57,177 bases of DNA from an uncultured Chlorobiaceae bacterium (GTDB taxonomy: Bacteria > Bacteroidota > Chlorobiia > Chlorobiales > Chlorobiaceae), in contig CAIQGA010000027.1 in NCBI GenBank assembly GCA_903871235.1, positions 1 to 57,177 of the forward strand, read 5' to 3'. Of this stretch, positions 1 through 57,177 are shown in pieces; position 1 is the first letter of the stretch, and each line of letters opens with the position of its first letter. The position numbers and the translations under genes are program-made. The notes under the pieces are model-generated. The model did not search any database. It was not told where the DNA came from and saw nothing but the letters and a program-made list of their open reading frames with translations.

Positions 1-755
1 AGCTTTTCGAGCAGCACAGCCGCCTGGATTGAATCAAGCCGTCCGTTGATGCCGATACGGTCATTGCTGTACTTGTCGACACCGCTGCCATGCACCCGTA
101 TTGAGCGTAGAAGGGTATCGAGTTCATCGTCGTCGGTAAAAATCGCTCCCCCATCACCATAACAGCCGAGTGGCTTGGCCGGGAAAAAGGAGGTTGCTCC
201 AACAAGACCAAAACTGCCCGCCCTGCGCCCATTGAAACTTCCTCCAAAACTCTGGGCTGCATCCTCAAGAACCCAGAGCCTGTAAGCGTCAGCAACAGCC
301 TGCAAACGGTCATACTCTGCCGGAAGACCGAAGAGATCGACAGGAATAAGTGCCTTGGGTTTCAACCCCCGCTGCACGGCATCATCGACAGCGAAGCCAA
401 CAAGATCGGGGTCCATATTGAATGTACCGGGAGAGACATCAACAAAAACAGGAGTTGCTCCCACAAGGCTGATCACCTCGGCGGTTGCAACAAAGGTAAA
501 GGGGGTGGTCAGCACAGCATCCCCCGGGCCAACGCCTTTGGCAAGGAGAGGCATAAGCAGTGCATCGGTGCCTGAAGAACAGGAGACGCAGTGGCGTGAA
601 CCAACATAGGAGGCCAGGCGTGATTCGAGCTCCGTTACCTCCGGCCCCATGATAAACTGACCACGATCCAAAATACCTTCAATGCGATGAAGAAGTGCTG
701 TGCGTATCCGCTCTTTCTGCGAAAGCAGGTCAATAAACTGCATAACTGGTTTCAT
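1..755 (-). CDS. DegT/DnrJ/EryC1/StrS-family sugar aminotransferase (C-terminus outside window)
   Basis: PLP-dependent aminotransferase of the family that converts keto-sugar nucleotides to amino sugars for lipopolysaccharide, capsule or glycan synthesis. The minus strand is open from an ATG at 755 to the left edge, giving about 251 residues. It starts MKPVMQFIDLLSQ, then shows the cofactor-pocket segment SSGTDALL (near residue 70), VLEDAAQSFGG (near 165) and SFFPAKPLG, in which K194 is the expected Schiff-base lysine. The NGRLDSIQAAVLLEK segment near the edge is also typical. A second in-frame ATG lies at 743. Family membership is clear. The exact substrate cannot be told; relatives include the WbpE/PglE type. 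The family usually has about 370 residues, so roughly a third is missing only because of the window edge. Confidence 0.9.
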   Translation of the reverse strand, partial: MKPVMQFIDLLSQKERIRTALLHRIEGILDRGQFIMGPEVTELESRLASYVGSRHCVSCSSGTDALLMPLLAKGVGPGDAVLTTPFTFVATAEVISLVGATPVFVDVSPGTFNMDPDLVGFAVDDAVQRGLKPKALIPVDLFGLPAEYDRLQAVADAYRLWVLEDAAQSFGGSFNGRRAGSFGLVGATSFFPAKPLGCYGDGGAIFTDDDELDTLLRSIRVHGSGVDKYSNDRIGINGRLDSIQAAVLLEK

Positions 756-1016
756 GATTAAAATTTGGAAGACCTTTTCGCTAAAATACGGATTCATTTC
801 ATTCTTTTACACCATTACACCAAATCTTCCTGAAATACTATTTTTTTTCATCACTTTAAAAGTATTTGCTGAACATGGTACTGACCGATTGGTTCAGAGA
901 CTCCAGAAATGCACAAGAGCTCTCCTGTTGCACCCTATCTGTTTTTTTATGTATATAAGCCCTTATGAAAACTGCCTGTGCAGCACAGTAATCTGGAAAT
1001 TGACAATCAGCCAACG

Positions 1017-2447
1017 ATGAGCTCCTTCTACTTTCTCGGTATCGGCGGTACCGCAATGGCGTCAGTTGCCGTCGCCCTCTCTCATGCAGGCCATGCCATC
1101 AGCGGCTCTGATACGCAGCTCTACCCTCCCATGAGCAGCTATCTTGACGACCATAACATCCGCTACTTCAATGGTTTTTCCGAAACAAACCTGCTGAGCG
1201 CCACACCGGATTTTGTTGTTGTCGGCAATGCGATAAGCCGGGGAAATCCGGAACTCGAATATGCCCTCAACCATCATCTTGAGCTGCTCTCCATGCCAGA
1301 TCTGGTACGGCGCCACCTTATCGGCAACAACACCTCCATTGTGGTGGCAGGCACCCACGGCAAAACAACCACTACCTCGCTGGTTGCCTGGCTGCTTGAA
1401 CATGGCGGCCTCAAACCGGGATTTCTGGTTGGCGGCATTCCTGAAAACTTTTCGATCGGCTGCCGCGCTTCGGGACGCAGCGGGGAGGGCTTTTTTGTCA
1501 CCGAGGGTGATGAGTACGATACCTCCTTTTTCGACAAGCGGAGCAAGTTCCTCCTCTACCGCCCCGACATTGCCATCATCAACAATATTGAATTTGACCA
1601 CGCCGATATTTTCGACTCCCTTGAGGATATCAAGCGCAGCTTCCGACTCTTCGTCAACCTTATTCCCGAAAATGGCACACTGCTGGTAAACGGTGACGAC
1701 AAGGTTGCCCTCGACATTGCTTCACGAGCATTCTGCAAGGTTGAACGGTTTGGCATGACCACCGAGTCGGAGTGGGGCGCCCGCAACATAACAGCCGACA
1801 GCGAAGCCTCAACCTTTGAGCTGCTCTATCAGGGCGCTGTTCAGGGAACCCTCCGCGTGCCGCTCTTCGGCAACCACAACATCATGAATGCGCTTGCGGC
1901 CATCGCTGCGGCAACCCACAGCGGCCTCCCCCTTGAGGCCATAACACGCGCCATGCCCCTTTTTAAACGCCCGAAACGGCGCATGGAGATTGTCGGCACC
2001 TACTCTCGCAACATCACGCTTGTTGAGGATTTTGCCCACCATCCAACCGCCATCCGCGTAACACTCGAAGCTCTCGGAGAACTCTACGCCGGACGAAGGA
2101 TTGTTACCTGTTTTGAGCCCCGCTCCAACACAACTACCCGGAACATCTTCCAGCAGGAACTGGCCGAGTGTTTCAATCCCGCCTCGATTGTCGTCATGGG
2201 AAAGGTGCACCGCCCTGAACGCTACGCGCCCGAAAAATCGCTCAATACCACACAATTAAAAAATGAGCTGGAGCAACAGGGAAAAAACGTCTTTCTTGCA
2301 GGAAAAGATAGAGCAAACTATCCCGCCGATATTGTGGAATTTCTTCAACCACTACTGACAGAAGGAGATGTCGTTGTCCTGCTCAGCAACGGAAGTTTCG
2401 GCAACCTGAAAAATCTTTTAACAGAAAGTTTTCAAAAATTTTCCTGA
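1017..2447 (+). CDS. mpl: UDP-N-acetylmuramate:L-alanyl-gamma-D-glutamyl-meso-diaminopimelate ligase (murein recycling)
   Basis: Mur-ligase family enzyme that reattaches recycled tripeptide to UDP-MurNAc in the cytoplasm. The protein has about 476 residues from the chosen ATG at 1017, which puts the Rossmann-like SFYFLGIGGTAMA at the very N-terminus, as in Mpl. An ATG at 978 would add 13 residues with no family support. The ATP-binding loop is AGTHGKTTTTSL (near residue 110). The central segment EGDEYDTSFFDKRSK is characteristic of Mpl rather than MurC, and the C-terminal domain carries VEDFAHHPTAIRVTL and FEPRSNTT. No clear Shine-Dalgarno is seen. It is followed by gapA on the same strand after about 115 bases. 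Confidence 0.9.
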   Translation: MSSFYFLGIGGTAMASVAVALSHAGHAISGSDTQLYPPMSSYLDDHNIRYFNGFSETNLLSATPDFVVVGNAISRGNPELEYALNHHLELLSMPDLVRRHLIGNNTSIVVAGTHGKTTTTSLVAWLLEHGGLKPGFLVGGIPENFSIGCRASGRSGEGFFVTEGDEYDTSFFDKRSKFLLYRPDIAIINNIEFDHADIFDSLEDIKRSFRLFVNLIPENGTLLVNGDDKVALDIASRAFCKVERFGMTTESEWGARNITADSEASTFELLYQGAVQGTLRVPLFGNHNIMNALAAIAAATHSGLPLEAITRAMPLFKRPKRRMEIVGTYSRNITLVEDFAHHPTAIRVTLEALGELYAGRRIVTCFEPRSNTTTRNIFQQELAECFNPASIVVMGKVHRPERYAPEKSLNTTQLKNELEQQGKNVFLAGKDRANYPADIVEFLQPLLTEGDVVVLLSNGSFGNLKNLLTESFQKFS

Positions 2448-2475
2448 ATAATTCCAGTTTCAAATCTTATCTTAG

Positions 2476-3567
<1,092 letters not shown>

Positions 3568-3593
3568 ACAGCACGCTTCAAAACGATGATTAT

Positions 3594-3628
3594 AAAAAAA
3601 GGCGCTCTTTACAGGGCGCTTTTTTTTG
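3594..3628 (+). terminator. Rho-independent terminator after gapA
   Basis: An A-run and GGCGC pair across a short loop with GCGC followed by eight T. It lies about 27 bases after the gapA stop codon. Confidence 0.7.
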
Positions 3629-3697
3629 TACCTTGTTTCTTCAGTACTCTCCCGACAATTTCAGTTCTGTGCTCAACCGAAACCATCCCTTTTTCTC

Positions 3698-4168
3698 ATG
3701 ACACACACTGCCGCTGCGCCCATGAAAGCCATCATCCTTTTCGACAGCAAAACCTCTGGCGGATCAACCGAACAGCTCATCGACTCCATCGGGCAAAAAC
3801 TTGCTGAAACAGGAGCTTATGTTGAAAAAGCAAAATGTAAAGCGACCGGCGATTACAGCTTCGTCAAAGAGTTTGACGTTGTCATCATGGGGGCCCCCAT
3901 TTACTATCTGCTTGTAGCATCAGAACTGCTTGGCGCACTGCTCCAAAGCAACCTCAAAAGCTGCCTTCAGGGCAAAAAAATCGCCCTCTTTCTCACCTGC
4001 GGCAGTCCTGAACTGATGGCAAACCTGCTCTATCTGCCACAACTGAAACTCAACCTTATCGGCAGCACCATTATAGCCGAAAAGATTTTTGCCCCCGATC
4101 AGCTCTCTGACCAGAACGTCATCGCCAACTATGTTGACGGGCTGAACATAGCGTACCGGTCGGTGTAA
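3698..4168 (+). CDS. Flavodoxin-like protein
   Basis: Small FMN-binding-fold protein of about 156 residues from the ATG at 3698; an alternative start at 3722 gives 148. The N-terminal MKAIILFDSKTSGGSTEQL matches the first strand and phosphate-binding loop of flavodoxins, where T/S-rich loops bind FMN phosphate. VVIMGAPIYY and KKIALFLTCGSPE match the second and third nucleotide-binding loops. The usual length of a short flavodoxin is 140-170 residues. The electron-transfer partner is not evident from the neighbours. A flavodoxin-domain oxidoreductase component is an alternative reading. Confidence 0.75.
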   Translation: MTHTAAAPMKAIILFDSKTSGGSTEQLIDSIGQKLAETGAYVEKAKCKATGDYSFVKEFDVVIMGAPIYYLLVASELLGALLQSNLKSCLQGKKIALFLTCGSPELMANLLYLPQLKLNLIGSTIIAEKIFAPDQLSDQNVIANYVDGLNIAYRSV

Positions 4169-4633
4169 GCGGGAGAGATGAAGCCCAAAAAATCGAGTAA
4201 CTGCATTTTTAAACCAAAAGTGTTATAAGCGTTTAACAACAAGTCGCTCCGTAATGCCGAGTCAGAAAAACCTGATTCATTAACGTCCCGCCCTGTTTTA
4301 CGTTGGCATCAATTCTTGTGAAGAGCTTACTATACCCTGAAAGGAGTTGGGTATATGTCTGTCTGGTGTTTGCTGAGTAGCCATTCCAGATCATGCCGTT
4401 ATAAGCGTTGCTGCATGGTTGCTCAGACCAGTTCCGGTTCTGCTTTTTGGAACGACTGTTGTACCCTTGTTGAGAAGGCTTCCATATCGTCTGCGAATCA
4501 GTTGCAAACAGCCCCTTATATCCACAGGGAATCATGTGAATTTTCTGAGGCAGGGTTTTGTTAATGGTTGTTCACTGATTTACCTTTTCAATTGCTGAAG
4601 TCTTTGCCTCAAACCTGCACATCTTGTGAAAAA
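4169..4633 (+). other. Gene-poor stretch between flavodoxin and thioesterase genes
   Basis: About 465 bases without a recognised gene. A minus-strand open frame of 100 codons (4233-4535) shows no family motif. The plus-strand frame at 4355-4564 is equally unconvincing. No tRNA or strong terminator was seen. It may hold decayed coding sequence. Confidence 0.4.
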
Positions 4634-5026
4634 ATGGAAACCTACAAACTTGTCCTGCCCGAACATCTCAACCATTACGGCTTTCTCTTCGGTGGCAACC
4701 TCTTGAAATGGATCGATGAAATCGGCTATATCACGGTCTCTCTGGATTATCCCGGCTGCAACTTTGTGACGGTTGGTATGGACAAGGTGGAGTTCAAAAA
4801 GAGCATTCGAGGCGGTTCAATCCTCTGTTTTGTTACTGAGAAAAGTAAAATCGGTCACACATCAATCGAGTATACCGTGCGCGTCTACAAGAAAAGTATT
4901 CAGACTGGTGAGCGGATTATGGCCTTCAGCACAAATATTACCTTTGTTTGCCTTGATGACAAGGGGGTAAAAAAAGAACTCTGCTGCGGCTATAAAGAGA
5001 ACCGAGAGGGGAACAACTGCGTCTGA
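4634..5026 (+). CDS. Hotdog-fold acyl-CoA thioesterase
   Basis: Acyl-CoA hydrolase of the YciA/BFIT-like hotdog family, about 130 residues. The start at 4634 ([16 protein letters not shown]) gives the normal N-terminus; the open frame reaches back to 4568 but the extra residues have no family support. The active-site region [20 protein letters not shown] carries the conserved G-x-L-F-G-G and the acidic residue of the central helix. [14 protein letters not shown] and [14 protein letters not shown] are the expected following strands. The acyl substrate cannot be predicted. It converges with the LptF/G-type gene on the other strand, only about 20 bases away. Confidence 0.85.
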
Positions 5027-5047
5027 ACTCTTTTTCACCTTCTGTCG

Positions 5048-6373
5048 CTACCTGGAGGTATTGAAAACAGAACCAGTCAGCTTAACCATAAGAGCAACAC
5101 CAATCGCTGCAATGACGGTATTGGCCAGCCATATTGAGATCATGGGGTCAAGAATGCCTCGCTCAGCAATTTTTTCTCCAGAAATCATGATCATCCAGTA
5201 GAGTACAAAAAAAAGAAGGGAGATCGCGGCTCCAACGCCAAAGCCTCCCCGTCTCGCAAGAACGCCAAGAGGAGCGCCAATCAGAACAAAAACAAAACAG
5301 GCAAGTGATAGCGAATATTTTTTATGATAGGCTGCCATATAGCGGTTGTACATGTTCCGGTTTGCTTCAATGCTTTTGAGCTCTCCGTCAAGCTGAAGAA
5401 GCTGGCGATCCACATAGGCTGCGGCTGACGCTCCTCTTTTTCCTGGCGAAGTTAATGATTTGACGCGCTTTCCGGGAGTTTTGAAGCCACTTTCGGCAAT
5501 CCGTCCCTCGACCTTTTCAAGCGGCCTGTTGATGAGTTTTTCTGATGCTGAAATTCTTTTTTGGAACTCATCGCCAATGGCAAGCAGCTCTTGCGCTGAA
5601 AGCTCGGTGTCGCCTGAACGCATTCGATTCTCTGCAGAGCGTGAAAAACCAAACCCTGACGACTCAAAAACAAAACGGTGCTTGCGGAAACTCATGTTGC
5701 GGTAGTTTTTATGATCCGGTTGACCTACCTGATGAATTTCACCATTGAAGAGCGTCATGACCAGATACTGATAATCTGCGGTAAAATCAATGGTACCCTT
5801 TTCAGCCGTCACCATAGTGCTGTAACCATGCCGGGTGGCATCATAGATCACAATACCCATCAGCTCTTTTGAGTCTTCATCTGATTTGCGAACAAAGATA
5901 GAGTAGCCGTCCAGAAGAGTCGAAAAGGCGTTTTCCGTCAATCCGAACGCCGGTTTCGAACGCGCAATGTCGACCATCATCGATTTTGCATAATAGTTTG
6001 CCTTGGGAAGCACAATATTATTAAACCGTTCGACACAAAATGAAAGCAGAAGACCCATAAGCAAAACAGGAATCATGAGGCGGTAAAGAGAGATACCGGT
6101 AGCCCTGAAAACGGTCATTTCAGAGGTAGTCGTCAGAGAGCCGAATGCCATGACAACGGCAACGAGCACAGCCATGGGAGCCGCAAGCCCTACCATCCAT
6201 GCCGACTGCAGCGCAATAAGCTCAACAATGGCAAGAATACTGATCCCCTTGCCCATGAAGCGATCAGCAAAGGTGGCAAAAAACTGGAGGATCAGAACAA
6301 AGATAATAGTGACAAAAGCAAACAGAAAGGGCCCGATATGCGCTTTCAGAATATAACGATCAATGATTTTCAT
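5048..6373 (-). CDS. LptF/LptG-family lipopolysaccharide export permease
   Basis: Inner-membrane permease of the YjgP/YjgQ family, which with LptB extracts lipopolysaccharide from the inner membrane. It has 441 residues. The start MKIIDRYILKAHIGPFL is the family signature before the first membrane span, with three hydrophobic segments in the first 115 residues. A large periplasmic region follows (about residues 130-330), then three C-terminal spans (about 345-435) beginning YSLSLACFVFVLIGAPLGV, which is strongly conserved. The family is certain; LptF versus LptG is not decided. The periplasmic part contains a lysine/arginine-rich stretch of about 40 residues near residue 290 that looks like an insert. 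Confidence 0.88.
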   Translation of the reverse strand: MKIIDRYILKAHIGPFLFAFVTIIFVLILQFFATFADRFMGKGISILAIVELIALQSAWMVGLAAPMAVLVAVVMAFGSLTTTSEMTVFRATGISLYRLMIPVLLMGLLLSFCVERFNNIVLPKANYYAKSMMVDIARSKPAFGLTENAFSTLLDGYSIFVRKSDEDSKELMGIVIYDATRHGYSTMVTAEKGTIDFTADYQYLVMTLFNGEIHQVGQPDHKNYRNMSFRKHRFVFESSGFGFSRSAENRMRSGDTELSAQELLAIGDEFQKRISASEKLINRPLEKVEGRIAESGFKTPGKRVKSLTSPGKRGASAAAYVDRQLLQLDGELKSIEANRNMYNRYMAAYHKKYSLSLACFVFVLIGAPLGVLARRGGFGVGAAISLLFFVLYWMIMISGEKIAERGILDPMISIWLANTVIAAIGVALMVKLTGSVFNTSR

Positions 6374-6723
6374 AAACAGAGCTCTCTTTGACTCCCCTTT
6401 ATTAGCTGTGATGGCTCTCGATGGCAGAGTTCAATTCCTCTGGCAGTTTATCTTTACCTGAGTACAGGCCTGTCGAAAAAAAACAGATGGCTGAGAATCC
6501 CGCTATTGATACCGCAAACGCCAATATAAAACAAATTCCCGCATCACAGGCACTCGATTGCCTGCCTGCGATGAGGAGACAATGACGTTTGAACGTGTTC
6601 TTTTTTCGTGAACAGGGTTAAACAGGGTGAGAAGTCATATCTTCAATCAAAAGGAGATATGAGAAATGACAGCGAAAGGCAATGAAAGTAGCTGGATGTA
6701 AAGCAAGTTCAGGCGACAACTTC
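6374..6723 (-). other. Gene-poor stretch upstream of the LptF/G-type gene
   Basis: About 350 bases with no recognised gene. A purine-rich site near 6653 precedes an ATG whose frame stops after 11 codons. It holds the promoter region of the minus-strand permease gene, but no clear motif was found. Confidence 0.4.
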
Positions 6724-7638
6724 TCAAGTTCTCGGTCGCCTGCGCAATATCGTTACATCCTGCCAACCGCGCATTCCGCCCGGAATGAACTTCACGACCT
6801 CAAACACATTTCTGGTCCATTGGCTCCGGATGTAGTTTTCATGGGTAAAGCTGTTTCCGTAGTCATCGCCAGCATTTGCAGCCCGGATGATATCTTCGCT
6901 GAGCGAGCGATAAATAAACAGCTTTGACGAAAACAACTTCAGGAGTGCACGTGCATCGTCCTCAGTTACCTGAAACATTTGTTGGTGCTGTTTGGACCCA
7001 CAAATAATATCGAGCGCCGGGAATCCGTGACTCGTCAGCAAGACAACACCATTGTCTACCGTAATTCTGGCCAATTCGTCCAGCCAGGCAAAAACTGATG
7101 CCTCTGGCAAATGAGTGAAAATGGACAGAGAAAAGATAAAATCAAACTCACCGTCCCGGTATTGCAGCGGAGGCAACAGATCGTTAGAGGATGTGATAAC
7201 TGTCTTTAGGTTATTCTGACACCAAGACACCAACTTTTGATTTATATCCGAACCGTAAACATCAAATCGCGACATCAACTGAAGAAATCGGGCAGTTCTG
7301 CCACACCCACATCCGAAGTCCAGAATTTTTGAAGGCCTTTCCCTCTTGTTAAGGTTATGGCTGTCGAAGAGAGCTGCGCACATCTGAGCATCCTTAATCC
7401 CACTCCATAAAAAGACTGACTCGGACGGTGCAGCCACGATACTGCGCATTTCATAGGGCGGAACATTGGGTGCAATATCTCGCAGTTTGTGATCTGTCGA
7501 GACCCCCGCAGAGTGAGCCCACTCGAGAATCCCCTCGTTGCCCAGGATGTACTTTAATGTCTCGACATCAGGCCGCTGTGTACAAAGTTCGGAAATCCGG
7601 TCAAGCATCTCTTGTGAAGTAATCTCTAATAAGCTCAT
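6724..7638 (-). CDS. Class I SAM-dependent methyltransferase
   Basis: Methyltransferase of 304 residues. Motif I is ILDFGCGCGRTARFL (near residue 105), followed by the acidic VYGSDINQKLV and the post-motif FDFIFSLSIFTHLPE. The roughly 90 N-terminal residues are not part of the fold and may recognise the substrate. Its start codon overlaps the stop of the upstream methyltransferase by four bases (ATGA), so the two are translationally coupled. The context of a second methyltransferase and an epimerase remnant suggests a role in modifying a surface sugar, which is inference. The exact substrate is unknown. Confidence 0.85.
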   Translation of the reverse strand: MSLLEITSQEMLDRISELCTQRPDVETLKYILGNEGILEWAHSAGVSTDHKLRDIAPNVPPYEMRSIVAAPSESVFLWSGIKDAQMCAALFDSHNLNKRERPSKILDFGCGCGRTARFLQLMSRFDVYGSDINQKLVSWCQNNLKTVITSSNDLLPPLQYRDGEFDFIFSLSIFTHLPEASVFAWLDELARITVDNGVVLLTSHGFPALDIICGSKQHQQMFQVTEDDARALLKLFSSKLFIYRSLSEDIIRAANAGDDYGNSFTHENYIRSQWTRNVFEVVKFIPGGMRGWQDVTILRRRPRT

Positions 7639-8399
7639 TTAGCTTCCTCCTTCACAATATAGACGTCCTGATAGCTCCACAAGCCTTTGGATATCTCCAG
7701 AAGAACCGGCGTACCAGTTTCTTCCAGGGTGGCCTGTCGCACAAAATCACTGGTGACATAGGTAGTTCCGTAATCTTCGAAAGAGTGCGACCTGCTCTCG
7801 CTCATATTCAAGTAATAGAAGCCAGAGCGAGGCATCTGGCTTGGGTCCGCCATGCAGGTCGTTCCATGCACACTGAAGATCAACACCCCATTCTCGGCCA
7901 ACGAGTTGTAGAGTTTTTTCAGCCAAGGTCGCCAGGTTTGTTCCGGCAAATGGCTGAATAGCGATGCGACAAAAATCACATCATATTTTTTCGGAATTTC
8001 CAGTTTACCGGGATCAAATTCAGAGTAGAAGCCATCGACCCCGAACGTTGCCTTCTGGAAGTCGACAGCATCTCTGTACACATCAGATACGGTAACTCTG
8101 CGGGGGTTCAGGTATCTCAGCAAATGACGCGTAAATCGCCCATACCCGCACGCAAACTCAAGAAAACTGCCAGTGCTTTCCAGCGACCGTCCGATCGAAT
8201 TCAACATTTCTCGGAGATTCTGTAACATGCCATCGCCACTGATGAAATACGACTTCAGTGGAGTATTCCGATGATCGGGGTGCGAGGTGAAAAACAGATA
8301 CATCTCGTCGTCCGAATGGACATCCGGAAGCAGTTCGCTCCCCTGAGAATTGATACTGCAGATGTAGTCAATGACATCGCTGTCGAATACTGGTTGCAT
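7635..8399 (-). CDS. Class I SAM-dependent methyltransferase
   Basis: Methyltransferase of 254 residues starting MQPVFDSDVIDYIC. Motif I reads FLEFACGYGRFTRHLL (near residue 98), motif II VTVSDVYRDAV, and the later strand YDVIFVASLFSHLPE. It resembles the downstream methyltransferase in layout, so the pair may be old duplicates. It is the first gene of a two-gene operon, with a four-base overlap. Its promoter region upstream contains debris of an epimerase gene, which suggests a reduced or horizontally acquired glycan cassette. Confidence 0.85.
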   Translation of the reverse strand: MQPVFDSDVIDYICSINSQGSELLPDVHSDDEMYLFFTSHPDHRNTPLKSYFISGDGMLQNLREMLNSIGRSLESTGSFLEFACGYGRFTRHLLRYLNPRRVTVSDVYRDAVDFQKATFGVDGFYSEFDPGKLEIPKKYDVIFVASLFSHLPEQTWRPWLKKLYNSLAENGVLIFSVHGTTCMADPSQMPRSGFYYLNMSESRSHSFEDYGTTYVTSDFVRQATLEETGTPVLLEISKGLWSYQDVYIVKEEAK

Positions 8400-8454
8400 T
8401 GGAACGACTTTTTATGAAGAGTTAATTACTGAATAAACAGAGACAGGGTTAATC

Positions 8455-8633
8455 GTATCTCCGCATACCCTAATCAGCATCGGGATGTTTGATCAACCAT
8501 TGAAAGAATCTTACCCATCCCTGTTCAAAACCAACCTTGAGAAACGAACCGGCGTGATTTTTTGCTCTGGCTGTGCATAGCACGCTGACAGTGACGTCAA
8601 ATGGCCAACCGGGCCAGTAACAGCGATTCGCAC
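8455..8633 (-). pseudogene. Short coding debris, possibly start and end of a second dehydratase/epimerase
   Basis: Reading the minus strand, RIAVTGPVGH resembles the first strand and glycine loop of an NAD(P)-dependent sugar epimerase. After a frame change the segment GFEQGWVRFFQWL leads to a stop near 8472. The two pieces could be the ends of one gene after a large deletion. This is a weak reading from a few residues only. Confidence 0.25.
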
Positions 8634-8642
8634 GTTGCCCGT

Positions 8643-8925
8643 TCACGTTAAGATAATCTTCTTCAATTCAGACTTGACCGCATGGGTAAACAAGCGAACA
8701 CTGCCCAGTACATTGCTCTCAACGTCAAAGGCCGGGTCCGCATTGAACGATTTCGGCAAGGTAGTCAGGAAGCTACCATCGCAATCCATGAGTCCATAGG
8801 AAATGTCCGCTTCGCTGAGAAAATCACATTCATAAAGCTCGAAGTTCGGATTCGCCAATTCCCATCTTCGCCCAAAGGCACGACATGCGGCCGGTCAAAA
8901 CAATGAACCCGATGCCCTTGAGCAT
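8643..8925 (-). pseudogene. Remnant of an NAD-dependent UDP-sugar epimerase/dehydratase
   Basis: Two minus-strand frames together give recognisable N-terminal epimerase sequence. First comes QGHRVHCFDRPHVVPLG (about 8880-8925). Then, one frame away, FELYECDFL, TLPKSFNADPAFDVESNVLG and VKSELKKIILT, which end in a stop. The normal continuation, a serine/glycine motif and YxxxK, is absent. A frameshift and the loss of about two thirds of the gene are needed to explain this. Intact relatives work in nucleotide-sugar synthesis, which fits the neighbouring methyltransferases. Confidence 0.6.
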
Positions 8926-9102
8926 CTTTGCATCATCGACGTTCCATGTATAGTGCCTTGACCGATCAACAGGCGCCGTCCAGGCGGATATAAACTACCT
9001 GACAATGACAACCACCACGATACAGTTTGGGCGAAAATAAGCAGAATGGCGGTCAGAGCTGATCAAAACAAACGATTGGTTCAAAGCACCCTCCAGAGGT
9101 AT

Positions 9103-9145
9103 AAAAAATAAAGACCTACAAGCCAAAACCTGTAAGTCTTTATTT
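9103..9145 (-). terminator. Terminator after tRNA-Lys
   Basis: On the minus strand, AATAAAGACTTACAGG pairs with CTTGTAGGTCTTTATT across a short loop, followed by a T-rich end. It lies just after the CCA end of the tRNA and would end a secG-tRNA transcript. Confidence 0.75.
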
Positions 9146-9149
9146 AACA

Positions 9150-9224
9150 TGGTGCACCCGGGAGGACTCGAACCTCCAACCCATTGATTAAGAGTCAATT
9201 GCTCTACCATTGAGCCACGGGTGC
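9150..9224 (-). tRNA. tRNA-Lys (anticodon CTT)
   Basis: The minus strand folds as acceptor GCACCCG/CGGGTGC, D arm GCTC..GAGC, anticodon stem ATTGA/TCAAT with loop CTCTTAA, and T arm GGAGG-TTCGAGT-CCTCC. The CCA end is encoded. The 5' end is only 8 bases after the secG stop, so the two are probably one transcript. Confidence 0.95.
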
Positions 9225-9232
9225 AGAAAAAT

Positions 9233-9598
9233 CTATTTTGCTGGCAGCAAAGGAAGCTGAGGTGCAGAAGGCACAGCGTTTGCTGGAGCTGAAACTGGAG
9301 CCGAAGGCAATGCTGGAATATCCCGCTGTAAAATACTTTCCGGAGCGCTCTTTACTCCCCTGCCGGGAAGGGTAAATTCGGCTATAAAACAAATCACCAT
9401 CACTGTTGCTGCAAGAATTGCCGTCATCTTGCTTAAAAAGTCACCAGTTCTTCTGACGCCAAGCGTCTGAACGGTACCCATACTTGCAATACCGCCAGTC
9501 AGGCCACTGCCGCTCTTGGGGCTCTGCAACAAAATGACCCCGATGAGCAGAATCGATGCAAGTATACCGACAATGACAATGAAAACGTGCATTTCCAA
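9233..9598 (-). CDS. secG: Protein translocase subunit SecG
   Basis: Small inner-membrane subunit of SecYEG, 121 residues. The first membrane span is residues 3-25. It is followed by the conserved [14 protein letters not shown] and a second span around residues 58-78 ([18 protein letters not shown]). The C-terminal tail is rich in proline and alanine ([16 protein letters not shown]), as in many SecG proteins. The ORF starts [11 protein letters not shown]; the second methionine is also possible. tRNA-Lys follows directly on the same strand. Confidence 0.9.
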
Positions 9599-9735
9599 CC
9601 GCTTTATTAAATTTGCAAATATCGTATCTTCCTTTTAAGAAGGCCTTAATTTAGCAACTTTTAAAAACTATCCAAACGGAGTTTGCTGCATAGTGCCAAA
9701 ATAGTAACAAATTCATCCGATAAACCCTATACATA

Positions 9736-10338
9736 ATGCCAGAAGAAGCAAGAAAAGCGGTACGCAGCGCAACGGCGAGCCGAGCTACAAAAGAGACCGT
9801 CATCACCGCAACAGTGACGCTTGACGGCACAGGCGCAAGTTCAGTCAATTCGGGGGTGGCTTTTCTTGATCACATGCTGACCAATTTTTGCAAACACTCC
9901 GGTTTTGATCTTGCGCTCGAGTGCCAGGGAGACCTGGAAGTGGATGATCATCACACGGTTGAAGATATTGCTCTCGTGCTCGGGAGCACCATTGCGGAGG
10001 CTCTTGGCGATAAACGGGGCATAGGGCGCTATGGCTGGGCAATCATACCGATGGATGAGGCTCTGGCTCGCTGTGCGCTTGACCTTGGCGGGAGAAGCTG
10101 GTGCGTTTTCCACGCAGAGTTCAACCGACCGGTCATTCAGGGTTTTTCAACGGAGATGGTGGAGCATTTCTTTATCTCGCTTGCCACAACATTGAAGGCC
10201 AATATCCACCTTTCAGTACTTGAGGGAGAAAATACGCACCACAAGATAGAGGCTCTCTTCAAAGCGTTTGCCTATGCCATGAAGACGGCAGTTGCCATAA
10301 CCGGCACAGAAATTCCGTCAACCAAAGGGCAAATTTAG
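9736..10338 (+). CDS. hisB: Imidazoleglycerol-phosphate dehydratase
   Basis: Histidine-biosynthesis enzyme that dehydrates imidazole glycerol phosphate, 200 residues, monofunctional (no phosphatase domain). Metal-binding histidine clusters are visible: [37 protein letters not shown] and [15 protein letters not shown]. It begins [21 protein letters not shown]; a later start is possible because the family core begins near residue 16. It is a single gene here, not in a his operon, divergent from secG and followed by a terminator. Confidence 0.95.
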
Positions 10339-10358
10339 CTCTTCCCTCCGCACCAATG

Positions 10359-10391
10359 CAAAAGGGCCACCTCTTCAGGCAGCCCTTTTGT
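10359..10391 (+). terminator. Terminator between hisB and rny
   Basis: AAAAGGGC pairs with GCCCTTTT across a 13-base loop. The genes converge here (hisB plus, rny minus) and the hairpin can work in both directions. Confidence 0.7.
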
Positions 10392-10419
10392 CATTTCAGA
10401 CCGGCGTTTTTAAAGCCAC

Positions 10420-11994
10420 TTATTTTGCGTAGGCAACCGAGCGTTTTTCGCGGATAATCGAGACTTTAATCTGTCCGGGATATTGCGCTTCGGATTCGAT
10501 TTTGTGAGCGATATCGTGGGCAAGCACATCTGCCTGTGAGTCGCTGACATTATCGCCCTCAACAATGACCCTGATCTCCCTTCCTGCCTGCAATGCGTAG
10601 GTTTTCAGAACTCCAGGAAATCCTTTGGCGATCTCTTCAAGACTCTCAAGACGCTTCACATTACCATCAGCCGTAACAGCACCACGCGCACCAGGCCGCG
10701 AAAGTGAGATAGTATTGGCTGCATCAACAAGATCGGCCAGTGGAGACTCTTTGTTGACATCACCATGATGGGCGGCAATGGCATTAAGTACCACCGGAGA
10801 TTCATTGAACTTTTTGATAAAATTCATGCCGGTGATTGCATGAGATTCGTCACTTTCGGGCAGTACAAGGCCGATATCGTGCAAAAGACCGGCACGCTTG
10901 GCAAGCCGTGTATCGAGTTTGAGCTCGGCAGCCATAAGACCGGCGAGCATGGCAACCTCACGACTGTGCTGCAAAAGGTTCTGACCGTAGACCGTGTGAT
11001 ATTTCATCTTGCCGATAAGCGAGACGATTTCGGCAGGCATATCCGAAATCTGCAACGATGAGAGCGCCTCTTCACCAGCACTGATAATGACATCGTCAAT
11101 CTCTTTTTTCGCATCTTCGTAGGCTTTTTCAATCGCCACGGGGTGAATGATGCCGTCAACAAGAAGTTTCTGAAGTGTCAGCTTGGCAAGCTCGCGGCGC
11201 AGGGGGTCAAAACAGGAGAGAATGACCACCTCTGGAGTATCATCAACAATGATATCGACTCCGGTTGCATTTTCAAAAGCCTTGATATTGCGACCTTCGC
11301 GGCCAATAATACGCCCCTTGAGTTCATCGCTCTGAATGTGAACAACGGAGAGGGCATTTTCGGTAGCCTGCTCAAAAGAGATGCGCTGAATGGCGGTCAA
11401 AAGCGTTTTTTCCGCCAGGCGTCCCGCTTTTTGCTCAGCCTCTTCATGAATCTGGTGAATGGTTTCAGTCGCCTCCTTCTTGGCCTCCGCCACCATATTG
11501 TCAATCAGCATCTGGCGTGCCTCTTCAGCCTGAAGATTGCTGATACTCTCAAGGCGCTGGTTCTGCTCAACAATAACCCGCTCAAGCTCCTGCGAACGCA
11601 GGGTAACCGATTCCGTGGTCAGCTCAATCTCCTTGCGCTGATCCTGAAGTTTCCGTTCAATATCCTTTACATCCTGGCTCTGTTTTTTCAATTGAGCCTC
11701 CTTCTGCTGTGTCTGCTTCTGCAACTGGGTGTACTTGTTGTTTTTGATCACAACTTCCTGATCAAACTCCCGGCGCTTCTTTTTCCACTCCTGGTTTACT
11801 TCACTGACCTTGAGCTCTTTGTACTCATTGGCCTCTTTCTGAGCCTCCTGTACAATCTGCACCGCACGCTCTTCGGCTTCAAGTACCTTGGTCGTTCCGA
11901 TCCGTTCAAGAAAATAACGTCCAACCAAAAAACCCGCTGCAAAAAAAATAACTGACGCAAAAACAATTAAAAACAGGTTTATAACTATACCCAT
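10420..11994 (-). CDS. rny: Ribonuclease Y
   Basis: Membrane-anchored endoribonuclease that starts mRNA decay, about 524 residues. The start at 11994 is preferred because GGAGGT (12001-12006) sits at Shine-Dalgarno distance; an ATG at 12018 has no such site. Order of parts: an N-terminal membrane span (GIVINLFLIVFASVIFFAAGFLVG), a long coiled coil rich in K, E and Q (about 35-200), a KH domain with GRIIGREGRNIKAFE (near 225), and an HD hydrolase domain with HSREVAMLAG and LLHDIG (near 345-375). It is the last gene of the minus-strand group that includes zapA and the 6S-like RNA. Confidence 0.95.
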   Translation of the reverse strand: MGIVINLFLIVFASVIFFAAGFLVGRYFLERIGTTKVLEAEERAVQIVQEAQKEANEYKELKVSEVNQEWKKKRREFDQEVVIKNNKYTQLQKQTQQKEAQLKKQSQDVKDIERKLQDQRKEIELTTESVTLRSQELERVIVEQNQRLESISNLQAEEARQMLIDNMVAEAKKEATETIHQIHEEAEQKAGRLAEKTLLTAIQRISFEQATENALSVVHIQSDELKGRIIGREGRNIKAFENATGVDIIVDDTPEVVILSCFDPLRRELAKLTLQKLLVDGIIHPVAIEKAYEDAKKEIDDVIISAGEEALSSLQISDMPAEIVSLIGKMKYHTVYGQNLLQHSREVAMLAGLMAAELKLDTRLAKRAGLLHDIGLVLPESDESHAITGMNFIKKFNESPVVLNAIAAHHGDVNKESPLADLVDAANTISLSRPGARGAVTADGNVKRLESLEEIAKGFPGVLKTYALQAGREIRVIVEGDNVSDSQADVLAHDIAHKIESEAQYPGQIKVSIIREKRSVAYAK

Positions 11995-12049
11995 TAAACT
12001 ACCTCCATTTTCATGCACTCATACTCAAGGATGAGGCACTGTTTTAAAC

Positions 12050-12283
12050 AAAAAAACCGCACCACGACTGAAGTGCGTAAGATTCAAGAACCCGTGTTAC
12101 ACGGTGGGCGTCTCCTTCAGATTTTTTGCTTCCAATGGAACAATGCTTCCACTGTTCCTGAAAAGAGCTGGCCAAGTAACTGCCAGAATATTCAGTAAGG
12201 CCTGCAATCAAAAAGAAGAGTTCGACTCCCTGTTTTTTGATGTTAGTTCTTTTACTTACAATCACCCCAACCAACTGGTGCGG
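12050..12283 (-). ncRNA. ssrS: 6S RNA-like RNA gene
   Basis: The 230-base gap between zapA and rny is closed by a 7-bp helix on the minus strand: CCGCACC at the 5' end pairs with GGTGCGG at the 3' end, which runs straight into seven T. Inside lie further long imperfect helices, such as GGAACAGTGGAAG opposite a related strand and CACCGTG/CACGGG. The position directly after zapA, the size and the rod-like folding fit 6S RNA, the regulator that binds sigma-70 RNA polymerase. An open frame through this stretch (12044-12301) has no family resemblance and is taken as a shadow. No covariance search was possible. Confidence 0.65.
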
Positions 12284-12310
12284 ATATTTCTTCTCTGTCA
12301 ATGTAACGGT

Positions 12311-12574
12311 TTATTGCAAATTTTGCCCAATAAAAACATTCATTCGGGCCATATTCTGCTTCAACAACACTATTTCCTCTTCAAGCTCAACCTTCTTTTC
12401 AGCAAAGGAAATTGCGGCAAGGACTGCCAGTTTGACCGCTTCAAATGTCGGAGCCTGTTCAGCAAAAAGCCGCATAGCCCCATCAACATCACGGGCCGCC
12501 TTTTCGGTCAAATCCCGCCGCTCGACCCTTAAGGGATAGCTGTAACCATAAACATTGACATCAATTTTTTCCAT
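12311..12574 (-). CDS. zapA: Cell division protein ZapA
   Basis: FtsZ-ring-associated protein that bundles FtsZ filaments, 87 residues. It begins with the ZapA-type strand MEKIDVNVYGYSYPLRV and continues with the helix RDLTEKAARDVDGAMRLFAEQAP. The C-terminal coiled coil is ISFAEKKVELEEEIVLLKQNMARM, which mediates the tetramer. The downstream 6S-like RNA is a common neighbour of zapA. Its upstream neighbour is a short coiled-coil protein, and both lie after pheT on the same strand. Confidence 0.85.
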   Translation of the reverse strand: MEKIDVNVYGYSYPLRVERRDLTEKAARDVDGAMRLFAEQAPTFEAVKLAVLAAISFAEKKVELEEEIVLLKQNMARMNVFIGQNLQ

Positions 12575-12581
12575 TGTACTA

Positions 12582-12887
12582 CTACAAGGTCTGATTGTTT
12601 CTGAGTTCCATCTCTATTTTCTGCAAAATCAGAACCAGCTTCTGTTTTACCTGCACTTTTTCCGCATAGTCAAGCGCCCCTATGGGAGTGCCTGCGGCAT
12701 CTACTGCGGTTGAACCGACTGTTCCGGGCAACTTGTAATTCCTCAGAATATTCTGCAGACTTGAGAGTTCAGATCGCAACACATCATTCTCTTTCCGGCA
12801 TTCATGCAACCGGGCAACAAGGAGTTCAATATTGGTCTCAAGGATGTTGAATTCACCCTTACTATTTTGCCCATCAGAATTTTGCAT
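12582..12887 (-). CDS. Small coiled-coil protein upstream of zapA (ZapB-like in shape)
   Basis: A 101-residue protein with a predicted coiled coil in the first half (NIELLVARLHECRKENDVLRSE, then LSSLQNILRNY), a flexible middle (GTVGSTAVDAAGTPIG) and a C-terminal helix (VKQKLVLILQKIEMELRN). It lies 13 bases after pheT and 7 bases before zapA, so it is very probably co-transcribed and may work in cell division. The division role is inference from position and shape; no family was recognised with certainty. Confidence 0.65.
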   Translation of the reverse strand: MQNSDGQNSKGEFNILETNIELLVARLHECRKENDVLRSELSSLQNILRNYKLPGTVGSTAVDAAGTPIGALDYAEKVQVKQKLVLILQKIEMELRNNQTL

Positions 12888-12900
12888 AGAACAAAGAGAA

Positions 12901-15318
12901 TCAGACTTGTCGAATTACCGCACCAAGCTTACTCTCGGCATTGCTGCCGACTTTCAAAAGAATATCGCTGATTCTTTCATCCTGTAATGTCCCCTTGTAA
13001 TCAGCAATTTCGAGAGAGAGTGCTACACTACGCTCTCCCCCATCCCCCTCGGGGCGCTCAAAAAGATCAAAAACAGAGACGCTCCTGACAAAAGGGTCAC
13101 TTGAGCGCACAAGCTCAACAAGTGACTGAACCGAAACATCCGGCGGCAGAACAAGCGATATATCCCTCTGGACAACTGGAAATCTGGACGGCGGCTCATA
13201 GGTTACGGTTGGATTGAAACAGCTTTCGAGCACTGCTGCATCAATTTCCGCAATATAAACATCCTGCCAAATATCAAATTTACCCAAGAGGTCTGAGCAA
13301 AGCTGCTGAACAACACCGAGCCTGTTCGAGCAACTCTTTCCCTTTTCTGTCAACGTCACATCAATGCTGACACTGCCCTCATTATAAATATTCACCGCTG
13401 ATTTATCAAGCAAATTCAGCTTCTCCAACAGCATCTCAACGGCGCCCACAAGATCGTAAAAATCAACCTTTTCTGTCGACTGATTCCATATTCTCGGAAA
13501 ACGGCTCCCCGTCATGGCAATCACAAGAGATTCCTGCTCCCTGTAAGCACCAAGTAACGACTCCCCGGAGCGCTCACCATCATCAGCGAGCATACGAAAT
13601 CCCCTTGCAACTTCAAAAAGCCGTAAATCCTTGCTCCCGTGCCTGATATTATGGCTGATCACCTTGAGAAATCCGGGTATCAGCCCTGGACGGAGCACCT
13701 CAAGCCCTTCGCTGATCGGGTTAAGCACTCCAACAAGCCCTTCGCTGAACAATCCAGCCTCCTCTCTTTTCATGAGCGGATTGGTGAGAATTTCGCGAAA
13801 ATTCAAGCCAACCATCAACGAGCGGAGAAAATCGGGGAAAAACTCCGGAACGTTACGTGACTGCGGATAGATGGTCGCCATCTGGGCTGAGGGCTGAATA
13901 TTGTCGTAGCCGTAAAGGCGGGCAATCTCCTCGACAAGATCAATCTCGCCTGTAACATCAACCCGGAAGGATGGGACATCAAAGGTAATAGAGTCTCCAA
14001 CCGTTTCTACCGCAGAAAATCCAATCCCTTCGAGCATATCCACCATTTCAGAGGCGGCTATCGAACTGCCAAGCAGCGCATTGGCCCTCTCTGGCCGCAA
14101 AATAACCTGAAACAACTTTTCCGCTGAAGAACCATACTCCTGAGCCTCTTCAACACGTCCACCTGCGAGTTCCAGAATCAGGGCTACGGCACACTCGGCC
14201 GAGCGCCTGACATTGCGAGGGTCTATACCCCGCTCAAAACGGTACGATGAGTCGGAGGAGAGCGCTAATTTTTTTGCTGTTCTTCTTACAACCGAAGGAT
14301 TAAAGTATGCTGATTCAAGCAGGATATCCGTTGTAGCTTCACTGACGGCTGAATGCAATCCACCCATGATTCCGGCAATTGCGGCAACGGCTCCATCACC
14401 ATCACAAATTGCCGTCATTCCGGGGGATACCGCATAGACAACAGTATTCAAGGCAAGAAACTCGGCCTGACGGTCATTTCTGACCACGACCCGTCCACCG
14501 GCAAGCTTGCCAAGATCGAAGGCGTGAAGGGGTTGACCAAGCCCATGCAAAATATAATTGGTGATATCGACGACGTTATTCTTCGGCCTCAACCCGATGC
14601 TTTCGAGCTTTCGCTGTAGCCACGCGGGAGATTCAGCCACCTTTACACCCCGTATGACCACACCTGTATAGGAGGGGCATCCGGCAGCATCCATGACATC
14701 AACCAGTGTGCCGGTTTTTGCAAAAGGCACAGCGCTCCGGGCGGGATAGTGCAACTCTTCGCCGCCCGCAAGTTCCCTTGCAACACCAAGGTGGGAGAGG
14801 ACATCGGGACGGTTTGGAGTGACGGCAATATCGAGGACAACATCGCCATCGAGGTATCGGGCGACAGGCAGGCCAAGCTTGCAGGAGGCATCAAGCTCCA
14901 TGACGCCGGAATGGTCCAGAGAGAGCCCAAGCTCATCAGCGGCACAAATCATGCCGAAAGAGCGCTCACCGCGTATTTTTGAAGCTTTGATGGTAAAGGT
15001 TTGACCGTCGGAGGCCGTAAGCCTGGCTTTCTCAGTTGCAACAGGCACAACCATCCCCGCTTTAACATTCGGCGCACCGCAAACAATCTGAAGGGGCTCT
15101 TCACGACCAACATCAACCCGGCAAATCGTCAACCGCTCAGCATTTGGATGCACCAGAACCTCAACAATTCGCCCGACAACAACAAGATCGTCAGGGAGAG
15201 CGCGCTCTTGAACCTCCTCCACTTCAAAACCGAGAAAGGTGAGTTTTTCAACAAGCGACAGCGTATCGGAAGAAAAAGAGGGGAGAAAATCTTTGAGCCA
15301 ACTGACAGATAGTTTCAT
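12901..15318 (-). CDS. pheT: Phenylalanine-tRNA ligase beta subunit
   Basis: Large subunit of the heterotetrameric PheRS, about 805 residues. The true start is the ATG at 15318 (MKLSVSWLKDFLP, the family N-terminus). The open frame runs on to 15543, but that stretch lies in tRNA genes. Domains in order: EMAP-type tRNA-binding domain (about 40-150, with VHPNAERLTICRVDVG), B3/B4 editing domain (about 215-390), B5 domain (about 405-475), catalytic-like core, and C-terminal FDX-ACB anticodon-binding domain (FPVVQRDISLVLP near 720). pheS is not in this window. A terminator lies 29 bases upstream of the start. Confidence 0.95.
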   Translation of the reverse strand: MKLSVSWLKDFLPSFSSDTLSLVEKLTFLGFEVEEVQERALPDDLVVVGRIVEVLVHPNAERLTICRVDVGREEPLQIVCGAPNVKAGMVVPVATEKARLTASDGQTFTIKASKIRGERSFGMICAADELGLSLDHSGVMELDASCKLGLPVARYLDGDVVLDIAVTPNRPDVLSHLGVARELAGGEELHYPARSAVPFAKTGTLVDVMDAAGCPSYTGVVIRGVKVAESPAWLQRKLESIGLRPKNNVVDITNYILHGLGQPLHAFDLGKLAGGRVVVRNDRQAEFLALNTVVYAVSPGMTAICDGDGAVAAIAGIMGGLHSAVSEATTDILLESAYFNPSVVRRTAKKLALSSDSSYRFERGIDPRNVRRSAECAVALILELAGGRVEEAQEYGSSAEKLFQVILRPERANALLGSSIAASEMVDMLEGIGFSAVETVGDSITFDVPSFRVDVTGEIDLVEEIARLYGYDNIQPSAQMATIYPQSRNVPEFFPDFLRSLMVGLNFREILTNPLMKREEAGLFSEGLVGVLNPISEGLEVLRPGLIPGFLKVISHNIRHGSKDLRLFEVARGFRMLADDGERSGESLLGAYREQESLVIAMTGSRFPRIWNQSTEKVDFYDLVGAVEMLLEKLNLLDKSAVNIYNEGSVSIDVTLTEKGKSCSNRLGVVQQLCSDLLGKFDIWQDVYIAEIDAAVLESCFNPTVTYEPPSRFPVVQRDISLVLPPDVSVQSLVELVRSSDPFVRSVSVFDLFERPEGDGGERSVALSLEIADYKGTLQDERISDILLKVGSNAESKLGAVIRQV

Positions 15319-15346
15319 AAGGAGAAGGGAATCTGCTTGGATGAAT

Positions 15347-15384
15347 AAAAAAAAAGCCCTGCACAGGAAATGAACAGAGCTTTG
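15347..15384 (-). terminator. Terminator between the tRNA cluster and pheT
   Basis: On the minus strand AAGCTCTG pairs with CAGGGCTT (one G-T pair) across a 13-base loop and runs into nine T. It ends the tRNA cluster, but only 29 bases remain before the pheT start codon. Confidence 0.75.
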
Positions 15385-15389
15385 AAGTG

Positions 15390-15461
15390 TGACCCCAACG
15401 GGATTCGAACCCGTGCTACCACCTTGAAAGGGTGATGACCTAACCACTAGTCGATGGGGCC
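15390..15461 (-). tRNA. tRNA-Glu (anticodon TTC)
   Basis: Acceptor GGCCCCA/TGGGGTC, anticodon stem TCACC/GGTGG with loop CTTTCAA, and T arm with GGTTCGAATCC. CCA is not encoded. Last of four tRNA genes in the cluster. Confidence 0.95.
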
Positions 15462-15469
15462 TTACGATG

Positions 15470-15544
15470 GGTGAATGAGGGGGCTCGAACCCCCGACCTC
15501 CAGGGCCACAACCTGGCGCTCTAACCAACTGAGCTACAATCACC
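15470..15544 (-). tRNA. tRNA-His (anticodon GTG)
   Basis: Anticodon stem CCAGG/CCTGG with loop TTGTGGC; T arm GGGGG-TTCGAGC-CCCCT. The extra 5' G opposite C73 that marks tRNA-His is present. One T-T mismatch is seen in the acceptor stem. Confidence 0.93.
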
Positions 15545-15574
15545 GTCTAAAAAAACATACGGACTTTTACCTTG

Positions 15575-15647
<73 letters not shown>

Positions 15648-15672
15648 AGCTCCAATCGTCAGAACCTTTACC

Positions 15673-15748
15673 TGGTCGGGGTGCCGAGACTCGAACTCGG
15701 GGCCTCCTGCTCCCAAAGCAGGCACGCTACCAACTGCGCCACACCCCG
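15673..15748 (-). tRNA. tRNA-Pro (anticodon TGG)
   Basis: Acceptor CGGGGTG/CACCCCG, anticodon stem CCTGC/GCAGG with loop TTTGGGA, and an encoded CCA. First tRNA of the cluster in the direction of transcription. Confidence 0.95.
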
Positions 15749-15812
15749 TTCTTTAACGGAAGGCCCAATATAGCACAAGAACATTGATAACAAAAAAATA
15801 TTTCAAGGATTT

Positions 15813-16217
15813 TTAAATATTATTCATAAAAAAATCGGCAACAATCTGCTTCAACTCTTCATGACGAAGCATCTCAAAAGCTTCGGAGGGCGTCACAAGT
15901 TTTCGCTGACGGTCGTGCATCTCATCCCACTCATCAAGCATGGTCTCGATGAAAAGCGGATAGACCTGAACCGAAAAGAGCTTCCCGAACTTGCTGTACC
16001 GGTAGTTCCCCGCCGCTTTGTGATGAACAACCCCAATCAGGCCAGCCTCCTCATAAGCCTCCTTCGCGGCTGATTCCGCTGGAGAGAGCCCTTTTTCAAC
16101 ATATCCCTTGGGAATGATCCACCGATCCGATTTTCGGGAGGTAATAAGCACCAGCCGATCGTCGAGAACCGGAATTACCCCGGACTGCCTGAAAACCTCC
16201 TTAAACCTCCCTGCCAT
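15813..16217 (-). CDS. Nudix hydrolase
   Basis: Hydrolase of 134 residues for nucleoside diphosphates linked to another group. The Nudix box is seen as GYVEKGLSPAESAAKEAYEEAG (residues near 40-62), with K in place of the usual R before the EExG core. The neighbouring LVLITSRKSDRWIIPKG is the expected strand, and the short single-domain layout resembles diphosphoinositol polyphosphate or diadenosine polyphosphate hydrolases. The substrate is not known. It lies upstream of the tRNA cluster on the same strand, separated by 65 bases. Confidence 0.85.
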   Translation of the reverse strand: MAGRFKEVFRQSGVIPVLDDRLVLITSRKSDRWIIPKGYVEKGLSPAESAAKEAYEEAGLIGVVHHKAAGNYRYSKFGKLFSVQVYPLFIETMLDEWDEMHDRQRKLVTPSEAFEMLRHEELKQIVADFFMNNI

Positions 16218-16441
16218 AGCACACTTGTTATATTGTTCCTGGTACTTCTTCTGCTATCCGCAACCGCAGACTGCGCGCCACAAGGGCAAAATAATCATTG
16301 CCAAACCCTAAAATACAACTGATTTCTCTATTTAACAGCTCCTTACCGATAATTGGTGTATTTAATTTTATAATGCTTTTTTGTAACATAGAGGACGCTG
16401 AATTGGGTGTCTGATTTTACAACCAAAACCATTGAGAAAAG

Positions 16442-17419
16442 ATGAAAGCAATTATTCCTGTTGCCGGTGTCGGCACCCGCTTACGCCCACACACCTTCTC
16501 TCATCCCAAGGTGTTGCTCAACGTGGCCGGAAAACCCATTATCGGCCATATCATGGACAAGCTTATCGACGCCGGAATTGACGAGGCCATCGTCATTGTC
16601 GGCTATCTGGGGAACATGATTGAAGAGTGGCTGGTAAAGCATTACAACATCAAATTCACCTTTGTTACCCAGACCGAGATTCTCGGACTTGCCCATGCTG
16701 TCTGGATGTGCAAGCCCTACGTTATCGACGATGAACCGTTGTTCATCATTCTCGGCGACACCATTTTTGATGTTGATCTTCAGCCAGTGCTGAAAAGCGG
16801 CCACTCCACCCTTGGCGTCAAAGAGGTTGAAGACCCAAGGCGGTTCGGTGTTGCCGTAACCGATGGAAACGAGATTCTCAAGCTGGTGGAAAAGCCCGAC
16901 ACTCCCATCAGCAACCTTGCCATTGTCGGCCTCTATTTTCTGCAGCAGGCCAGCTCGCTCTTTGCAAGTCTCGACTACCTCATCGCCAACAAAATCAAAA
17001 CAAAGGGCGAATACCAGCTCACCGATGCCCTGCAGTTCATGATTGAAGGGGGCGAAAAATTCACGACATTCCCTGTTAACGGCTGGTATGACTGCGGCAA
17101 GCCCGAAACACTGCTCTCTACCAATGAGATTCTTCTCAAAAACAACGTATCCATAAAAGTCTATCCCGGCTGCATCATCAACGATCCGGTCTTTATCGCC
17201 GATAGCGCTATTGTTGAAAATGCCATCATCGGCCCCTATACCACCATAGGCGAGCAGGCTGTTATTACCAACACCATTATCAGAAACTCCATTATCGGCA
17301 ATGAGGCGCGGGTCGGCAATATCATGCTCGATAATTCAATCGTCGGGAACAATGCCTTCATTACCGGAAGCTCCCAGGAGATCAATATTGGTGATTACTC
17401 TGAAATACGGGTAAGGTAA
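16442..17419 (+). CDS. Sugar-phosphate nucleotidyltransferase with C-terminal beta-helix
   Basis: Enzyme that activates a sugar 1-phosphate with an NTP, 325 residues. The N-terminal signature is MKAIIPVAGVGTRLRPHT followed by HPKVLLNVAGKPI, the nucleotide-binding loop and lysine. FIILGDTIFD contains the metal-binding aspartate, LVEKPDTPISN the second motif, and GWYDCGKPETLL the end of the catalytic domain. The last 80 residues are hexapeptide repeats (left-handed beta-helix: IVENAIIGPYTTIGEQAVI). This resembles glucose-1-phosphate thymidylyl- or mannose-1-phosphate guanylyltransferases; the substrate is not decided. It stands alone just before the metK promoter. Confidence 0.85.
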   Translation: MKAIIPVAGVGTRLRPHTFSHPKVLLNVAGKPIIGHIMDKLIDAGIDEAIVIVGYLGNMIEEWLVKHYNIKFTFVTQTEILGLAHAVWMCKPYVIDDEPLFIILGDTIFDVDLQPVLKSGHSTLGVKEVEDPRRFGVAVTDGNEILKLVEKPDTPISNLAIVGLYFLQQASSLFASLDYLIANKIKTKGEYQLTDALQFMIEGGEKFTTFPVNGWYDCGKPETLLSTNEILLKNNVSIKVYPGCIINDPVFIADSAIVENAIIGPYTTIGEQAVITNTIIRNSIIGNEARVGNIMLDNSIVGNNAFITGSSQEINIGDYSEIRVR

Positions 17420-17430
17420 GCAAGAGATTT

Positions 17431-17463
17431 TTTGCATAGAAGAGAACGAATGGTTACATTTTG
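17431..17463 (+). promoter_or_regulatory. Bacteroidetes/Chlorobi-type promoter of the metK-ahcY operon
   Basis: TTTG at 17431-17434 and TACATTTTG at 17455-17463 are spaced by 20 bases. This matches the TTTG / TAnnTTTG promoter known in Bacteroidetes and Chlorobi, upstream of the metK leader RNA. Confidence 0.6.
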
Positions 17464-17469
17464 ACTTTA

Positions 17470-17600
17470 TTTTTCATCGGCATCCCCATTACCTATGGAC
17501 ACGGTGTCGCAAGCTCCCTGAATGTTTTTTTTCTGGGAGCTTGCCGGAAGTTTTTCCGTGTCCCGGGTCATCTCTTTGTGACATCATCTCACGAAAAAAA
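17470..17600 (+). promoter_or_regulatory. SAM-Chlorobi RNA (putative SAM-linked leader of metK-ahcY)
   Basis: The leader forms a nested structure: outer stem GGACACGG (17497-17504) with CCGTGTCC (17556-17563) and inner 10-bp stem GCAAGCTCCC (17509-17518) with GGGAGCTTGC (17535-17544). The published SAM-Chlorobi motif is known only from Chlorobi, always in the leader of operons with metK and ahcY and behind a Bacteroidetes/Chlorobi-type promoter. All of that fits here. I matched position, promoter and stems, not the base-by-base consensus. SAM-I and SAM-II core sequences are absent. Confidence 0.7.
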
Positions 17601-17687
17601 AACTTCCCATTGTTTGGCTTTTTTTGTTCTTGCTTTCACTTTTTTTTGTTGTTGCTCTCATTCGTTTAACCAAAACCTTATCAGAAC

Positions 17688-18902
17688 ATGTCACAAACAA
17701 GGTATTTCTTTACCTCAGAATCCGTTTCAGAAGGACACCCGGACAAGGTTGCCGATCAGATTTCCGATGCCGTACTTGATGATTTTCTTCGCCAGGACTC
17801 GAGCTCACGCGTTGCCTGTGAAACGTTTGTTACAACCGGCCAGGTAATTGTCGGTGGCGAAGTCACGACCAAAGGAATTGTTGATATCCAGAAAATAGCT
17901 CGCAAGGTTGTCAGCGAAATTGGCTACACCAAGGGCGAATACATGTTTGAAGCCAACTCATGCGGCGTGCTTTCAGCGCTTCACAGCCAGTCACCTGATA
18001 TCAACCGTGGTGTTGACCGTAAAGAAGAGATTGCTGACGAGTTTGACCGTGTAGGAGCCGGCGATCAGGGAATGATGTTCGGTTATGCATGCACAGAAAC
18101 CCCCGAGCTGATGCCAGCCGCAATCCAGTTTGCCCAGCAGTTGGTCAAGAAACTTGCTGAAATCCGCAAAGAAGGCAAAATCATGACCTACCTCCGTCCT
18201 GATGCAAAAAGCCAGGTGACCCTTGAATATGAAAATGAGAAAGTCGTCCGTGTTGACGCTGTTGTTGTTTCAACCCAGCATGATCCAGAACCGGAAGATG
18301 TGAGCGAAGCTGCATGGCAGGAAGTTATCAAGCATGACATTATTGAGCATGTCGTCAAAGTTGTCATTCCCGCCAATCTGATTGACGAAAATACCAAGTT
18401 TCACATCAACCCAACCGGACGCTTTGTTATCGGTGGACCACACGGCGATACCGGCCTGACCGGACGCAAGATCATTGTTGATACTTACGGCGGTGCAGCT
18501 CCCCACGGCGGTGGTGCATTCAGCGGCAAAGACCCTTCCAAGGTTGACCGCAGTGCAGCATACGCAGCACGTCACGTTGCAAAGAACATTGTCGCAGCAG
18601 GCTTGGCCGACAAATGCACCGTGCAGGTCTCGTACGCCATCGGTGTTGCACGTCCGGTGTCGATCTATATCAACACGCACGACACGGCAAAACATGGCCT
18701 CAACGATGCCCAGATCCAGGAAAAAGCTGAAGTGATCTTCGATCTTCGTCCAGCAGCCATCATCAAACGCTTCAGCCTCGACAAACCACAGGGATGGAGC
18801 TACCAGCAGACCGCAGCATACGGCCATTTCGGTCGTGATATCTTCCCTTGGGAAAAAACTGAAGAGGTTGCAGAGCTGAAAAAAGCCCTCAATCTTGCCT
18901 GA
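17688..18902 (+). CDS. metK: S-adenosylmethionine synthase
   Basis: Makes SAM from methionine and ATP, 404 residues. The N-terminus [24 protein letters not shown] carries the ATP-binding histidine and magnesium aspartate. [12 protein letters not shown] and the P-loop-like [19 protein letters not shown] are complete. The C-terminus ends [17 protein letters not shown]. ahcY follows after 35 bases on the same strand, pairing SAM production with removal of the SAH product. The leader RNA upstream probably controls both genes. Confidence 0.97.
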
Positions 18903-18937
18903 GAAAATCGCAACACACATAAAAATTAGATGACACT

Positions 18938-20353
18938 ATGACAACAGTCTCAGAGGTGCTTGATTATAAAGTAGCGGATCTCTCCCTTGCAGAATGGGGA
19001 CGCAAGGAAATTGAGGTCGCTGAAAAAGAGATGCCGGGCCTTATGGCTACCAGGCGCAAATATGCAGGAAAATTCCCGCTTAAAGGCGCCCGTATTTCAG
19101 GTTCACTGCACATGACCATTCAGACGGCCGTGCTGATCGAAACCCTTGTGGAGCTCGGAGCAGAGGTTCGCTGGGCAAGCTGCAACATCTTTTCAACGCA
19201 GGATCATGCCGCTGCAGCCATCGCAGTAACCGGTGTCCCGGTCTTTGCATGGAAGGGCGAAACTCTCGAAGAGTACTGGTGGTGTACCCGCCAGATCCTT
19301 GAGTTTGAAGGCGGAAAAGGGCCAAACCTCATCGTCGATGATGGCGGTGATGCAACCCTGATGATTATTCTCGGTTACAAGATCGAGAACAATCCTGAAC
19401 TGCTCGAAAAAACTCCGGGAAATCTGGAAGAAAAGGCACTCTACCAGCAGTTCAGGGAGGTCTTTGAAGAGGACAACCAGCGCTGGCACAAGGTTGCCGC
19501 AGAGATGAAGGGTGTTTCGGAAGAGACCACCACCGGTGTTCACCGCCTCTACCAGATGATGGAAAAAGGCGAACTGCTCTTCCCTGCCATCAACGTCAAC
19601 GACTCGGTCACCAAGTCCAAATTCGACAACCTCTATGGATGCCGTGAATCACTGGCTGACGGCATCAAGCGGGCAACCGACGTGATGGTTGCCGGTAAAG
19701 TGGTTGTAGTGCTCGGTTATGGCGATGTAGGCAAGGGGTCAGCCCGCTCAATGCGTGCTTACGGTGCCAGGGTAATTGTAACAGAAATTGACCCGATCTG
19801 TGCGCTGCAGGCCGCAATGGAAGGTTACGAAGTCTCTACCATGGATGAAGCAGTCAAAGAGGGAAACATTTTTGTAACCACAACCGGCAACAAGGATGTC
19901 ATCACCCTTGAGCACATGAAGCAGATGAAGGACGAAGCCATCGTCTGCAACATCGGCCACTTCGACAACGAAATCCAGGTTGAGCAGCTCTACGCCTGCG
20001 CAGGAGCAAAAAGGCTCAACATCAAGCCACAGGTCGACAAGTATACCTTTGAGAACGGCAACTGCATCTATCTGCTTGCAGAAGGACGCCTTGTCAATCT
20101 CGGTTGCGCAACCGGCCACCCTTCGTTCGTGATGAGCAACTCCTTCACCAACCAGACGCTCGCCCAGATTGAACTCTGGACAAAAGAGTATGAGGTCGGC
20201 GTCTACCGTCTGCCGAAAGAGCTTGATGAAGAGGTTGCAAGACTGCACCTTGAACAGCTCGGTGTAAGACTTACCCGTCTTTCAGACGAGCAGGCAGCCT
20301 ACATCGGTGTTCCACTCGATGGGCCCTACAAACCAGAGCATTACCGCTATTGA
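18938..20353 (+). CDS. ahcY: Adenosylhomocysteinase
   Basis: Splits S-adenosylhomocysteine into adenosine and homocysteine, 471 residues. Substrate-binding segments are seen as [19 protein letters not shown] and [20 protein letters not shown]. The NAD-binding fold is [17 protein letters not shown] (near residue 250). The C-terminal [12 protein letters not shown] is the conserved end that completes the NAD site of the neighbouring subunit. The insertion around residues 150-190 is the one typical of the longer bacterial form. Second gene of the metK operon. Confidence 0.97.
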
Positions 20354-20384
20354 ATTTTGTTGTGGCTTGAAAAATGACTGACAA

Positions 20385-20421
20385 CAAAAAAGGCAACCTC
20401 TGTAAAAGGTTGCCTTTTTTG
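20385..20421 (+). terminator. Bidirectional terminator after ahcY and tRNA-Gln
   Basis: AAGGCAACCT (20390-20399) pairs with AGGTTGCCTT (20407-20416), with A-runs on the left and T-runs on the right. It therefore serves both ahcY (plus) and tRNA-Gln (minus). Confidence 0.85.
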
Positions 20422-20425
20422 TTTG

Positions 20426-20497
20426 CTGGGGCGGCAGGATTCGAACCTGCGGATGTCGGCTCCAAAGGCCGATGCCTTACCACTTGGCGACGCCCCA
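20426..20497 (-). tRNA. tRNA-Gln (anticodon TTG)
   Basis: Acceptor TGGGGCG/CGCCCCA with discriminator G, anticodon stem TCGGC/GCCGA with loop CTTTGGA, and T arm GCAGG-TTCGAAT-CCTGC. CCA is not encoded. Confidence 0.95.
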
Positions 20498-20668
20498 ATC
20501 ATACGGCCCGCAATGTACGTATATTAACATAAAATCACAAGAGGTTACCTTAATCTTGTTGCAAGAAAAGGGAAGGCACAAGGCTGGCCCCTACGGGCAG
20601 GGGCGAAGATGAGGTTTGAACATTTATCTGTATATTTTTCGGCATCGAAAACGGAATTCTATTTGACA

Positions 20669-21316
20669 ATGACAAAAATCAAAATCTGTGGCATAACGCA
20701 GTTGGAGGATGCCCTTGAAGCTTGCCGGGCCGGGGCTGATGCGCTTGGCTTCAATTTCAGCAGCGCGAGTCGGCGAAACATAACTCCTGAGCGGACGAGA
20801 GAAATTATTGAAAAACTGCCGCCGTTTGTTCTGTCGACAGGCATCTTTGTTGATCACTCCCCCGAAGAGATCAATGCAATTTGCCGCTTTTGCAGACTCC
20901 AGACTGCGCAACTGCACAGCGAGCACTACACTCCGGAGCATGCACAATCAATCACCGAAGCCAGAGTAATCAAGGTCTTTCGACCTGAAGAAAATTTTGC
21001 GGTGGAGGAGGTTTTGGCGTTTGCCAAAAAAAGCGGCATCAATGCGTTTCTTTTTGATGCGTACCGGGCCGATATGGCGGGCGGAACAGGAGAGAGCATC
21101 ACACTCTCTCTTGCCGCACGTATCTTTCGTGAGCTTGGCGACTCCTGTTATGCCATACTGGCTGGAGGGCTAACGGCCACCAATGTGGGCGAAGCCATCC
21201 GACACATCCAGCCCTACGGCGTCGATACCGCAAGCGGAGTCGAAAGCGAAGCCGGTATCAAGGACGGCTTAAAAATGAGATCATTCACCAAGGCAGTACG
21301 CGAAGCGATCTCTTGA
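20669..21316 (+). CDS. trpF: Phosphoribosylanthranilate isomerase
   Basis: Tryptophan-biosynthesis TIM-barrel enzyme, about 215 residues from the ATG at 20669. MTKIKICGITQLEDALEA gives the catalytic cysteine in KICG, the family start; the open frame reaches back to 20609 without support. GADALGFNFSSASRRNI, STGIFVDHSPEEI, LFDAYRADMAGGTGE (catalytic aspartate) and ILAGGLTATNVGEAI with DTASGVESEAGIKD (phosphate-binding loops) follow in order. No other trp gene is adjacent. Confidence 0.95.
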   Translation: MTKIKICGITQLEDALEACRAGADALGFNFSSASRRNITPERTREIIEKLPPFVLSTGIFVDHSPEEINAICRFCRLQTAQLHSEHYTPEHAQSITEARVIKVFRPEENFAVEEVLAFAKKSGINAFLFDAYRADMAGGTGESITLSLAARIFRELGDSCYAILAGGLTATNVGEAIRHIQPYGVDTASGVESEAGIKDGLKMRSFTKAVREAIS

Positions 21317-21318
21317 CT

Positions 21319-22281
21319 TCAATGGCCTGCAACGGCTGCAAGATGGCCCATAATAAGCTCCGAGGCCGTATCAGGCAATTCAACCGTTATCAGATGCCCG
21401 CATTTGGGTATTTCAACATAGCGCCCCTTGCCGGTCAGCTCAACCAGTTTTTTGGTATTCTTGCAGGTCATGATCGCATCTCCCGCCCCCGCCACAAAAA
21501 GAAGAGAGGCATCAACCGCCCTGACCATGTCAGGCACTGAGCCGGTTACCTCATAAGAGGTTATCTGGAGAGTTGTCTGTTCAATGGCATCCGGTGCACA
21601 AAGCCCGAGACTCCTGAACGCTATAAGAATATCATGATGCGGCACCGGATTCTTGGCCAGCACAAGCCGGGCATAAACGTATGCAGGAAACCACCAGGTC
21701 AGTTTCCGTAACATATTATTGAAAACGAAGGGAATGATACTCGATGAAACGGCCTTGATAACGGCATTGTTCGGAAGCATGCCGAAATTGAAAAAGGTCA
21801 TCGACCGAATAAGGCCGGGATTGGAACGGGCATAATCGAGCGCAACGAACGGCCCGAAAGAAAACGCAGCGATATGAAACCCTTTAAGCCCAAGCTTGCT
21901 GACCAACTCACGCAGGTCATGCGCAAAAAAATCGATGTGGTAGTGGTTCTTGGGATCGTTATCTGACCATCCATGCCCACGCATGTCGTAGGAGATAGTC
22001 CGTACCCCTTTATTGTTGAGATAGTTGACCACATGATGCCACCACATCCACCAGCAGTCCCAGCCATGAATAAGCACAACCGTCTCTTTGGCATCTCTGG
22101 GGCCGGAATCGTGATAATGATGAACAATACCGTTCAGCTCTATAAAGCAACTCTTCTCCATTAACGAAAGCTCGTAGGTTGCGCGTTTAGCCGCAGCCAC
22201 GTCCTGCGATGCCTGCAGAGTGAGTTGCTCCTGCCGGTAAGTGGTAAATTTGCTTGTCGGGAGTGACGCTTGTTGTGCCAT
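21319..22281 (-). CDS. Alpha/beta hydrolase
   Basis: Serine hydrolase-fold protein of about 320 residues. The start at 22281 (MAQQASLPTSK) is one choice; the open frame begins at 22320. The fold starts with VVLIHGWDCWWMWWHHVV (oxyanion region), then SYDMRGHGWSDND. The nucleophile elbow is AAFSFGPFVAL (A-x-S-x-G instead of G-x-S-x-G), VAGAGDAIMTCKN probably carries the catalytic acid, and CGHLITVELPD the histidine. The roughly 45-residue N-terminal extension is uncharacterised. The substrate is unknown. It converges with trpF, three bases apart. Confidence 0.85.
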   Translation of the reverse strand: MAQQASLPTSKFTTYRQEQLTLQASQDVAAAKRATYELSLMEKSCFIELNGIVHHYHDSGPRDAKETVVLIHGWDCWWMWWHHVVNYLNNKGVRTISYDMRGHGWSDNDPKNHYHIDFFAHDLRELVSKLGLKGFHIAAFSFGPFVALDYARSNPGLIRSMTFFNFGMLPNNAVIKAVSSSIIPFVFNNMLRKLTWWFPAYVYARLVLAKNPVPHHDILIAFRSLGLCAPDAIEQTTLQITSYEVTGSVPDMVRAVDASLLFVAGAGDAIMTCKNTKKLVELTGKGRYVEIPKCGHLITVELPDTASELIMGHLAAVAGH

Positions 22282-22492
22282 AAGATGAAGCTGCTTATGA
22301 TGAGTGAAGATATGACACAATATAATCTATAAATGAAGAAAAAATGAGCCGTCAGGGGTGAATTCCGACAAAACGGCCATGTCCGGCCTGAAAAAAGTAC
22401 CGCCAAAAGCTTCGCTCCGTTATCATGCAGCAAGAAAATTAAGCGATAACAAAAGGGTATTGAACGCTCTGAGGCTTCTCGAAAGAGGTAGT

Positions 22493-24241
22493 TTATACGA
22501 CTGGAGAAGTGAGAAAAATCTTTTCGCATTCACGCCTGATAATTTCCTGCTGTTCAAGAATCAGTTCCGGATCAACTGTAAAGTGGTTCAGGAGCTGTGA
22601 AAAAATCTGGATGGAGGTTTCAAATTTTTCGGTAACCACCACATCGGCGCCAGCCTGGTAAAGCTCCGCGACATCATCAAGCGTTCTTGCCCTGACGATA
22701 ATGAACGCTTTTTTATTGATTTCACGAATCACCGCAATACTTTTTCGGATTGCCGTAGCGTCTGAAATACCAAGAACCAGCGCACGGGCATGATCCATTC
22801 CTGCACGAATCAATGCTTTTTTTTCTGTACAGTCACCATAATAAATCGGCTCCCCCCTTCTTCTCATAACCTTGACTGTTTCCCGATCAATCTCAAGCAC
22901 GCAATAGGAAATATTGGTAGCACGAAGCACTGCCGCCACATTCTGGCCATTGATGCCAAAGCCGATAATTCCAGCATGAATCTCTCCAGCACAGATAATG
23001 GTACTGTCAGGCGGTCGCACGGCAGAGGAGGATGAGTCCCTTGAGACAAGAGGAATAAAGCCAAGTGCAGGCACTACCTGGTCGGCAATTTTCGGCGCAA
23101 TGGCTATCATGGCCGGAGTGACAATCATGGTGACTACGATGATGACAAGCATGGCCTGAAAAACCTCATGATTGATGACACTGTTCTTCAAGCCGCTCTC
23201 TGCAAGCACAAAAGAGAACTCCCCGATCTGTGCAAGCGCCATACCGGCCATCATGCTGACGCGGAGAGAGTTGCCAAGCGCAAGAGAGACCCCTGCAACC
23301 AGCAGCCCTTTCACCAGCAGTACGACAAGGGCGATGGAGACAAAAAGAGGCAGGTTGATCATCTTGACATCAAGCATAAGCCCGACGGATATAAAAAAGA
23401 TACTGCTGAACGCCTCACGAAAGGGATCAATGGTCACGCTTATCTGATGACTTTCGTCAGTACTGGCAATTACCATACCCGCAGCAAATGAGCCAAGGGC
23501 AAGCGACAAGCCAACAAGTGAAGTCAGATAAGCCGCGCCGAAACAGATCACCAGTGCCCCGATGACCAGAACCTCCCTGGCGTGAAGAGAGGAAATAAGA
23601 CGAACCATTTTCGGCATAAGCAGCCTGAAACCGAAAAAAATGACCGTAGCAAAGAGCGCAATGAGACCAATTTTTTTACCTGCCATTGCAAAGGAAAGCG
23701 CAGCATCAGGATTTAAAAAATTGATGCCTATCATCAGGGGAACAATCGCGATATCCTGAAAAATCAAAATCCCTAAAGCAAATCGGCCATGCTGCAACGT
23801 CAGCTCATCGCGGTCAGCCAGAATTTTCAGGCATATTGCCGTACTGCTGACCGAAAAGGTAAATCCAAGAAAGAGGGCCGCCGAAAGGGTAATGGCGTGC
23901 CCTATGGCAAGCATAAACCCGTAGGAAAGAAAGGTGATAGCAAGGCCGGTCAGAAGAAGCTGGACGACACCGCCAACCAGCACAATGTTTTTCAGCTTTT
24001 TGAGGTCATCGAGCGAAAACTCAAGGCCAATCGTAAACAACAGGAGGACAACGCCCAGCTCGGCAAGCGTAGAAATCATTTTTTGATCATAGACCGCGCC
24101 AATACCTGACGGGCCAAAAAGGATGCCCGTAAAAATCAGCCCGATAACAGGCGGAATCTTCAAGCGCTGGAAAACAAGAATAATAACGACGGCCAATGCT
24201 CCTATCAGCACCAGTTGGCCGAGAAAATCAAATTCATGCAT
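22493..24241 (-). CDS. Kef-type monovalent cation:proton antiporter with TrkA-N domain
   Basis: Inner-membrane CPA2-family transporter, 582 residues. About twelve hydrophobic segments fill residues 8-385, starting FLGQLVLIGALAVVIILVFQRL, with the family sequence TGILFGPSGIGAV. A cytoplasmic Rossmann (TrkA-N/RCK) domain begins at IIGFGINGQNVAAVL (near 425) and continues through VLEIDRETV and GDCTEKKALIRAG. There it would sense NAD(H) or another ligand. There is no TrkA-C domain after it. The transported ion (K+ or Na+) is not predictable. Confidence 0.88.
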   Translation of the reverse strand: MHEFDFLGQLVLIGALAVVIILVFQRLKIPPVIGLIFTGILFGPSGIGAVYDQKMISTLAELGVVLLLFTIGLEFSLDDLKKLKNIVLVGGVVQLLLTGLAITFLSYGFMLAIGHAITLSAALFLGFTFSVSSTAICLKILADRDELTLQHGRFALGILIFQDIAIVPLMIGINFLNPDAALSFAMAGKKIGLIALFATVIFFGFRLLMPKMVRLISSLHAREVLVIGALVICFGAAYLTSLVGLSLALGSFAAGMVIASTDESHQISVTIDPFREAFSSIFFISVGLMLDVKMINLPLFVSIALVVLLVKGLLVAGVSLALGNSLRVSMMAGMALAQIGEFSFVLAESGLKNSVINHEVFQAMLVIIVVTMIVTPAMIAIAPKIADQVVPALGFIPLVSRDSSSSAVRPPDSTIICAGEIHAGIIGFGINGQNVAAVLRATNISYCVLEIDRETVKVMRRRGEPIYYGDCTEKKALIRAGMDHARALVLGISDATAIRKSIAVIREINKKAFIIVRARTLDDVAELYQAGADVVVTEKFETSIQIFSQLLNHFTVDPELILEQQEIIRRECEKIFLTSPVV

Positions 24242-24397
24242 AGAGAGAGTACCTCAACAGGAGAAAAGCGGCTTTCAAAAGATATATTCCCTTATTGTAT
24301 CTTTATCTATGCAAAAATCAAAGCAGGATACAGTGTCCGCCCGGCTTTTTTTAAAAACGGGAATTTTTTCAAAAAACAGGCAACCCTCTTCACCCTT

Positions 24398-24691
24398 ATG
24401 CCCGTACAAGCCGTCTACATCACAGCAGCACTTCTTTTGCTCGCAACACTACCCCTGCCTCTACCCGCCGATTTCTTCGAGCTGGTGAAAATCGTGGCCG
24501 CAGGCACCTTTGCCTGGGGAGCTTACCAAAATTTTCAGCGTAAACTTTTCCTGCTCCCTCTCGCATACACCATGCTGGCCATACTCTACAACCCGGTCAT
24601 GGAAATTAGCCTTGCAAAAGAGATCACAATAGCGCTTAACCTTCTGGCAGCAACACTTTTGCTCTCAACAAAACAGCATATCGCAGAGTAA
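24398..24691 (+). CDS. Small membrane protein of unknown function
   Basis: A 97-residue protein from the ATG at 24398 (MPVQAVYITAALLLL). The longer open frame from 24215 overlaps the divergent antiporter start and adds polar sequence without family character. Four hydrophobic segments are visible: YITAALLLLATLPLPLP, IVAAGTFAWGAYQ, LLPLAYTMLAILYNPV and ALNLLAATLLL. The conserved-looking NPVMEI and K/R-rich loop QNFQRKL suggest a real protein. No family assignment is made. Confidence 0.6.
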   Translation: MPVQAVYITAALLLLATLPLPLPADFFELVKIVAAGTFAWGAYQNFQRKLFLLPLAYTMLAILYNPVMEISLAKEITIALNLLAATLLLSTKQHIAE

Positions 24692-24706
24692 GCTGCGATA
24701 TGCTGT
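24673..24706 (-). terminator. 14-bp perfect hairpin, terminator for rubrerythrin gene
   Basis: ACAGCATATCGCAG (24673-24686) pairs perfectly with CTGCGATATGCTGT (24693-24706). On the minus strand it is followed by TTTTGTT, so it should end the rubrerythrin transcript. It also covers the last codons of the small membrane protein on the plus strand. Confidence 0.7.
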
Positions 24707-24753
24707 TGTCTGTTCTTCAAACCAGAGAGAAAAACCGGAAGAATGCCCCGCTA

Positions 24754-25254
24754 CTACACCTGTACGTACCGCGAAGCCTTTGCACCGCATATTGGGCAAT
24801 TTTCAGGCGGGTTGCCAAGCTCAATGTGCCCGCAGAACGGACAGAGCCATACCTCGGCTTCCTCAATATCCTGACCATTACGCACCGCTTCAAGCGCTTT
24901 TTTATAAAGTTCTGCATGAACTCGTTCAGCCCTAAGCGCAAAAGAAAACATCCGTTTTGCAGGATGCTCATCCAGTTCAGCCTGTTTAACCATCGGCGGA
25001 TACATTTCAGTATGCTCAAAGGTTTCTCCCCCTATTGCGGCCTCAAGATTTTCAGCCGTTGAGCCAACTCCACCGAGCGCCTCAAAATGGCCCGCTGCAT
25101 GAATACGCTCAGCCTGAGCTGTTGTGCGAAACAACTTTGCAATATTACAAAACCCCTTGCCCTCCGCCTCATTGGCAAAGGAAAGGTACTTCTGGTTAGC
25201 CTGACTCTCACCGGCAAATGCCTCTTTCAGATTCTCTTTTGTTGTAGTCATCAC
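24754..25254 (-). CDS. Rubrerythrin
   Basis: Diiron peroxidase of anaerobes, 166 residues, cytoplasmic protection against hydrogen peroxide. The ferritin-like four-helix domain (residues 5-130) shows ENLKEAFAGESQANQKY, AEGKGFCNIAKLFRTTAQAERIH and the later ALRAERVHAELYKKAL, which supply the iron-binding Glu and His residues. The C-terminal rubredoxin-like domain has two CxxC pairs, WLCPFCGH and NCPICGAK. Its presence fits a strictly anaerobic host. Confidence 0.95.
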   Translation of the reverse strand: MMTTTKENLKEAFAGESQANQKYLSFANEAEGKGFCNIAKLFRTTAQAERIHAAGHFEALGGVGSTAENLEAAIGGETFEHTEMYPPMVKQAELDEHPAKRMFSFALRAERVHAELYKKALEAVRNGQDIEEAEVWLCPFCGHIELGNPPENCPICGAKASRYVQV

Positions 25255-25295
25255 GGTTATCTCTTTTTTTTGTTATTCATAAAATTTGCAGCCTC

Positions 25296-25886
25296 CTATG
25301 CCTCTTTCCAGTAATCATATATTCTGGTGACAAATCCGGGCATCAAAAGTGTCATGTTATCCAGATCTTCCTCCGTCAAATCGTCGAAATCTTCAGTTAT
25401 TTTTGCAAGAAGAAACATCGGTGTCACAAACTGCGCACGCTCTTCATCTTCCAGAAAAGGTTTCCATGAAGCATGTGCCAGTTCCATCCCCACAGTAAAT
25501 CCAAGTGCCCAATTTTCAACGGCGAGTCTTTTCTCCTCCTCATCAGCATAGCCGTATTGCTCAAACAGCGGAAAAAATTCATCGGGATCTTCTTCAAATT
25601 GCTGCGCAATAGTCTCAAAATGGCGAACAAGAAGATTGTGAATCATTTTTTTTTCCGCTACCGAAGAAAAAGAGGGTTCCTCATTGTTCTCCTGATCCCA
25701 TATACAGGAAATCCATCTCTCAGTCGGAATTACCTCCGGACCAACAACCAACGCGGTCATATAACCATCAACCATCTCAATAGAAAAAAGGCAATCCTCC
25801 GGAGTTGAGTCGGAGACAAGAAAACTCTCCAGTATATCGAGCTCTTCATTGGAAAGCGGCTGCTGTTGCGGTTCGGATGGGTTCAT
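25296..25886 (-). CDS. UPF0149/YecA-family protein
   Basis: A 196-residue acidic protein of the YecA/YgfB family. Typical segments are LSNEELDILESFLVSD, SIEMVDGYMTALVVGPEVIP and ENWALGFTVGMELA. The C-terminal SEC-C-type zinc motif found in some YecA proteins is missing. The biochemical role of the family is not established. It lies 40 bases upstream of the rubrerythrin gene on the same strand, so they may be co-transcribed. Confidence 0.75.
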   Translation of the reverse strand: MNPSEPQQQPLSNEELDILESFLVSDSTPEDCLFSIEMVDGYMTALVVGPEVIPTERWISCIWDQENNEEPSFSSVAEKKMIHNLLVRHFETIAQQFEEDPDEFFPLFEQYGYADEEEKRLAVENWALGFTVGMELAHASWKPFLEDEERAQFVTPMFLLAKITEDFDDLTEEDLDNMTLLMPGFVTRIYDYWKEA

Positions 25887-26105
25887 GAGAATGAATTATT
25901 TACAATGGACAATTTATAATGGATAATGTGTTGACCGACACCTCGACAAGTTCATCGCCTCACGCTCGCAATGGCGCTTTGAGAGCAGCAGAACGGCTTT
26001 TCTTTACTCAAAAACGCTCAGCATTGATAAAATAATACAAAAAGATTATATAGAAACCCAAGCCTGCCAAGGGCTACTTGTTCATTTTTTTTCAAAAATA
26101 CTGTC

Positions 26106-27812
26106 ATGTTCAAACCAAAATTATTTTCAATCCTGCCAGAGCTTACCCCGGACAGGATCATGAAGGATGTTATTGCCGGCATCATGGTCGGCATTGTTGC
26201 CCTGCCGCTGGCGATAGCTTTTGCCATAGCCTCCGGAGTATCGCCTGAAAAGGGGCTTATTACCGCCGTTGTCGGAGGGTTCCTTGTCTCTTTTCTTGGA
26301 GGAAGCCGGGTTCAGATTGGTGGTCCGACAGGAGCCTTTATTGTAATCCTCTACGGAATTGTCCAGCAGTACGGCATTAACGGCCTCGTCGTGGCAACCA
26401 TCATGTCGGGCATTATCCTCATGATCATGGGCTTTGCCCAGTTCGGCTCGCTCATCAAGTTTATCCCCTATCCGGTCATTGTCGGCTTTACCAGCGGTAT
26501 TGCTGTCATTATTTTTTCCAGCCAGATCAAGGATTTTCTTGGTCTCGACATCGCCGTCGTGCCTGCCGACTTTATCGGTAAATGGGCATCCTACGCCAAA
26601 AGTCTGCCGACATTCAGCCCTCAAAGCTTCATGATCGGCATCCTTGCCCTCCTGATTATCCTCTTCTGGCCAAAAGTGTCGCGAAAAATTCCCGGTTCAC
26701 TCATCGCCATTATTGCCACAACCGTACTTGTACAATACTTGCACCTTGATGTAGCAACCATTGCATCCCGTTTTGGAGAGATCCCCTCCATGATTCCAGC
26801 CCCGACTTTCCCGACGGTTGATTTTGCGACAATACAGCATCTCATCATGCCGGCAACCACCATCGCCCTGCTTGGAGCAATCGAAGCGCTGCTCTCGGCG
26901 GTGGTCGCTGACGGCATGATCGGCAGTCGGCACAAATCGAATATGGAGCTGATTGCCCAGGGAGCTGCAAATATCATCACTCCCCTCTTCGGAGGCATTC
27001 CTGTTACCGGAGCAATCGCAAGAACGGCGACCAATGTCAAAAACGGCGGCAGAACCCCTATCGCAGGGATAGTTCACGCCTTGACGCTGCTGCTCATCAT
27101 GCTGCTTTTCGGCAAATGGGCCAAGCTCATTCCGATGCCTGCACTGGCAGCAATTCTCATTGTTGTTGCCTGGAACATGAGCGAAATCCACGTCTTCCGG
27201 CAACTTCTCAAAAGCCCGCGTAGCGATGTCATTGTATTGCTGACCACCTTCGGCCTGACCGTTGTGTTTGATCTTACCCTCGCCATTGAAATTGGGATGC
27301 TCCTCGCCGTTATCCTCTTCATGCAGCGTATGGCTCAGCTCTCCAATGTCGGCGTCATTACAAAGGAGCTGAAAGACCGCGACGAAGAGGATGACCCGAA
27401 TACGATTGTGACACGCAAAGTGCCTGATGGTGTCGAGGTCTTTGAAATCGGCGGCCCCTTCTTCTTTGGTGCGGCCAGCAAGTTCAGGGAGGCAATGCAC
27501 ATCGTTGAACAGGCACCAAAAATCCGGATCATCAGAATGCGAAGTGTCCTCTCCATCGATGCCACAGGGCTGAACATGATGAGGGATCTGCTCAAAGACT
27601 GCAAAAAAACAGAGACCCGGCTTATCCTCTCAGGCGTTCATGCCCAGCCCCTCTTTGCCCTGCAGCAATACGGATTGTACGACGAATTGGGTGAAGAGAA
27701 CATTTTCGGCAACATTGACGACGCTCTCGACCACGCAAGAGAGATTCTCGGTCTGCCAAAAATGGGCCGGCAGCAAAACTTTGTGCCGACAGTACAGCGA
27801 GAAAAAAACTGA
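26106..27812 (+). CDS. SulP-family anion transporter with STAS domain
   Basis: Inner-membrane SLC26/SulP transporter for sulfate, bicarbonate or a similar anion, 568 residues. The membrane part (residues 15-410) contains ROUGHLY twelve to fourteen segments, with the family sequences [35 protein letters not shown] and [20 protein letters not shown]. The cytoplasmic STAS domain (about 445-550) begins [18 protein letters not shown] and has the [10 protein letters not shown] loop. In a sulfide-oxidising autotroph either sulfate or bicarbonate is plausible. It stands alone and is followed by a terminator-like hairpin. Confidence 0.9.
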
Positions 27813-27921
27813 ATTTCGCCACTACAGGGTAACCGATTACAGATTATGAGGTTACCCATAACTGGAGCCGATAAACGCTCTGGAGAGAAACAAAGCCTGT
27901 CACCAAAAACAGATAGATCTG

Positions 27922-27954
27922 TAAGTCGTGAAAATTACGGACTGATTTTTTTTA
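27922..27954 (+). terminator. Probable terminator after the SulP gene
   Basis: AGTCGT (27924-27929) pairs with ACGGACT (27937-27943, one bulged G), closely followed by eight T. It is a short stem, so the confidence is moderate. Confidence 0.5.
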
Positions 27955-28033
27955 ATTATGAAAATGTATACATTTCATATACAAATCTTCGTAGTTGCCA
28001 ATAATTATCAGGTAAAAAGCGATCCCCCCAACA

Positions 28034-30583
28034 ATGCAGAACAACAACGGTGGCAACGGCTTAAATGGCGACCACAACCATGACAGCGCAGTCAAAAAAG
28101 CTGTGAAGTTGTGTCCTGCCAATTACAAAAAGTACCATGATCCGCTCTTCGCAAGGAGGAGGTGCTATTGTGACCTCTTTTCAAGTATGTTGACCGGCGC
28201 AGCCTACTGCCGGATAATTTACGAAGATGGCATAGCGGTTGATTTCGTTCACGAAGCGGTGAATCCTGCCTTCCTGGAACAGACGGGATTGAAAAATATT
28301 GATGGACAAAGAGCCTCCGAAGTTCTTCCTGCTCTTCATGAATCAACTCCCGAGCTTCTGGAACGATTTGCAAGAGTTGCGGAAAGTGGCATTGCTGAAC
28401 GCTTTGAAATCTACATTGAGCCCGTGAAGGCCTGGCACAATATTTCAGCCTTTAGTTCAAAAAAAGGAGAGTTTTTCGCCGTATTCGAAGATATCACTGC
28501 ACGCAAAGAGTCTGAACAAAAGCTGAAATCGAGCGAGGAATATTTCAGGAAACTCTTTGAGAGCCATGCCGCAATTCAACTTGTCATCGAGCTGGATACG
28601 GGCAATATTATTGATGCCAATCCTGCGGCGGCAAAATTTTACGGCTGGCCGGTTGAGGAACTTCGCCGTATGAATATCGAGCAGCTCAGTATACTTTCGC
28701 CTAAAATGGTAAAAAAGAATCTGGAAAAAATCCGTTCTTCGGAGCAAAACCATTTTTTATTCTCTCACCGCCGCAAAGACGGCTCAATTTGTGATGTGGA
28801 GGTTTTCAGCAATATGATAGAGAGCGCAGGAGCGCCCCTTCTCTATGCTATTATTCACGATATCACCGAGCGCAAACGGCAGGAAGCGATCACCACATTT
28901 CGACTTCGTCTCTTCAAGATGGCGAAGAACCACTCGGTTGAAGAGTTGCTCCGGGCAACACTCGACGAAGCCGAACGACTGACAGAGAGCTCAATTGGAT
29001 TCTGCCACCTGCTCATGGATGATAAAACTCAGCCCTCGCTGGAGATATGGTCAACCAAATCCATCGGGAAAAGCGGCTGGATGAAACGCTATAAGGGTGA
29101 TCAATCGTTCCTGAACAAATCAGGTCTATGGGCCGATGCACTGCTGGAACACAAAGCGGTAATACACAACGATTTCAAGGCATTTATGGAGCAGCAGGGC
29201 ATAAGCTATGAGCAAACTGGCTTCACGCGAACACTGGTTGTGCCGGTCATGAAAGGCAAGAGGGTAACAGCACTCATGGGAGTGGGCAACAAGCTGTTTC
29301 TCTATAACGAAGATGATATCCGATGGGTGAGCGCGCTTGCCTATATTGCCCGTGATGTCATCAATGGCAAGCTCGCCAGATTACGGGAAAAAAAGACACT
29401 CGAAGCGCTTATCCAGTCGCAGAAAATGGCTATTATGGGCCAGCTTACCGGGGGAGTAGCCCACGATTTCAGCAACATGCTCTGTGTCATTCTTGGCTAT
29501 ACGGAAATGGCCCTTCAGGAGGTTGTGCCTGAACTGCCACTCCATGCTGACCTTGAGGCCATCCACAATGCGGCAACGCGCTCAGCCGATCTGAGTCAGA
29601 AACTGCTTTCATTTGCCCGAAACAAGAGTGAGACACCAAAAATCCTTCCACTCAACAGCATGGTGGAGGGGATGGTTTCCCTGCTGCAAAAACTGATCGG
29701 CAAACATATCCCCCTCACCTGGCTCCCCGAGAGCGAAAATGCAATGGTAAGGATCGACCCTGTTCATCTCGACCAGATTCTTGCAAACCTCTGTGTCAAT
29801 GCACGCGACGCAATAGAGAAAAACGGTCATATCACCATCGAAACAAGCCGCCGGCATTTCAATCAAACTGAATGCTCCACAGGCCATAACATAATGAAGC
29901 CCGGAGAGTACGTGATACTTTCCGTCACTGATAACGGCATCGGTATTGCAAAAAAAGATCTTTCTCATATTTTCGAGCCCTTCTTCACCACAAAAGCGGC
30001 TGGAAAGGGCACCGGCCTCGGGCTCTCAATCATCCACAGCCTTGTCACACAAAACAACGGGTATATCGAATGCGAAAGCGACCGGAAAAAAGGAACCAGC
30101 TTCAAAGTCTATCTGCCGAGGTATAAAAGCATTGATGAATCGACTGAGAGCGCGCCACCGTTGGAGCTGACGGCCAGCCAGTCCACGGCGACAATTCTCC
30201 TTGTTGAAGATGAACCTGATATCCTGCGCCTCTGCAGGGAGATGTTTGAAGAAGAGGGCTATACGGTAATTGCAGCCGCAACGCCCAATGAGGCCATCCA
30301 GCTTGCCGCAGAGCACAAGGAGAAAATCAACCTGCTCCTGAGCGATGTGGTGTTGCCAGAGATGACTGGATGCGATCTCTATAAAAAGCTGCTGCCAAAC
30401 ATCTCTAATCTCAAGGCGCTCTTTATGTCCGGTTATAGCCCTGACGTCATTGCCAGTCACGGTCTCCTTGATGAAAAAATCGGTTTTATCCAAAAACCCT
30501 TTCGCTTCAAATCACTCTCCCTTGCTGTGCGTGAAACCCTTGCCTCTGAGCCCCGTCGGCGTAAAAAATATACCGTTCACTGA
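28034..30583 (+). CDS. Hybrid sensor histidine kinase, PAS-PAS-GAF-HisKA-HATPase-REC (copy 1)
   Basis: Soluble two-component hybrid kinase of 849 residues with no membrane span. A first PAS-like domain (about 50-160, with [23 protein letters not shown]) precedes a second PAS (about 175-285, with [20 protein letters not shown]) and a GAF domain (about 290-450, with [13 protein letters not shown]). The HisKA domain has H477 in [11 protein letters not shown]. The ATPase has the N-box [10 protein letters not shown], the G1 box [10 protein letters not shown] and the G2 box GTGLGLSI. The receiver follows with VEDEPDIL, acceptor D771 in [10 protein letters not shown], and FIQKPF. No output domain is present, so phosphate must pass to another partner. 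A paralog follows directly. Confidence 0.93.
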
Positions 30584-30764
30584 TGAAAAATGATAACCAC
30601 TGGCCACGGCTTTGCACCGGGAAGCTCAGTGGCAGCAAGCCTCTCTTTCGACAAAAAAGCACAAAGCGAATACTTTGCAACTATCAATAAAAATAATAAT
30701 TAGCTTTATTCAGCAATAAAAAATAAATTAACTGCATAATGGTGCCAACGTAAATAAACACACC

Positions 30765-33299
30765 ATGCAGAGCAACAAAGACCGCAAAAATTCCATCAGG
30801 AATGGGGGTAGCTGTGATCGCTCCGTTGTAAAACCGGAGAAGACTCGCATTGCCAATCGCGAGAGTGACGATAAGTTGCTCTTTTCTGGCCAGAAGGGAT
30901 TTTCTGCTCTGTTTGAGGGTATGCTGAACGCCTGTGCCTACTGCCGGATACTTTACGAAAATGGTGTTGCGGTTGATTTCATGCACGAAGCGGTCAACCC
31001 CGCTTTTTCGAAACTCACTGGATTGAAAAATCTTGCCGGACTGAAATCCTCCGAGGTTCTTCCCACTCTTCATACAACAACTCCCGAACTTCTTGAACGA
31101 TTTGCCAGGGTTGCAGAGAGCGGTATTGCTGACCGCTTTGAAATCTACATCGATCCCCTTGATGTTTGGCATGACATTTCAGCCTTCAGTTCAATACAAG
31201 GAGAGCTCTTCGCCGTATTTGAAGATATCACCGCACGCAAGCAGGCGGAACAAAAACTCCAAAAGAGCGAAGAACAATTCAGGAGGATGTTTGAAAAGCA
31301 TAATGCCATACAGCTTCTCATTGATCCGGAGAGTGGCAATATTGTTGATGCCAATTTTGCAGCAGCACAATTTTACGGCTGGTCAACAGAGGAACTCCGC
31401 CAGATGCAGATAGAGCACATCAATATCCTGCCACCTGAAGAGGTTAAAAAGAGAATGGAGAGATGCAAATCGGCCAAACAAGAGCATTTTGAATTTCGCC
31501 ACCGCAGGAAGGATGGCTCTGTGCGCGATGTTGAGGTATTCAGCAGCAATATAGAAATTGCTGGTGCGGCCATTCTCTTTTCCATTATTCACGATATCAC
31601 TGAGCGCAAACGACTGGAAACGATCACAGCGTTCCGCTCTCGCCTCTTCAAGATGGCGAAGAGCCATTCTGTAGCTGAACTGATCCGGGCAACACTCGAC
31701 GAAGCCGAGCAATTAACGGAGAGTTCGATTGGATTCTGCCACCTGTTCATGGATGATTTTGCTGTACCAACGCTGGATATATGGTCAACCAACTTCAGCA
31801 AACAAAACCGTTGGAGAAAGCCGCACAAAAGAGCTCACCCGCACCTGAACACATCAGCGCTATGGGCCGATGTGTTGCAGAAACGAAAAGCAGTGATTCA
31901 CAACAATTACAAAGCACTCATGCAGCAGGGCAGCATACCCGATGAGCATCCCGGCCTCACCCGTACACTGGTTGTTCCGATCATGAAAGGCAAGAGTGTA
32001 ATGGCTGTTATGGGAGTGGGCAACAAGTATTTCCCCTATGATGAAGATGATATTCGATGGGTAAGCGAGCTTGCCGACATTGTTCGTGAGGTCATCAATA
32101 GCAAGCTCATCAAAATAAGGGAAAAAAAGACACTTGACGCGCTGATCCAGTCGCAGAAAATGGAGATTATTGGCCAGCTTACCGGAGGTGTAGCCCATGA
32201 CTTCAGCAACATGCTCTGTGTCATTCTTGGCTATACTGAAATGGCCCTCCAGGATGTTGTGCCTGAACTGCCGCTCCATGCCGACCTTGAGGCTATCCAC
32301 AATGCCGCAACCCACTCTGCTGATTTGAGCCAGCAACTGCTTGCCTTTGACCGAAATAAGAGCGTGACACCGAAAATTCTTGCACTGAACAGTATGGTGG
32401 AGGGGACGGTTACCCTGCTGCAAAAGCTGATCGGCAAACATATCACCCTCACCTGGATCCCCGAGAGCGAACAAAGAATGGTAAAAATAAGCCCGGTTCA
32501 TCTCGACCAGATTCTTGCAAACCTCTGCATCAATGCACGCGATGCAATAGAAAAAAATGGTCGTATCACCATCGAAACCAGCCTGATTCATCTCAATCAA
32601 GCTGATTGCACCGCAGAACATCCATGCAAGAAACCCGGAGACTACGTGACACTCTCCGTCACTGATAACGGCAGCGGTATTGCAAAAAAAGATCTTCCTC
32701 ATATTTTTGAGCCCTTCTTTACCACAAAAGCAGTTGAAAAAGGCACCGGTCTCGGGCTTTCGATTATAAACAGCATTGTCACACAAAACAACGGGTATAT
32801 CCATTGCGAGAGCAAACTGCGAAAAGGAAGCTGTTTTAAAGTCTATCTCCCCTGTTATGAAGGCGTTGATGAATCTACAGAGAGCACGCCACAACCAGAG
32901 GTCGCCATCAGCCGTTTAAAGGCTACAATTCTGCTTGTTGAAGATGAGCCCGATATCCTGCTCCTCTGCAGAGAGATGTTTGAGGAAGAGGGCTACACGG
33001 TACTTGCAGCCGCGACGCCCAACGAGGCCATTGAGCTTACCGCAGAGCATAAGGATGAAATCGGTCTCCTTCTGAGCGATGTAGTGTTGCCGGAGATGAA
33101 CGGATGCGATCTCTACAAAAAGCTGCTGCCGACCATCCCGGATCTCAAGGCGCTCTTTATGTCAGGCTACACTCCTGACGTCATAGCCAGTCACGGTCTC
33201 AAGGATGAAAAGGTCGGTTTCATCCAGAAGCCCTTCCGCTTCAAATCGCTCTCTCTTGCCGTACATGAAACCCTTGCCTCTGCATCTCGCCACGCGTAA
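30765..33299 (+). CDS. Hybrid sensor histidine kinase, PAS-PAS-GAF-HisKA-HATPase-REC (copy 2)
   Basis: Paralog of the preceding kinase, 844 residues, with the same domain order and long nearly identical stretches, especially from the HisKA domain to the receiver. The phospho-histidine is H478 in [11 protein letters not shown] and the receiver aspartate D772 in [10 protein letters not shown]. The PAS and GAF regions are more diverged, so signal input may differ while the catalytic end is shared. The gap between the copies is about 180 bases, and both may have separate promoters. A tandem duplication is the simplest origin. Target response regulator unknown. Confidence 0.93.
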   Translation: MQSNKDRKNSIRNGGSCDRSVVKPEKTRIANRESDDKLLFSGQKGFSALFEGMLNACAYCRILYENGVAVDFMHEAVNPAFSKLTGLKNLAGLKSSEVLPTLHTTTPELLERFARVAESGIADRFEIYIDPLDVWHDISAFSSIQGELFAVFEDITARKQAEQKLQKSEEQFRRMFEKHNAIQLLIDPESGNIVDANFAAAQFYGWSTEELRQMQIEHINILPPEEVKKRMERCKSAKQEHFEFRHRRKDGSVRDVEVFSSNIEIAGAAILFSIIHDITERKRLETITAFRSRLFKMAKSHSVAELIRATLDEAEQLTESSIGFCHLFMDDFAVPTLDIWSTNFSKQNRWRKPHKRAHPHLNTSALWADVLQKRKAVIHNNYKALMQQGSIPDEHPGLTRTLVVPIMKGKSVMAVMGVGNKYFPYDEDDIRWVSELADIVREVINSKLIKIREKKTLDALIQSQKMEIIGQLTGGVAHDFSNMLCVILGYTEMALQDVVPELPLHADLEAIHNAATHSADLSQQLLAFDRNKSVTPKILALNSMVEGTVTLLQKLIGKHITLTWIPESEQRMVKISPVHLDQILANLCINARDAIEKNGRITIETSLIHLNQADCTAEHPCKKPGDYVTLSVTDNGSGIAKKDLPHIFEPFFTTKAVEKGTGLGLSIINSIVTQNNGYIHCESKLRKGSCFKVYLPCYEGVDESTESTPQPEVAISRLKATILLVEDEPDILLLCREMFEEEGYTVLAAATPNEAIELTAEHKDEIGLLLSDVVLPEMNGCDLYKKLLPTIPDLKALFMSGYTPDVIASHGLKDEKVGFIQKPFRFKSLSLAVHETLASASRHA

Positions 33300-33612
33300 A
33301 AAAAGTTACAGGTAAGGGGGAGGCAACACCCTCACGACAACAAAAAAGCCAGCCATTCAAACGCACGTGAACGAAATAATCCGCTCACAGAGAGATGGTT
33401 TCAGCGGGCTCACCCTTCACATAAAGAAAACCTGGCCATTGCAACAACGCAATAGTCTCGCCTTACTTTGTTATATAAAATAATACGAAAACCTTATTTT
33501 TTTACCAAAAATCAGATATTTTCCTTATTATAAAAGGATTTTGAGAATTTCGAACAAAAAAAGAGCTGAAATTTTGACAACAACTCTCTTTTATAAACAG
33601 GAACATTAAACC
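33300..33612 (+). other. Intergenic stretch after the kinases
   Basis: About 310 AT-rich bases without a recognised gene. It contains the promoter region of the small ORF at 33613; no clear motif was identified. Confidence 0.4.
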
Positions 33613-33921
33613 ATGAAACACTCGTTACGTCCCCTTGGAACCGTTGCACAGCTTCTTGAAGAACTTGGCCATGAAGTAAGCTATGCCTATGATGATCTCG
33701 TTTTTGTCAACGACAACGACTTTCTGCTTCAATTCGAAAACAACGGGCCGGTAGTGAACCTCTTTTTCAACCAGAGCTGCCTGAAAACAGATGCCGATAA
33801 CGTTGAACAGAGTATCATACCCGCAGCCGACAGAAAAGGGCTTTCGATTGTAAAAAAAGGGCGCTACAACCTGACCGGACAAGCCGATGAAACACTGAGA
33901 ATAGAGTTTTTCGACAACTGA
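33613..33921 (+). CDS. Small protein of unknown function
   Basis: A 102-residue protein, MKHSLRPLGTVAQLLEELGHEVSYAYDDL and onwards. It has alternating strands and helices, several acidic residues, one cysteine (NQSCLKTDAD) and no membrane segment. The start is preceded by AAACAGGAACATTAAACC, with a weak purine-rich site. It appears to be a real folded protein from its composition, but no family was recognised. It is followed by a hairpin shared with the convergent helicase gene. Confidence 0.55.
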   Translation: MKHSLRPLGTVAQLLEELGHEVSYAYDDLVFVNDNDFLLQFENNGPVVNLFFNQSCLKTDADNVEQSIIPAADRKGLSIVKKGRYNLTGQADETLRIEFFDN

Positions 33922-33942
33922 GGCAGTTTCTTCATCCGACAC

Positions 33943-33969
33943 CGGGGAACTCCCGAAAAGAGTTCCCCG
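33943..33969. terminator. 10-bp perfect hairpin between convergent genes
   Basis: CGGGGAACTC pairs with GAGTTCCCCG across seven bases. No long T-run follows on either strand, so it may be a transcript-end stabiliser rather than a strong intrinsic terminator. Confidence 0.45.
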
Positions 33970-33986
33970 AAAACAGCACTCTATAA

Positions 33987-35243
33987 TTATCGCCCGTTAC
34001 GAGGTTTTTCTGACCACCCTCTCGACACACTCTTTGCCGGAGGTTTCGGTCCCGGGTGTCCGGAGTTCCCTCTCCCCTGCTGTTTTGGCGCCTTCACCGG
34101 ATTGTGATCCATCAACGGGAATGAGTGATCGTCGATAACCGGGATTTTTTTAGCGATCAGTTTTTCAATATCGCGCAGGTACTCCTTCTCCTCGGCATCA
34201 CAAAACGAAAGTGCCGTTCCCTTTGCGCCAGCCCTGCCCGTTCGCCCAATCCGGTGAACGTAGGTTTCGGCAATATTGGGCATTTCAAAATTGATCACAT
34301 ACTCCAAATCGTCCACGTCAATACCCCGTGCGGCAATATCGGTCGCCACCAGAACACGCGTCGTCTGTGCCTTGAAATTGAGCAACGCCCGCTGACGCGC
34401 ATTTTGTGCCTTGTTGCCATGAATCGCCTCTGCCTTGATACTGTGCCTCTCGAGTACTTTCACAACCTTGTCGGCCCCATGCTTTGTGCGCGTAAAAACC
34501 AGCGCCGTCTTGATCTTCTTATCCTCTAAAATATTGACCAGCAAGCTGTTTTTATTTCCTTTGTCAACAAAATAGATCGACTGATTGATAATCTCTACCG
34601 TTGACGACACCGGCGTAACCGAAACCTTCGAAGGATTATGCAGAATGGTAGCAGCAAGCTTGACAATTTCACCAGGCATGGTGGCAGAAAAGAAGAGTGA
34701 CTGCTTCTGTTTCGGAAGCACAGACAATAATTTTCTGATATCATGAATAAAACCCATGTCGAGCATGCGGTCGGCTTCATCAAGTACCAGTATTTCGACG
34801 TGGCGTAAACTCAGAAATCCCTGGTTCAGGAGATCAAGCAGCCGCCCCGGTGTGGCAATAACGATGTCAACACCACGAATCAATGCGGAGGTTTGCGGGT
34901 TCTGGTTGACACCACCAAAAATCACCGTATTGGTCAGCCCGGTATGCCGTCCGTAAGCGTTAAAACTCTCGCCGATCTGAATAGCCAGTTCGCGCGTCGG
35001 GGTGACAATCAGGCTTCTGATTTTGCGTTTCTTGTCATACACCTTGTTTTCACTCAGGAGTTGCAGAATAGGAATGGCAAACGCAGCCGTCTTGCCGGTT
35101 CCCGTCTGCGCACAACCGAGCAGATCGGTGCCCTGTAAAATAATCGGTATCGCTTCTGCCTGAATGGGAGTTGGTGTGCTATAACCCTCTTCCTGCAATG
35201 CTTGTAAAATTGGCTCAATGATGTTGAGTGACTGAAATTCCAT
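33987..35243 (-). CDS. rhlE: DEAD-box RNA helicase (RhlE-like)
   Basis: ATP-dependent RNA helicase of 418 residues used in RNA remodelling and ribosome assembly. Motifs in order: Q motif ([24 protein letters not shown]), motif [12 protein letters not shown], Ia [43 protein letters not shown] and [22 protein letters not shown]. The C-terminal tail (from about 375) is short, basic and glycine/proline-rich ([16 protein letters not shown]), as in the RhlE group. Transcribed as a single gene. Confidence 0.92.
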
Positions 35244-35648
35244 AGGGTATATAATTGTTGAACTGTTCGTTATGAGATAAAACGACTATGCGTGAAATGC
35301 GCGGCACGTCAAGCACGCTCGCCCTGGAACACCACAGCTTACACTCTCCCTGTTGCAAAAAGGGTGAGGGCCGGGTATATCTGCAAAATGCGGGGATGTT
35401 ATGAGTTGTTAGCCGTAAAAAGCGCTTTGTCGGGCGGAATGAATCGCTAACTGTACCACAAAATCAGATCAGGGCAATATAACGATTCCATTTAGATTAT
35501 AGCATTTACCTATACAACTGGTACAAAAAGATTCACGACTGAACGAAAACCCATGTTCATACTTGCAGGATCTGTGCGGACAGCTTTTCTTTCATACCCT
35601 TTTCACCTATTTTCCGTTACAAAAAAACTTTTAGAAGCTTTTTGAACC
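35244..35648 (-). other. Gene-poor stretch upstream of the helicase gene
   Basis: About 400 bases between divergent genes, without recognised coding sequence or RNA structure. It must hold the promoter of the helicase gene and, on the other strand, that of the small membrane protein. Confidence 0.4.
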
Positions 35649-35927
35649 ATGACAATGAGCTTTCTGTACAATACCGACTGGTGGATAAGCGCCGCGACCG
35701 CTCTGGCCGCAACCTCAATTCCCGCTTTTTTGAAACCAGTGAGGGTCGTTCACCTGCTGCTGGCTACGGCACTATGGATGGCAGCAATTCTACGGATAGT
35801 CCTGATAGAGGGAGCCCTTGCAGCCGTTACAGGAGGCGGAGTGTCGCTGCTCTGGGGCTTACTGCTGATGCTCCTCTCACTCCTCTTTTCCGGGCTGCGG
35901 CAAATGGCAAACCAACGCTACAGTTGA
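35649..35927 (+). CDS. Small membrane protein of unknown function
   Basis: A 92-residue protein with three hydrophobic segments (WWISAATALAATSIPAF, VVHLLLATALWMAAILRIVLI, LLWGLLLMLLSLLFSGL), opening MTMSFLYNTDWW. The overlapping frame at 35642-36031 is longer but shows no protein-like pattern. It is chosen for its coherent hydrophobicity. The 3' end overlaps the end of the convergent metallopeptidase gene by 10 bases. No family was recognised. Confidence 0.5.
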   Translation: MTMSFLYNTDWWISAATALAATSIPAFLKPVRVVHLLLATALWMAAILRIVLIEGALAAVTGGGVSLLWGLLLMLLSLLFSGLRQMANQRYS

Positions 35928-36628
35928 GCAGAGACCCACTGCGGCACATACTTCCAGGCACTTTTCATCTCCTTGTTGTTCCTTCGCCAGAGAGGATCAT
36001 GCTGCTGAACCAGACCCCAAAAAGAAGCTGAATGGTTCAGATGCACCGTGTGGCACAGTTCATGCAGCATGATATGGCTGAGCAGGTGTTCCGGTAAAAA
36101 AAGTAGTTTGGTATTCAATGTAATTGTGTGGCGAGAGGTGCAGCTCCCCCACCGCGAATGCTGCAGGCGAACCTTACCCTCAGCATAGTCGAACTGATGG
36201 GCTGCGGCCATCCGCTCAAGAGAGGGAAGAAGAGTCACCTTTGCCCGATGCTTCAGCCAGGAGTGCAGCAACCGTTGGCAAAGCACCCTGTCGGCCACAT
36301 CACCTGAAACAAGCAGGCTGTTTTGATGTTGCTCCTTAATCTTACCCTCCCCAATAGCCGTCTGCATATACTCCACCTCCCACGACTGGGCAAAATGGGG
36401 AAAAGCTATCATGCGGGGCAGCCCCTCTTCACTGACAGCAAGAGCTTCCTGCCGCTGGGCCTCCAGCTCCGCTTCCACCTTTCGTATCCATACCTCATGA
36501 CGAAGCAGAAGCGACGGAACCTGCTTTTTATCAAATCCTGCCGGAACAACCACCACAAGCCCGTCATGCGGCGTCATTTTCAAGCGAGGGCGAATGGCCC
36601 TTGCACTGACCTTAACGGTAACCTTCAT
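35918..36628 (-). CDS. YgjP-like zinc metallopeptidase domain protein (DUF45)
   Basis: A 236-residue protein of the DUF45/YgjP group, related to M48 and SprT-type metallopeptidases. The zinc motif is HELCHTVHLNHSASFW (HExxH near residue 190, with the third ligand following). VRLQHSRWGSCTSRHTITLN just before it is the conserved W-G-S-C segment of this family. Its start overlaps the end of the cystathionine gamma-synthase gene by four bases (ATGA), so it is co-translated and likely under the same riboswitch. Function of the family is poorly known. Confidence 0.85.
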   Translation of the reverse strand: MKVTVKVSARAIRPRLKMTPHDGLVVVVPAGFDKKQVPSLLLRHEVWIRKVEAELEAQRQEALAVSEEGLPRMIAFPHFAQSWEVEYMQTAIGEGKIKEQHQNSLLVSGDVADRVLCQRLLHSWLKHRAKVTLLPSLERMAAAHQFDYAEGKVRLQHSRWGSCTSRHTITLNTKLLFLPEHLLSHIMLHELCHTVHLNHSASFWGLVQQHDPLWRRNNKEMKSAWKYVPQWVSAQL

Positions 36629-37761
36629 CCAAGCGCGTTTTTCAAATCTGCAATCAGGTCATCCCGATCCTCGATACCGACCGAAAGCCGGATAATCGTA
36701 TCGGTAATCCCTGCCGCCTCGCGGTGCTCATGATCCATCGATGCGTGGCTCATGGTTGCCGGATGCTCAATCAGCGACTCAACACCGCCAAGGCTTTCAG
36801 CAAGGGCAAAGAGCTTTGTCCCCTTCAGCACCCGATTGACATCCTCAATGGTACCATCAAGCTCAAAAGAGACCATACCACCGAAACTCAGTTGCTGCTT
36901 TTTTGCCAGCTCATGCTGCGGATGGGCCGGAAGGCCGGGATAAAAAACCCGCTTAACCTTATTGTGCTTCTCCAGAAACTCCGCCACAGCCTGCGCATTA
37001 CGCTCATGTTCCCTCATGCGCACCACCAGTGTCTTGATACCACGAAGCACCAGCCAGCAATCAAACGGCTGGGCACAGGTACCGAGCGCATTAACGATAA
37101 ACTTCAGACGGGCATCAAGATCCTCACTGTTGGAGAGCACCGCCCCGCCAACCACATCGGAGTGACCGTTCAAATACTTGGTGGTCGAATGCACCACAAT
37201 GTCGGCTCCCAGCTCAAAGGGCTTCTGCCCATAAGGCGAAAGAAAGGTGTTATCGACAATGGTCAACAGCCCCCTCTCTTTGGCAAGAGCAGCCACCTCC
37301 GCAATATCAACAAGATTCAAGAGCGGATTGGAGGGAGTCTCGACCCATACCGCTTTCGTCTTTTCATTCACATAGGGTAGAAGATTTGCCGCCTCCTGAA
37401 GATTGACAAAATGCACCTTGATATTAAAATGCTCCTCAACCGTCTTCATCAACCGCGAGGTGCCGCCATAGCAGTCATCGGTACAGATAATCTCATCGCC
37501 GGACTTAAAAATATTGAGAGTCGAAGTAATCGCCGCCATACCGGTCGTTACCGCAACAGCAAAAGAGCACCCTTCAAGAACGCAGAGGTTATCTTCGAGC
37601 GCCTTGCGTGTCGGGTTGCCACTCCGGGTGTAATCAAATCCCTTGTGTTTGCCGATATCCTCAAATACAAAGGTCGAACTCTGGTAAATCGGAGTCATGA
37701 TTGCGCCGTAAGCCTTGTCAGGGCCCACACCGGCATGAATGGTATCTGTCTGGAAACTCAT
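36625..37761 (-). CDS. metB: Cystathionine gamma-synthase / gamma-lyase family enzyme
   Basis: PLP enzyme of the transsulfuration route, 378 residues from the ATG at 37761 (MSFQTDTIHAGVGPDKAYGA, the family start). The open frame extends to 37905 only through leader RNA. DYTRSGNPTRKALE, ETPSNPLLNLVDI, VDNTFLSPYGQKP (PLP aspartate) and HSTTKYLNGHSDVVGG (Schiff-base lysine) are all present, as is SLGGVESLIEHPATMSHAS near the C-terminus. Synthase versus lyase cannot be told from motifs alone. The SAM-I riboswitch upstream favours a methionine/cysteine synthesis role, hence the provisional symbol. Confidence 0.88.
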   Translation of the reverse strand: MSFQTDTIHAGVGPDKAYGAIMTPIYQSSTFVFEDIGKHKGFDYTRSGNPTRKALEDNLCVLEGCSFAVAVTTGMAAITSTLNIFKSGDEIICTDDCYGGTSRLMKTVEEHFNIKVHFVNLQEAANLLPYVNEKTKAVWVETPSNPLLNLVDIAEVAALAKERGLLTIVDNTFLSPYGQKPFELGADIVVHSTTKYLNGHSDVVGGAVLSNSEDLDARLKFIVNALGTCAQPFDCWLVLRGIKTLVVRMREHERNAQAVAEFLEKHNKVKRVFYPGLPAHPQHELAKKQQLSFGGMVSFELDGTIEDVNRVLKGTKLFALAESLGGVESLIEHPATMSHASMDHEHREAAGITDTIIRLSVGIEDRDDLIADLKNALG

Positions 37762-37795
37762 GAATAGCTCGTTTGGTAAATTAATGATAGATAAA

Positions 37796-37832
37796 ATAAA
37801 AAAACCCCTTCCCCGATGAGCATGGAAGAGGT
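37796..37832 (-). terminator. Intrinsic terminator in the riboswitch expression platform
   Basis: On the minus strand CCTCTTCC pairs with GGAAGGGG (one G-T pair) across a short loop, followed by seven T. It sits between the SAM-I aptamer and the metB start codon, the place expected for SAM-dependent termination. Confidence 0.8.
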
Positions 37833-37935
37833 AAAAAAAATGAAACTCCGTTTTCGGCAGGGCACGGGCCGAAAGGCGCCATACCTGTTTTGAAAAAAGA
37901 AACATGTTCGCTCTTTTTCACTCATCATTCTTCTG

Positions 37936-38070
37936 CTTCATCCTGGCCGGAAAAACCGGATGCAAGAGAGCGCAAAAGTAGAATGTGGCACCGTGTTCTG
38001 CTATTTCGATGCAGAATCGGTTGTCAAGGCTTCACCGGGTCTATTCCCTCAGCCTTTCTTGATGACCAGC
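37936..38070 (-). promoter_or_regulatory. SAM-I riboswitch aptamer (S box) upstream of metB
   Basis: The minus strand reads TCATCAAGAAAGGCTGAGGG, then ATAGACCCGGTGAAGCCTTGA and CAACC, and later CGGTGCCACATTCTACT. This matches the SAM-I core in order: AAGA-AGGC, GAGGGA, CCC-GATGAA-like, G-CAACC, GGTGC-A-ATTC. The closing P1 helix is TCATC (near 38065) with GATGA (37938-37942). SAM binding would favour the downstream terminator and shut off the metB operon. The leader is about 175 bases from the aptamer end to the start codon. Confidence 0.85.
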
Positions 38071-38204
38071 ACAATGGAATTAAAAAACTTGGTAACGATT
38101 GTTAATGTACGATTTCAGAGGCAATAATGCAAACAGCACAAGACTCATGCCAGGTAATTACTTGATATCTTCATCTATTAGTCCTATGTTATGAAAAAAA
38201 GCCC

Positions 38205-38918
38205 ATGTCATTGTATTCTGAATTTGCTCTTTACTACGAGACTATCTTCCCCTTCCGTGAGGAGGTCTACCGCTTTCTGAGTGAACATGCCGCTCCTGCG
38301 GGGTGCACGGTGCTCGATGCTGGATGCGGGCCAGGTCACTATTGCCGCCGCTTTCAGCAGGAGGGCTTTCGCCCGACAGGCATTGATCTTGACCCGGAGA
38401 TGATTGCAGCGGCTTTAGCAATCTCCCCAGCGTTAGCATTTCATGCAATGGACATTGCTGATCTGGCCACCCTGAAGCAATCGTTCCGCCTGATCTATTC
38501 CATCGGTAATGTGGTAGCCCATCTTTCGCCTGACCGCTTTTCCGCCTTTCTCAGCCAGGTTTATGCTGCTCTTGAACCCGGAGGATGCTGGATTTTTCAA
38601 ACCGTCAACTGGGATTATCTGCTCCAGTTCGCCCAATACCGCTTTCCGGTCAAAACCGTTGGCGATGCTTCACTCTCCTTTCACCGTCGCTATCTCGATA
38701 TTTCGCTCGAACAGGCCGTTTTTGAAGTGGAGCTGATGGCTGACAACCGGATGATTTTCAATGAGCAGGCAACACTCTATCCCCTCACTGCTGACGGCTA
38801 CCTTCGACGCCATGAAGCTGCAAGCTTCTCACTGAAGGGCACATACGGCGGATTCGATAAAACACCCTTCAGCCGGGAGCAAAACTCCGGCCTTGTGATG
38901 GTGTTTACGAAACGTTGA
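38205..38918 (+). CDS. SAM-dependent methyltransferase
   Basis: Class I methyltransferase of 237 residues. Motif I is VLDAGCGPGHYCRRF (near residue 37), motif II GIDLDPEMIAAA, then FRLIYSIGNVVAHLSPD and LEPGGCWIFQTVNWDYLLQFA. The C-terminal half carries a beta-strand-rich segment (FEVELMADNRMIFNEQATLYPL) typical of the glycine/sarcosine-type small-molecule methyltransferases. The substrate is unknown. It diverges from the metB riboswitch region. Confidence 0.85.
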   Translation: MSLYSEFALYYETIFPFREEVYRFLSEHAAPAGCTVLDAGCGPGHYCRRFQQEGFRPTGIDLDPEMIAAALAISPALAFHAMDIADLATLKQSFRLIYSIGNVVAHLSPDRFSAFLSQVYAALEPGGCWIFQTVNWDYLLQFAQYRFPVKTVGDASLSFHRRYLDISLEQAVFEVELMADNRMIFNEQATLYPLTADGYLRRHEAASFSLKGTYGGFDKTPFSREQNSGLVMVFTKR

Positions 38919-38990
38919 GGTGCTCTGCACCCCATTTGCTCAGATATTTCAGAAAATCTCCTGACCACAGAGATGAGTTACCCTGCCGTC

Positions 38991-39656
38991 TCACCCAAGC
39001 TTCCGATATTTCAAAATCATGTAGGTCGGATAGGTCAAGCCTGAAATAACCTGATCGCTTGCCGGAAAATCCGTGTGTTCTTCAAACAGCTCAAGTGACG
39101 CTGATCGCAACACCGATGGCGCCAGATAGTCCATCATGGTGTGCCCATTTTCAATCAGTTTTATCGACTTGTTAAAAATGTAGGAGGTAACCTTTCGCTT
39201 GGCGTAGTAGTCGGAAGCACCATCGTTGACATAACTTTCAAGCAGATTACGAAACGGGTGTTTGGCCAGAATGGCAATGAGGCCACCCGGTTTGGCTACA
39301 CGAATCATCTCCAGAATTGATTGCGCCACCTCTTCGGTATGCTGGATTGCATAGAAGCTGGTCACAATATCGAACATGTCTGCTCCGTAGGGAATACTCT
39401 CCATAGAGGCATGAACAAAGACTCCACACGCTCTCTGTTGAGCCATTGCAATCTCCTTCTCCGAAACATCCAGACCATAGACAACCGCCCCCCGTGAAGC
39501 GTAGTAGGCCCCGTCATGACCTGACCCGCATCCAACATCAAGCAGAAGCTTCCCTTTCAACTGAGGCAATTCGGAATAAAAATGGTTCCTTGTCTTCTGC
39601 TCCAGATCCTCTGTACCCGACGCATATTCTTTTGCAAATTGATCGTACTCTTCCAT
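38991..39656 (-). CDS. SAM-dependent methyltransferase
   Basis: Class I methyltransferase of about 221 residues from the ATG at 39656 (MEEYDQFAKEYA); an ATG at 39710 would add 18 residues. Motif I LLLDVGCGSGHDGAYYASRG, motif II VYGLDVSEKEIAMAQ, motif IV region FDIVTSFYAIQHTEE and AKPGGLIAILAKHPF are all clear. The layout resembles UbiE/Coq5-like and small-molecule enzymes. The substrate is not predictable. It converges with the preceding methyltransferase. Confidence 0.85.
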   Translation of the reverse strand: MEEYDQFAKEYASGTEDLEQKTRNHFYSELPQLKGKLLLDVGCGSGHDGAYYASRGAVVYGLDVSEKEIAMAQQRACGVFVHASMESIPYGADMFDIVTSFYAIQHTEEVAQSILEMIRVAKPGGLIAILAKHPFRNLLESYVNDGASDYYAKRKVTSYIFNKSIKLIENGHTMMDYLAPSVLRSASLELFEEHTDFPASDQVISGLTYPTYMILKYRKLG

Positions 39657-39891
39657 GTGTGTATGTGTACTCTCTGCTGATTTCCATGAAGTGATTAAAA
39701 GAGGGCTCAAACAGCCCTGCTTGCCATAGCCTCCGTGATTTTACGCAAAAATAAGTGACTTTTCAAAGAATATTAACCTCGTGTATCATTTCTGTCTGAT
39801 TTTTGCAGCGTAAAATATTTGGCAACGTTCCCGCTTTATTATTGCTCGAACCTCGTTCGATTTGCCTTGACGATGACATAAAACGCTCCGA

Positions 39892-40353
39892 CTATTTGCG
39901 CTTATACGCTGCTATAACCTGTTTTAAATATTTCACATAATTTGCGGCACCACCATCCTGATATCCTGTTGTCGCGACAAGTTGGCCACTCGGCGACAAA
40001 ATGAGAACCGTTGGATAGCCCTCTATGGCATACTGCACCGACAACTGCTGGTTCTTAGCTTTCTGATCATCGCTCTGATACTTGGACTGCGGAAAATCCA
40101 CCAAGACACAGATCAAATTCTTTTGGGCGTATTGCTTGAACTCCGGCTTACTGAACACTTCAGCCTCAAGTTTTTGGCACCAGCCGCACCAGTCAGAGCC
40201 ACTAAAATCGACCAGCATGTACTTGCCTGACTTTTTAGCTGTTTTTGACGCCTGTGCAAAATCAGTTTCCCACCCTGCGGCATCAGCTCTCACGCCAAAG
40301 GCCAACAACAACATCATCATGGCAAGCAATCCTGCAAAAAAACTTTTTTTCAT
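39892..40353 (-). CDS. Exported thioredoxin-like protein
   Basis: A 153-residue periplasmic thioredoxin-fold protein. A signal peptide is evident (MKKSFFAGLLAMMMLLLAFG, cleavage after ADA near residue 25). The redox motif is WCGWC within DFSGSDWCGWCQKLEAEVF. The later YAIEGYPTVLILSPSG contains the cis-proline. The family includes disulfide reductases of c-type cytochrome assembly and general periplasmic thiol proteins. No cytochrome gene is adjacent, so the partner is unknown. Confidence 0.88.
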   Translation of the reverse strand: MKKSFFAGLLAMMMLLLAFGVRADAAGWETDFAQASKTAKKSGKYMLVDFSGSDWCGWCQKLEAEVFSKPEFKQYAQKNLICVLVDFPQSKYQSDDQKAKNQQLSVQYAIEGYPTVLILSPSGQLVATTGYQDGGAANYVKYLKQVIAAYKRK

Positions 40354-40381
40354 AGCATTTCTTCTCTTTTGGGGTTAAAAA

Positions 40382-40583
40382 TTACAATAAATTATAAGCG
40401 CGAACACGGGCTCCTTGGAGGCGGAAGTGCCGCAAGGTGTGGAGGAATGCAAAAGCCAGTGCATACGTCAGAAATGAACAAGAGTTGCACACCATAAAGT
40501 TCAACGTCTTGCAATCATACTCTTTTATGTGTTTTTGTACTCTCCTCCTTTTTTCAATCGTATGTACGGCACAGCAACAATAA
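40382..40583 (-). other. Border of the accessory region
   Basis: About 200 bases without a recognised gene, between the thioredoxin-like gene and the hsdS relic. No direct repeat, tRNA end or attachment-site pattern was seen here. Confidence 0.4.
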
Positions 40584-40997
40584 TCAATGAAAGCATATCT
40601 TAAACTCTTCCGGATTTTGGGCGAGCAGGCGAGCATTCGACTCGCTGGGAACCTCACCCTGCTCATAGTTTCGGTAGGTATTTGCGCCCAACCCAAGAAC
40701 TTCTGCCATTCTCGCAGCCGAAAGGCCCGGTAATACATATGGCACTTCTTCTTGCTTGATCTTGGGCAACGATTTTGGCTCCCTGATCTTCCCCGCTTTC
40801 ACCAGCCTCCGTTTCTCCGCATCAATCTCCTTCAGCAGTTCACTTGCAGGCTGGTCACTGGGGTCTTGCGGCACCAGCTTACCCTGCATGGCAAGGGTTA
40901 AAATCAGCTCCCGCAGTTTTTTGATGCCATCTGGTGCAACAAAGGCAATATCGAAATGCTGTTCGAGCAGTGCCCTGCTCCTGAAATGTTCATTCAT
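40584..40997 (-). pseudogene. HsdS N-terminal fragment fused to a helix-turn-helix fragment
   Basis: Residues 1-90 match the first 90 residues of the intact HsdS at 52927 almost throughout (LRELILTLAMQGKLVPQDPS is identical), including SDQPASELLKEI. After VPYVLP the sequence switches to GLSAARMAEVLGLGANTYRNYEQGE and ends with SNARLLAQNPEEFKICFH. This is an Xre-type helix-turn-helix of a kind recalled from antitoxins linked to the DUF4065/Panacea family. Neither target-recognition domain remains. The start overlaps the end of the hsdM relic by eight bases, just as in the intact copy. A deletion joining two genes is the likely origin. Confidence 0.75.
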
Positions 40998-41362
40998 GAC
41001 TTTCCTTCACCACAATCTTCACCACAGTTTCTCCCACAGTTTCTCCCACAGTTTTCACCACAGTCGTATGCAAATTGAACTCTTCGAGCAATTCCCGCTT
41101 CAGGGTGGTTTTGACGCCTTCGCCAAAAAGAAATCCATCAGGCAGCACAACGGCGGCACGACCTGTATTGTGGCGAAGCCGGTGCATGATCATCGCCATG
41201 AAAAGATCGGCGGTTTCGCGGGTCTGATACTTTTTGGGGAAGTTGTTCTCAATACCGTCCTCTTCCATACCCCCGAAAGGCGGATTGGTGACAATAATAT
41301 CGACACGCTCTTTCGGGCCGTAGTCTTTGAGCGGGCGGCTGAGGGTGTTGACAAAGGCAACG
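40990..41362 (-). pseudogene. HsdM internal fragment (relic of a second type I methyltransferase)
   Basis: The fragment covers the middle of HsdM, from NTLSRPLKDYGPKERVDIIV through the catalytic NPPFGG and FPKKYQTRETADLFMAMIMH to LKRELLEEFNLHT. It then passes in frame into a repeat tail of TVGE/TVVK units ending ESHE. That tail equals the small ORF lying between hsdM and hsdS in the intact copy, so the C-terminal part of hsdM was deleted. DNA over the first 115 bases from MEEDG is almost identical to 52219-52333. The N-terminal 250 residues are absent. Confidence 0.85.
41005..41064 (-). repeat. Five tandem 12-bp units in the hsdM-hsdS junction of the relic
   Basis: Five 12-bp units with consensus ACTGTGGKRGAA-like sequence on the minus strand (41005-41016, 41017-41028, 41029-41040, 41041-41052, 41053-41064). 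They encode TVVK, TVGE, TVGE, TVVK and IVVK. The intact locus has three related units at 52878-52913. Confidence 0.85.
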
Positions 41363-41455
41363 TATCAAATAATCAAAAGCCTTTTGCTCACCTGGTGTTA
41401 CGATTTTTTTTGTTCCCACAATTCTTGCCGCCTCATCACACACAATCAATACCAA
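41363..41455 (-). other. Unrecognised coding fragment joined to the hsdM relic
   Basis: The minus strand reads VLIVCDEAARIVGTKKIV and TPGEQKAFDYLIR, then the frame breaks at the border of the hsdM relic. CDEAAR resembles a Walker-B-type DEAx motif, but the piece is too short to name. It marks one end of the deletion. Confidence 0.35.
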
Positions 41456-41564
41456 TCACCTTTGCGCGTGACCGAACTGTAGTATACGAACTGTGCAGAA
41501 GGTTTCTGGCGGGTCGGAAAATCGGCGTTATTTAAAAATATCCTTGAAATATCGCCGCTACTCC

Positions 41565-41577
41565 GCTACATTGTAGC
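41565..41577 (+). promoter_or_regulatory. Possible operator of the RelB/YafQ-like module
   Basis: GCTAC-ATT-GTAGC forms a short inverted repeat 40 bases before the antitoxin ATG. Antitoxins of this family usually bind such repeats to control their own operon. The site itself is only inferred. Confidence 0.35.
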
Positions 41578-41616
41578 TACACCGACAAAACGAAAAAGTT
41601 AAAAAAAGGAAAAGAG

Positions 41617-41880
41617 ATGATTGCAAACACTGTTGTGAGAGCACGAATCGACGAAAAAACCAAAACTGAAGCCGCCGCCGTGCTGGCCGCCATAGGGCTC
41701 ACCCTGTCCGATGCTGTGCGGCTTATGCTGATGCGGGTTGCCGCTGAAAAAGCATTGCCATTTGAACTGCTCATCCCGAATGCCAAGACAATAGAGGCGA
41801 TGGAAGAACTCCGTCAGGGAGGGCTAAAGTCGTATAACTCTATCGAAGATTTAATACAAGAGCTGAATGAGGAAGATTAA
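41617..41880 (+). CDS. RelB/DinJ-family antitoxin
   Basis: An 87-residue antitoxin with the ribbon-helix-helix start ANTVVRARIDEKTKTEAAAVLAAIGLTLSDAVRLML, the family signature, followed by the toxin-binding C-terminal part. It is preceded by AGGAAAAGAG, a good ribosome site. Its stop codon region overlaps the next gene's start (41867) by 14 bases, the normal coupling of an antitoxin-toxin pair. The gene appears intact although its partner toxin is not. Confidence 0.88.
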   Translation: MIANTVVRARIDEKTKTEAAAVLAAIGLTLSDAVRLMLMRVAAEKALPFELLIPNAKTIEAMEELRQGGLKSYNSIEDLIQELNEED

Positions 41881-42079
41881 AGGATCGAGCCATTTTAAAC
41901 GCGACTACCGCAGGGAGAAATCAGGCGTACACGGAAAAAAACTTGATACGCTTGTCGGAAAGTTGGTTGGTTGCCGCGATTGCCATATCAAGCCTGACCT
42001 TATCTTGATCTACCGCAAAACAGACGATGACATTCTTGAACTGGTGCGGCTTGGATCACACAGCGAACTCGGTTTATAA
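41867..42079 (+). pseudogene. YafQ/RelE-family toxin with an internal in-frame deletion
   Basis: A 70-residue product, against about 90 in normal YafQ toxins. The N-terminus SSHFKRDYRREKSGVHGKKLDTLV and the C-terminus CRDCHIKPDLILIYRKTDDDILELVRLGSHSEL match the family. The middle, normally about 20-25 residues with the P-x-x-Y/F-x-D-H-x-L-x-G-x-W segment, is missing: LDTLVGKLVG runs straight into CRDCHI. Several catalytic-site residues (DHxL) are lost, so the protein is probably an inactive toxin. The antitoxin overlap is kept. Confidence 0.7.
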
Positions 42080-42380
42080 CATAACAGCTCCGTCGAAGTC
42101 CAATTTTCTGCTGCAATGTTGTTCTGCTATGCCGAACTGGAGCTCGGCGTTCCCGGGTAAGGTTTTCTCATGCACAACAAAATGACGGGGAAACAAAAAA
42201 GCCCGTACCAACATTGTCGATACGGGCCTCTTGTGAAGAGATTGATGTCAGTATTAGTTCAGGGTGTTCCGGGCTTTTTTTTCAGTCTTTGGTTATTATT
42301 ATTTACCTTTGTTTGTTGAGTGATTGTGGTCCAGAAGAAGTTAATGAGGGGAAGTAAATCAGCAAAAAGCATCGCTTTAG
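42080..42380 (+). other. Intergenic stretch with a hairpin facing the minus strand
   Basis: Between the toxin relic and the PIN relic lies GCCCGTA / TACGGGC (about 42189-42222). On the minus strand it is followed by TTTTTTG, a terminator shape. No minus-strand gene that would need it was recognised. Confidence 0.5.
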
Positions 42381-42499
42381 ATGAAACAGACTGTATATGT
42401 TGAAAAAAGGCTGCCATTACTCGGCTTATCGAATCTGCCGGGTATGCATGTCCGCAATTATGTTCACCTGAAGAGTTGGGAGGAATGCAGGATGATTAA
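42381..42499 (+). pseudogene. PIN-domain (VapC-like) toxin reduced to its two ends
   Basis: The start MKQTVYVE matches the first strand of a PIN toxin of the MKxTVYIET type. After a junction in an A-rich spot, another frame gives LIESAGYACPQLCSPEELGG and MQDD, then TAA at 42497-42499. This is the typical C-terminus of the same toxin family. About 120 internal residues, with all four acidic catalytic positions beyond the first, are missing. It overlaps the following small gene by eight bases, the usual layout of the pair. Confidence 0.7.
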
Positions 42500-42695
42500 T
42501 GATCCAATTGTTGAAGAGGTTCGTCGTTATCGAAAAGAGCATGCCGCACGGTATGGTAACGATCTTAATCGAATTGTAGAGGCATTGAAAAAAAGAGAGC
42601 GTGAGTCACATCGTATTCGATTAAATCCAGGGCCTAAACTGTTGATTAAAAACAAGAGTAAGTATTCCTGCGAAAGTGTGCCACCTGTTCCGTGA
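42492..42695 (+). CDS. Small conserved partner of a PIN toxin (antitoxin-like)
   Basis: A 67-residue protein from the ATG at 42492 with GGGAGGAATGCAGG as ribosome site. MINDPIVEEVRRYRKEHAAR and YGNDLNRIVEALKKRERES match a small family that I recall as the gene directly downstream of PIN toxins of this type. No DNA-binding fold is obvious. Its role as antitoxin is inference from synteny. It seems intact although its toxin is deleted. Confidence 0.65.
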   Translation: MINDPIVEEVRRYRKEHAARYGNDLNRIVEALKKRERESHRIRLNPGPKLLIKNKSKYSCESVPPVP

Positions 42696-43349
42696 TAAAG
42701 TGTTGTCAAGATAGACCCGTCCTTTTTTTGCTTCGACCGTTTTTCTGCTGAGGAAGCAGCCATTTTTGCTTTTTCTGCGCACGTCGCTTGCCGAAGCACT
42801 GGGAAAAAAAGTTCACGTCTCTATTCTGTAGTAAAAACGCCGCCGAGCAAGCACCCCGCTGCATGAAAAGCAGTCTACCCGGCTTCGCTCGCCGCCGGCT
42901 GCCGCCCCTCCGCAGCGGCAAAAAACTTGCTGGTAGCCTGACAACATTTCGCCCCCCGCGCCATCATCTACAAAAACACCTACAAACAGTCGCTCCCCTA
43001 CACAGAGGAACAAATTATATTGCACCAAAAGAGAGAAATATTTCGAGCAACGTGCTCCCTTTTTAAAAGCAAAGGTTATATTAACACTAAAATAACAACA
43101 GGATTACATCCCTTCCCACCATCTCATTCTCAAAGCACTGCTTCAGGGAAAAAAGATCATGTTGAGGAACGGCTGAAAAAATGCCCGACAGCTTTGGGCA
43201 AAAAATTATGGACCATCCAGAATGAAATCAGCGGTTTTTCAGAAGCAAACGAGCGATTAGTCATTGCATCATAGCGTTTCAATCTGAGCAAAGAAATTGA
43301 ATACATATCCCTCACAGTGGCAGGATATCAACGGAAAGGGTAACAAAGA
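42696..43349 (+). other. Decayed stretch before the defence operon
   Basis: About 650 bases with GC-rich parts (42830-42930) and no convincing gene. An open frame from about 42940 to 43274 reads YKNTYKQSLPYTEEQIILHQ and, near its end, HVEERLKKCPTALGKKLWTIQNEI. The latter resembles small antitoxin-type proteins by memory only. Probably further debris of toxin-antitoxin or restriction genes; also contains the promoter of the operon. Confidence 0.4.
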
Positions 43350-46085
43350 ATGCTTGGTTTAACTTTACGTGAAGAATTTCGTGGCAGGCGCCTCAAGGGC
43401 ACCGCCATTGAGCTTTCGAACGACTCCAACACCGGAGCTACTCAAATAGCGGCAAAGCAATTCCTCGAAATCACCTATCCGACGCATGACCTGCTTAAAG
43501 GCATCGAAGCCATAGGCCCCGATCAAGGCCGTCCCGTGGTGGTGATCGGTGAGAGAGGTCTCGGTAAATCGCATCTCTTGGCCGCCCTTTATCACGCCGT
43601 TTGCGACAAGGCCTCAACCAGCGCATGGCTCAATGCATGGGCTACAACACTGGGTGATCCGGGTATTAGCAATATTGCCCTCCGCGACGGAATGCTCGTT
43701 ATCGGCGAAAGTCTGCACCGCCAGCGCTACAAATTCCTCTGGGACCTCCTCTTGGAACGGCACCCTCACGGCACCTTCATCAAAGGAAAATGGGAGGGGA
43801 TGGGAGCGGCCAAAACAGATATCCCATCCGACGAACTCATCATCGAATTATTACAGCATACCCCCGTCATGCTGTTGCTCGACGAATTCCAGACCTGGTT
43901 CGACGGACTTACCAATACCAAGCAATACCCCTGGAAAAACTGGGCCTTCAACTTCATCCAGATACTTTCCGAAATTGCCAAAGAGCGCCCTGACCTGCTT
44001 GTGCTCGTCATATCGGTAAGAAACGGAGGAAGCGACGCCTATCAGCAGGTGCATCGGGTGAACCCTATTGCCATAGATTTCAAAGCCGGAGGCAACCCCG
44101 AACGAATCCAGCAGGATCGCCGCCGGATGTTGCTGCATCGGCTGTTCGACAACCGGCTGCAGATCTCAGCAGACTCAATAGCTTTTCTGCTTGCCTCACA
44201 TGTCTCTGAATATTTCCGTCTTCTCGATATACCCCCTGCCGAGCATGACCGGAAGCGCGAGGAGTTCTCAGAATCGTGGCCCTTCGCTCCGCATCTGCTT
44301 CGTTTGCTCGAAGAACAGGTACTGATTGCCACAGACGCTCAGGAAACCCGCGACATGATTCGCATTCTCGCCAACCTCTATAAAAGTCGAGGCGAAACCT
44401 CTTCAGTACTCACCGCAGCCGACTTCTCTCTTGACGATGATGCCTCAGGTATTGGCGCCTTGCTCGACTCCGTCTCCAACGAACATCATCGAACCCTGCG
44501 CGAAAAAGCCCAGCAGAACATTATTTCCGTCACCGAAGCCGTCCGCGACCACGCCCTCCGCGCTCCGCACCTTCAGGAAATAGTCGGGGCAATGTGGCTC
44601 CGCTCCATAGCTGTCGGCAACCTCGCAGGCGCAGAACCAGCAACACTACAGGTCGATATTACCCGCACGCGGCCCATGGATGACAATGCCTTCCAGGTCG
44701 AACTGGCAACCATTGTCGAAAACAGCTTCAACATCCATCAGGAAGGCGCCCGGCTGGTATTTCGTGAAGATGAAAATCCACGAGCCAAACTGATGGCCTG
44801 CGCACGAAATGATCGCCTCTTCACCGACGGTTCCGATCAGGCCCAGCTTGCCCGGCAACTACGCTATGTCATCAGTGGCAGTGAGGAGGTAGCCAAATCA
44901 TTCCGTGTTATAGCTTTGCCGAAATCCTGGCAGTCAGACCCATGGTCTTCACTTGACGAATCTGAAAATCCGGAACGATGGGATGAACGCCTGCCCATTC
45001 TTGTCTTGCCGGAAGAACCCGAAAAAATCGACCGGCAGCTTGGTCACTGGCTTAAAACCCATCTCCAGAAACGACGGAACACCGTCCGATTTCTCATCCC
45101 GCGTGCAGGAACAACCAACGCCTTTCAGGACCGTGACCTGCTCATTCTTGCCAGGGCAGAAATGAAAGCACTTGAATGGAGTGCCCAAAATCCAAAGTAC
45201 AAAAAACTCCACAAAGAATTTGAAACCACACTGCGTGACAACCTTAAAAAACGCTTCGACCGCTTCTCCGTCCTGCATCGCTGGAATTTTACCGATCCCG
45301 CTCAGTGTATTTTCATCGTCGAAACGCTCAGAAAGCAAGGTTCGCTGATACCCGAAAGTATTGAAGAAACCATGGTCGCCGATCTCTTCGTCCCCGAAGA
45401 CTTCGAAAACCTTGTGCTTCAAGCAGCGGCAGGCAACAATTCAGTCGGCAAACTTCTCCGTGAACTTCAGGAACCGCGACCGGCAGGGCAGGACTGCATA
45501 CCCTGGCTTGGCGAAACAGCCATGAAAGAGCGCATGCTTCGCCTCTGTTCACAAGGCAAAATCGCCATAAACCTCCGTGGCCTTGAATATCTCCAGACCC
45601 ATCCCGGTGAAGACGACGAAACCTCATGGCGTCGCCTTCGTCCTAAACTCTCTTATACCGGTCGTCAACTTGATGAAGTATACCTCATGTTGCCATCGGC
45701 AGTGCCTTCCACATCCGGCTCAGCTCAGGCGCAATCCGCATCATCAGGAGACGGGACTCTTTTCGGGGATGAGACGCAAACCCAAAACCCGCCAAATACC
45801 CTTAACGACCCGGTGGCTGGTGGCATAGGGCAACAACCATCCACTATCTTTGGTACCGGCGCCTCATCTGGTGCAGCCAGACAGCGTATTCCATTAAGCA
45901 ATCCGCCGACCTCATCGCTTAATCTTATTGGGAAGCTCGAAAGCTGGGGCATCGGCCCGGCCACACAGGTAGCCGAAGTCGCTATTAAAATCTCGGCAGC
46001 CACCGGTGCGCAGCTCAAAGAACTCCTCAAAAAACTCCCGGACGGCATGACCTTCGAACTCCAGCTTGAAAAGGAGGAGAATTGA
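43350..46085 (+). CDS. DUF499 P-loop ATPase of a BREX/Pgl-like defence module
   Basis: A 911-residue AAA+-like ATPase. The N-terminal part has QFLEITYPTHDL, then the Walker A GERGLGKSHLLAALYHAV (near residue 68) and the Walker B VMLLLDEFQTWFDGL (near 175), with sensor-like LVISVRNGGSD. The middle is helical. Near residues 780-850 a low-complexity linker rich in S, T, G, P and Q leads to a C-terminal domain (LIGKLESWGIGPATQVAEVAIKI). This arrangement is that of the DUF499 proteins found with PglZ phosphatases and DUF1156 methyltransferases in phage defence. First gene of the operon; the next gene overlaps its stop codon. Confidence 0.85.
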   Translation: MLGLTLREEFRGRRLKGTAIELSNDSNTGATQIAAKQFLEITYPTHDLLKGIEAIGPDQGRPVVVIGERGLGKSHLLAALYHAVCDKASTSAWLNAWATTLGDPGISNIALRDGMLVIGESLHRQRYKFLWDLLLERHPHGTFIKGKWEGMGAAKTDIPSDELIIELLQHTPVMLLLDEFQTWFDGLTNTKQYPWKNWAFNFIQILSEIAKERPDLLVLVISVRNGGSDAYQQVHRVNPIAIDFKAGGNPERIQQDRRRMLLHRLFDNRLQISADSIAFLLASHVSEYFRLLDIPPAEHDRKREEFSESWPFAPHLLRLLEEQVLIATDAQETRDMIRILANLYKSRGETSSVLTAADFSLDDDASGIGALLDSVSNEHHRTLREKAQQNIISVTEAVRDHALRAPHLQEIVGAMWLRSIAVGNLAGAEPATLQVDITRTRPMDDNAFQVELATIVENSFNIHQEGARLVFREDENPRAKLMACARNDRLFTDGSDQAQLARQLRYVISGSEEVAKSFRVIALPKSWQSDPWSSLDESENPERWDERLPILVLPEEPEKIDRQLGHWLKTHLQKRRNTVRFLIPRAGTTNAFQDRDLLILARAEMKALEWSAQNPKYKKLHKEFETTLRDNLKKRFDRFSVLHRWNFTDPAQCIFIVETLRKQGSLIPESIEETMVADLFVPEDFENLVLQAAAGNNSVGKLLRELQEPRPAGQDCIPWLGETAMKERMLRLCSQGKIAINLRGLEYLQTHPGEDDETSWRRLRPKLSYTGRQLDEVYLMLPSAVPSTSGSAQAQSASSGDGTLFGDETQTQNPPNTLNDPVAGGIGQQPSTIFGTGASSGAARQRIPLSNPPTSSLNLIGKLESWGIGPATQVAEVAIKISAATGAQLKELLKKLPDGMTFELQLEKEEN

Positions 46086-47077
46086 TGGCAATCAATGCCG
46101 ACATCCTGCATACCCTGACTAAAGGCTCTCCAGAAGAGGCATGGCACGTTATCATGACCCATACCCTCGGAATTGCCAGCAGGTCACTTGATGCCGTTCA
46201 GTTGCCCGGTGAAATTATAAACCGTGACCGTGAAATAGGCGCATTCGACCACTTCCTTGCCACAAGCGGCTGGGAGCTGTGGCAGATTTTCAGTAATGTC
46301 GTTGAAAAAACCTCAGATCGGCTGGTGCGTTGGTGGACAGAACCCTACCATGCCAAGGCGGTGCTGATCCTCGATGGCCTCTCGCTTCGTGAATTACCCT
46401 GGCTTCTTCAGGGAGCAAAAGAACACGGTTTCACCCTGCATCAGGTTGCCGCGACCGCCTCTGAGCTACCCGGCAAGACCAACGAATTTGCACGTGCGCT
46501 TGGTTTCAATTCCCGCAGTCAGTTGCAAAACAACGGTGGGGGATTCTCTCATAAACTCCAGCCGGCCAGCACCGAATGTGTCGGAATGCCATGGAAAGAC
46601 TGCCAGTCACTTATTGATAGCGCACTGAACTGGATTTTCTGGCATCAATGGCCCGACAGCAAAGTCCATGACTGCGCCGGGGCGGGCCGTGGCCTTGAAA
46701 TCCTCGCCAACGATGCCCAGGAGCAACTGACCGATAAAGAGTTCTGGTGCTTTGTCGAACGCCTTGCAACCGGTCGAAGGCTTGTTATCACCTCCGATCA
46801 CGGCTACGCTGCCACCGGCCATTTCTCCGACGCCGACGGTGACGTAGCGCAATTTCTCAAGCAAACCTTCGCCAGCGGGCGGAGCACTGCTGGCGTAAAT
46901 GACGGCGGGCCATCTATTCCGCCAGTAGCACTCAGCATCAACAACATGCACGGCCAACACCTGCTCGCCCTTGGCCGCAGAAAATGGCGAAGTCAGGGAG
47001 GATACCCAACCCTTGCTCATGGTGGACTATCGCTGCTTGAGGTACTCTCGCCCTGGATCGAAATTTCAAAAATCTGA
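46085..47077 (+). CDS. Compact PglZ-like phosphatase-superfamily protein
   Basis: A 330-residue protein of the alkaline-phosphatase superfamily, much shorter than usual PglZ proteins (600-900). Core motifs are AVLILDGLSLRELPWLL (metal/nucleophile strand, near residue 95), RLVITSDHGYAATGHF (the S-D-H-G motif, near 235) and LAHGGLSLLEVLSPWIEI (C-terminal H-G-G motif). The ATG at 46085 follows a strong AAGGAGG and overlaps the DUF499 stop (TGATG). PglZ is the constant component of BREX/Pgl systems. Its enzymatic target is not established. Confidence 0.8.
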   Translation: MAINADILHTLTKGSPEEAWHVIMTHTLGIASRSLDAVQLPGEIINRDREIGAFDHFLATSGWELWQIFSNVVEKTSDRLVRWWTEPYHAKAVLILDGLSLRELPWLLQGAKEHGFTLHQVAATASELPGKTNEFARALGFNSRSQLQNNGGGFSHKLQPASTECVGMPWKDCQSLIDSALNWIFWHQWPDSKVHDCAGAGRGLEILANDAQEQLTDKEFWCFVERLATGRRLVITSDHGYAATGHFSDADGDVAQFLKQTFASGRSTAGVNDGGPSIPPVALSINNMHGQHLLALGRRKWRSQGGYPTLAHGGLSLLEVLSPWIEISKI

Positions 47078-47087
47078 CACCGCATAT

Positions 47088-47837
47088 ATGGACAGGATTC
47101 CAAAGCGACTCAAAAAAGAGCCCCTCATAGAGGCAATCTGGCAGGTACAGTTCGAACCCACGGGTGATATGCAAATAGGCGATTTATTGCCCGGCATGCT
47201 CTATGCAGCCTTGAGGAACGATCATCCGCAACTGCAGCTCCATCGTCTGCCCGCAGCCGATATTCCTCCTCAGGTAGCTCAAATTGACCCCAACCTTCGC
47301 CACGTGGCAAAATACCGGATGGAAGAAACAGGCTTGCCATTTCTCTTCCAGGTCGGCGACCGTACCGTAACACTCAACTGCCGAAGGCCATACGCTGGCT
47401 GGGACGCATTCAAGGCAAAAACCGTTGCCCTTATTGATATTCTCGACCAGAGCGGTCTGATTCCTGTGCCCCAGCGCCACTCCTTACGCTATATCGACCT
47501 GCTCGAAATGGAACCTGCCCCCAACCTCTCGGCACTTCAACTGAGCATTGGTCTCGGAACCCTCGACACGCAGGCACAACCCCTGCAGATTCGTCTTGAA
47601 CTGCGCGCTGAAAACTGCATGCATATTGTGCAAATCGCAACACCCGCCGAAGCCGCTTTACCGGAAGGAATAAGGATCGGCAGTGTCATCGACATAGAAA
47701 CCGTTCCTGTCCCGGAAGCAACATCATGGCAGGGCATTCGCGATCAACTTGATCAACTGCATACCTGTTCCAAACAGCTTTTCTTTGAGCAGATCCTCAC
47801 AACCGAGGCCATTGAGCGCCTCGAACCGGAGTATTGA
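47088..47837 (+). CDS. TIGR04255-family protein
   Basis: A 249-residue protein starting MDRIPKRLKKEPLIEAIWQVQF at 47088; the upstream extension of the frame lies inside the PglZ-like gene. The opening L-x-x-x-P-L-I-E-A-x-x-x-V-x-F and the later FQVGDRTVTLNCRRPYAGWDAF and RHSLRYIDLLEM fit TIGR04255, a sporadically distributed family often seen in accessory islands. Its molecular role is unknown. It lies 10 bases after the PglZ-like gene and one base before the next gene, so it belongs to the operon. Confidence 0.75.
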   Translation: MDRIPKRLKKEPLIEAIWQVQFEPTGDMQIGDLLPGMLYAALRNDHPQLQLHRLPAADIPPQVAQIDPNLRHVAKYRMEETGLPFLFQVGDRTVTLNCRRPYAGWDAFKAKTVALIDILDQSGLIPVPQRHSLRYIDLLEMEPAPNLSALQLSIGLGTLDTQAQPLQIRLELRAENCMHIVQIATPAEAALPEGIRIGSVIDIETVPVPEATSWQGIRDQLDQLHTCSKQLFFEQILTTEAIERLEPEY

Positions 47838-47838
47838 A

Positions 47839-48126
47839 ATGCTGACATCAACCATAGACATCAATAGCATACCCTTCACTTGGCGTTCGGCTGTGCAGCA
47901 GATCCAGCAGAAAGCGAAAACATACACCGTTCCGGTCTCCGGTTTTCTCGACCGTACGACCTATATGGCTGGGAACGCCACAACGATGCAGCAATACCAT
48001 CCTGTACGAAACAGTATAGACGCATTAGGCTGGTCGGCAGCCGATGCACTGGAAACCTACTTCCGCTTGCGAAGCTTTGCCGAAGACTGGGACTCTCCCG
48101 ACATGGAGGGCTATGATGAGCTATAA
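47839..48126 (+). CDS. Putative antitoxin of the PemK/MazF pair
   Basis: A 95-residue protein from the ATG at 47839, one base after the previous stop. The C-terminal part YFRLRSFAEDWDSPDMEGYDEL is acidic and of a kind recalled from proteins encoded upstream of PemK toxins, and would suit toxin wrapping. The N-terminal part shows no recognisable DNA-binding fold. The stop lies inside the toxin gene (overlap about 11 bases). Antitoxin function is inferred from position. Confidence 0.55.
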   Translation: MLTSTIDINSIPFTWRSAVQQIQQKAKTYTVPVSGFLDRTTYMAGNATTMQQYHPVRNSIDALGWSAADALETYFRLRSFAEDWDSPDMEGYDEL

Positions 48127-48463
48127 ACGAGGTGAGGTCATCCTTGTCCGGTTTCCCAACACCGATCTCAAGACATATAAAAAACGTCCAGCCCTCGTTG
48201 TGCAGGGAGATGGTCTGAACACCGGCCTGCCGCAAAAGATCGTCGCCATGATAAGCTCAAACCTTAAACGAACAGGTCCGACCAGAGTAATGGTCAGCAA
48301 GAACGACCCTGCGGGCCGGGCAATGGGCCTCATCTCTGATTCCGTCGTGGTAACCGATAACCTCGCAACTGTTCTTGAGAGGGAAATAGATAAAACAATA
48401 GGCTACTGTCCGAACATGACCACGGTCGAGAGTGCACTTAAAATCACCTTGGGAGTATCGTGA
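48116..48463 (+). CDS. PemK/MazF-family toxin (mRNA endoribonuclease)
   Basis: A 115-residue toxin; the ATG at 48116 (or 48113) follows GGAGGG. SYKRGEVILVRFPNTDLKTYKKRPALVV is the conserved start with the basic P-x-R/K-P-A-L-V-V loop. IVAMISSN and DSVVVTDNLATVLEREIDKTIGY complete the fold. It cleaves RNA in known members. It is embedded in the defence operon, its TGA overlapping the next ATG (TGATG). Intact in sequence. Confidence 0.88.
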   Translation: MSYKRGEVILVRFPNTDLKTYKKRPALVVQGDGLNTGLPQKIVAMISSNLKRTGPTRVMVSKNDPAGRAMGLISDSVVVTDNLATVLEREIDKTIGYCPNMTTVESALKITLGVS

Positions 48464-48987
48464 TGGTAACAAAAAAAGAGTGGCTTGCTCAGGAAGTTGC
48501 CAAAGCTGTTGGTGCCGGCAAGGTTGTTGCCCTTGAAACCGTTGACTTCAACGACCCGAATCGTCCCAAAACCTGCCTTGAAGTCGATTTTCCGATTTTG
48601 CCGGTGAATCAGGTTGCCATTATCGAAGGCAATGCCGGTAAACCCATCTACCAGATGTCGAAATGGTGGGCACGGCGTCGGTCGAGCGTTTTCCGTTCAA
48701 TGCTTATTGCCGCTGCAACAAAAGCCCCCGAAGATTTGTCTCATGCAGCAAAGCTCGTTTGGGACGACTACTACGCAAACCATCAAAAACGTGGTGCTTT
48801 CAAAAACTTGAAAGTAGCTGACATTTTTATGGGAGGAGGGACTACTCTTGTTGAGGGTTCGCGCCTTGGAATGCATACAATCAACAAACTGCTTGAAGCT
48901 GACGGTTGGCGTTTCTTTGCTGAAAAAAACCTTCCCTATAAGCAGACGATCAAGACTCTCCATACAAAACCAAAGCCGGGACGCTGA
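48463..48987 (+). CDS. Truncated DUF1156 DNA methyltransferase
   Basis: A 174-residue product against roughly 900 in full-length members. It keeps LEVDFPILPVNQVAIIEGNAG, KPIYQMSKWWARRRSSVFRS and LKVADIFMGGGTTLVEGSRLGM, the SAM-binding motif. Directly afterwards it changes to TINKLLEADGWRFFAEKNLPY and a short basic end. The catalytic NPPY/DPPY motif is absent, so it should not methylate DNA alone. The tail is not part of DUF1156; it may come from another restriction gene. HsdR starts on the base after its stop. Confidence 0.8.
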   Translation: MVTKKEWLAQEVAKAVGAGKVVALETVDFNDPNRPKTCLEVDFPILPVNQVAIIEGNAGKPIYQMSKWWARRRSSVFRSMLIAAATKAPEDLSHAAKLVWDDYYANHQKRGAFKNLKVADIFMGGGTTLVEGSRLGMHTINKLLEADGWRFFAEKNLPYKQTIKTLHTKPKPGR

Positions 48988-51369
48988 ATGATGAACAAAA
49001 AACAGCTTACCGAACGCGATATCTGCACCAAATACATCACCCCTGCGCTTGAACGGTCTGGATGGGATATTGTGACCCAGGTTCGCGAAGAGTTTCCGCT
49101 GACAAAGGGGCGCATAATTGTTCGCGGCAAGCTGCACACCCGTGCTCAGCACAAGCGTGTCGATTATGTACTTTTCTACAAACCCAATATTCCCATTGCC
49201 GTTATTGAGGCCAAAGAGAACAGCCACTCTCTCGGCGATGGCATGCAGCAGGCGCTTGGTTATGCCGATATGCTTCAGGTACCCTTTGTCTTCAGCTCCA
49301 ACGGTGACGGGTTCCTTTTCCATAACAAAATCGCCACTGACGGCATCACGGAACGCGAACTCTCTCTGGATGAGTTTCCCTCTGCCGAGTCACTCTGGGA
49401 AAGCTGGTCTCTGCATCGGGGCATAACCGGAAAGCAAGAGAGCTTGATTACCCAGGACTACTACAGCGACGGGAGCAACAAAAGCCCTCGTTACTATCAG
49501 TTTCTGGCCATTAACAAAACCATTGAGGCAATTGCTCAGGGCCAGAAGCGCATTTTGCTGGTCATGGCTACCGGAACCGGTAAAACCTTTACCGCTTTTC
49601 AAATTATCTGGCGTCTCTGGAAGTCGAAGGCAAAAAAGCGAATCCTCTTTCTTGCCGACCGCAACATTCTGGTTGACCAGACCATCACCAACGACTTCAA
49701 GCCCTTTGGCCCGGCCATGACCAAGATCAAAAAGCGGCAGATCAACAAGTCGTTTGAGATCTACCTCTCACTCTATCAGGCCGTCACCGGTACCGAAGAG
49801 GAGCAGAACATCTACCGGCAGTTCACCCCTGATTTTTTTGATCTGATTGTGGTCGATGAGTGCCACCGGGGCAGTGCCGCAGAGGACTCAGCCTGGCGGC
49901 AGATTCTTGAATACTTCTCCTCGGCCACACAGATCGGCATGACGGCGACGCCCAGGGAGAGCAAAGAGATTTCCAACAGCGACTACTTCGGCAAACCGAT
50001 CTACACCTACTCCCTCCGAAAAGGTATTGAAGATGGTTTTCTGGCCCCGTACAAGGTGGTTCGTATTGATATTGACAAGGATCTTGAGGGCTGGCGACCT
50101 GATAAAGGGATGGTGGACAAGCTGGGCAATGCAATAGAAGACCGCATCTACAACCAGAAGGATTTCGACAAGAGCATGATTCTGGAGCAGCGCACCATCC
50201 TTGTTGCAAAAAAGATCAGCGACTTTCTCCGCCAGACCAACCGCTTCGACAAAACCATCGTCTTCTGCGAAAACATCGATCATGCCGAGCGGATGCGACA
50301 AGCACTGGTCAACGAAAACAGCGATCTGGTTGCCCAGAATTCCCGCTATGTTGTCCGCATTACCGGCGACAGCGATGAGGGCAAGGCAGAACTCGATAAC
50401 TTCATTTTTCCTGAATCCCGCTATCCGGTCATTGCCACAACCTCCAAATTGATGTCGACCGGTATTGATGCCCAGACCTGCAAGCTCATCGTACTCGATC
50501 AGATCATTTTATCGATGACGGAGTTCAAGCAGAGAATCGGGCGCGGCACCAGAATCAACGAAGAGTACGACAAATACTATTTCACCATCATGGACTTCAA
50601 AAAAGCCACCGAGCTTTTTGCCGATCCGGATTTTGATGGCGATCCCGTACAGATCTACACTCCGCAGCATCCTGACGACTCACCGGTTCCGCCGGACACT
50701 GCGGAAAATGAACAATCCGAAAAGGAGTTGCTCTATCCGGAGAGTGATGATGAAGGTCGTGACTGGCAGCATGTGGGAGATGATGACGATAGTGTAGATG
50801 GCCCTCGCGTCCGCCGCTATGTGGTCGATAATGTTGCAGTGAAGGTTATTGCCGAACGGGTGCAGTATTTCGATGCCGATGGCAAACTCATTACCCAGTC
50901 GCTCCGGGAGTACACCCGAAAAGCACTGTCGAAGGAGTTTGCTTCACTTGAAGAGTTTCTCCGTCGATGGAATCATGCTGAGAAAAAGCAGGTAATTCTT
51001 GAAGAGCTGGCCCGCGAAGGAGTCTTTTTCGATGCACTCTCCGAAGAGATCAGCCGTGACCTCGACCCGTTTGACCTCATCTGTCATATCGCCTGGGACA
51101 AGCCGCCCCTGACCCGCAGGGAGAGGGCGGAGCAGGTTAAAAAGCGCAACTACTTTACCCGCTACGGCGATCAGGCGCGGCGGGTGCTCGAAGCCCTTCT
51201 CGACAAATATGCCGACGAAGGCATTGTGCAGATTGAAGCTCCGCAGATACTCTCTATTGCTCCATTCACCTTTTTCGGCACACCTGTCGAGATCATTCGT
51301 ATTTTCAATGGCTTTGAGAGCTATCAGCAAGCCGTGCACGAACTCGAACAAGCGCTCTACAGCGCATAA
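48988..51369 (+). CDS. hsdR: Type I restriction enzyme, R subunit
   Basis: DNA-translocating nuclease subunit, 793 residues. The N-terminal PD-(D/E)xK nuclease is visible as VDYVLFYKPNIPIAVIEAKENSHS (near residue 55), with the E-x-K at its end. Helicase motifs are VMATGTGKTFTAFQIIW (Walker A, near 193), VVDECHRGSAAED (DECH box), GMTATPRES, VFCENIDHAERM, TSKLMSTGIDAQTC and EFKQRIGRGTRI. The C-terminal region (about 640-790) should contact the HsdM/HsdS core. It is in the EcoEI-like group. Starts immediately after the truncated DUF1156 gene and is followed by hsdM after 12 bases. Confidence 0.93.
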   Translation: MMNKKQLTERDICTKYITPALERSGWDIVTQVREEFPLTKGRIIVRGKLHTRAQHKRVDYVLFYKPNIPIAVIEAKENSHSLGDGMQQALGYADMLQVPFVFSSNGDGFLFHNKIATDGITERELSLDEFPSAESLWESWSLHRGITGKQESLITQDYYSDGSNKSPRYYQFLAINKTIEAIAQGQKRILLVMATGTGKTFTAFQIIWRLWKSKAKKRILFLADRNILVDQTITNDFKPFGPAMTKIKKRQINKSFEIYLSLYQAVTGTEEEQNIYRQFTPDFFDLIVVDECHRGSAAEDSAWRQILEYFSSATQIGMTATPRESKEISNSDYFGKPIYTYSLRKGIEDGFLAPYKVVRIDIDKDLEGWRPDKGMVDKLGNAIEDRIYNQKDFDKSMILEQRTILVAKKISDFLRQTNRFDKTIVFCENIDHAERMRQALVNENSDLVAQNSRYVVRITGDSDEGKAELDNFIFPESRYPVIATTSKLMSTGIDAQTCKLIVLDQIILSMTEFKQRIGRGTRINEEYDKYYFTIMDFKKATELFADPDFDGDPVQIYTPQHPDDSPVPPDTAENEQSEKELLYPESDDEGRDWQHVGDDDDSVDGPRVRRYVVDNVAVKVIAERVQYFDADGKLITQSLREYTRKALSKEFASLEEFLRRWNHAEKKQVILEELAREGVFFDALSEEISRDLDPFDLICHIAWDKPPLTRRERAEQVKKRNYFTRYGDQARRVLEALLDKYADEGIVQIEAPQILSIAPFTFFGTPVEIIRIFNGFESYQQAVHELEQALYSA

Positions 51370-51381
51370 CAAAGAACTACC

Positions 51382-52845
51382 ATGCCGATCGGAACACTGA
51401 TCAAAACCATACAAGACATCATGCGCAAGGATGTCGGCGTTGATGGCGATGCCCAGCGCATCAGCCAAATCGTCTGGCTCCTCTTTCTGAAAATATTCAA
51501 CGATCGTGAGGAAGAGTGGCAGCTTACCACTCCAAAGTATAAAACCCCGCTTGAGAGCCGGTTTCGCTGGCAGAACTGGGCAAAAAATCCTGAAGGCATA
51601 ACCGGAGAAGAGCTGATCGACTTTGTCAACATCGACCTCTTTCCCTCACTCAAAAGGCTCGCCTACGTTGCCGGGGTCTCACCACATGGCAGGGTGATTG
51701 GCTCGGTCTTTGAGGATGCCTACAACTACATGAAATCTGGCACCCTGCTCCGGCAGGTGATCAACACCATCGAAGAGGAGGTCGATTTCAACTCTTCGAG
51801 TGATCGCCACCTCTTCAACGACATCTACGAAAAAATTCTTGCTGACTTGCAATCTGCCGGAAACGCTGGCGAATACTACACTCCTCGTGCGGTCACCCAG
51901 TTTATGGTCGAAACGCTCGACCCGCAACTCGGCGAATCAGTGCTCGATCCCGCCAACGGCACCGGAGGTTTTCTCACCAACACTATCGAACACCTCAAAG
52001 AGCAGGTAAAAAATGCTGATGACCTGAAAATTTTGCAGGAGAGCATTCACGGAGTGGAAAAGAAGCCTCTGCCGCACATGCTCGCCTTAACCAACATGAT
52101 GCTGCATGGTATTGACGTGCCTACCAACATCCTGCACGGCAACACCCTCAGCCGCCCGCTCAAAGAGTACGGCCCGAAAGAGCGTGTCGATATTATCGTC
52201 ACCAATCCGCCTTTCGGAGGTATGGAAGAGGACGGTATTGAGAACAACTTCCCCAAAAAGTACCAGACCCGCGAAACCGCCGATCTTTTCATGGCGATGA
52301 TCATGCACCGGCTCAAGCACAACACAGGCCGAGCTGCTGTGGTGCTGCCTGATGGCTTTCTCTTTGGCGAAGGAGTCAAAACCACCTTGAAGCGCGAACT
52401 GCTCGAAGAGTTCAGCCTGCACACCATTGTCCGTCTGCCGAAAGGTGTTTTCAGCCCCTACACCAGCATTTCAACCAACATCCTCTTTTTCGAAAAGGGC
52501 GGCCCGACAAAAGAGGTCTGGTTCTTTGAACACCCCTACCCGGAGGGCTACAAAGCCTACTCCCGAACCCGACCCCTGACAATCGAAGAGTTCGACCTGG
52601 AAAAAGCATGGTGGGGCGGTGCGGAGCGCAACGGACGCAAAACCACCCCATACGCATGGAAAATCACGGCAGAGGAGATTGCCGCTCGCAACTTCAACCT
52701 CGACTGCAAAAATCCTCATGAAGTGGAGGTGAACCACCGCGACCCTGAAGAGCTGATGGAGGAGTACCAGGAAATTGTGAGAAAACTCGAAGCCGCACAA
52801 GCTGCTCTGAAACAGGAACTCATGCAGGCACTGGGAGGCAACTGA
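51382..52845 (+). CDS. hsdM: Type I restriction-modification DNA methyltransferase, M subunit
   Basis: N6-adenine methyltransferase subunit of 487 residues. The N-terminal helical domain is LIKTIQDIMRKDVGVDGDAQ and RISQIVWLLFLKIF. The SAM motif is VLDPANGTGGFLTNTI (near 190, after GEYYTPRAVTQFMVE), and the catalytic motif IIVTNPPFGGMEED (near 270). TADLFMAMIMHRL and LPKGVFSPYTSISTNILFF follow. Length and motifs are complete, so it should be active with HsdS. A short relic of the same gene lies inverted at 40990-41362. Confidence 0.95.
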   Translation: MPIGTLIKTIQDIMRKDVGVDGDAQRISQIVWLLFLKIFNDREEEWQLTTPKYKTPLESRFRWQNWAKNPEGITGEELIDFVNIDLFPSLKRLAYVAGVSPHGRVIGSVFEDAYNYMKSGTLLRQVINTIEEEVDFNSSSDRHLFNDIYEKILADLQSAGNAGEYYTPRAVTQFMVETLDPQLGESVLDPANGTGGFLTNTIEHLKEQVKNADDLKILQESIHGVEKKPLPHMLALTNMMLHGIDVPTNILHGNTLSRPLKEYGPKERVDIIVTNPPFGGMEEDGIENNFPKKYQTRETADLFMAMIMHRLKHNTGRAAVVLPDGFLFGEGVKTTLKRELLEEFSLHTIVRLPKGVFSPYTSISTNILFFEKGGPTKEVWFFEHPYPEGYKAYSRTRPLTIEEFDLEKAWWGGAERNGRKTTPYAWKITAEEIAARNFNLDCKNPHEVEVNHRDPEELMEEYQEIVRKLEAAQAALKQELMQALGGN

Positions 52846-52850
52846 AACAC

Positions 52851-52934
52851 ATGGAATCCAATCGTATTGATACAGGAACTGTGGTGATGACTGTGGGAGA
52901 AACTGTGGGAGAAGTCGAGGAGAGTCATGAGTGA
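52851..52934 (+). CDS. 27-codon repeat ORF between hsdM and hsdS
   Basis: ATG at 52851, TGA at 52932. The peptide MESNRIDTGTVVMTVGETVG ends with EVEESHE. The ORF lies five bases after hsdM and overlaps the hsdS start by eight bases, so it could couple translation of hsdS. It contains three 12-bp tandem units. A related sequence with five units is fused to the hsdM relic. Whether the peptide has a function is unknown. Confidence 0.5.
   Translation: MESNRIDTGTVVMTVGETVGEVEESHE
52878..52913 (+). repeat. Three tandem 12-bp units before hsdS
   Basis: ACTGTGGTGATG followed by two copies of ACTGTGGGAGAA. The unit length keeps the reading frame (TVVM, TVGE, TVGE), so copy-number change would lengthen the peptide rather than switch it off. 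Confidence 0.85.
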
Positions 52935-54630
52935 TAATGAGAAGAGCAGGGCGCTGCTTGAGAAATATTTCGATACGGCCTTTGCCGCACCGGAGGGGAT
53001 CAAAAAACTGCGGGAGCTGATTTTAACGCTTGCCATGCAAGGCAAACTTGTACCGCAAGACCCCAGTGACCAGCCTGCGAGTGAACTGCTGAAGGAGATT
53101 GAGGCGGAGAAACGTCGATTGGTGAAAGCTGGGAAGATCAGAGAGCAAAAACTGCTGCCAGAGATCAAGCCTGAGGAGAGGCCTTATGAATTGCCTGAAT
53201 GTTGGGCTTGGGTCAGATTTGGGAGCATTGCGCAACACAATTCAGGAAAAACACTTGATAAAAGTCGTAACAAGGGCCAATATCGAGATTACATAACAAC
53301 ATCAAATCTTTATTGGGGTTATTTCGAGTTGGATAATGTCCGCCAGATGCCAATCAAAGATGAAGAGATAGAAAAGTGTACTGCCCGAAAAGGAGACCTG
53401 TTAATTTGTGAAGGCGGGGAAGCTGGCCGAGCGGCTGTATGGTTTTATGATAATGAAGTTTGCTTTCAGAATCATGTTCATCGCGCACGGTTCTATTGCG
53501 ATATTGATCCGTACTACGGTTATCGTTTTTTTGAAAAACTGAATGCCACTGGTGAAATAAATAATTATCGGCAGGGTGTTGGAATCTCAAATATGTCAGG
53601 TAAAGTACTTGCATCAATAGCATTGCCTCTCCCACCACTCGCTGAACAGCAACGCATCGTCGCAAGAATCGACCAGCTCATGGCGCGTTGTGATGAACTG
53701 GAAAAGCTGAGAGCCGAGCGTGAAGCGAAACGCCTGACCGTTCATATTTCTGCCCTGAACCGGCTGTTTGAAGCGCAGGGGAACGACAGCTTTACCGATG
53801 CTTGGCACTTCATCAACCGTCACTTCGGAGAACTCTACTCCGTAAAACAGAACGTGACCGAACTGCGCAAAGCCATCCTCCAGCTTGGCGTCATGGGCAA
53901 GCTGGTGCCGCAAGACCCGAACGATCAACCTGCCAGCGAACTGCTGAAGGAGATCGAAGCCGAGAAACGGAGATTGGTGCAAGAAGGAAAGATCAAACTG
54001 CAAAAGCCGTTACCCGAGATCAAATCAGAAGAACAACCTTATGTACTGCCCGAAGGGTGGGAGTGGGTGAGACTTGGATCATTTTGTGAAAAGGTAAGTG
54101 ATGGATTTCACCATACACCGAAGAAGATTTCGCAAGGGGTTCGATACGTATCTGCTACACACATCTATAACGGAAGAATCGATTGGAATAGTGGACTTTA
54201 TGTGTCGGAGGAAGAATATTTTGAATTGTATAAAAAAACAAAACAGGGATATGGTGACATATTGATTGTTAATCGTGGTGCAGGTTGTGGTGATGCGGCA
54301 GTTGTTGACACAGATGGACGATTTTGTTTTCAGAATGCAGCGATAATTGGATTTAGTCAGAATCACGTTGATGGACAATACATCCTGTGTTTTTTGCACG
54401 CCAGCAGGAAGCATTTTCTTGAAAAATTTATTCAGGGTGGCGCCCAGCCAATGCTTTCAAATAAATTACTTGCAACCCATATTTTAGCTCTTCCCCCTCT
54501 CGCCGAACAACACCGTATCGTTGCCAAAATCGACCAACTCATGGCCCTATGTGACCAACTGGAACAGCAGATTGTTGCAACAGCAAGCAAACAGTCCGCA
54601 CTTCTTAATGTCGTAATGGCAAAGATATAA
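52927..54630 (+). CDS. hsdS: Type I restriction-modification specificity subunit S
   Basis: DNA-recognition subunit of 567 residues with the two-fold design of HsdS. Conserved segment 1 (LRELILTLAMQGKLVPQDPS, near residue 30) precedes target-recognition domain 1 (about 100-235, ending LPLPPLAEQQRIVARIDQLM). Conserved segment 2 repeats it (LRKAILQLGVMGKLVPQDPN, near 315) before domain 2 (about 380-525, ending LALPPLAEQHRIVAKIDQLM). The recognition sequence cannot be read from this. The two domains differ, so a bipartite asymmetric target is expected. Confidence 0.94.
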   Translation: MSDNEKSRALLEKYFDTAFAAPEGIKKLRELILTLAMQGKLVPQDPSDQPASELLKEIEAEKRRLVKAGKIREQKLLPEIKPEERPYELPECWAWVRFGSIAQHNSGKTLDKSRNKGQYRDYITTSNLYWGYFELDNVRQMPIKDEEIEKCTARKGDLLICEGGEAGRAAVWFYDNEVCFQNHVHRARFYCDIDPYYGYRFFEKLNATGEINNYRQGVGISNMSGKVLASIALPLPPLAEQQRIVARIDQLMARCDELEKLRAEREAKRLTVHISALNRLFEAQGNDSFTDAWHFINRHFGELYSVKQNVTELRKAILQLGVMGKLVPQDPNDQPASELLKEIEAEKRRLVQEGKIKLQKPLPEIKSEEQPYVLPEGWEWVRLGSFCEKVSDGFHHTPKKISQGVRYVSATHIYNGRIDWNSGLYVSEEEYFELYKKTKQGYGDILIVNRGAGCGDAAVVDTDGRFCFQNAAIIGFSQNHVDGQYILCFLHASRKHFLEKFIQGGAQPMLSNKLLATHILALPPLAEQHRIVAKIDQLMALCDQLEQQIVATASKQSALLNVVMAKI

Positions 54631-54980
54631 GGCTTATGAGGCTCAAATCAGTTTACGTAAGCCAGAGTCTCCAAGCATCAGCATAGGTAACGACGGCATT
54701 GATTTGTCAGATTAAGCATTCACTTGTTATAATATCAGACCTTCTTGTGGAATAGCGTTGACAAAAACATTTGCTGCCGTGGTATTCACCCGACCGGACG
54801 CGCAGACCAACTGACGCCTCCCCTACAGCCAATCATCATGCAAAACAGGCGCAGAGAAAATAAAGCGAAAACAAAAAGGCCACGGAAACAGTCCAGAGCC
54901 TTGTTATCAACCGGGAAAAGCCCAATCCATTGACGCTACATCTTTAAATCAGGGTGTGATTACATGCAATTTTAATTCAA
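54631..54980 (+). other. Intergenic stretch after the restriction operon
   Basis: About 350 bases between hsdS and the convergent Panacea-linked gene pair. No gene, RNA or clear terminator was recognised. Confidence 0.4.
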
Positions 54981-55439
54981 CTATTCCGGATAGAACCCAA
55001 ACCTCTTTTTATCTTTTCCTTTGATTTTTGGTGAGTTGATGAGTTTGTTTTTCACAGCAGTCAAATCCACCTCGCATAACTTTCCAATCACAACCCCGGG
55101 TCTGTTTTTTATTGCGAGCTCTATTTCTTTTTGCTCTCTAATCACAAATTCTGAACAGTCTACAAAAGAGTCATGATCAAGATATGTTCTTCCTGCTGCC
55201 AGAAAAGAGAGATGGAGCTCTTTGAGTTCAGGGGAGTAATTGATCTTCTCATTGATCTCTGAATTGATGTATACAGTTGCCAGGCATAGCCCATCAATAT
55301 TCTTTCCTACAATGATAAATCGTTTTTCTTTTGGCGGTTTTGTATCCTTGACGTAGAGTTTAAGAACACTCCCAACTTCCAGATTTCTTCTGGCGTAATC
55401 AGCCTTAAAGACTTCCGGAAAAAATTCACCTAAACTCAT
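54981..55439 (-). CDS. Unrecognised protein downstream of a Panacea antitoxin (candidate toxin)
   Basis: A 152-residue protein, MSLGEFFPEVFKADYARRNL and onwards, with a barrel-like opening (VGSVLKLYVKDTKPPKEKRFIIVG) and a lysine-rich C-terminus (SPKIKGKDKKRFGFYPE). No known toxin motif was recognised. Its start overlaps the Panacea gene's stop by four bases (ATGA), as toxins do with their antitoxin. The toxin role is inference from that pairing. Otherwise it is an uncharacterised protein. Confidence 0.6.
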   Translation of the reverse strand: MSLGEFFPEVFKADYARRNLEVGSVLKLYVKDTKPPKEKRFIIVGKNIDGLCLATVYINSEINEKINYSPELKELHLSFLAAGRTYLDHDSFVDCSEFVIREQKEIELAIKNRPGVVIGKLCEVDLTAVKNKLINSPKIKGKDKKRFGFYPE

Positions 55440-55987
55440 TCAAATAAAGCTAAGCGGTTCTCCCGACTCTCTTTGATATACTCAATCATGTCATTCCCGG
55501 CACCGCCACACGTTGCAACATCAAGGAGATCTATTTCACTATTGGATACCGCTTTTAGCCATGCCTTATCATGGGATTTCTCTGTTAAATCTGAAAACTT
55601 GAGATGGTAATTCTCTTCGATGGATTCGTCAATACATCTCATCTCAGATTCGGACAAATAATCAAGATCAGGGCTCTTTTTTGCCTTTACGGTGTGTTTA
55701 TTGACTTGTAGTTCAAAGTACGGAGTAAACTGGTCTTTTTGTGAAGTAAAAAGACCCTCGCCCCGTAACGATTTTAAAATATCGTAAGCCATTGACGGTA
55801 CCGGGCCATTGGCCATGGCGATATAGGTATCATCAGTAATAGCAGAACCATACCTCGACAGATGCTTCTGATCCGCGAAATACAGAATTTTAAATACCTT
55901 ATGAAAATCACAGATGCCACCTGACTTCTGGATGATATACAATAAGGTATTAACGGTAATGGCAATTTTTTCGGATGGTGAGTTCAT
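55436..55987 (-). CDS. Panacea-domain (SocA-like, DUF4065) antitoxin
   Basis: A 183-residue protein from the ATG at 55987; the frame extends to 56023 without support. NTLLYIIQKSGGICDFHKVFKILYFADQKHLSRYG is the hallmark of the DUF4065/Panacea domain. It is followed by ITDDTYIAMANGPVPSMAYDIL and the polar tail with LSESEMRCIDESIEE and AWLKAV. The domain is known to neutralise many unrelated toxins. First gene of a two-gene minus-strand operon. Confidence 0.85.
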   Translation of the reverse strand: MNSPSEKIAITVNTLLYIIQKSGGICDFHKVFKILYFADQKHLSRYGSAITDDTYIAMANGPVPSMAYDILKSLRGEGLFTSQKDQFTPYFELQVNKHTVKAKKSPDLDYLSESEMRCIDESIEENYHLKFSDLTEKSHDKAWLKAVSNSEIDLLDVATCGGAGNDMIEYIKESRENRLALFE

Positions 55988-56510
55988 GGTTTTAATGTAT
56001 AAAATTTTTGCATTTCCACACATTTTTTTAAGGCATACCGTTTAACAACCATATTCATCTCCGATTCCTCACCAAACAATACCAATATTCTTCGTATTTC
56101 TGCGATTTTGTCAAAACTTTCTGCTCGTACTCGATAGTAAAAAAGATGTAAAATCATACGATTTATGCAACATCTGCCCTAAAATGAATGCCAACTGACG
56201 CCGCCCCCATATTCGTACTGGCCTTTTTATTACCCTTATCACCATGAAGCAATTAAAAAAGCCCATCATTGCACAGAGAAGGGTACCCTTCAACGGCCAG
56301 AGGCCGACCTTCATGCAAAACAGGCAAATATTCACTTTACCCATCTCAGACAACTTCGTTTTCAAGAGTCAAGGGAAATCCCATGACGGCAAGGTCAATG
56401 TTCGGATACTTGTTGAGCTGCAAAAAAAAACTTTTGACTGAAAGAGCTGTTCGGGTTTACGCTTTACAGTAGATACAAAAGTATCAAGAGCATGTTGAAC
56501 TTGCAACAAT
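55988..56510 (-). other. Intergenic stretch before the insertion sequence
   Basis: About 520 bases without a recognised gene. It holds the promoter of the Panacea pair. A 65-codon plus-strand frame (56244-56441) shows no family character. Confidence 0.4.
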
Positions 56511-56511
56511 A

Positions 56512-57177
56512 AAATGGACACCCTAAGAAGCCATAGCTCTTGGTTGTTGTTTATAACGTAAAAACTCAACAGGCGATTTATACCCCAAGGTTGAGTGCTT
56601 CCGTTTCCGGTTGTAAAACACTGCAATGTATTCAAACAGGCTGTGTCGGGCCTCTTCTCGTGTTCGATAGTGTTCAGAATACACCAATTCGGTTTTAAGG
56701 GTTTTGAAAAAGCTTTCCGTAACAGAGTTATCATAGCAGTTACCTTTGCCGCTCATACTCTGAATCAGGCCATGTTTCGCCAGCTTCTTCCTGAAGGATT
56801 TACTCGCATACTGGATACCTCGATCCGAATGAATAACTACTCCTGGAGCTGGTCTCCGGTGCATCAATGCCATATCCAGAGCAGGGTTCACCGTTGTTTC
56901 AGCCGTCATTCGCTTGCTGAATGAATGACCGATTATTTCACGATTGTACAGATCCATAATGACCGTCAGATAGAGCCAGCCGCTGCCAGTCCACACATAC
57001 GTCAGGTCACTTGTCCAGGCGTCATTGATAAAATCAGCCTTAAACACCTGATCCAGAAGGTTATGAGCAATCGGCTCCTTATGGTTTGAGTCTGTCGTTA
57101 CCTTGAATTTTTTAGCCACTTTAGACCGAATCCCCATAGATTGCATCAAGCGGGCTGTCCTTGGCCGACTGCACTGG
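56512..57177 (-). mobile_element. IS3-family insertion sequence (right part outside window)
   Basis: The transposase stop lies at 56523-56525. The inner end of the element is probably close to TGGACACCC (about 56516). The other end and orfA lie beyond the window, so its terminal repeat cannot be verified here. Confidence 0.6.
56523..57177 (-). CDS. IS3-family transposase OrfB (N-terminus outside window)
   Basis: DDE transposase, about 218 residues visible, open to the right edge. [18 protein letters not shown] is the helix before the core. The catalytic residues lie in [17 protein letters not shown] (first D), [12 protein letters not shown] (second D) and [18 protein letters not shown] (E). 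The C-terminal [19 protein letters not shown] is typical of the IS150/IS3 group. No stop or frameshift is seen, so the visible part is intact. It would be made as an OrfAB fusion by programmed frameshifting, which cannot be checked here. Confidence 0.92.

Follow-up and report, generated by a model that had tools for sequence, protein, structure and literature searches.

Does a stretch of tightly packed genes in an uncultured green sulfur bacterium (Chlorobiaceae), in which a module resembling BREX runs directly into a complete type I restriction-modification system, encode one combined defence system or two systems that have come to lie side by side? The window, by which we mean the whole stretch of DNA analysed (57,177 nucleotides), carries these genes on the forward strand between positions 43350 and 54630 (Table 1). 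A preliminary description had counted ten tightly joined genes and read them as one chimeric system in which HsdM-HsdS may mark self DNA. The common strand and the close joins are borne out by the ORFs of the window, but the genes number nine, and one join, that of hsdM to hsdS, is a gap of 81 bases. Otherwise the joins are very tight: the sequence TGATG is shared by the DUF499 stop and the PglZ-like start at 46085 and again by the PemK gene and the DUF1156 piece at 48463, the PemK start (48116) lies inside the end of the small gene, and the remaining spacings are 10 bases before the TIGR04255 gene (47088), 1 base before the small gene (47839), none before hsdR (48988) and 12 bases before hsdM (51382). 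Scans of the window for promoter-like sites (7 vs. 9.7 expected) and terminator-like sites (20 vs. 14.7 expected) were of no use.

Table 1. Features of the locus, in positions of the window (BR, BREX-related).
Feature	Position	Strand	Basis
Inverted hsdM/hsdS relic 5' of the BR module	40584-41350	-	inverted repeats with the intact genes
Left flank common with G080, continuous with the G080 DUF499 gene	42952-43349		part of a 95.2% match
DUF499 AAA+ ATPase, Type-3 BR, 911 aa	43350-46085	+	PF04465, E 3.6e-9
PglZ-like protein, 330 aa	46085-47077	+	tblastn, 67% to Klebsiella copy
TIGR04255 protein, variable cargo slot	47088-47837	+	TIGR04255, E 1.2e-42, scanned from 47058
Small 95-aa protein	47839-48126	+	38% homologue at the same place in L152
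PemK/MazF-like toxin	48116-48463	+	PF02452, E 1.1e-14; 74% in L152
DUF1156 methyltransferase N-terminal stub, residues 1-137 of 1071	48463-48874	+	89% to Klebsiella
Tail of the stub ORF, DNA preceding hsdR in genus relatives	48875-48987	+	blastn
HsdR, EcoAI family, 793 aa	48988-51369	+	NF046051, 1202.6 bits
HsdM, 487 aa	51382-52845	+	PF02384, 8e-74
HsdS, 567 aa, two target-recognition domains	52927-54630	+	PF01420, two stretches; PDLC03179, 5.2e-150
Right flank common with G080	54788-56207		96.7% to G080 contig C61, 5435-6856

The first protein matches the DUF499 family at 35.4 bits against a cut-off of 23, which identifies it as the DUF499 ATPase expected in Type-3 BREX-related (BR) systems. 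Its Walker A (GERGLGKS) and Walker B (LLLDE) motifs are preserved, it differs from 73 relatives at 5 of 431 near-invariant positions, and its profile has no match in the PDB up to E 0.1. The name PglZ is weak for the second protein from the window alone and appears only partly firmed by relatives. The PADLOC PglZ model matches at E 0.0037, weak by itself, and no Pfam family matches up to E 0.1; PorX emerges weakly from a profile search (E 0.097, ranked after a designed protein at 8.8e-4) and, again weakly, as the 12 best Foldseek matches (best E 0.014) of a mediocre predicted structure (pLDDT 66.7). The motifs DG, SDHGYA and HGG are preserved in this protein, and the four near-invariant positions at which it differs (I44, G167, R202, and S277), as well as its changed last residue, lie outside them; the first three changes also occur in the G019 translation, while S277 does not. 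The small 95-aa protein has no family match above cut-off and is a possible antitoxin partner of PemK.

The BREX-like character claimed for the module is confirmed by loci from other bacteria, whose 5' half it matches. A tblastn search of plasmids with the DUF499 protein returned 56 records, of which 12 span 80% or more of the protein, with a best plasmid identity of 80% to a Klebsiella protein, and the DUF499 proteins of related 5' halves from many bacteria are 70-84% identical to it. The three complete plasmid loci that we opened (Klebsiella, Ensifer, and Aminobacter) have the order DUF499, PglZ-like gene, optional cargo, DUF1156 of about 1071 aa, a 166-aa protein and an SNF2 helicase, and the complete Klebsiella copy matches Hma, BrxH, and DrmD models, HmaB and HmaA included. 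From a scan of genome contigs, the best 80 of 228 DUF499 relatives were kept, with up to 10 kb of flank and often less (tblastn, E <= 1e-8). The PglZ-like gene lies beside DUF499 in 75 of these loci; DUF1156 is reached in 72, extends past residue 137 in 71 and is full length (at least 1060 of 1071 residues) in 66, and the 166-aa gene and the downstream SNF2 helicase are present in 66 and 64, respectively. Among the 14 loci that have no full DUF1156, five lose the gene within 54 bases of a contig end and eight end before it; in locus L139 (7346-10598) the methyltransferase is broken at about residue 700, before a 371-aa ORF that looks transposase-like. Judged by gene content, the plasmid and genome loci match the Type-3 BREX-related (Hma-like) system of PMC12839542, for which the available text of that source gives as parts DUF499, a stand-alone active PglZ, a DUF1156 N6-methyltransferase, a BrxHII-like SNF2 helicase and iSTAND (PMC12839542). 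Separately, nine of 20 listed plasmid records (H12-H20) match only DUF499 residues 214-911, and shortened DUF499 copies therefore also travel on enterobacterial plasmids; in L006, a member of this shortened group, the downstream genes are annotated up to SNF2.

The closest counterpart of the arrangement in the window is L152, from a Methylococcaceae UBA4132 MAG, with DUF499, PglZ, TIGR04255, a 93-aa gene, PemK and a DUF1156 of 1075 aa, followed by the 166-aa gene, an ABC-type ATPase, a 234-aa protein and SNF2. The preliminary description did not recognise the gene order as a described type; together with the plasmid loci, L152 shows that up to the breakpoint it is the ordinary order plus cargo, in L152 with an intact methyltransferase behind it. 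L152 is the only locus with the full window cargo among the best 80 of 228, and TIGR04255 occupies the corresponding slot in L133 as well as in L152 and stands at a contig end in L083. The TIGR04255 gene belongs to a cargo slot of variable content, located between the PglZ and methyltransferase genes, which these comparisons reveal inside Type-3 BR operons; TIGR04255, PemK, and MazF do not occur in the available main text of PMC12839542. This slot (loci L080-L158) exceeds 200 bases in 21 of 72 loci, and the cargo includes SIR2-HerA in four loci (both genes partial in L108), an AAA ATPase with an S8 subtilase in L095 (a gap of similar size is found in seven more loci), a GmrSD type IV nuclease in L102, and TIGR04255 with PemK (L152) or with a PIN toxin (L133). 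In L133, an unassigned 118-aa gene takes the small-gene position before the PIN toxin, and the co-occurrence of the small gene with PemK in L152 hints at a possible new antitoxin type.

That the module had lost its own methyltransferase holds true, and the point of loss can be placed. The DUF1156 piece scores 21.2 bits against a Pfam cut-off of 24, so that its name, weak from the window alone, is made firm by its relatives: its match to the Klebsiella protein ends abruptly after residue 137, at about base 48,875 (tblastn), and none of its 47 positions invariant among 70 relatives is changed. The N6-methyltransferase of Type-3 BR is thus represented by residues 1-137 of 1071 only. The remaining 37 codons of the ORF match sequence lying just 5' of hsdR in G062, G083, G076, and G068, four members of the genus (blastn), with matches in that position at loci L037, L038, L044, and L045 and, for the 3' part, also L021; the last part of the tail matches G033 too, and its first 50-60 bases match five further places in the genus (G076, G005, G062, G065, and G030). 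A guess by eye that the tail was a HicA remnant is ruled out by this origin. As for the lost half, the rest of DUF1156 has only 13-residue chance matches elsewhere in the window and none in the genome at E <= 1e-20, where the stub is the sole match. The SNF2 helicase is missing from the locus, and the genome's matches at E <= 1e-60 are just 33% and 31% identical. The 166-aa protein has no match in the window, so an iSTAND component is wanting there, in so far as this protein is iSTAND at all, a candidate assignment; its predicted structure is good (pLDDT 86.4), but its best Foldseek match has E 0.18. Elsewhere in the same genome (contig C133, L014) lies a second, distant DUF1156 gene of 995 aa (26-27% identical to this DUF1156 family), accompanied by an SNF2-helicase-like fragment.

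A complete type I system does follow, as the preliminary description had stated. In this family, HsdM-HsdS methylates DNA and HsdR translocates and cuts unmodified DNA. The HsdR score lies far above the NF046051 cut-off of 550 bits, the protein matches PDB entry 3h1t (E 1.9e-162), and it keeps EAK, GTGKT, and DECH, which we take to be its nuclease and helicase motifs. HsdM also matches PF12161 and preserves NPPF; its motif I reads DPANGTGGF, with N at a position that is C in 13 of 14 aligned relatives, the exception being G033. With the two Methylase_S stretches of HsdS, both HsdM and a two-domain HsdS are in place. Because HsdR and HsdM retain their motifs, the type I system is probably active and its restriction functional. 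The DNA of 48900-54700 matches 40 of 101 genomes, its own included (E 0.001), with hsd alignments of at least 3 kb in 14 other genomes of the 101. Twenty related hsd loci were fetched, some with only part of hsdR, and 15 of them show at least 2 kb 5' of hsdR (the other five less or none); at E 1e-8 none of the 20 contains DUF499, PglZ, DUF1156, or SNF2, except for the tail piece in L038. From sequence comparison, then, hsdRMS is an ordinary type I unit that is common in the genus. A relic of hsdM and hsdS lies inverted upstream of the BR module, repeating 52140-52430 (91%, hsdM) and 52918-53208 (81%, hsdS); its hsdS piece runs into a helix-turn-helix ORF, and it has no alignment to the two G080 contigs fetched.

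The same site in G080, of the same genus, indicates what probably stood there before. This genome has the closest DUF499 (98% over 841 aa), its contig C92 matches window positions 42952-45872 at 95.2%, and on its contig C61 the end of a DUF1156 gene (residues 720-1069 aligned), the 166-aa gene and an SNF2 gene (83% to Klebsiella) lie 5' of the common right flank, with a HEPN/RES gene also before that flank. Its copy is split over the two contigs, and searches of the assembly located neither PglZ nor the cargo nor the initial two thirds of DUF1156; G080 does not figure in the list of genomes that have an hsd match. From the flank matches and these BR 3' genes, it follows that the window has hsdRMS where G080 has the 3' half of a BR system. 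G019 carries the 5' half up to a contig end inside DUF1156, at 92-98% identity per protein, and has no hsd match, but its assembly is only 81% complete. Other genes lie around the operon in the window: at 41617-42079 a RelB antitoxin gene precedes a YafQ-like toxin ORF that covers just positions 47-86 of an 88-position family and is possibly truncated, and at 55439-56023 on the reverse strand, within the flank common to G080, a SocA/Panacea antitoxin-like gene adjoins a 152-aa gene.

Taken together, because of the gene content, the breakpoint, the G080 flanks and the absence of any match to the lost half in the assembly, we consider it very probable that the locus is a truncated Type-3 BR system whose 3' half was replaced in place by a type I cassette. 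The site would once have held a Type-3 BR system with DUF499, PglZ, the TIGR04255-small gene-PemK cargo, DUF1156, the 166-aa gene and SNF2, from which recombination would have exchanged everything from methyltransferase codon 138 to beyond the helicase for the cassette common in the genus. The hsdRMS genes would work as an ordinary type I system, probably now read at least partly from the promoter of the BR operon, and the PemK pair may still be a toxin-antitoxin unit. Since a BR module that has neither methyltransferase nor helicase would be able neither to mark self DNA nor to restrict, what is left of it looks like a recent remnant, probably non-functional, with residual function possible. 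In Type I BREX, restriction as a rule depends on the full set of components, according to the available text of PMC13326643, and by analogy the remnant should not restrict.

The state of the retained genes bears on the age of the replacement and also on the alternative that DUF499, PglZ, TIGR04255, and PemK form a self-sufficient reduced system (e.g., an abortive module) that is under selection and can dispense with methyltransferase and helicase. The four ORFs are free of stops and frameshifts, their catalytic motifs are preserved, and pairwise dN/dS of the retained BR genes (0.06-0.14 against G080 or G019) indicates purifying selection, as it does for HsdR and HsdM (0.04-0.11 against relatives; HsdS 0.31). 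Polarised changes on the window branch vs. the other number 8 vs. 5 for DUF499 (4 ambiguous), 3 vs. 2 for its C-terminus (6 ambiguous), 4 vs. 4 for PglZ (11 ambiguous), 2 vs. 2 for PemK (1 ambiguous, one outgroup) and 0 vs. 2 for the DUF1156 stub, and all 7 in TIGR04255 are ambiguous (3 outgroups); this test, in which the small gene was left out, is based on few events and does not tell a recent loss apart from function that was kept. Neither clear decay nor a clear surplus of changes on the window branch is seen in the retained genes. The stub cannot methylate and yet keeps all 47 positions, so that the absence of decay suggests that the event was recent; the replacement looks recent, and retained function fits the data as well. 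A useless stub that is equally undecayed shows that such preservation can reflect recency, and no other locus of the reduced kind occurs among the 71 of 80 in which DUF1156 is seen past residue 137, L139 being broken later. The reduced system is therefore improbable, though it fares best among the alternatives.

We give still less credence to the chimera first proposed, in which DUF499-PglZ would act as sensor and effector, HsdM-HsdS would supply the self-marking and PemK a back-up. Tight joins on one strand, intact ATPase, PglZ, and Hsd motifs, and purifying selection on all parts speak for it. However, its order is not conserved: HsdR, HsdM, and HsdS have no match at E 1e-8 in any of the 80 DUF499 loci, just as DUF499 is missing from the 20 hsd loci, and the stub-hsdRMS junction occurs in one of 65 genomes of the genus, the window's own. 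Moreover, as far as DUF1156 the genes are joined much as in the complete system of L152, and the helicase and the 166-aa gene are missing as well. Independent movement of the two halves, named beforehand, along with separate promoters and split transcripts, as the sign that they are only neighbours, is what the gene content of these 80 and 20 loci shows. A variant in which the DUF499-PglZ-toxin half, once its methyltransferase and helicase were gone, has been rewired to the type I system it captured, so as to sense when restriction fails or is inhibited while HsdM-HsdS again marks self, seems to us barely credible. The literature searched, seen in part, yielded no DUF499-hsdRMS hybrid, and an exact 36-base junction pattern had no match in viral_contigs, an uninformative result. 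Just as faint is the chance of a misjoin between contigs of a BR locus and an hsd locus. The assembly is fragmented (234 contigs, 3.96% contamination) and the junction was seen once; yet no displaced copy of the lost half turned up in the assembly, whose completeness is scored at 99.95%, the searched stretches of the junction match it at one place only, and on either side the outer flank agrees with the BR locus of G080, so that two misjoins would be needed, one at each end of the cassette. Canonical BREX can be set aside, with no BrxC/DUF6079, BrxL, BrxA, or BrxB model among the matches listed and NCBIfam PglX models matching only HsdM, far below their cut-offs.

The apparent new hybrid thus resolves into two known systems that look like spliced neighbours. 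The G080 flanks show how parts of a defence island are swapped in place, and the locus cautions that an operon may look intact and be perfectly joined and yet contain only half of a system. Compared with Type-3 BR, as far as the available text of PMC12839542 describes it, the window is alike in its DUF499 ATPase, its putative stand-alone PglZ and its DUF1156-type stub, and differs in that the methyltransferase is cut after residue 137 and the helicase and the 166-aa protein (candidate iSTAND) are gone. The available text of PMC8565338 describes Hma as an operon of three genes, for a helicase, a methyltransferase, and an ATPase, hence one that has no PglZ; the window resembles it in the DUF499-type ATPase (HmaC, E 5.7e-4), the only one of the three that stays intact here. 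The gene order from DUF499 to DUF1156 is that of L152, where DUF1156 is full length. With respect to EcoAI-family type I systems, HsdR, HsdM, and HsdS are complete with their motifs, and the one difference found is the position of the cassette behind a truncated BR operon. In sum, the locus is very probably a new copy of a known system, though a truncated one, to which replacement in place has joined an ordinary type I system.
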